The notes under the pieces are model-generated. The model saw only the letters and a program-made list of their open reading frames with translations, made no database searches and was not told where the DNA came from. A stretch of DNA of 27,559 nucleotides. Source: Phytoactinopolyspora endophytica. Its GTDB lineage: Bacteria; Actinomycetota; Actinomycetes; Jiangellales; Jiangellaceae. Positions within the stretch are counted from its first letter, which is position 1; each line of letters opens with the position of its first letter. Position numbers and translations under genes: made by a program. The stretch is taken from assembly GCF_004138495.1 (NCBI RefSeq), contig NZ_ML142849.1, positions 49,197-76,755 on the forward strand. The letters run 5' to 3'. This document shows, in pieces, positions 1 through 27,559 of this stretch.

Positions 1-107
1 GCGGTGGTCGACGGGGTGCATTGCAGCGCCAGCCCGACGCCGCCGACGTCGAGTACGGCCTCGGTCGGGCGGATGCCCGCCACCTGCCCACGTACGAACG
101 TGATCAA
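1..107 (-). CDS. ruvA: Holliday junction DNA helicase RuvA, N-terminal fragment (cut by window edge)
   Basis: The first 35 codons of a minus-strand gene that continues off the left edge. Translation from the TTG at 107 gives MITFVRGQVAGIRPTEAV and then a DVGGVGLALQC segment. This matches the start of RuvA, the tetrameric protein that binds Holliday junctions and loads the RuvB motor. The TTG directly follows the ruvC stop codon (TAG at 110-108) with no intervening base, and a GGTGAGG ribosome-binding site lies just upstream inside the ruvC end. Translational coupling with ruvC is therefore likely. The gene order ruvC-ruvA is the usual one in actinobacteria, where ruvB normally follows. The identity rests on only 35 residues but the context makes it firm. 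Confidence 0.88.
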   Translation of the reverse strand, partial: MITFVRGQVAGIRPTEAVLDVGGVGLALQCTPSTT

Positions 108-620
108 CTACCTCACCCCATTCATCGCCGTCGCCAGCCGATTCGCCGCTCCACCTCGCCAGACCTGGCAGATCGCCAGGGCCAGCGCGTCAGAGGCGTC
201 CGCTGGGCTCGGCTTGCTCTCCAGCCGTAGCAGGCGCATCACCATGAACGCGACCTGGTCCTTGTCCGCCCGTCCGTTACCGCTCACGGCGGCTTTCACC
301 TCGCTGGGCGTATGCATCGCCACGGTCAGTCCGCGACGCGCGGCCACGAGCGCCGCGACCCCGCTCGCCTGAGCAGTACCCATCACAGTCCGGACGTTGT
401 GCTGGCTGAAGACGCGCTCCACGGCGATCGAGTCGGGACGGTACTCGGCTATCCACTCGTCCAGCTTCGCCTCGATCGCCAGCAGCCGCTCCCCCAGCGG
501 AAGGTCTGACGGCGTCCGGACGACGTTGACGTCCACCAGGCGGAGCGGGCGGCCGGGCGCACCGTCCACGACTCCCATGCCACACCTGGTCAGCCCCGGG
601 TCAACGCCGAGAACACGCAT
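108..620 (-). CDS. ruvC: Holliday junction resolvase RuvC
   Basis: Crossover junction endodeoxyribonuclease of 170 residues, which makes paired nicks in Holliday junctions during recombinational repair. The four acidic metal ligands are present: D7 in [11 protein letters not shown]68 in AVERVF, and D141 and D144 in [12 protein letters not shown]. The ATG at 620 is chosen because the family begins MRVLGVDPG; the reading frame stays open 14 codons further up, but that part is not conserved. An AGGGAG lies upstream. In other actinobacteria yebC usually precedes ruvC closely. Here an 8.9-kb block separates them, so ruvC must have its own promoter in 621-840 or depend on an unusual transcript. Confidence 0.95.
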
Positions 621-805
621 ACAGCTGGCACTCCCTCGAGGTCGCGCGGACATCGGCCCCACCGATCAGGCCATCGGGAACGGGGACCTGCCGGACGCCC
701 GCCGAACACTAGTTCGGCTTCATACAGTACCTCCCCGCGATGTCGCGCCACCGGCCGCCACGCCGCGCGACCCTGCAGCGGCGTACCGCCGGCTCATTAA
801 CTCGA

Positions 806-834
806 TTGCCGGGTGATCGGCCGGCCCTGATAAT
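806..834 (+). promoter_or_regulatory. Probable leaderless promoter of the GNAT gene
   Basis: TTGCCG (806-811), a 17-nt spacer and GATAAT (829-834) form a good sigma-A-type promoter (4/6 and 5/6 matches). Transcription would start about 7 nt after the -10 element, at the A of the ATG at 841. No Shine-Dalgarno sequence precedes that ATG, which fits a leaderless message. Such messages are common in actinobacteria. Confidence 0.5.
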
Positions 835-840
835 CGCCTC

Positions 841-1377
841 ATGAGTGACCTCGTGATTCGTAGCGCAGTGGCCGAGGACGTGGTCTTTCTGGAAGACATG
901 CTCGTGGAGGCCGCGAATTGGCCGAGCCACCTGGACCGCAGCAGAGCGGACACCTTGTCGGACCCGGCCATCGCGCACTACATCGATGGCTGGCCGCACA
1001 GGACGGACGTCGGGGTGGTGGCCGACGACGATGATCAGCCGGTCGGCGCGGCATGGCTGCGCTTCTTCACTGAGTCTGACCCCGGCTACGGCTTCGTTCG
1101 CGAGGACATTCCAGAGCTGGCCGTCGGCGTCGTCGCGCACCGGCGTGGTCAGGGTGTGGGCCGCATGCTGTTGCGTGCGCTCGCCGACGCGGCGCGACAG
1201 AGCGGCGATATCGAGCACATCAGCCTGAGCGTGGAACACGGCAACGAGGCAGGCGCCGCACTGTACCGCTCGGAAGGCTACCGAGTGATCGAGAGCCGTG
1301 GACATGCCGACACCATGCTGCTGGACCTGTGGGAGCCGGGAGACGCTGCGGCCCGGATCGCCGGCGATAGCCACTAG
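841..1377 (+). CDS. GNAT-family N-acetyltransferase
   Basis: A 178-residue single-domain GCN5-related acetyltransferase, predicted to be cytosolic, transferring an acetyl group from acetyl-CoA to an amine. The acetyl-CoA pyrophosphate loop is visible at about residues 97-110 (GVVAHRRGQGVGRMLL, matching R-x-x-G-x-G). It follows a beta-strand PELAVGVV. The C-terminal AALYRSEGYRVIE is the usual final strand-helix motif (N/A-x-x-L-Y-x-x-x-G-F/Y). The substrate cannot be told from sequence. The ATG at 841 has no ribosome-binding site and lies at the predicted transcription start. The gene converges on the SUMF1-like gene, with about 50 nt between the stops. Confidence 0.88.
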   Translation: MSDLVIRSAVAEDVVFLEDMLVEAANWPSHLDRSRADTLSDPAIAHYIDGWPHRTDVGVVADDDDQPVGAAWLRFFTESDPGYGFVREDIPELAVGVVAHRRGQGVGRMLLRALADAARQSGDIEHISLSVEHGNEAGAALYRSEGYRVIESRGHADTMLLDLWEPGDAAARIAGDSH

Positions 1378-1428
1378 GCCTCCGTGGTTCCGGGCGCGTC
1401 GTCTGCAGGCGGCCGGGACTGCCCTGTC

Positions 1429-2130
1429 TCAGCGCACGGTGGAACGTGCGACGCGGAACCCGACGTCGTCGATCTGGAAGGTGGGGTGGCTACGGCGTCG
1501 CACCGACGCCCGGCAGCTCCAGTGCTCGTCGAACCACCCGCCGCCGCGTAGCACCCGGTACGTGCCGTAGACCTCGGCGTCGTAGAGATCCCAGCACCAC
1601 TCCCACACGTTGCCCAGCGTGTCGTACAGGCCCCACGTGTTGGCCCGTTTGCCACCGACATCGTGAATCCGCTCATGCGAGTTGCGGCGATACCACGCGA
1701 TCTCGTCGAGTGGCCCGTACCGCGCGCCTGTCGTGCCGGCACGACAGGCGTGTTCCCACTCGGCTTCGGTCGGCAACCGGTAGCCGTCAGCGGACGCGTC
1801 CCACTCGATGTCCGCAGGGTTCTCTGTGTCTGCGGGGTTCTCAGCGTCAGCATGCAGGAGGTACGTCGGCTCCAGCCCTTCTCGCCGGGACAGGGCGTTG
1901 CAGAACCGGGCTGCATCCCACCAGGAGACGCCTTCCACCGGCAATCGGTTGCCGACCGCGGTGCTCGGCCGCTCATCGGTGACCTCTGCGAACAGCGCCT
2001 GGGTGATCGGAAACGCGCCGAGCTGGTAGGGCGCAAGCTCAACCGCCCAGCTGCGCTGCGTGCGCCGGTCCGACAGCGTCACCTGCCCGGCCGGCACGTC
2101 GATCATCTCGTTTTCCGCGCGCACATCCAC
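1429..2130 (-). CDS. SUMF1/FGE-fold protein (EgtB/sulfatase-modifying-factor family), catalytic Cys pair incomplete
   Basis: A 233-residue protein of the formylglycine-generating-enzyme fold. Visible family marks are PVEGVSWWDAARFCNALS, LPTEAEWEHACRAGT, NTWGLYDTLGNVWEWC and the closing RVLRGGGWFD...CRASVR...DVGFRVA. True aerobic FGE has two cysteines near the C terminus, spaced as in C-x4-C within the RGGS motif. Here the first position is Asp and only the second Cys remains, so conversion of a sulfatase Cys to formylglycine is unlikely. Other roles known for this fold include binding or hydroxylation functions, but none can be assigned. Start is either GTG 2130 or ATG 2106. The latter has a GGA about 8 nt upstream and may be the real one. 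It is transcribed away from the iron operon, with the iron boxes in the shared upstream region. Confidence 0.82.
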   Translation of the reverse strand: MDVRAENEMIDVPAGQVTLSDRRTQRSWAVELAPYQLGAFPITQALFAEVTDERPSTAVGNRLPVEGVSWWDAARFCNALSRREGLEPTYLLHADAENPADTENPADIEWDASADGYRLPTEAEWEHACRAGTTGARYGPLDEIAWYRRNSHERIHDVGGKRANTWGLYDTLGNVWEWCWDLYDAEVYGTYRVLRGGGWFDEHWSCRASVRRRSHPTFQIDDVGFRVARSTVR

Positions 2131-2308
2131 AAGAAGCCGATCTTACCCGCTGGGACGCGACCGTCTGATCAGCGTGTTCAACGTCGTGCGCTGAACCGTG
2201 CTCGTTCGGACCGCTCTGAGCGGCCCAGGTTCACACGACCGGTCGCGCGACGGGGTTCGGCAGTGAGCCAACCGAGGGCGCAGGCGTAAGTGAGACGAGA
2301 TGTCTCAG

Positions 2309-2327
2309 TTTGGCAAGGCTTACCACA
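2309..2327 (+). promoter_or_regulatory. IdeR/DmdR-type iron box 1
   Basis: TTTGGCAAGGCTTACCACA matches 13 of 19 positions of the DtxR/IdeR consensus (TTAGGTTAGSCTAACCTAA), including the central AGGCT core and ACC. It covers the -35 element of the fbpA promoter. Confidence 0.7.
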
Positions 2328-2339
2328 CTTGGCTATGGT
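2310..2339 (+). promoter_or_regulatory. Promoter of the iron-transport operon
   Basis: TTGGCA (2310-2315), an 18-nt spacer and TATGGT (2334-2339) form a sigma-A-type promoter, with 5/6 and 4/6 matches. The -35 lies in iron box 1 and the -10 in iron box 2, so an iron-loaded DtxR-family repressor on either box would exclude RNA polymerase. A start near 2346 gives a leader of about 150 nt before fbpA. Confidence 0.6.
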
Positions 2340-2352
2340 AAGGCTCACCTTA
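2334..2352 (+). promoter_or_regulatory. IdeR/DmdR-type iron box 2
   Basis: TATGGTAAGGCTCACCTTA matches 14 of 19 positions of the DtxR/IdeR consensus. It starts 25 bp after box 1, so the two dimer sites lie about two and a half helical turns apart. It covers the -10 element of the fbpA promoter. Confidence 0.78.
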
Positions 2353-2497
2353 ATGCTGTGGGCTGGATATGTGGCCTCGTCAGCCGTATCGGCGAACTCA
2401 TGACCGATCGGCATCGGTGGATCGAGAAAGCGGAACGAGCTTCATCTCGCAAGCGTGGGAAGCCCCACGGATACGGACATGATGCGGAGGGACCGCG
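2353..2497 (+). other. 5' leader of the iron operon with two small hairpins
   Basis: This stretch between the iron-boxed promoter and fbpA holds no convincing gene. Two perfect 6-bp stems are visible: ACCGAT/ATCGGT (2403-2418, 4-nt loop) and CGTGGG/CCCACG (2454-2469, 4-nt loop). The second ends 28 nt before the fbpA start. The fbpA ribosome-binding site GGAGGG (2486-2491) is outside both. I do not recognise a known riboswitch here. Confidence 0.35.
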
Positions 2498-3511
2498 ATG
2501 CGGGCCAGAAGTGCGAACAGAACCGCCCGAGGCTTGGTGGGGACGCTGGTCCTGCTCCCCGTTCTGGCCGCCTGCGGCTCCGACGATGCCGACCTGACGG
2601 TCTACTCGGGGCGCGGCGAGTCGCTCGTGGGCCCGATCATCGAGCAGTTCGAAGAGGACAGCGAGTTGACCGTCGACGTCCGCTACGGCAACACAGCGGA
2701 GATGGCGGCTCAGATCCTCGACGAGGGCTCCAACACCCCGGCGGACGTCTTCCTCGCGCAGGACGCGGGCGCGCTCGGCGAGGTCTCAGCGGCCGGCATC
2801 TTCGCACCCCTCCCCGCGGAGCTTCTCGACATGGTCGACGCCGCCTACAGCTCGGCCGACGGCGACTGGGTGGGTCTCTCCGGCCGCTCGCGCACCGTCG
2901 TCTACAACACCGACCGGCTCGGCGAGGACGACCTCCCGGAGACGATCGCCGAGTTCACCGACCCCGGATGGGAGGGTCGGATCGGCTGGGCGCCGTCCAA
3001 CGCCAGCTTCCAGGCGTTCGTCACCGCGATGCGCGTCCTCGAAGGCGAGGACACCACCAGGGCATGGCTCGAGGACATGCGGGACAACGGCACCCAGGTC
3101 TATGACAACAACATCGCCATCCTCGACGCCGTCGCGAACGGCGAGGTCGACGCGGGCCTGGTCAACCATTACTACCTGTACCCCCGATTGGAGGAGGAAC
3201 CGGACCTTCCCGCTGCCAACAAGTTCTACGCCGATGGCGACATCGGCGCGCTGGTGAACGTCGCCGGAGCGGGCATCCTCGCCGAGTCCGAGAACGCCGA
3301 CGCGGCCACCGAGTTCGTCGAGTTCCTGCTCAGCGACACCGGCCAGACATACTTCGCCGAGGAGACCTCGGAGTTCCCGCTTGTCGAAGGGGTCGCGCAA
3401 CCCGACGGCATGCCCTCGTTGGAGTCCCTCACACCGCCGTCGCTCGACCTCGCCCAGCTGGAGGATCTCAGCGGGACGCTGGATCTCCTGCAACAGACCG
3501 GGGTTCTGTAA
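2498..3511 (+). CDS. Fe(III) ABC transporter substrate-binding lipoprotein (FbpA-like)
   Basis: A 337-residue extracytoplasmic solute-binding protein of the ferric-iron type (SBP family 1/6). It begins with a basic n-region and a hydrophobic stretch ending in the lipobox L23-A-A-C26, so it should be a membrane-anchored lipoprotein. The fold start LTVYSGRGESLVGPIIEQF and the segment SGRSRTVVYNTDRL are typical of FbpA/FutA proteins. The tyrosine pair Y225-Y226 in VNHYYLYPRL matches the iron-coordinating tyrosines of that family. A GGAGGG lies 6 nt upstream of the ATG. The gene is first in an operon behind two iron boxes, so expression under iron starvation is expected. Ferric iron, free or with a synergistic anion, is the likely ligand; a ferric chelate is possible. 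Confidence 0.9.
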   Translation: MRARSANRTARGLVGTLVLLPVLAACGSDDADLTVYSGRGESLVGPIIEQFEEDSELTVDVRYGNTAEMAAQILDEGSNTPADVFLAQDAGALGEVSAAGIFAPLPAELLDMVDAAYSSADGDWVGLSGRSRTVVYNTDRLGEDDLPETIAEFTDPGWEGRIGWAPSNASFQAFVTAMRVLEGEDTTRAWLEDMRDNGTQVYDNNIAILDAVANGEVDAGLVNHYYLYPRLEEEPDLPAANKFYADGDIGALVNVAGAGILAESENADAATEFVEFLLSDTGQTYFAEETSEFPLVEGVAQPDGMPSLESLTPPSLDLAQLEDLSGTLDLLQQTGVL

Positions 3512-3512
3512 C

Positions 3513-5321
3513 GTGCGAGCCGGCGGTTCGCCGTCCAGACGCCCGTTGCCCGGGCGTCTCACACCAAGACGTCTCACACCAAGCCGCCTCCTGGCCGGGG
3601 CAGCCATGGCGGTTGCCGCGCTCGCGGTGCTGCCCGCCGTCTACCTCGTCGTCCGCGCGGCCGACGGCGGAGGTGCGGCCGCGTGGGACGTCCTCAGACA
3701 TGCGCGCACACTCGAGGTGCTGCTGAACACCGCGGGTCTGACGGCTGCGGTCACCTGCGGCGCGGTCGCGCTCGGCGCTCCCCTGGCCTGGCTCACCATC
3801 CGAACCGATATCCCGCTCCGCGGCCTGGTGACCGTGCTGCTCGCACTACCGCTGGCGTTGCCGTCGTACATCGCCGCCTACGCCTACGTGTCCTTCCTCT
3901 CCCCGCGCGGCGTCCTACAGGGATGGCTCGAGCCGCTCGGCGTGGAACGGCTGCCGTCGATCTACGGCTTCTGGGGCGCCTGGGCCGTGCTGACCGTCAT
4001 CTCCTACCCGTACGTCTTCTTGACTGTCCGGGCGGCGCTGCGCCGGATCGATCCCAGCGCCGAGGAGGCGAGCCGCACGCTCGGTCAGTCCGCGATCGGC
4101 ACCTTCCGGCGGGTGCTCATCCCGGCGCTGCGCCCGGCTCTGGCCTCCGGTGGACTGCTCGTGGCGCTGTATACGCTCAGCGACTTCGGTGCGGTGTCGA
4201 TGCTCCGGTTCGACGCCTTCACCCGGGTCATCTATGTCCGATACGGGTTGATCGACCGTTCCGCGGCCGCGGTACTTGCCCTGCTCCTGGTCGCGCTCGC
4301 GCTGGTGGTGCTGATCACCGAGATGAGGACCCGGCAGACGGCCACCGGACACCTGCACGCAGGCTCACGACGGGCTCGCCCGATATCGCTGGGCCGGTGG
4401 CGCTGGCCTGCGCTCACCGCCGCGTTCGGGGTCTTCGTCGCCGGTGCGGTACTGCCCGTCGGGGTCATGGTGCTGTGGCTGGTGCGCGGGATCCGAGGGG
4501 GTGACGCGTTCGGGCCTCTCGGCGAGCTGGTGGCGAACAGCATGCAGGCGTCCGCGCTGGGTGCGCTGGCGGCGATCGTCGCGGCGTGGCCGGTGGCGAT
4601 CCTGACCGCGCGCCACCAGAGCAACGCGACCCGGTTCTTGGAGCCGGTCACGTGGATCGGCTACGCACTCCCCGGCGTGGTGGTCGCCCTGGGACTCGTC
4701 TCGTTCGGCGCGCGGCACGTCCCGGATCTCTACCAGACCATGGCCATGCTGGTGGCCGCATACGTCGTGATGTTCCTACCACTTGCCGCCGGGCCGATCA
4801 AGACCTCCGTCCAGCAGGTCAACCCCGCCTGGGAGGAAGCCTCACGCACACTTGGGCACGGAGCGCGGAGCACCTTCCGCCGGGTGGTCGTGCCGCTCTC
4901 CCGGCCCGGCGTGATGACCGCCGCGGCGCTGGTCTTCCTGACCGTCATGAAAGAGCTGCCCGCCACCCTCATGCTGGCGCCGACCGGATTCTCCACCCTG
5001 GCCACGCAGGTCTGGAGCGCCACGTCCGACAACTTCTACGGCCGCGCCGCCGCTCCGGCACTGACGCTGGTGATCCTGGCGAGCATCCCCACCGCTGTCT
5101 TGGCGTTGCGGGACGAGGCCCGGCCTCGTCGACGTCCCCGCGCCTCCGGCGACCGGTCAGGCTCGCAGGGCCCGGCAGACGGTCCCGGCCGGACAGGCAG
5201 GCCCCCGGCGCCCACCGGCGAACGTCCGAACGTGCCGCCGGTACCGGCCGGCATCTCGGCCAGCGGCCCGGCGGCTTCCCCGACGACGGCCCGGGCCGCC
5301 ACCGCGGGAGGCCGGAGATGA
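3513..5321 (+). CDS. Fe(III) ABC transporter permease, two fused permease domains (FbpB-like)
   Basis: A 602-residue inner-membrane permease starting at the GTG 3513, one base after the fbpA stop. It contains two complete ABC permease domains in tandem, as usual for FbpB/CysTW-like iron permeases. Each domain carries an EAA loop that docks the ATPase: EEASRTLGQSAIGTFRRV at 184 and EEASRTLGHGARSTFRRV at 441. About 12 membrane segments are visible. Two oddities are seen. The N-terminus encodes RLTPR-RLTPS from a 14-nt tandem duplication. The C-terminus has a 69-residue tail (534-602) rich in Pro, Gly, Ser and Arg with no membrane segment, which most FbpB proteins lack. Its stop overlaps the next start (ATGA), indicating translational coupling. 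Confidence 0.92.
   Translation: MRAGGSPSRRPLPGRLTPRRLTPSRLLAGAAMAVAALAVLPAVYLVVRAADGGGAAAWDVLRHARTLEVLLNTAGLTAAVTCGAVALGAPLAWLTIRTDIPLRGLVTVLLALPLALPSYIAAYAYVSFLSPRGVLQGWLEPLGVERLPSIYGFWGAWAVLTVISYPYVFLTVRAALRRIDPSAEEASRTLGQSAIGTFRRVLIPALRPALASGGLLVALYTLSDFGAVSMLRFDAFTRVIYVRYGLIDRSAAAVLALLLVALALVVLITEMRTRQTATGHLHAGSRRARPISLGRWRWPALTAAFGVFVAGAVLPVGVMVLWLVRGIRGGDAFGPLGELVANSMQASALGALAAIVAAWPVAILTARHQSNATRFLEPVTWIGYALPGVVVALGLVSFGARHVPDLYQTMAMLVAAYVVMFLPLAAGPIKTSVQQVNPAWEEASRTLGHGARSTFRRVVVPLSRPGVMTAAALVFLTVMKELPATLMLAPTGFSTLATQVWSATSDNFYGRAAAPALTLVILASIPTAVLALRDEARPRRRPRASGDRSGSQGPADGPGRTGRPPAPTGERPNVPPVPAGISASGPAASPTTARAATAGGRR
3555..3584 (+). repeat. Tandem duplication inside the permease N-terminus
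   Basis: Two adjacent 15-nt units, CGTCTCACACCAAGA and CGTCTCACACCAAGC, are identical at 14 positions. They encode RLTPR and RLTPS ahead of the first membrane segment. The copy is in frame and probably recent, since no silent drift is seen. Confidence 0.75.
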
Positions 5322-8020
5322 CCATATCGATGCCGCCCCTGAACGGCTCCACGACGGCGCCGCGCGTTCCGTTCGTCCAGGACCTCGCCGTCCACGGCGA
5401 CCGGCTCGCCGTCGTCACTGCCGATGGCGAGCTCTCCTACACTCAGCTGGCCGAGCGCGTCCAGGCGTGCGCTGAACGGCTCGGCACCGCCAGGCGGCTC
5501 GTGCTGATCGCGGGCGTCAACCGTCTCGATTCGCTCGTCACCTACCTCGCGGCGCTGTCTGCCGGGCATGTGGCGCTGCTGGCGACGCCGGCGCACGCTG
5601 CCTCCGTCGCCGCCCGGTATGACCCCGACGTCGTCGCCGGCGAGACCGGCAGCGAGTCCGGCGGTGAGTCCGGCAGCGAGGCCGGTCGCATCTGGAGGCT
5701 CGACGAGCGCCGCCGGACGTCCATGCACGACATGCACCCAGACCTTGCCCTGCTGATGAGCACGTCCGGCTCCACCGGCTCGCCCAAGCTGGTCCGGCTG
5801 TCGCACGAGAACGTGCGCTCCAATGCCGAGTCCATCGCCACCTACCTCGGCATCCGCGGCACAGACCGGGCGGCGACGGCGTTGCCCATGCACTACTGCT
5901 ACGGACTGTCGGTGATCAACAGCCACCTCGCCCGCGGCGCCGGCATCATCCTCACCGATCTCTCCGTCGTCGACGGCTGCTTCTGGGAACTGTTCCGCCA
6001 GAACCGAGGCACGACGTTCCCCGGCGTACCGCATACCTTCGATCTGCTCGACCGGGTCGGCTTCGCGGACATGGACCTGCCCCATCTGCGCTACCTCACC
6101 CAGGCCGGTGGCCGGCTTTCCGCGGACCGAGTGCGCTACTACGCCGAGCTCGGCCGTGAGCGTGGATGGGACCTGTTCGTCATGTACGGGCAGACCGAGG
6201 CCACCGCGCGCATGGCCTATCTCCCGCCCGACTTGGCCGCCGCACATCCAGACACCATCGGCGTTCCCATCCCGGGCGGCTCGTTCACCCTCCGCCCACT
6301 CCCCGACGGCGATGGGCCGGAGCCGGCCGAGCTCGTCTACGAAGGCCCCAACGTCATGCTCGGCTATGCCCAGACGCCGGCCGATCTGAGCCTGCCTCGC
6401 ACCGTCACCTCACTGCGTACCGGTGACCTAGCCCGCCGGACGGACGCCGGCCTCTATCAGATCCTCGGGCGACGCGGCAGGTTCGTGAAACTCGCCGGTC
6501 TCCGCGTGGACCTGCAGCACGTCGAGACGTTGCTGGCCGACCGGGGCGTCGCTGCCTGCTGTGCCGGGCGGGACGGTGAGCTGGCTATCGCGGTCGAAGG
6601 TGACCACGACCCATCACAGCTGGCCAGGCATGTGGCGGACGTGTGCACGCTTCCACCTCGGTCGGTCCGGGTATGCCTGGTCGAGCGCATCCCACGACTG
6701 GCCAGCGGCAAGCCAGACTACGAGGCCGTCCTCGCCCTGCCGGGCTCCACGACCGCCGTTCCGGCCGTCCCCGCCACTGATCCAGGCGATCCGGCACGCC
6801 CCGCCACCACGGTTTCCACCGAGCCCGCCGACGCTGCCGCCCTCCGCGACCTGTACGCCAGGGTGCTGCACCGGCCGGATGCCACCGAGGGCTGCACGTT
6901 CGTCAGCTTGGGTGGCGACTCGCTGTCCTACGTGGAGATGTCGATTCGGCTCGAGGAAGCGTTGGGGCATCTCCCCTCGGGTTGGCACACGACGCCGATC
7001 CGTGACCTCGCACCCCGGCCGCGGCGACGCCTGTTCGCAGGGCGCTCGGTCGACACCAGCGTGTTGCTGCGGGCGGCGGCCATCGTCGCCGTCGTCGGCA
7101 CCCATGCGGGCCTGTTCACCGTCCTCGGCGGCGCGCACGCGCTGCTCGCCGTCGCCGGGTTCAACTTTGCCCGGTTCCGGTTGGGAAGCCGCGCGGGTAG
7201 GGGCGCCGGTGAGGCGAGCTTCGCGCGGTTGCCAAGCTCCGCCGACCGCCGGCGACGTCTCCACCAGCAGCTGGCCAGCATCGCACGTATCGCCGTGCCC
7301 AGCATGCTCTGGATCGCCCTTGCCACCGTGCTGACCGGCCAGTACGGCGTGGTCAACGTCTTCCTGCTGAACGGCTTCCTCGGATCCGACACCTGGACCA
7401 GCGATTGGCACTTCTGGTTCGTCGAGATTCTGGTCTACATCTTGGTGGGCCTGGCGATCCTGATGGCCATCCCACCGGTCGACCGGCTCGAGCGGCGGTT
7501 CCCGTTCGGCTTCGCCGTGGTGCTCGTGGCTTTCGGCATGCTGACGCGCTTCGAACTGGTCGAGCTCTCAGTTCCGTATATGCTGCCGGCCTTCTGGCTC
7601 TTCGCGCTGGGCTGGGCAGCGGCGCGAGCCGCCACCGTCTCACAGCGCCTGCTCCTCACCGCCGTGACCGTGGCCAGTGTTCCCGGATTCTTCGACAACT
7701 TCCCTCGTGAAGCTGTCATGATCGGCGCGATCGTGCTACTTCTGTGGACAACCCACATCCCCTGTCCGGCGATGCTCAGCCGTATCGCCGGAGTGCTGGC
7801 CAGCGCCTCTCTGTACATCTACCTGGTGCACTGGCAGGTGTACCCGCACCTGGTCGCCGCCCACCCTGGCCTCGCCGTGTTCGCCTCGCTCATCGCGGGG
7901 ATCGTGCTCTGGCGCCTGACCACCCACGCCATGCGTTTCGCGGCCGGCGTGCAGGCGTGGATCCCATACCCGTCTCGACCATCTCGGGGTCCTGACGGCG
8001 GCGGTAAGATGGCGCCGTGA
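5318..8020 (+). CDS. Adenylating domain - phosphopantetheine carrier - acyltransferase-3 fusion protein
   Basis: A 900-residue three-part protein. Residues 1 to about 475 form an AMP-forming ligase of the ANL superfamily: P-loop TSGSTGSPK (149-157), YGQTEATAR (290), GD (369-370), GRFVKLAGLRVD, and catalytic Lys465 in ASGKPDYEA. YGQTE is closer to acyl/aryl ligases than to peptide-synthetase domains. Residues about 505-570 form a carrier domain with attachment Ser535 in LGGDSLSYVEM. From about 585 there is a membrane acyltransferase-3 domain (OafA-like): LRAAAIVAVVGTHAG with His596, and LYIYLVHWQVYP (832-843), with roughly ten membrane segments. The plan implies activation of an acyl or aminoacyl group, loading on the carrier, and transfer at the membrane. 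The substrate and acceptor are unknown. It starts in an ATGA overlap with the permease gene and lies under the iron-boxed promoter. Confidence 0.85.
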   Translation: MTISMPPLNGSTTAPRVPFVQDLAVHGDRLAVVTADGELSYTQLAERVQACAERLGTARRLVLIAGVNRLDSLVTYLAALSAGHVALLATPAHAASVAARYDPDVVAGETGSESGGESGSEAGRIWRLDERRRTSMHDMHPDLALLMSTSGSTGSPKLVRLSHENVRSNAESIATYLGIRGTDRAATALPMHYCYGLSVINSHLARGAGIILTDLSVVDGCFWELFRQNRGTTFPGVPHTFDLLDRVGFADMDLPHLRYLTQAGGRLSADRVRYYAELGRERGWDLFVMYGQTEATARMAYLPPDLAAAHPDTIGVPIPGGSFTLRPLPDGDGPEPAELVYEGPNVMLGYAQTPADLSLPRTVTSLRTGDLARRTDAGLYQILGRRGRFVKLAGLRVDLQHVETLLADRGVAACCAGRDGELAIAVEGDHDPSQLARHVADVCTLPPRSVRVCLVERIPRLASGKPDYEAVLALPGSTTAVPAVPATDPGDPARPATTVSTEPADAAALRDLYARVLHRPDATEGCTFVSLGGDSLSYVEMSIRLEEALGHLPSGWHTTPIRDLAPRPRRRLFAGRSVDTSVLLRAAAIVAVVGTHAGLFTVLGGAHALLAVAGFNFARFRLGSRAGRGAGEASFARLPSSADRRRRLHQQLASIARIAVPSMLWIALATVLTGQYGVVNVFLLNGFLGSDTWTSDWHFWFVEILVYILVGLAILMAIPPVDRLERRFPFGFAVVLVAFGMLTRFELVELSVPYMLPAFWLFALGWAAARAATVSQRLLLTAVTVASVPGFFDNFPREAVMIGAIVLLLWTTHIPCPAMLSRIAGVLASASLYIYLVHWQVYPHLVAAHPGLAVFASLIAGIVLWRLTTHAMRFAAGVQAWIPYPSRPSRGPDGGGKMAP
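5648..5683 (+). repeat. Three 12-nt in-frame repeats in the adenylating domain
   Basis: Consecutive units GGCAGCGAGTCC, GGCGGTGAGTCC and GGCAGCGAGGCC encode GSES-GGES-GSEA. A weaker fourth unit may precede them. They form a flexible acidic loop ahead of the P-loop motif, at a place where length changes should be tolerated. Confidence 0.65.
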
Positions 8021-8466
8021 CCGAAGAAGCCAACACCAGCGGTGACCAGCCGCGCGAGACCGGGCAGCCGTCCAGTGAGGACATCCGCAAGTACCTCGAA
8101 CAGCTCCGTCCGGTACCCGCCGACCAGGTGCTTGCCGAGACACTGTCCAGCACCCTGACGGCCGCCCAGGCGAAGCTGGGCCGGTACGACGCCCGGCTGC
8201 TGATCGACACAGCAGGTTTGATCTTCACCCATGCCCGCGGTTACCTGAACGACGAGGCCGCCAAGCAATTCGAGCAGGTACTCAACCAGCTGCGCATGGC
8301 CCAGGTACAGGCCGAACAGCGATCGGCGGGTCAGCAGGAAGAGAACGACCTTCCGCAGCCACCGGCACCGCCGGCCGGCTCAGGCGTCCCGCAGGCTCCG
8401 GCTGCGGCCCCTCCACGTCAGCAGGCTTCCCCGGCGTCCAAGCTCTGGGTCCCCGGCCGTCCCTGA
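8017..8466 (+). CDS. Conserved-looking hypothetical protein, last gene of the iron operon
   Basis: A 149-residue soluble protein that I do not recognise. Residues about 20-100 look fully helical, with the core IRKYLEQLRPVPADQVLAE and LLIDTAGLIFTHARGYLND. From about 105 on it is disordered and rich in Pro, Ala and Gln, ending SKLWVPGRP. It has no signal peptide, membrane segment or cysteine. The GTG start at 8017 overlaps the stop of the fusion gene (GTGA), so it should be translationally coupled to it and share the iron-regulated transcript. That coupling suggests a partner role for the fusion protein or the transporter, but this is inference only. It ends 35 nt before the convergent ATPase gene. 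Confidence 0.75.
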   Translation: MTEEANTSGDQPRETGQPSSEDIRKYLEQLRPVPADQVLAETLSSTLTAAQAKLGRYDARLLIDTAGLIFTHARGYLNDEAAKQFEQVLNQLRMAQVQAEQRSAGQQEENDLPQPPAPPAGSGVPQAPAAAPPRQQASPASKLWVPGRP

Positions 8467-8501
8467 GGCACGTCAGGCATGTTGACCTGCTTATGACCGG
8501 C

Positions 8502-9578
8502 CTACATGGTGTGGCGTCTGTAAGCGACTGGTTCCGGCCCCTGGTAGCTGACCGTCACGCGCGTCCCCCGATTCGCCACCGGCGCGCCCGGGCTGCGGAC
8601 ACGCAACAGCTCACCGGTCCGCGTACGCACCAAGGTCACGGTGTCGTGGCCATAGAACTCGACCAGTTCGACGTGCGCTTCACCCCGGGTATCCGGCGTG
8701 AGCAGGAGCGACTCCGGCCGGACGAGCACGTCGACAGCTTCCGGTCGAGGCTCGGACCTTGCCTCGAGCGCGTCTGCGGGCATGACACAAGACACCGGGA
8801 ACCGCCCTAAGACCGTCGCCACGAACGTCCCCGACAGGCTGCCCTCAACCAGGTTCGCGTCGCCGACGAACTCGGCCACCCAGCGATCGGCCGGGCATGC
8901 GTACACGGCCGTCGGTGGTCCGTGCTGCACGATCCGCCCGTCCCGGATCACCGCCACGTCATCGCCCAGAACGAACGCTTCTTCCTGGTCGTGGGTCACG
9001 AAGATCGTGGTGATGCCGAGCTCGGCGAGCAGCTGGTGCATTTCGGTGCGGACTCGCGTGCGCAGCGCTGCGTCGAGGTTGGAGAACGGTTCGTCGAGGA
9101 GCAGCACTGCTGGCTGCGGCGCGATCGCCCTGGCCAGCGCGATGCGCTGCTGCTGTCCACCGGAGAGGGTCTCAGGTGATCGACCGGCCAGGTCAGCGAG
9201 CCCGACCATCGCCAGTGCGTCGGCCACCCGGCTCTCGGCTTCATCCCTGGGCAGCTTCCGCAGGCCATAGGCGACGTTTGCGGCGACGGTCAGATGCGGG
9301 AACAACGCCCAGTCCTGGAACACCATGCCGACCCGGCGACGCTCCGGCGCGACCCGCTCGGTCTCGCTGAAGAGCATCCGGCCCCCGGCGGCGACCGTTC
9401 CGCTGTCGGGTTCCTCGAGTCCAGCGATGATCCGCAGCAGCGTTGTCTTGCCGCAGCCGCTCGGCCCAAGCAACGCCAGCGTGCCCCCTGGCTCCACCGA
9501 GAGCGAGACGCCATGCAGCACGTGGACGTCACCGAAAGACTTGGTGACGTCTGCCACCTGGACGTCCGCGGTGACCAC
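8502..9578 (-). CDS. Iron(III)-type ABC transporter ATP-binding protein (FbpC-like, with TOBE domain)
   Basis: A 358-residue cytosolic ATPase of the FbpC/PotA/CysA class. Visible marks are Walker A GPSGCGKT (38-45), the Q-loop FQDWALFPHLTV (Q88), the signature TLSGGQQQR (137-145), Walker B LLLDEP (159-164) and H-loop His196 in VTHDQEEAF. Residues from about 240 form the C-terminal TOBE-type regulatory region. It is the natural energy source for the permease at 3513-5321, which has no ATPase in its own operon. It lies on the opposite strand, tail to tail with that operon, starting at GTG 9578 only 14 nt after yebC. No iron box precedes it. It may therefore be co-transcribed with pdxT-yebC rather than controlled by iron. 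Another transporter as partner cannot be excluded. Confidence 0.9.
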   Translation of the reverse strand: MVTADVQVADVTKSFGDVHVLHGVSLSVEPGGTLALLGPSGCGKTTLLRIIAGLEEPDSGTVAAGGRMLFSETERVAPERRRVGMVFQDWALFPHLTVAANVAYGLRKLPRDEAESRVADALAMVGLADLAGRSPETLSGGQQQRIALARAIAPQPAVLLLDEPFSNLDAALRTRVRTEMHQLLAELGITTIFVTHDQEEAFVLGDDVAVIRDGRIVQHGPPTAVYACPADRWVAEFVGDANLVEGSLSGTFVATVLGRFPVSCVMPADALEARSEPRPEAVDVLVRPESLLLTPDTRGEAHVELVEFYGHDTVTLVRTRTGELLRVRSPGAPVANRGTRVTVSYQGPEPVAYRRHTM

Positions 9579-9592
9579 GGGCCCGGTCGAGC

Positions 9593-10354
9593 TCAGCTGA
9601 CCGCTGCCATGATCTCGTCGGAGACGTCGAAGTTCGCGTAGACGTTCTGGACGTCGTCGCTGTCCTCGAGCGTCTCCATCAGCCGGAAGATCTTCTTCGC
9701 CCCGTCCTCGTCGAGGGGAACCGTGACCGAAGGCACGAACGACGACTCAGCGGATTCATAGTCCAGGCCCGCGGTCTGGATGGCCGTGCGCACATCAACG
9801 AGCTCGCTGGCTTCGCTGCGGATCTCGAACGACTCGCCGAGGTCCTCGACCTCTTCGGCTCCGGCGTCGAGCACCACTTCGAGAAGGTCGTCCTCGCTGA
9901 TCGTCTTGTCGCCCTGCTGCTGCGGAACGACGACGACGCCTTTCCGGTCGAACAGGTACGACACGGAGCCGGCGTCGGCCATGGTTCCGCCGTTACGAGT
10001 CATAGCGATCCTGACCTCGGACGCCGCCCGGTTCCGGTTGTCGGTCAGGCACTCGACCAGAACGGCGACGCCGTTCGGGCCGTAGCCCTCGTACATGATG
10101 GTCTGATACTCGGCCGCGCCTGCTTCGGCTCCCGAACCACGCTTCACCGCGCGCTCGATATTGTCATTCGGCACGGACGACTTCTTCGCCTTCTGGATGG
10201 CGTCGTAGAGCGTGGGGTTGGCCGCCGGGTCTCCCCCGCCGGTGCGGGCCGCCACCTCGATGTTCTTGGTCAGCTTGGCGAAAAGCTTGCCACGCTTGGC
10301 ATCGATGGCAGCCTTCTTGTGCTTCGTGGTCGCCCACTTGGAGTGGCCGGACAT
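9593..10354 (-). CDS. yebC: YebC/TACO1-family protein
   Basis: A 253-residue member of the widespread YebC/PmpR/TACO1 family, described both as a transcriptional regulator and as a factor that helps ribosomes through proline stretches. The start [23 protein letters not shown]-type signature is intact, followed by [19 protein letters not shown]. Full length matches the family. It begins 3 nt after the pdxT stop, so the two genes form one unit. In many actinobacteria ruvC comes next; here the fbpC-like gene and block A intervene. Confidence 0.95.
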
Positions 10355-10357
10355 CGG

Positions 10358-11020
10358 CTAGGCCTCCTTGATGATCTTCAGAAACAGCGCGTGAATTCGT
10401 GAGTCGGCGGTGAGCTCCGGGTGGAACGACGTGGCGAGTAGCCCTCCAGCTCGTACCGCGACGATTGTACCGGCCGAACCGCTCGGCTCCGGGGAGACCG
10501 CAGCACCGGCAGCCGTATTCGCCGCTGTGCTGCCAGCGCTGGACTTCACCCGCGCGAGGACCTCGACCTGACCACCAACATGCTCGACCCATGGCGCACG
10601 GATGAAGACGGCGGTCAGCGGCGGGTCTCCGACGGCGGGAAAGTCGAGCTCCGCCTCGAACGAGTCGACCTGGCGGCCGAACGCGTTCCGGCGCACGGTG
10701 ATGTCGAGGCCACCGATGGTCTCCTGGCCTTCTGCGCCGTCCTCGACGCGGTCAGCCAGCATGATCATCCCAGCGCACGATCCAAAGGCCGGCAGTCCGG
10801 TGTGCACTCGCTTACGCAATGGCTCGAGCAACCCGAAGGAACGCGCCAGCCGCCACATGGTGGTCGACTCGCCGCCAGGTATGACCAGGCCGTCCACCGA
10901 GTCCAACTCGTCGGCCGTCCGCACGGCGACAGTCGTCGCCCCCAGCGATTCCAAGATGCGCCGGTGTTCCCGCACATCCCCCTGCAGGGCCAGGACTCCG
11001 ACCGTCGGTCCGTTCGCCAT
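10358..11020 (-). CDS. pdxT: Pyridoxal 5'-phosphate synthase glutaminase subunit PdxT
   Basis: A 220-residue class-I glutamine amidotransferase that releases ammonia from glutamine and channels it to PdxS for PLP synthesis. The catalytic triad is visible: Cys82 in [11 protein letters not shown], and His200 and Glu202 in SFHPELT. The PGGESTT oxyanion segment is at 48-54. Compared with usual PdxT (about 190-200 residues) it has an Ala/Ser/Gly-rich insertion at about 160-184. A perfect 6-bp hairpin (GGAGAC-GAC-GTCTCC on the coding strand, 11046-11060) lies 26-40 nt before the ATG. PdxS is 4 kb upstream on the same strand, separated by block B. Confidence 0.95.
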
Positions 11021-11177
11021 CTCTATGCTCGTGCTCCGATCCCCCGGAGACGTCGTCTCCGTCGTTCAGGTTGTCAGCCGGCCGCTCTTCGAGAGCGACC
11101 GCTTTCAACGTTAGCCGGTTCACCGGCAGATCGGAGCATCGGCGGCTCTCGGCACGCTGCTGCCATGACCGCCGACC

Positions 11178-11203
11178 ATCGCTGGGGTGATAGCCACAGC
11201 GAT
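11178..11203 (-). terminator. Possible terminator after the NUDIX gene
   Basis: An inverted repeat, ATCGCTG/CAGCGAT with two further G-C pairs after one mismatch and a 6-nt loop, lies about 40 nt beyond the NUDIX stop and upstream of pdxT. No U-run follows, so termination is only a suggestion. Confidence 0.3.
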
Positions 11204-11243
11204 CGACGGCACTCTTCGGGCAGGGCTGAAGGGTGCCGCCGGC

Positions 11244-11843
11244 TCAATCCAATCTCCGGTACACGCCGTCCCAGCCGCAGGCACCAAGCTCTCTCGTCAG
11301 GACGGGCAGTTCCGGTGGATAGACCGTCACGCCGGCTGCCGCCAGCTCGTCGACGTCCCACCAGCGCATCTCGGACACGGAGGCACGCTCCACATGGGTC
11401 CAGCCGTCCTCGCTGATCTCATGGAAACCGGCCAGCCGGGCGAAGTACAGCACCTCGTCCTGTCGGCACGGCCGTCCAAAGTACGGGAACGATGCGCTGC
11501 GCTCGGCGACCGGTCCGATCAGGTCGTCCGGGTCCACCCGAAGTCCGCTCTCCTCGAGGAGCTCGCGTGCGGCCGCAGTACGTGGGTCCTCGTCCGTCTC
11601 GAGCCCGCCGCCCGGGGTGAACCACCAGCTCCGGGCAGGGTCATCGACGTCGAAGCCACGGAGCAGCAGAGCCCTCCCTGCGCCGTCGAGCAGAATCACT
11701 CGTGCGGCCTGCCGCGTCCAGACGCCATCAGACTCTTCGTTCCATTCTCTGAAGACGTCATCCAAGGCAGGCGGGCCAGCAGGCCGCACTGGCTCGGAGT
11801 CACCCGGAGTATGTGGCTGCATTCGTTTCATTCGCGTCCACAC
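11244..11843 (-). CDS. NUDIX hydrolase
   Basis: A 199-residue pyrophosphohydrolase acting on a nucleoside diphosphate linked to some group X. The full NUDIX box is present at 79-101 (G-x5-E-x7-RELLEESGL), with Glu94, Glu97 and Glu98 as the metal-binding residues. The strand ARVILLDGAGRALLLRG before it is typical. The substrate is not deducible. The first 40 residues are not conserved. The start could be GTG 11843, ATG 11831 or ATG 11822, and none has a convincing ribosome-binding site. It lies on the same strand as the XRE-cupin gene, 62 nt behind it. Confidence 0.88.
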   Translation of the reverse strand: MWTRMKRMQPHTPGDSEPVRPAGPPALDDVFREWNEESDGVWTRQAARVILLDGAGRALLLRGFDVDDPARSWWFTPGGGLETDEDPRTAAARELLEESGLRVDPDDLIGPVAERSASFPYFGRPCRQDEVLYFARLAGFHEISEDGWTHVERASVSEMRWWDVDELAAAGVTVYPPELPVLTRELGACGWDGVYRRLD

Positions 11844-11905
11844 TACTCCGGACCTGAGGACTCGATCCGGCAGCCCCGACGCCAGGTCTGCCCGCGCGAG
11901 GGTGA

Positions 11906-12484
11906 TCAGATGCCTGTGCGCATATGGGTCCGTTGGCCTTGCTGTCCGAAGAGGATGAGTAGCTCGAGGGGGCGCGGCCCGATGTTGGCGATCGCGTGCG
12001 GGGTACGGGTGTCGAACTCGGCGGCCTCACCGGCGCTCATCTCGAAGTCCTTATCTGCCAGCGCGATCCGCAGCGTCCCGCTGAGGACGTAGATCCACTC
12101 GTGCCCCTCGTGGACCTGCTGGTCGAGCTTCTCCGGGACCGACGGCTGAGCCGGGATCACCTGCTTGAACGCGTTGAGGCCACCCGCATCGCGGGACAAG
12201 GGGACCCACACCACGCCCTTGCGGGTGACCGGCCGTGGATGGATGCGGGGGTCGCCGGTCGCCGGCGCACCGACCAGGTCGTCCAGGGGCATCCGGTATG
12301 CCCGGGCGAGCGGGAACAGCACTTCGAGCGTCGGACGGCGCTGCCCGGACTCGATGCGGGAGAGGGTGCTGACCGACATGCCCGTCAGCTCGGCGACCTG
12401 ACTCAGCGTGGACCGCCGCTGCTTGCGGATGGCGCGCAGGCGCGGCCCGACGGCATCCAGGACTACATCGAGGTCATCGGCCAT
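11906..12484 (-). CDS. XRE-family transcriptional regulator with C-terminal cupin domain
   Basis: A 192-residue regulator. Residues about 12-68 are a lambda-repressor-type helix-turn-helix: LRAIRKQRRSTLSQVAELTG, then MSVSTLSRIESGQRRP as recognition helix region. Residues about 115-185 are a cupin_2 barrel: HEGHEWIYVLSGTLRIAL and TPHAIANIG, with His residues placed as in metal-binding cupins. This architecture senses small ligands. The ATG at 12484 is chosen because the preceding 35 codons of open frame lack conservation. It is divergent from the MFS exporter gene, with 125 nt between them, and so is the obvious candidate regulator of that exporter and of itself. Confidence 0.92.
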   Translation of the reverse strand: MADDLDVVLDAVGPRLRAIRKQRRSTLSQVAELTGMSVSTLSRIESGQRRPTLEVLFPLARAYRMPLDDLVGAPATGDPRIHPRPVTRKGVVWVPLSRDAGGLNAFKQVIPAQPSVPEKLDQQVHEGHEWIYVLSGTLRIALADKDFEMSAGEAAEFDTRTPHAIANIGPRPLELLILFGQQGQRTHMRTGI

Positions 12485-12507
12485 GCGCCCATTGTGGCAC
12501 GCAGGCG

Positions 12508-12554
12508 TTTGCGGTTCTGGCAAATCCGGGATCGATCGTGGCAACCGCCGGTTG
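12508..12554. promoter_or_regulatory. Candidate operators between the XRE-cupin regulator and the MFS gene
   Basis: Two small dyads lie in the 125-nt divergent region: TTTGC-N7-GCAAA (12508-12524) and CAACCG-C-CGGTTG (12542-12554). Either could bind a dimeric helix-turn-helix regulator. No clear -35/-10 pair is visible, so the link to regulation is tentative. Confidence 0.35.
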
Positions 12555-12609
12555 AGACTCATCGACGCCAGGCACCAGCCCGGCGCCACTGAGAAGAGAA
12601 AGGACCGGA

Positions 12610-14016
12610 ATGTCTACCCCTGCAGTCAGGGAGGTGGATCGCCCCAGAGCCGGGCGACCACGATTCCCCTACGCACCCGTCATCGTGCTCACCCTCATGC
12701 AGGTGACGCTGGTGATCGACAACAGCGTCGTGAACGTCGCACTGCCCGAGATCCAGAACGCGCTCGGCTTCTCCGCGGCGGGGTTGTCGTGGGTGGTGAC
12801 GTCCTACGCGCTGGTCTTCGGCGGGCTGGTCCTCGTGAGCGGCCGGGTGGGATCGATTATCGGTCCGCGGCGAGCGCTCCTGATCGGTATAGCGATCTTC
12901 GTCGTGGCCTCTACCCTGGGCGGACTGGCCGTCACACCGGAGATGCTGATCGCGGCGCGCGTCCTGCAGGGCGTCGGCGCAGCTCTCGCGGCGCCCAGCA
13001 CGCTGGTGCTGCTGATGGCGATCACCGAGCCGGGGGTACAACGCGCCCGGGCGATGTCGCTGTTCGTGCTGTCGATCGGGCTGGGCGCCGGGCTCGGCCT
13101 GTTCCTGGGCGGCGCACTGACGTCCGCCCTGGGCTGGGAGTGGGTGATGTTCGTCAACGTGCCGATCGGCGCGACGGTGTTCTTCGGCGTCCGGGCTCTG
13201 ATCACCGAGACGCAGCGGCACTCGGGGCGGCTCGACCTCGGCGGGGCCGCGGCCTCCACTATCGGGATGTCGGCTCTGGTCTACGGTCTGACGGCGGCCG
13301 CCGAGCAGGGCTGGGGCAGCGCGACGGTGATCGGGTCGTTCGTTCTGGCCGCCGTCGGTCTGGTGGCGCTCGTCCTGACGGAGCGGCGCCACTCCGCGCC
13401 GGTCGTCCCGCCCGCGTTCTTCACGCGGATGTCCAGTGCCGCCCCGCTGCTGGCGATGATGCTGATCCCCGCCGGTCAGTTCGGGTTCCTGTACTTCGCG
13501 GCCCTCTACACCCAGGATGTTCTGGGGTTCAGCCCGCTGCAGACCGGTCTGTCCGTGCTTCCCTTCACGGCCGGCATGCTGACCACGAACTTCACTGTCA
13601 GCCGGCTGGTGACCCGTTACGGGGAGCGTGCGGTCGGTTCGGTCGGCATGGTCGGTCTCCTGATCGGTCTGGTGTGGATGTCACGTCTGACCCCCGACAG
13701 TGGCTACCTCAGCGGGCTTCTCGGGCCGTTCCTGCTGCTGGGTCTGGGTGCTGGCCTCACTGTCGCGCCGCTCACCGCGGTGATCATGCACAACGCACCG
13801 CGCGAGCACGTCGGGGCCGCCTCCAGCCTGAACCAGGCGATGCAACAGCTGGGCGGGGCCGTGGGCCTCGCCGTGCTGTCGACAGTCTTCGCCAACACCG
13901 CGGCCACTGCCGGCGCAGCGACGGGCATCTCTACCGCGCTCACCGTCGCCACCATCTTCCCCCTCGCCGGCCTGCTGCTGTTCGCGGTCTGGGCGCGGCG
14001 CGTCATCGCCCCCTGA
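12610..14016 (+). CDS. MFS drug/metabolite exporter, DHA2 (EmrB/QacA) family
   Basis: A 468-residue integral membrane proton antiporter with roughly 14 hydrophobic segments, the size and pattern of DHA2 exporters. The first helix carries LTLMQVTLVIDNSVVNVALPEIQ, which holds the D-x(2)-V-V-N-V-A-L-P motif of this family. The helix 2-3 loop GRVGSIIGPRR is motif A. Motif C is suggested by the glycine-rich stretch LGAGLGLFLGGAL. AAAGGA-like sequence (GAAAGGA) precedes the ATG. The substrate is unknown. It is followed after 47 nt by the DUF1684 gene and divergent from the XRE-cupin regulator, so the three form a module. Confidence 0.92.
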   Translation: MSTPAVREVDRPRAGRPRFPYAPVIVLTLMQVTLVIDNSVVNVALPEIQNALGFSAAGLSWVVTSYALVFGGLVLVSGRVGSIIGPRRALLIGIAIFVVASTLGGLAVTPEMLIAARVLQGVGAALAAPSTLVLLMAITEPGVQRARAMSLFVLSIGLGAGLGLFLGGALTSALGWEWVMFVNVPIGATVFFGVRALITETQRHSGRLDLGGAAASTIGMSALVYGLTAAAEQGWGSATVIGSFVLAAVGLVALVLTERRHSAPVVPPAFFTRMSSAAPLLAMMLIPAGQFGFLYFAALYTQDVLGFSPLQTGLSVLPFTAGMLTTNFTVSRLVTRYGERAVGSVGMVGLLIGLVWMSRLTPDSGYLSGLLGPFLLLGLGAGLTVAPLTAVIMHNAPREHVGAASSLNQAMQQLGGAVGLAVLSTVFANTAATAGAATGISTALTVATIFPLAGLLLFAVWARRVIAP

Positions 14017-14063
14017 ACACCTCACGGTGCTCGAACCAACAATCCGAACCCTTGGAGAACACG

Positions 14064-14858
14064 ATGAAGAACACCCTTTCCGAGACCTACCGCACTGAGT
14101 GGAAGGCCTGGCGGTCGGGCTGGGAGCAGTGGCTCACCGCGCCCAACGGCTGGCTGTCCGCCGTGGCCGTGAACTGGCTTGACGACACCCCGCGCCGGTT
14201 CGACGGGACCCCGGGCCTGTGGTGGCAGGACAACGACACCCTGATGGTCGACCCCGATGGCACCACCATGACGTTCGACGGAACCGAGTTCACCCAGGCC
14301 CGCGCTCTGCGGCTGGCCCAAGGGCCTGACGACCAGCGGGTGAGCGCAGGCGACCTCGAGATCGGGATCACCTACCGCGAGGGCTACCACATCAACACCT
14401 ACGACCCGAGCGCTCGCGCGCTGCGCGAGTTCAGTGGCGTGGCCGTCTACGAGCCCGACCCCGACTGGATCATCACGGGCCGGTTCGAGGCGTACAGCAC
14501 CGACCAGTCGGTCGCGCTGGGGACGGTGGGCTGGCGCGAGCACAACTACCTCTCACCCGGAGTGGTGCACTTCGAGCACGACGGCACCCCGTACGAGCTG
14601 CAGGTCATCGTCGGGGGCGGACACCGCACCACGGTCTTCGCCGACACGACCAGCGGCGACACGACCTACCCTGCGGGCCGGTCCCTCGACATCCCGGAAC
14701 CGGCCGACGACGGCACCGTCACGCTCGACTTCAACCGCGCGCTGAACCTGCCGTGCGCGTTCGGCGACTTCTTCCCGGTCTGCCCCACCCCGCCATCGGG
14801 CAACCGCTACCCGTTCCGAATCGAGGCGGGCGAGAAGATCCTGGCCGCTGAGTCCTGA
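14064..14858 (+). CDS. DUF1684 domain protein
   Basis: A 264-residue soluble protein of the DUF1684 family, whose biochemical function is not established. It starts with an SETYRTEWKAWRSGWEQWL segment and continues with NGWLSAVAVNWLDD. The closing LDFNRALNLPCAFGDFFPVC and NRYPFRIEAGEK match the family's conserved end (proline-cysteine patch, then E-A-G-E-K). GGAG lies 7 nt before the ATG. No signal peptide is visible. It is probably co-transcribed with the MFS gene and closed by the strong hairpin at 14899-14943. Whether it processes the exported compound is only a guess from context. Confidence 0.9.
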   Translation: MKNTLSETYRTEWKAWRSGWEQWLTAPNGWLSAVAVNWLDDTPRRFDGTPGLWWQDNDTLMVDPDGTTMTFDGTEFTQARALRLAQGPDDQRVSAGDLEIGITYREGYHINTYDPSARALREFSGVAVYEPDPDWIITGRFEAYSTDQSVALGTVGWREHNYLSPGVVHFEHDGTPYELQVIVGGGHRTTVFADTTSGDTTYPAGRSLDIPEPADDGTVTLDFNRALNLPCAFGDFFPVCPTPPSGNRYPFRIEAGEKILAAES

Positions 14859-14898
14859 TCCCTACGGCATCCGGCGGCGGCACATCACGCCCACGACA

Positions 14899-14943
14899 GA
14901 CGGAGAGGCTCCGCAGAAACGATGTCCGCGGAGCCTCTCCGTC
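14899..14943. terminator. Strong bidirectional terminator hairpin
   Basis: A perfect 16-bp inverted repeat (GACGGAGAGGCTCCGC and its complement, 14899-14914 and 14928-14943) with a 13-nt loop. It sits between the convergent DUF1684 and pdxS genes and can end transcription from both sides. There is no U-run, as is common in high-GC actinobacteria. Confidence 0.85.
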
Positions 14944-14961
14944 AAGCGCAGGAGCAGGCTG

Positions 14962-15891
14962 TCACCAGCCGCGCTCGGCCAGGCGATGCGGTTCGGGCAT
15001 GTCTTCGACGTTGATGCCGACCATCGCCTCGCCCAGGCCCCTCGAGACCTTCGCGATGACGTCGGGGTCGTCGTAGAAGGTGGTCGCCTTGACGATGGCC
15101 TCAGCCCGCTTGGCCGGGTCACCGGACTTGAAGATCCCCGAACCGACGAACACGCCTTCGGCGCCCAGCTGCATCATCATCGCGGCATCCGCCGGGGTGG
15201 CGATCCCTCCGGCCGTGAACAGCACCACCGGAAGCTTCCCGAGCTCGGCCACTTCCCTGACCAGCTCGTAGGGTGCCTGCAGCTCCTTGGCGGCGACGAA
15301 GAGCTCGTCCTTCGGCAGCGACTGCAGACGCCGGATCTCGTACCGGATCTGGCGCATGTGCGTGGTGGCGTTGGAGACGTCCCCGGTCCCGGCCTCGCCC
15401 TTGGACCGGATCATCGCGGCGCCCTCGGTGAGCCGCCGCAGCGCCTCGCCCAGGTTAGTGGCGCCGCACACGAACGGGACAGTGAACTGCCACTTGTCGA
15501 TGTGGTTGGCATAGTCAGCCGGTGTGAGCACCTCGGACTCGTCGACGTAGTCGACGCCGAGGCTCTGCAACACCTGCGCTTCGACGAAGTGCCCGATCCG
15601 GGCCTTGGCCATGACCGGCACGGAGACGGCGCTGACGATGCCGTCGATCAGGTCTGGGTCGCTCATCCGGGCGAGGCCGCCCTGTGCCCGGATGTCGGCG
15701 GGCACGCGCTCGAGTGCCATGACGGCGACCGCGCCGGCGTCCTCGGCGATCTTGGCCTGGTCCGGTGTGACGACGTCCATAATCACGCCGCCCTTGAGCA
15801 TCTCCGCCATGCCGCGCTTCACGCGTGCGGTTCCGGTCTCCGGAGCCACCGGGGCGGACGACTGCGACGTTGGCTGTGCCTGGTCGGACAC
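14962..15891 (-). CDS. pdxS: Pyridoxal 5'-phosphate synthase lyase subunit PdxS
   Basis: A 309-residue TIM-barrel enzyme that builds PLP from ribose 5-phosphate, glyceraldehyde 3-phosphate and ammonia supplied by PdxT, in a dodecamer with it. The two catalytic lysines are present: Lys96 in [11 protein letters not shown] and Lys164 in [10 protein letters not shown], together with Asp39 in VIMDVVT. The GTG at 15891 is chosen because AGAGG lies 10 nt before it and the length fits the family; the frame is open 30 codons further upstream. pdxT lies 4 kb downstream, beyond block B. The two are adjacent in most actinobacteria, so here their stoichiometric expression is not guaranteed by one operon. 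Confidence 0.96.
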
Positions 15892-15999
15892 GCTGATCAA
15901 ACCTCTTCTGTGTGCGGAAGGCATACTCTGCGCTGACACGACCATCTTACGTCCTCGTTCCAGCGCCGCACCCGAAGGCACCGGAGGCGGTCGCGTGAG

Positions 16000-17226
16000 C
16001 TAGAGGCGGATGCCGAGCAGCGTGTCGACCGTGTCCCGAACCAGCCCCGGCGCCGACGCGTCGTCTCCCGCACCGGCCAGGGTCTGCTCCGTCCACTGAT
16101 CCACCACCCGCAGTGCGGCGGGCGTGTCGAGATCGTCCGCGAGCCGGCCGCGCACGTCGGCGAGAACCCGTATGGCATCCGGACCTGCCGGACGCCGGAC
16201 CGCTTGGCGCCACCGGTCGAGCTGCTGGCCGGCCGCGTCCAGCGACGAGTCGATCCACTCGCGACACGAACGGTAGTGCTCCGCGTACAGCGCCAACCGG
16301 ACTGCGCTCGGGTCCGTGTCACCTCGGCGGAGGGTGGCTGCGAACACGAGGTTCCCGAGCGACTTGGACATCTTCTCTCCGTCGTACGCCATCATCCCGG
16401 CGTGCACGTAGCTCTGAGCGAACGGTGGCCGGCCGGTGGCCACGTGCGCCTCGGACGCGCACATCTCGTGATGCGGGAAGATCAGGTCATTGCCGCCGCC
16501 CTGTACGTCGAACCCCGCACCCAGGTGTTCGAGGGCGATCGCGGTGCACTCGATGTGCCAGCCAGGCCGTCCGGCGCCATACGGACTCGGCCAAGCCGGC
16601 TCACCCGGGCGCTCCCGCCGCCACAACAGACAGTCCAGCGGGTCCTGCTTCCCGGCACGGTCGGGGTCACCGCCACGTTCGGCGAACAGCGCGCGCATGG
16701 CGGCGTCGTCGAGGTGCGAGATCGAGCCGAACGCCGGGTCGCTGCGGACCGAGAAGTACAGGTCGCCGTCGACGTCGTAGACGGCGGACGAATCCTTGAG
16801 CTGCCCGATCAGGTCAGTGATCTGCGCGATCGCATCTGAGGCGGCGATGAAACGATCCGGCGGGAGAACCCGCAACCACGCCATGTCCGCGCGGAACAGG
16901 TCAGTCTGCTCGGCCGCCAACTCGGCCCAGTGCTGGCCGTTCTGTTCCGCTCGCTCCAGCAGCGGATCATCGATGTCCGTGACGTTCTGCACGTACCGCA
17001 CCTGGTGACCGGAATCCCGCCAGGTCCGGTTCAGCACATCGAAAGCGACATAGGTGGCCGCATGTCCCAGATGAGTCGCGTCGTACGGGGTGATGCCACA
17101 CACGTACAACGAAGCGGTCGGTCCCCGCGCGGCCGCCCGAGACAACCCCGATGCCGTGTCGTGGAGTCGGACCGGATCGCCGCTGCCGGGTAATGGCCGA
17201 TAATCGTCAGCTGCCCAGGCGTCCAT
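16000..17226 (-). CDS. mshC: Mycothiol ligase MshC (cysteine:GlcN-Ins ligase)
   Basis: A 408-residue enzyme that joins cysteine to glucosaminyl-inositol with ATP, the third enzymatic activity in the MshA-D route to mycothiol. It is a cysteinyl-tRNA-synthetase relative: GITPYDATHLGHAATY (44-59) with the HIGH-like THLGH, zinc ligands Cys43, Cys227 (HIEC) and His252, and KMSKS at 285-289. The TPYDATHLGHAAT wording and the short C-terminus without an anticodon-binding domain separate MshC from CysS. ATG 17226 (MDAW...) is preferred over ATG 17238 since the family starts this way. It follows the SCO1664-like gene by 18 nt. Presence of mshC marks the host as an actinobacterium. Confidence 0.95.
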   Translation of the reverse strand: MDAWAADDYRPLPGSGDPVRLHDTASGLSRAAARGPTASLYVCGITPYDATHLGHAATYVAFDVLNRTWRDSGHQVRYVQNVTDIDDPLLERAEQNGQHWAELAAEQTDLFRADMAWLRVLPPDRFIAASDAIAQITDLIGQLKDSSAVYDVDGDLYFSVRSDPAFGSISHLDDAAMRALFAERGGDPDRAGKQDPLDCLLWRRERPGEPAWPSPYGAGRPGWHIECTAIALEHLGAGFDVQGGGNDLIFPHHEMCASEAHVATGRPPFAQSYVHAGMMAYDGEKMSKSLGNLVFAATLRRGDTDPSAVRLALYAEHYRSCREWIDSSLDAAGQQLDRWRQAVRRPAGPDAIRVLADVRGRLADDLDTPAALRVVDQWTEQTLAGAGDDASAPGLVRDTVDTLLGIRL

Positions 17227-17244
17227 GTGATTGACCATAAACGC

Positions 17245-18069
17245 TCAGAACACCGGCCACGGCACCGGCATCCGGCCGGTGGGTTCCGGAAGCGTCCCCG
17301 CCTGCAGCAACGCAGAGATGCGGTCGTCGAGGGCGGCGATCTCGGTCGGATCGAGCAACGTTTCGAGCTGCATCCCCAATGCGCCCGCGCATGCCTGCCG
17401 CAGCCGCTCCAGATCCGCTCGCTCGGAATCCGTCAGCGGCTGACCGGCCCAGCCCCACAGGACGGTGCGCAGTTTCGGCTCGTCATGGAATGACACACCG
17501 TGGTCAACACCGACGATCGCCGCCGTGTTCCCGGCGACGCGTGGATCCGCACACAGCAGGTGGCCGCCCTTGCGGTCCGCGTTGTTCACCACCGCGTCGA
17601 ACAACGCCAGCCTGCGCAGGCCAGGGTCGTCGGCGTGGACGAGAACCACCGGGTCACCGTTCTCGTCGACCGCGGTGAGGATGGGAAACCATCCGTCCGG
17701 GATCTCATCTTCAGACACCACGTCCACCCACGTCGACGGCCGGTCCACGCGGAGGGCCGCGTCGCTCTCGGGCTGTTCCAGCCAGGCCTGGCACATCCCC
17801 GGGCCGAGCGGACCGTCGTCGCGCAGGACCGTCGGCGGGACCACATGCCATCCCACCGCCTCGGAGACCAGATAGGCGGCGACCTCACGGGCGGCGAGTG
17901 TGCCGTCCGGAAAGTCCCACAGCGGCCGTTCACCGGAGATGGGCTTGTACACGCACCGGACCTGCCGGTCGCCATGCTCGACTCGACCGACCAGTGTGAC
18001 GTTGGATGCCACCACGAGCCGGCCGTCGATGCTCAGCTCACCGTGCGTGAGCAGCCCGAGCAGGTCCAC
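17245..18069 (-). CDS. SCO1664-family protein (PI3/PI4-kinase-like fold), function unknown
   Basis: A 274-residue cytosolic protein of the actinobacterial SCO1664 family (TIGR03843). Kinase-like marks are visible: a nucleotide-binding Lys42 in CVYKPISGE, the catalytic-loop pattern DAVVNNADRKGGH (158-170, with Asp165 and His170), and a metal-binding GVDHG (187-191). This order matches the PI3/PI4-kinase fold, but the phosphate acceptor is not established. The start is GTG 18069 with a purine-rich GAGAG upstream. It is located 18 nt from DUF3090 on one side and 18 nt from mshC on the other. The same order is seen in mycobacteria, which ties it loosely to mycothiol metabolism. Confidence 0.85.
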   Translation of the reverse strand: MDLLGLLTHGELSIDGRLVVASNVTLVGRVEHGDRQVRCVYKPISGERPLWDFPDGTLAAREVAAYLVSEAVGWHVVPPTVLRDDGPLGPGMCQAWLEQPESDAALRVDRPSTWVDVVSEDEIPDGWFPILTAVDENGDPVVLVHADDPGLRRLALFDAVVNNADRKGGHLLCADPRVAGNTAAIVGVDHGVSFHDEPKLRTVLWGWAGQPLTDSERADLERLRQACAGALGMQLETLLDPTEIAALDDRISALLQAGTLPEPTGRMPVPWPVF

Positions 18070-18087
18070 GATTGCGAGCAGCTCTCT

Positions 18088-18675
18088 TCAGTCTCGGCGG
18101 CGGTAGCCGTTCTGGCGTGGACAGACGTGCCCCTCAGGCTCGAGGGCAAGGCCGCACAACGGGCACGGCGGCCGCCCCGCAGCGACGAGCGCATGCGCAC
18201 GCTTGGCGAACGCCCGCGCCTCGGCACCGGTCAGCTTGACCAGGAAGACGTCACGACCGGAGTCCTCGGGGTTCTCCGGAGGCTCGTCGTCCTCCCCGTC
18301 GTCATCGTCGTCCGTGCCGGGCTCGGTCGCGGCGTACGCGGTGATCACCACACGCTCGATCTCACCCTCCCAAGCCAGGGTCAGCGTGCCCACCCGGAAC
18401 TCCTCGACGATCGGTTGTTCGAGGGGCGCCAGGTCATCCGCGTCCTCCGGTGCCGTCGCGGGGATCGCAGCCTGGCCGTCCGTGCGGCGCAGGATCTCGT
18501 CCAGCATGGCGTCCACCCGCTCGGCCAGGACGGCCACTTGCTCCTTCTCCACGACCACGCTCGCCAGCTGATGCTCGTCGCGCGCCTGCAGGAAGAACGT
18601 CCGTTCACCTGGTTCGCCCACGGTGCCGGCGACGAAGCGGTCCGGCGAGTCGAATCGGAACACCTGAACTGCCAC
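18088..18675 (-). CDS. DUF3090 family protein with C-terminal zinc ribbon
   Basis: A 195-residue protein of the actinobacterial DUF3090 family (TIGR03847). It opens VQVFRFDSPDRFVAGTVGEPG, with the RTFFLQA strand next. Near the C-terminus CPLCGLALEPEGHVCPR forms a small zinc-binding motif (C-x2-C...C). An acidic stretch, DDDDDGEDDEPPENPEDSG, interrupts the middle (about residue 125-145). GTG 18675 is the start. It lies 9 nt behind the phosphatase gene, so the genes of this cluster are likely one operon. No biochemical role is known to me. Confidence 0.88.
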   Translation of the reverse strand: MAVQVFRFDSPDRFVAGTVGEPGERTFFLQARDEHQLASVVVEKEQVAVLAERVDAMLDEILRRTDGQAAIPATAPEDADDLAPLEQPIVEEFRVGTLTLAWEGEIERVVITAYAATEPGTDDDDDGEDDEPPENPEDSGRDVFLVKLTGAEARAFAKRAHALVAAGRPPCPLCGLALEPEGHVCPRQNGYRRRD

Positions 18676-18684
18676 GCGAATACC

Positions 18685-19401
18685 CTATCCCGCTCCTCCG
18701 CCTACCATCGCATCGCTCGTGGGAGGTCGTCTCCGGGCGCGTCGTTTCGGAGCCAGCGGCGCCAGGTCATGTCCGGTGTCATTCAGCCGCAGGACGAACG
18801 GGCGCCGCTCGGTGTAGGAGATCGCGGTGACCGAAGCGGGATCGGCGACGACCCGCTGAAACTGGTCGAGATGCATGCCAAGCGCGTCCGCGACCACCGA
18901 CTTGATGATGTCCCCGTGCGATATCGCGGCCCAGACGGCCGTGGGCCCTGCCTCTTCGAGCACCCGCGCGTCGTGCTCCCGCACAGCGGCGACGGCACGA
19001 GCCTGCATCTCTCGCAGCGACTCGCCGCCTGGGAAGATCGCGCCCGAAGGGTGCTCTTGGACCACTTTCCACAACTTGAGCCGCCGCAGTTCAGACAGCG
19101 AACGGCCGGTCCAGTCGCCGTAGTCGCACTCCTGGAGCCGCTCATCGAGCATGTCGATCTCGCCCAGCTGCCGTGCCGTCTGCACACAGCGTTCCAACGG
19201 GCTGCTCACCACGCGGGACAGCGGCACGGCGCGCACCCGTTCCGCCAGGCGGCGAACCTGCTCCACGCCGGTCTCATCCATCTCGATGCCGGGGGTCCGT
19301 CCGGCCAGTACTCCGGACGCATTGGACGACGTGCGTCCATGACGTATCAGTAAGACGACAGGCACGTCCCGAAGCGTATCCCGTGGCCGCCGCCTTGCCA
19401 T
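18685..19401 (-). CDS. Histidine phosphatase / phosphomutase-like protein (MSMEG_4193 family)
   Basis: A 238-residue member of the histidine phosphatase superfamily. The phosphate-accepting motif is LLIRHGRTSSNASG, with His21; the second catalytic His lies in AISHGDIIK. ECDYGDWTGRS supplies the acidic and aromatic residues typical of the cobC/PGM branch. It matches the MSMEG_4193-type putative phosphomutases (TIGR03848) that neighbour DUF3090 and SCO1664 genes. The ATG at 19401 has a good AGAAAGG 8 nt upstream. A GTG at 19365 would give the classical short N-terminus and remains possible. The C-terminal 30 residues are basic. It is the first gene of the mshC cluster and is divergent from the M23 peptidase gene. 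Confidence 0.9.
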   Translation of the reverse strand: MARRRPRDTLRDVPVVLLIRHGRTSSNASGVLAGRTPGIEMDETGVEQVRRLAERVRAVPLSRVVSSPLERCVQTARQLGEIDMLDERLQECDYGDWTGRSLSELRRLKLWKVVQEHPSGAIFPGGESLREMQARAVAAVREHDARVLEEAGPTAVWAAISHGDIIKSVVADALGMHLDQFQRVVADPASVTAISYTERRPFVLRLNDTGHDLAPLAPKRRARRRPPTSDAMVGGGAG

Positions 19402-19575
19402 CAACGCACCTTTCTGTACCATTGGCGTGGTTTGTTCCGCAGTGTGCGGCGTTTCGGGTCGCATGTCTCGCCGGGATGAGCTAGGCATGACGAGGACACG
19501 AAACCGCGTCCGAAGGACCGGCGCTGCGGCCCACAAGGTTCAACGCACCGGCACGAAGGGAGTAGTAACAGGTTT

Positions 19576-21012
19576 ATGCAGCGCCCCCGACGCGACGTCT
19601 ATGCAGTGGCCGCGGCGTGTACCGGGCTTGTCCTAGCGACAGCCGGCATGTCCGCCCACGCCGAGCCCACCTCGCCCGCTGCCAGTGCATTCGTGCCCAC
19701 GAGCGCGACTCCGCCGGCCGACGAGGGAGAACCCTCCGACGAGCCCGAAGACGAGGCATCGGATCTGCCGTCCGACGCCCCGACGTCTCCTCCGGCCGAG
19801 TCGCCGGACGATCCGGGTGATCTCGACCGTCGCGACCCGAGCGAGGCGTACGACGAGGCCCTCGCCGACGCGCAGACGGCCGCCGTGGCCGAGGCGCAGC
19901 GGCTCTTGCAGGAGGTTCTTGGCGAGGTCGACGACGCCGGTGACAGGCTTGAGCAGGCCACCGCCGACGCAGAGGCCGCCCGCGAAGCCGAGGAAGAGGC
20001 CCGGCGACAGATCAAGGTCGCCGAAGAGTCGATCGAGCGCACGCAGCGCGAGATGGAGGAGACCGAGACCAGCGCCGAAGGTGCCAAGGCAACTCTCGGA
20101 AGCGTCGCTCGCGAGGCCTATCAGAACAACGGCCTCACTACTGTCGGCGTCGTGCTGGGCGCGGAGTCGCCCGAAGAGCTGAGCGACCGTTACCTCGACA
20201 TGCGGACCCTGCTGGAAGCCAGCGACAACGCACTCGGCCGGCTGGCGACGGACCAGGCCGACCTGCGCAACGCGGCCTCCAACCTCGAAGGGCAGCGCAA
20301 AGAGAAGGAGCGGCTGGCCGAACAGGCCGCGGAGAGCCTGGCAGACGCAGAGGCGGCCGAGACCGCTGCCGAGGAAGCCCAGGCCGAGCATGAGGAGAAG
20401 CAGGCTCAGGTCGAGGAAGCTCTCGACCTGGCCGAGGACGCCCGGCTCGAGGACTACGAGCTGTACATGGAGCAGATGGACGAATCCACTGCTATCACCG
20501 AGTACCTCAACAACCTGCCCGACCCCAGCCCCGAACCCGCGCCAGACGGCGACGGCTCCAGCGACGACTCCGGCGGAGGCTCCGACGACGGAGGCTCGGG
20601 CACGGGCAACGGCACCGGATCCTTCACGCTTCCGGCCAACGGGTCCGTCACATCCGAGTACGGCTCTCGCCTACACCCGATCCTCGGCTACGTGAAGATG
20701 CACACCGGTATCGACTTCAGCGGCAGCGACAGCAACATCTACGCCGCTGACTCGGGCACCGTCGTCGAGGCCACGTTCAACACCGCCTACGGCAACATGG
20801 TCATCGTCGATCACGGGATGATGAACGGGCAGCGCGTCACCACGCTCTACGCCCACCAGTCGGGTCTGAGCGTCTCTGCCGGTCAGCGGGTCGAGAAGGG
20901 TGAGGTCATCGGCCAGATCGGTTCGACCGGATACTCCACCGGGCCACACCTGCACTTCGAGGTCCGCCTGGACGGCCAGCACACCAACCCCCGCTCGTAC
21001 CTCCCCTTGTAA
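19576..21012 (+). CDS. Secreted M23-family peptidoglycan endopeptidase with coiled coil
   Basis: A 478-residue exported protein. A Sec signal peptide covers residues 1-29 (cleavage suggested after AHA). Residues about 30-90 are acidic and rich in Pro, Ser and Glu. From 90 to about 310 there is a long alpha-helical coiled coil (LADAQTAAVAEAQRLLQE and so on). A Ser/Gly/Asp linker leads to the LytM/M23 domain: zinc ligands His376 and Asp380 in HTGIDF and His460 with His458 in HLHFEV, close to the C-terminus. Such proteins cut peptide cross-links in the cell wall or activate amidases in the FtsX-EnvC manner. The full zinc site suggests an active enzyme. AAGGGAG lies 13 nt before the ATG, which is rather far. 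Confidence 0.92.
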   Translation: MQRPRRDVYAVAAACTGLVLATAGMSAHAEPTSPAASAFVPTSATPPADEGEPSDEPEDEASDLPSDAPTSPPAESPDDPGDLDRRDPSEAYDEALADAQTAAVAEAQRLLQEVLGEVDDAGDRLEQATADAEAAREAEEEARRQIKVAEESIERTQREMEETETSAEGAKATLGSVAREAYQNNGLTTVGVVLGAESPEELSDRYLDMRTLLEASDNALGRLATDQADLRNAASNLEGQRKEKERLAEQAAESLADAEAAETAAEEAQAEHEEKQAQVEEALDLAEDARLEDYELYMEQMDESTAITEYLNNLPDPSPEPAPDGDGSSDDSGGGSDDGGSGTGNGTGSFTLPANGSVTSEYGSRLHPILGYVKMHTGIDFSGSDSNIYAADSGTVVEATFNTAYGNMVIVDHGMMNGQRVTTLYAHQSGLSVSAGQRVEKGEVIGQIGSTGYSTGPHLHFEVRLDGQHTNPRSYLPL

Positions 21013-21059
21013 GCACGAGCGAGCCGGGCAAGCCTTTATAGGATCCAGCCCCGAGATGG

Positions 21060-21098
21060 AGATCGCCTCACGCCCGTTGAACGGACGTGAGGCGATCT
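21060..21098 (+). terminator. Terminator hairpin of the M23 gene
   Basis: A perfect 13-bp inverted repeat (AGATCGCCTCACG and its complement, 21060-21072 and 21086-21098). Its 13-nt loop contains CCGTT-G-AACGG and can extend the structure. It lies 48 nt beyond the stop codon. Confidence 0.8.
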
Positions 21099-21129
21099 GT
21101 TCCCAGCCGCAGGCGCGCAGACCGACCGA

Positions 21130-21259
21130 GCGAGGGTGAGAGATTTCCGTCCATGGTGTGGTGGGCATCGGGCGGCTCGCGTACGAAACGCCGGCGATCA
21201 GCGAAACTTAGAGTCGCGAGCCGAACCGCTGGGCAAGGACGGAAATCTCTCTCCCTCGC
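21130..21259. repeat. Nested 130-nt inverted repeat between convergent M23 and dppF genes
   Basis: Outer arms of 23 nt (21130-21152 and 21237-21259) are complementary at 22 positions; the core of the left arm is GAGAGATTTCCGTCC. Inside them, CGGCTCGCG (21173-21181) and CGCGAGCCG (21215-21223) form a second, perfect 9-bp stem. A further segment, CGCGACTC (21266-21273), can compete for GAGTCGCG (21211-21218). The element begins 48 nt past dppF on the minus strand. It may end dpp transcripts, but is larger than ordinary terminators. No target-site duplication is seen. Confidence 0.75.
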
Positions 21260-21306
21260 CTTGAGCGCGACTCGCGTACGTGCGGGAATCGGGCCCAAAA
21301 CGACCC

Positions 21307-22320
21307 TCAATCCACGTGCACGATCTCCACGCTCTCGGCGAAATGGCATGCCGATGGGTGACCCTGTCCCCGATCGGTCAGCGCCGGGTCCTCGTCAACG
21401 CAGATCTGCTGCGCCTTCCAGCAGCGCGTCCGGAAACGGCAGCCGGACGGCGGGTTTGCCGGCGACGGCACGTCGCCGGTCAGCACGATCCGCTCCTTGG
21501 CGCCGCGCAGCGCGGGCTCGTGCACGGGCACAGCCGACAGCAGCGCCTGCGTGTAGGGATGCGCCGGCCGGTCATACACGTCGGCGTGGCTGCCGGACTC
21601 CACGATGCGACCGAGATACATGACGGCCACACGATCGCTGAGGTGGCGCACGACCGAGAGGTCGTGCGCGATGAACAGGTAGGACAGTCCAAGCTCGTCC
21701 TGTAGATCCTCCAGCAGGTTCATCACCTGCGCCTGGACCGAGACGTCGAGGGCCGAGACGGGCTCGTCACACACCAGCACACTCGGGCGCAGCGCCAGCG
21801 CGCGCGCCACACCGATGCGCTGGCGCTGCCCGCCGGAGAACTGGTGCGGGTAGCGGTTCACATAGTCCGGGTTCAGGCCGACCAGATCGAGCAGCTCGCG
21901 CACCCGGCGGGACCGCTCCTTCTTCGGGACCACGTCCGGGTGGATCTCCCACGCCTCGGCGACGATGTTGCCGACCGTCATCCGCGGGTTGAGCGACGCA
22001 TACGGATCCTGGAAGACGATCTGCACCTGGCGGCGGTAACGGCGCAGCTCCCGCCGGCCCATGCCGGCGACGTCCTTGCCCTCGAAGATGATCTGCCCGG
22101 ACGTCGGTTTAGTCAGGCCCATCATCAGCTTGGACACCGTGGACTTTCCGCATCCGGACTCCCCCACCAGGCCCATCGTCTCGCCGGGATAGAGCTCCAG
22201 GCTCACACCGTCCACGGCCTGGACCTGGCCGACGGTCCGTCTGAAGACGATTCCGCTGGTCAATGGGAAGTGCTTGACCAGGTCTTTGATCACTAGGATG
22301 GGCTCGCGGGAATCACTCAC
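21307..22320 (-). CDS. dppF: Peptide ABC transporter ATP-binding protein (DppF/OppF type)
   Basis: A 337-residue ATPase of a dipeptide/oligopeptide importer. Walker A is GESGCGKST (53-61), the signature is [12 protein letters not shown], and Walker B is [12 protein letters not shown], followed by the H-loop IAHDLSVV. The C-terminal oligo/dipeptide extension contains [12 protein letters not shown] and four cysteines (GCRF, TRCW, QICV, ACHF). The start is GTG 22320, which has a strong GAGGAG 7 nt upstream and overlaps the dppD stop by 8 nt (GTGAGTGA). An in-frame extension upstream lies inside dppD and is not real. Exact substrate cannot be told; dipeptide versus oligopeptide is uncertain. Confidence 0.92.
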
Positions 22321-23359
22321 CGTAAAGCTCCTCGCTGTAGTGACAGCCGCTCTTGCGGCCGGGCCGAACCTCACGCAGGTCCGGGACCTCAACGGCACAG
22401 TCCCGGCCAGGCGCGGCTGCCGAGCCGACCCTCGCGTGTGGGCAACGAGGGTGGAAGGAGCAGCCTGCCGGTATCGCCGCCAGGTTCGGCGGCTGCCCCG
22501 TGATCGGGTTCAGGCGCGTGCCCTTCGATTCGGCCTGTGGGACCGAGCTCATTAGGCCCGCCGTATAGGGATGCGTGGGCGACGTGAAGACCTCGTCGAT
22601 CGTTCCGGACTCGACGATCTTGCCCGCATACATCACGGCGACGCGGTCGGCGACCTCGTTGACCACGCCGAGGTCATGCGTGATGAGGATGAGCCCCATG
22701 CCGGTGTCCGCCTGCAAGTCGCTGAGGAGCTCCATGATCTGGGCCTGGACCGTGACGTCCAGCGCCGTGGTGGGCTCGTCGGCGATCAGGATCTCCGGAT
22801 CCAGCGCCAGCGCCATGGCGATCATGACGCGCTGCCGCATCCCGCCGGAGAACTGGTGCGGGTAGTCGTTCACCCGCTCCCGCGCGGCCGGGATACCGAC
22901 GCGCTCCATGAGCTCGATCGCCTTCGCCTTGGCCTCCCGACGGGATGCGCCCTGATGAGCCCGGTGCATCTCGCCGATCTGGTGCCCGACGCTGAACACA
23001 GGGTTCAGCGACGACAGGGCGTCCTGGAACACCATGGCGATACCGGGTCCCCGCAGAATCCGCTGCTTGTGCGAGGACATCTTCAGGATGTCCTCGCCGT
23101 GGAAGCGGATCGACCCACTGGTGATGAAACCCGGCGGAGTGTCCAGGATGCCCATGACCGCCTGGACGCTGACGCTCTTCCCGGAGCCGGATTCTCCGAG
23201 GATGGCCAGGGTCTCGCCCTTGTTGACGGAATAGGTGATGCCGTTGACGGCACTCACGGTGCCGTACGTCGTCCGGAACTCGACGTGCAAGTCGTCGACC
23301 TCCAGAACGGGCACGCCGACGGAACCGGCGAACTGGGGCGTGGTCAATGTTTCAGACAT
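22313..23359 (-). CDS. dppD: Peptide ABC transporter ATP-binding protein (DppD/OppD type)
   Basis: A 348-residue ATPase, partner of DppF at the cytoplasmic face of the DppBC permease. Walker A is GESGSGKS (55-62), the signature is [12 protein letters not shown], and Walker B is [16 protein letters not shown], then ITHDLGVV. The C-terminal [12 protein letters not shown] and a cluster of cysteines ([19 protein letters not shown]) form the oligo-HPY region. Cysteines spaced this way bind an iron-sulphur cluster in some DppD proteins; that is family knowledge, not shown here. ATG 23359 shares its A with the dppC stop codon (TGATG), so translation is coupled. Confidence 0.93.
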
Positions 23360-24330
23360 CAGCGCAACTTCGGGTCGAGGGCATCACGCAGGGCGTCTCC
23401 CATCAGGATGAAAGACAGAACAGTCAGGGACAGGAACAGGCTTGGGAAGAAGACCAGGAACGAGGAGTCACGGAACCGGTTGAGGCCCGAGTTGATCTGT
23501 AGTCCCCACGAGACCTCGGGCAGCTGCAGCCCGATCCCCAAGAATGACAACGTCGCTTCCGCGGCGATGATCAAGCCGACGGTGATCGTGGCGTAGACAA
23601 GGACCGGCGCCACAGCATTGGGCAGGATGTGCCGGGTGAGTATCCGCCATGTCGACGCGCCCAGGGCTCGCGCGGCTTGCACGTAGTCAGCGTCTTTCAC
23701 TGAGACGACTGTCGAGCGGACCAGTCGCATCGCCGTCATCCACCCGAAGACCATGAGCGCGAGCGACACCTCCGGAACTCCGCGGTTACTCAGCGTGGAC
23801 AACAAGAGGAACGCGCCCAGAATCAAAGGCACGCCATAGAAGACGTCCGTCACCCGGGCCAGCACCGCGTCGAGCCAACCGCCGTAATAGCCCGCCAACG
23901 CGCCGACGACCACACCGATGGTCAGGATGCCGAGCACCGTGAAGAACCCCACGGCCATCGAGACTCGCGCGCCGTGGACCACGTTGGCGAAGTAGTCCCG
24001 GCCTTGTATGTCGTATCCGAACCACGCCTCACCGCTGGGCCCCTCGGCGGACCGGGAAAGATCGGCGACGTTGGGATCCGCGTTCGTGAACAGCTGCGGC
24101 ACGACGGCCATGACGGCGAACACAAGGAACAAGGCCGCGCCGGAGAGGAACAGCGGGCTGCGCCGCAGCTGCCGCCATGCGTCGGACCAAAGGCTGGCTT
24201 GGCGGAGCTCGCCTCCCGCTTGGGCCACCGTCGTCTCGGTCGCCTTCTGGTCTTGCGGCGAGCCCGACTCAATGACGGTCTGCGTCCCGCCCAGATCGTC
24301 TTCTACGTCCCTGGGCTGCTGGTCAGTCAT
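23359..24330 (-). CDS. dppC: Peptide ABC transporter permease (DppC/OppC type)
   Basis: A 323-residue inner-membrane permease with an N-terminal extension of about 55 polar residues before the first helix (RSPLFLSGAALFLVFAVMAV), typical of DppC/OppC. Six membrane segments are visible. The ATPase-docking EAA loop reads AARALGASTWRILTRHILP. The start is ATG 24330, which overlaps the dppB stop by 8 nt. It forms the channel together with DppB. Confidence 0.93.
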   Translation of the reverse strand: MTDQQPRDVEDDLGGTQTVIESGSPQDQKATETTVAQAGGELRQASLWSDAWRQLRRSPLFLSGAALFLVFAVMAVVPQLFTNADPNVADLSRSAEGPSGEAWFGYDIQGRDYFANVVHGARVSMAVGFFTVLGILTIGVVVGALAGYYGGWLDAVLARVTDVFYGVPLILGAFLLLSTLSNRGVPEVSLALMVFGWMTAMRLVRSTVVSVKDADYVQAARALGASTWRILTRHILPNAVAPVLVYATITVGLIIAAEATLSFLGIGLQLPEVSWGLQINSGLNRFRDSSFLVFFPSLFLSLTVLSFILMGDALRDALDPKLR

Positions 24331-25246
24331 AGCGGATCCTTGGATCTATCACGGCGTAAAGGATATCGACCACCAAGTTGAACAGAATGTAGAAGAACAC
24401 GAAGATCGTCACGATCCCGACGACCACGAAACCCTCTTGCCGCAGGACCGAGTCGAACACGGCTCGGCCCAGCCCTGGGAGATTGAACACCGTCTCCGTC
24501 ACGATCGCGCCGGCCATCAGGTTGGCAAGGTCCGCACCGATGAAGGTGACCACCGGAATCATACTGTTGCGCATGGTGTGCTTGCCCACGACGACGGAGG
24601 GCTTGAGGCCCTTCGCCCGGGCTGTGCGCACGTAGTCCTGCCGCAGGTTCTCCGCGAGACTCGTACGGGTCAGACGTGCGACATACGCGAGCGAGAGCGA
24701 TGCGAGCACAAGCCCGGGCAGAATATAGCTGCGGAACCCGTCGCTGAGCCCTGCGATCGGGAACCATCCCAGCCGCAGCCCGAACGCGTACTGGGCGACG
24801 AAGCCGAGCACGAACACGGGAATCGACACGACGACCGTCGTCGACACCAGCACCAGGTTGTCCATGTACGAACCACGACGGACACCGGCGAGCACACCGG
24901 CGGTCAGGCCGATGATGATCTCGAAGACGATCGCTGTCAGCGCCAGGCGCACCGTCGTCGGGAGCCGCTGAGTGATCGTGTCGATAACCGGCCGGCCGGC
25001 GAAGTCAGTACCCAGATCACCTTGAAGGAGCCCGAGCATGTACTTGCCGTACTGGATCAGCAACGGGTCGTCGAGGTTGTACTCGTCCCGGATGGCGGCG
25101 AGTGCCGCCGGTGTCAGCGGGCGGTCTCCGGCCAGCGCCCGGACCGGGTCACCGGGTAGGGCGTAGACCATCCAGAAGATCAGAAACGATGCACCGATAA
25201 GTACCGGGATGGTCATCAATGCCCGACGCGCGATGTAGCGGGCCAT
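24323..25246 (-). CDS. dppB: Peptide ABC transporter permease (DppB/OppB type)
   Basis: A 307-residue permease. It begins MARYIARRALMTIPVLIGAS, the usual DppB first helix, followed by the periplasmic segment ALPGDPVRAL. Six membrane segments and the EAA loop TARAKGLKPSVVVGKHTMRN are visible. A strong AAGGAGG precedes the ATG at 25246. It lies 112 nt behind dppA, and this gap contains the hairpin at 25296-25339. Confidence 0.94.
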   Translation of the reverse strand: MARYIARRALMTIPVLIGASFLIFWMVYALPGDPVRALAGDRPLTPAALAAIRDEYNLDDPLLIQYGKYMLGLLQGDLGTDFAGRPVIDTITQRLPTTVRLALTAIVFEIIIGLTAGVLAGVRRGSYMDNLVLVSTTVVVSIPVFVLGFVAQYAFGLRLGWFPIAGLSDGFRSYILPGLVLASLSLAYVARLTRTSLAENLRQDYVRTARAKGLKPSVVVGKHTMRNSMIPVVTFIGADLANLMAGAIVTETVFNLPGLGRAVFDSVLRQEGFVVVGIVTIFVFFYILFNLVVDILYAVIDPRIRYD

Positions 25247-25295
25247 GCCCCTCCTTACGACTGAGCGCTATGGCTGAGTGCTCTGTGATCTCACA

Positions 25296-25339
25296 GGTAG
25301 CGTTGGGGTGCACCCCAATAGGCACACCCCAACGCTACC
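25296..25339 (-). promoter_or_regulatory. Hairpin with alternative pairings between dppA and dppB
   Basis: A perfect 15-bp inverted repeat (GGTAGCGTTGGGGTG and its complement, 25296-25310 and 25325-25339) with a 14-nt loop. The palindrome TTGGGGTGCACCCCAA (25303-25318) uses the same left arm, so two hairpins exclude each other. No U-run follows. It may stabilise the dppA message or lower read-through into dppBCDF, giving excess binding protein. Confidence 0.7.
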
Positions 25340-25358
25340 GGTCAGTGATCCTCTGAGG

Positions 25359-27068
25359 TCACTGGTTCACAGTCACGCCCGCCAGATCGATGCGGGAGAA
25401 GGGGTCGATCACGATGTTGTCGACGTTCTCGGTGTGTACGGCCTGGTTCACGCCGTAGAACAGCGGCGTGGCAGGCATGTCCTGGCACAGCACGTCTTCG
25501 GCCTGCTGGTACAGCGCCGTCGCCTCTTCGGGGTCACCGGCGACGTCACCCTGGTTGATCAGGTCGTCGAACTCCGAGCTGTCATAGAACACGTCGTTCG
25601 TACCGCTGGGCGGGGTAGCAGTCGACTTGAACAGCGGCCCGAGGAAGTTCTCGAGGCTCGGGTAGTCCAAGACCCAGCCATGCCGGAACGGACCGGTCAT
25701 CTGCTGCTGCTCGCGCAGGTCCAGCAACTCCGCGAAGTCGATGCTCTCCAGGCTGTAGTTGGCGATCCCCAGGTTGTCGCGCAGCTGGATCCCGATGGCC
25801 TCGACCCATTCGTCGTGCCCGGCACCGGAGTTGAACCACAGGTCGATCGGCTCGGACCGGTCGAATGCGCCGTCTGCTTCCGCCTCGTCGAGCAGATCGT
25901 TGGCTCGATCAGGATCGAACGTGGCGAACTCGCAGGCGTCCTCGCGGTAGCCGTCGACCACGGGCGAGGCGAATGATTGCGCAGGGGTGCGAGAACCCAG
26001 GAAGATCGACTCCGTCAGCGCTTCTCGGTCGATGCCGAGCGACAGGGCCTGCCGCACGCGCTCGTCCTGGAGGCTCTCGAGGTACATCGGGAACCCGAGC
26101 ATCGTGACGTCGCCGCGCGGGTATTCGACCCACCGGTCACCGAACTCGTCAGCGCCGCTGCCCAGCGCACTCTGCGGGAGCGTGTCGGAGAGGTCGAGGT
26201 TGCCCGCCTGGACGTCCGTGTAGGCGGTGTTCTCGTCGGCGTACACGCGGAACTCGATCTGGTCCGCGTTGCCGGGGTTGTCGCCGGCGTACTCCTCGTA
26301 CCTCTCGATCTCCATGCCCTGCCCCGGCTGGTACGGCCCGGTCGCCGCGTACGGGCCATTGCCGATGGGCTGCTCGCCGAACCCGTCCTCGTCTTCGAAG
26401 AACGCCTCCGGCAGCGGGAAGAACGCGGTGTAACCCGTGGTCAGTGGCCAGATGGCGAAAGGCTCCGAGAGCGTGACCTCGAAGGTCAGGTCGTCGATGA
26501 CATTCAGGCCGGACATCTCCTCGGACTCCGGCTCCTCGTTGACGATGACCTCACCCTCCTCGGTGAGCTCGACGTCACCCTGAAGGTCCTCGAAACCCTC
26601 GATGTTGGCGAAGAAGTAGGAGTTGTTCGCGGCGTTAGGGCCGTATGCCGTCCAGTTCCATGCGTCCACGTACGATTGCGCGGTCACCGGAGTGCCGTCG
26701 TGGAAGGTCCAGCCGTCCTTCAGGGTGACGGTGTAAGTCTGAGCGTCACCCGAGTCCTCGATCGACTCAGCGACACCTGTGAACTCCATCTCGTACGTCT
26801 CATTGTTGTACTTGATCAGCCCGGTCCAGAGGGTGTCGACGATCTGGCCACCCTCTGTCTCGTTCGTCTTGCCCGGAATCAGCGGGTTCTGTGGTTCGCT
26901 GATATAGGTGCTGAACGCGCCGCCAGTCGGCTCGCCGGTGTCACCGTCGCCGTTGTCGCCGCTGCCGCTATCGCTGCTGTCCTCATCGTCGTCGCCACCG
27001 CAAGCGGCAAGCGCGAGCGCCAAGGCGGTGATAGCCGCCAGGCTCGCTTTTCGCGCAGAGTTACGCAT
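25359..27068 (-). CDS. dppA: Peptide ABC transporter substrate-binding lipoprotein (DppA/OppA type)
   Basis: A 569-residue extracytoplasmic binding protein of SBP family 5. The signal peptide ends in the lipobox L20-A-A-C23, followed by a very acidic linker (GGDDDEDSSDSGSGDNGDGD) before the globular domain. Family marks include LKDGWTFHDGTPVTAQSYV and VRQALSLGIDREAL. The start is ATG 27068; GGAGGG lies 12 nt upstream. A TTG at 27080 is in frame but would sit right on that site. It leads a dppABCDF operon and captures peptides for import. Peptide length preference is not deducible. The acidic linker is like that of salt-tolerant lineages. Confidence 0.92.
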   Translation of the reverse strand: MRNSARKASLAAITALALALAACGGDDDEDSSDSGSGDNGDGDTGEPTGGAFSTYISEPQNPLIPGKTNETEGGQIVDTLWTGLIKYNNETYEMEFTGVAESIEDSGDAQTYTVTLKDGWTFHDGTPVTAQSYVDAWNWTAYGPNAANNSYFFANIEGFEDLQGDVELTEEGEVIVNEEPESEEMSGLNVIDDLTFEVTLSEPFAIWPLTTGYTAFFPLPEAFFEDEDGFGEQPIGNGPYAATGPYQPGQGMEIERYEEYAGDNPGNADQIEFRVYADENTAYTDVQAGNLDLSDTLPQSALGSGADEFGDRWVEYPRGDVTMLGFPMYLESLQDERVRQALSLGIDREALTESIFLGSRTPAQSFASPVVDGYREDACEFATFDPDRANDLLDEAEADGAFDRSEPIDLWFNSGAGHDEWVEAIGIQLRDNLGIANYSLESIDFAELLDLREQQQMTGPFRHGWVLDYPSLENFLGPLFKSTATPPSGTNDVFYDSSEFDDLINQGDVAGDPEEATALYQQAEDVLCQDMPATPLFYGVNQAVHTENVDNIVIDPFSRIDLAGVTVNQ

Positions 27069-27120
27069 TGGGTAAACCAACCCTCCATGATTGTGTCATT
27101 TTCCGCCACCCTGGCCCACA

Positions 27121-27149
27121 TTTCTAAGCTGCTGGATCATCTTCGGCAA
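27121..27149 (-). promoter_or_regulatory. Probable dppA operon promoter
   Basis: On the minus strand TTGCCG (27149-27144), a 17-nt spacer and TAGAAA (27126-27121) form a sigma-A-type promoter, 4/6 matches each. Transcription would begin near 27114, 46 nt before the dppA ATG. The rest of 27150-27248 shows no gene. Confidence 0.45.
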
Positions 27150-27248
27150 GCTCACAGCGATAGTAGCGTCATTCCGCAACCAACTTGTGACTCGTTTCCG
27201 ATGACCAGGCCACAAAACATCACGAGTTCTCATCGTACAGTCGTAAAT

Positions 27249-27265
27249 CGTCCGGCATCCGGACG
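27249..27265 (-). terminator. Possible terminator after uppP
   Basis: A perfect 7-bp stem CGTCCGG/CCGGACG with a 3-nt loop lies 55 nt beyond the uppP stop. On the minus strand it is followed by ATTTA, a weak U-rich stretch. Confidence 0.45.
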
Positions 27266-27319
27266 TTTGCGATCTCATGTTGTGACTTCGGCCGCCGCGC
27301 CCGACGTCCCATCCGGCCA

Positions 27320-27559
27320 CTACGCGAACTCGCTCAGAGTCCCTGTAGCCAACAGGATCAGGGTCAGCCCGCCGAGGGCGATCCGGTACAGCACGAACGG
27401 CGCATACGAGCGCCGCGTCAACCAGCGCATCAGCCACGCGATCACGGCGTATCCGGCGAAGAACGCGACCGCCGTCGCGAGCAACGTCGGCCCCATTCCG
27501 TAGGCCGACCCCTCCTCCATCGCGGACGGCCACTCATAGAAGCCGGCGCCCATCACGGC
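27320..27559 (-). CDS. uppP: Undecaprenyl-diphosphatase UppP, C-terminal fragment (cut by window edge)
   Basis: The last 79 codons of a minus-strand gene that enters from the right edge. The segment PTLLATAVAFFAGYAVIAWL, then RWLTRRSYAPFVLYRIALGG and a final hydrophobic helix, matches the end of the BacA/UppP family. These membrane enzymes recycle undecaprenyl pyrophosphate for cell-wall synthesis and give bacitracin resistance. The catalytic residues lie outside the window. In mycobacteria uppP directly precedes the phosphatase-DUF3090-SCO1664-mshC group; here the dpp operon and M23 gene lie between. Confidence 0.85.
   Translation of the reverse strand, partial: AVMGAGFYEWPSAMEEGSAYGMGPTLLATAVAFFAGYAVIAWLMRWLTRRSYAPFVLYRIALGGLTLILLATGTLSEFA

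Follow-up and report, generated by a model that had tools for sequence, protein, structure and literature searches.

The gene at positions 5318-8020 (+) of the 27,559-nucleotide stretch of Phytoactinopolyspora endophytica DNA analysed here, referred to below as the window, encodes in one intact frame a 900-aa protein that joins an ANL ligase, a carrier domain and an AT3/TmAT membrane domain, and it lies among genes for FbpABC-type ferric transport. The fusion belongs to a large actinobacterial family whose dependence on the transporter is one-way in a sample of the window's class: FbpA is often present without the fusion, and the fusion was never found without FbpA. In many soil actinobacteria this known type of ferric importer is accompanied by such a membrane enzyme, which by its make-up would activate an organic acid and move it over the cell membrane; the pairing suggests that iron uptake in these bacteria includes an additional chemical step. 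Our preferred reading, held tentatively and with a little less than even confidence, is that the fusion may be an iron-starvation enzyme serving FbpABC ferric uptake, by way of an extracytoplasmic, likely envelope-bound acylated ligand that would feed FbpA.

The genes for FbpA and then for the double permease lie directly 5′ of the fusion gene and form one run with it. The FbpA-type ferric-ion-binding lipoprotein (2498-3511, +; stop codon TAA at 3509-3511) matches the solved ferric-binding protein 7w3w at E = 3.6e-86 and carries the Tyr-Tyr iron motif as NHYYLY at residue 223, and the Tyr-Tyr pair is present in 103/103 loci in which the motif region was covered. The fused, FbpB-like double permease (3513-5321, +; probable GTG start at 3513) shows two BPD_transp_1 stretches in its translation from 3519. 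Its stop codon shares the bases ATGA with the start of the fusion, which bears out the coupling to an Fe(III) permease gene described in the original prediction. At the other end, a small DUF1844-like gene (8017-8466, +; Pfam score below the cut-off) overlaps the fusion stop in GTGA; in at least one congener (L002) a relative of it (57%) comes after the fusion, and the wider set of fusion loci compared gave no match to it, so that it stands outside the conserved set there. An FbpC-like ABC transporter ATPase with a TOBE domain (8502-9578, -; PF00005 and PF08402) lies convergent to the fusion. An FbpA with the Tyr-Tyr motif, a double permease and a TOBE-type ATPase are the features shared with the FbpABC, HitABC and SfuABC systems, and these FbpABC-type neighbours are, by predicted transport function, a ferric importer. 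Upstream of the iron operon lie genes for a GNAT acetyltransferase (841-1377, +) and a protein of the FGE-sulfatase (formylglycine-generating) family (1429-2130, -), neither with any link to the operon that we could see. Further along the window, an apparent complete oligopeptide/dipeptide-type ABC transporter operon (21307-27080, -), read from translations only, comprises a binding protein, two permeases and two ATPases.

Two degenerate DtxR/IdeR-like iron boxes are located 146-189 bases 5′ of the fbpA start. Box 1, a degenerate palindrome (TTTGGCAAGGCTTACCACA, 2309-2327, +), and box 2 (TATGGTAAGGCTCACCTTA, 2334-2352, +) each score 16/19 on a relaxed consensus and 15/19 on the other strand. 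The strict 19-bp DtxR consensus, with up to 3 mismatches allowed, matched nowhere in the window; since the window boxes are degenerate, scoring was done against the relaxed form with random-window controls. On this scale no score in the rest of the window exceeds 14, barring the reverse complements of the two boxes themselves. Relatives were scored by the best 19-bp match within the 350 bases upstream of a start and the first 60 bases inside it. A box of at least 15/19 precedes the fusion in 25/29 linked loci in which no same-strand transporter gene stands before the fusion, and the fusion has such a box of its own in 12/16 unlinked class loci. When the fusion stands downstream of a transporter gene on its own strand (19 loci), the box is found at fbpA in 17/19 and at the fusion itself in 4/19. 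A box at one or the other gene is thus present in 54/64 class loci, the remaining 10/64 fetched class loci having none that reaches 15 at either; of 3000 control windows drawn at random from these loci, 72 score 15 or more, and some of the 72 may overlap real sites. The iron boxes originally described over the operon are therefore supported both by their scores in the window and by boxes in relatives, and co-regulation of the fusion with FbpABC under DtxR/IdeR-like control is predicted from these motifs.

Carriers of the fusion among named genomes (80 of the 117 loci from this search were kept) include Streptomyces, Jiangella, Nocardioides, Microbacterium, Agromyces, Mycolicibacterium, Actinomadura and others, and there are relatives at greater distance in genomes of Phenylobacterium and of the Rhodobacteraceae type. 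Association with FbpA was assessed in a class sample of 393 genomes, evenly drawn from the window's class, with FbpA called at E ≤ 1e-30. The fusion was matched at E ≤ 1e-60 in 70 of these genomes, five of which (G171, G097, G144, G314 and G111) were dropped as ANL-only. FbpA was present in 65/65 full-length carriers versus 52/328 other class genomes (Fisher 3e-42, phi 0.68, values that ignore phylogeny and genome size), and for this reason the test was repeated inside two genera. In the Streptomyces-like genus g24 (the tree places its family, f19, among named Streptomyces), FbpA was found in 19/19 carriers versus 5/131 non-carriers (phi 0.87), one of 20 matches having been dropped as a ligase-only protein (G468). 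In the Nocardioides-like genus g43, from a family (f26) that is placed in part among named Nocardioidaceae, the figures were 73/74 carriers versus 1/44 non-carriers (phi 0.96), with all 74 matches kept, including two that match in the second half only (G565 and G607). The single g43 carrier with no FbpA match, G624, is a draft of 360 contigs. FbpA with no fusion match was noted in five g24 genomes (G431, G491, G525, G529 and G540) and one g43 genome (G595). The tie to ferric uptake put forward in the original prediction is strengthened by the class-wide co-occurrence, by the within-genus tests and by the fusion's own iron boxes. Across the class, 52 of the 117 genomes with FbpA are without the fusion, and the presence of FbpA in that share of the 328 non-carriers indicates that FbpABC can work without it.

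Physical linkage is common as well. The fusion has genes for all three transporter parts, FbpA, permease and ATPase, at a distance of about 8 kb or less in 48/64 fetched class loci (49/65 with the window), and FbpA is found at 8 kb or less from it in 19/19 g24 carriers and 65/74 g43 carriers; among the other nine g43 carriers, FbpA is encoded elsewhere in eight, in some of them on another contig, so that adjacency is possible there, and was not found in one. Such frequent linkage is what would be seen if the fusion were a passenger, carried along with the fbp cluster through transfer or an old linkage, with no part in iron uptake. However, FbpA is also present in 16/16 unlinked class carriers, those with no complete transporter in the fetched flanks (one fetched locus, L146, ends shortly past the fusion, and a transporter there could be missed), so that more than linkage is needed to account for the co-occurrence. 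Gene order is variable too: the fusion follows the permease in the window and two congeners, is divergent from fbpA in the Streptomyces type, is convergent with the ATPase in the Jiangella and Microbacteriaceae type, follows the ATPase in, for example, Nocardioides and Mycolicibacterium loci, and in a further layout precedes fbpA. On a tree of 113 fusions, made up of the window and 112 of 132 loci with full-length frames (20 near-copies, and loci with short or over-long matches, were left out), the layout labels, including "none" and "other", change at least 29 times, although some of these changes may come from contig ends or tree error. Repeated rearrangement of the fusion around the same partner genes is clear. 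The co-occurrence in unlinked genomes, the changes of layout and the iron boxes owned by 12 of the 16 unlinked copies together disfavour the passenger idea, which we consider extremely improbable.

All three parts of the protein can be delimited. The ANL adenylation domain (residues about 15-475; 5360-6742, +), with its P-loop at 148-157 and K465, matches PF00501 at 1.2e-40; the carrier domain (residues about 505-555; 6830-6982, +), with attachment residue S535, exceeds the PF00550 cut-off; and the AT3/TmAT membrane domain (residues 575-882; 7040-7963, +) was recognised by fold and motif. In an alignment of 203 rows, the P-loop from T149 to K157 is conserved at 91-100%, and K465, S535, R585, H596, W700, F701, Y835 and H838 occur in 98-100% of aligned rows, K465 and S535 each in 201/201 rows aligned there. 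Loss of catalytic residues across homologues was thus not seen, and the description of an intact three-domain enzyme stands. On the same conservation across relatives the idea of a bad frame was rejected. Among 7996 candidates scored in the homologue search, the best 120 rows, the query among them, are 829-948 aa long and cover 90-100% of the query, so that the three parts stay together there, and PF01757 appears in the precomputed domain column for most relatives among the matches listed. In one locus (L071, Streptomyces sp. SCUT-3) the fusion frame stops early, at 551 aa, and is possibly a decaying copy; it has an iron box of 16/19 in front and no fbp match in the fetched flanks.

The solved protein that best matches the ligase (phmmer) is VinN, which is also among the fold matches, and the best NCBIfam profile is TIGR03098, the exosortase-A-associated ligase, whose score of 148.6 bits does not reach the curated cut-off of 592 bits. 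In pairwise alignments, C194 falls at the position of the Asp that anchors the amino group in VinN and LgrA, and across the 203 rows this Asp235 position is occupied by C in 170, S in 17, V in 16 and D in none. With no Asp at the amino-anchoring position, an alpha-amino acid appears unlikely as the ligase substrate, and so does a Dlt-like aminoacyl role. Four residues of the ligase pocket, R298, Y193, Y195 and Q262, are near-invariant, R298 (201/202 rows) being aligned with an Arg of VinN; from these it may be guessed that the substrate is a small polar acid.

A fold search with the whole model was filled by the ligase domain, so a separate model of the membrane domain was made and used for a search of its own. 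In this model it has the 10-helix TmAT fold and does not belong to the MBOAT proteins. Its score with the Pfam AT3 profile (PF01757) is 23.1 bits, below the cut-off of 31, and plain Foldseek with the membrane-domain model alone gave no match at E ≤ 0.001, GWT1 coming first at 0.27. The R-X10-H motif of helix 1 (R585/H596) is kept in 201/203 rows, the two exceptions being a general ligase match (L018) and a partial match on a short contig (L100). On motif and fold, and with the Pfam score as given, the proposal that an AT3 domain takes the place of an MBOAT holds. The aminoacyl group that had been considered as cargo is left without support, since the amino-anchoring Asp is missing from all 203 rows and the fold is TmAT, not MBOAT.

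A second motif bears on the acyl donor. An RXXR-type motif before a proline, at the cytoplasmic face of helix 3, occurs in 0/201 fusion rows with either loose or strict spacing. Ordinary AT3 rows of the same class have it in 28/31 cases with loose spacing as extracted, or 27/29 after removal of two rows that look mis-framed (L186 and L199), and in 20/31 with strict spacing; one further row of this set, L114, is partly masked. In the OafB model described in PMC9833829, arginines of R-X10-H and RXXR are placed at the 3′-phosphate of CoA. A carrier-bound arm has no 3′-phosphate, so that loss of RXXR would be expected if the fused carrier feeds the domain directly; this is suggestive, though not proof, of an AT3 domain that takes its acyl group from the fused carrier rather than from CoA. 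The loss is also compatible with another mode of CoA binding, and close to the lost motif R657 is an arginine in 82% of rows. If the AT3 domain used ordinary acyl-CoA, the ligase-carrier half would have a separate job and the fusion would amount to mere co-expression. The retained R-X10-H motif and the nearby R657 could be accommodated in this way, but it sits badly with the absence of RXXR from every one of the 201 rows while the carrier serine is invariant, and with the cohesion of the three parts over 90-100% of the query in the best 120 of 7996 candidates, and we regard it as very unlikely.

In the mechanism that we favour, iron starvation would lift DtxR repression of the fusion and of FbpABC. 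The ANL domain, judging from family knowledge and conserved residues, would adenylate a carboxylic acid for whose binding no alpha-amino group is used, and the acid would then be loaded onto the fused carrier, on the phosphopantetheine of S535. As the fold and the motif loss suggest, the TmAT/AT3 domain would receive the acyl group directly from the arm of the carrier, without CoA as donor, and pass it through the pore with R585 and H596 to an acceptor on the outer side of the membrane. The product of this acylation would most likely be a ligand bound to the envelope or placed elsewhere beyond the cytoplasm; it would collect Fe(III) near the cell, and the Fe(III) of this ligand would be handed to the lipoprotein FbpA and from there to the permease and ATPase. 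It is tempting to speculate on a siderophore-free route in which the acid is esterified onto an envelope component, giving a surface-bound ferric ligand, a "tethered siderophore", that funnels iron to FbpA; we consider this version possible without being probable.

The product might instead be a soluble ferric chelator, if the AT3 domain acylates a small acceptor, or releases the acyl group, outside the cell, yielding a minimal siderophore or xenosiderophore-like compound from which FbpA strips the iron. The evidence of co-occurrence, linkage and boxes would be the same, an envelope polymer would not be needed, and the 12 of 16 unlinked copies that form iron-boxed units away from the transporter are what a secreted product allows. 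Nevertheless, no second biosynthetic gene recurs in 100 loci with flanks of up to 8 kb: the neighbour clusters found in at least 17 of the 100 loci consist of the fusion, the transporter genes and frames opposite these, and all others occur in 7 or fewer. Moreover, siderophore complexes mostly use other classes of binding protein. A soluble product therefore seems doubtful to us.

The acyl group could also serve no chelator at all, and remodel the envelope or acylate the transporter itself (the FbpA lipoprotein or a permease loop), thereby enabling FbpABC to work. According to a 2022 review of the family (PMC9558356), O-acylation of surface glycans is the normal activity of AT3 proteins, and some relatives of the fusion lie in settings that would suit such a role. 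Three class genomes (L166, L168 and L169) have stand-alone ligase relatives of about 39-42% identity that, read by eye, adjoin small carrier genes; in L166 and L169 glycosyltransferase-like genes are close by as well. Two alphaproteobacterial fusions (L083 and L099) are next to nucleotide-sugar genes. Remodelling makes the near-restriction of the fusion to FbpA-bearing genomes hard to explain, however, and the five ANL-only relatives of the class sample have no iron box, their best scores being 10-13; we think it unlikely on balance.

The alphaproteobacterial homologues, at about 35-42% identity to the window fusion, show the enzyme outside the iron context. No fbpA or permease match lies alongside them, and in three loci (L086, L095 and L096) an ATPase match stands alone, which any ABC transporter could give. 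The regions upstream of the alphaproteobacterial fusions in named loci score 10-13, the level of background, and contain no DtxR-type box. An FbpA-like protein, at a weaker match, is encoded in 8/10 of the carrier genomes searched, and 2/10 have none at E 1e-20. The enzyme is thus not tied to FbpABC everywhere, and the concern that homologues might mostly lie away from iron genes, raised with the original prediction, applies to the alphaproteobacterial ones and not to the actinobacterial ones, which mostly adjoin fbp genes. The same kind of fusion was seen in Rhodobacteraceae-type, Hyphomonadaceae and Phenylobacterium genomes (L080, L083, L084, L092, L093, L097 and L099) with no common neighbour, and a Pfam search of 20 genes near alphaproteobacterial or unlinked actinobacterial homologues showed no recurring partner and no substrate gene. 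Given the nucleotide-sugar and glycosyltransferase-like neighbours and the lack of iron boxes in these settings, the ancestral job of the enzyme may have been surface-glycan acylation, and actinobacteria may later have put it to use in taking up iron.

FbpABC importers are regarded as sufficient by themselves for ferric iron that is bare or only loosely bound, and we know of no described Fbp system with an acyl-activating or acyl-transferring partner. In the Dlt system the ligase DltA, the carrier DltC and the MBOAT protein DltB follow a ligase-carrier-membrane acyltransferase logic that moves a group outward. The likeness to Dlt claimed for the window protein is sound as regards this general logic and gains no support for the aminoacyl group, as the ligase is without the amino-anchoring Asp (0/203); the fusion differs further in being one chain and in having a TmAT fold for the MBOAT. 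Stand-alone carrier-loading ligases such as VinN, PltF and HitB, and the TIGR03098 ligases, are separate proteins acting with separate carriers, and VinN has an Asp where the fusion ligases have C, S or V. Epsilon-poly-L-lysine synthetase has, like the fusion, the order adenylation-carrier-membrane domain in one chain, but its substrate is an amino acid, and condensation-like domains stand at its end where the fusion has AT3. Compared with the AT3/TmAT surface O-acyltransferases (OafB, OatA, IcaC and HGSNAT), the fusion adds an N-terminal ligase-carrier portion and is without RXXR. DltB is given in PMC12423673 as distinct from TmAT. The 2022 AT3 review names fusions with C-terminal SGNH and racemase domains, and the words "AMP-binding", "phosphopantetheine" and "iron" are absent from its main text (PMC9558356). 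Full-text searches of open-access literature yielded no paper on this fusion; in agreement with the original prediction, neither a described iron-uptake system with this component nor a characterised family was found there. Each domain is known, and what appears to be new is their combination and the tight partnership with FbpABC, in other words an Fbp-type system with a new enzymatic partner.

That the fusion tracks FbpA almost perfectly in two genera, whether or not the genes are neighbours, suggests an extracytoplasmic chemical step in uptake, and this bears on the delivery of poorly soluble Fe(III) to FbpA in Gram-positive cells. If the proposed mechanism is true, a TmAT pore can receive its acyl groups from a tethered carrier, and no earlier AT3/TmAT enzyme supplied by a fused carrier in place of CoA is known to us. 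Cells could in this manner export acyl groups for which no CoA pool exists.
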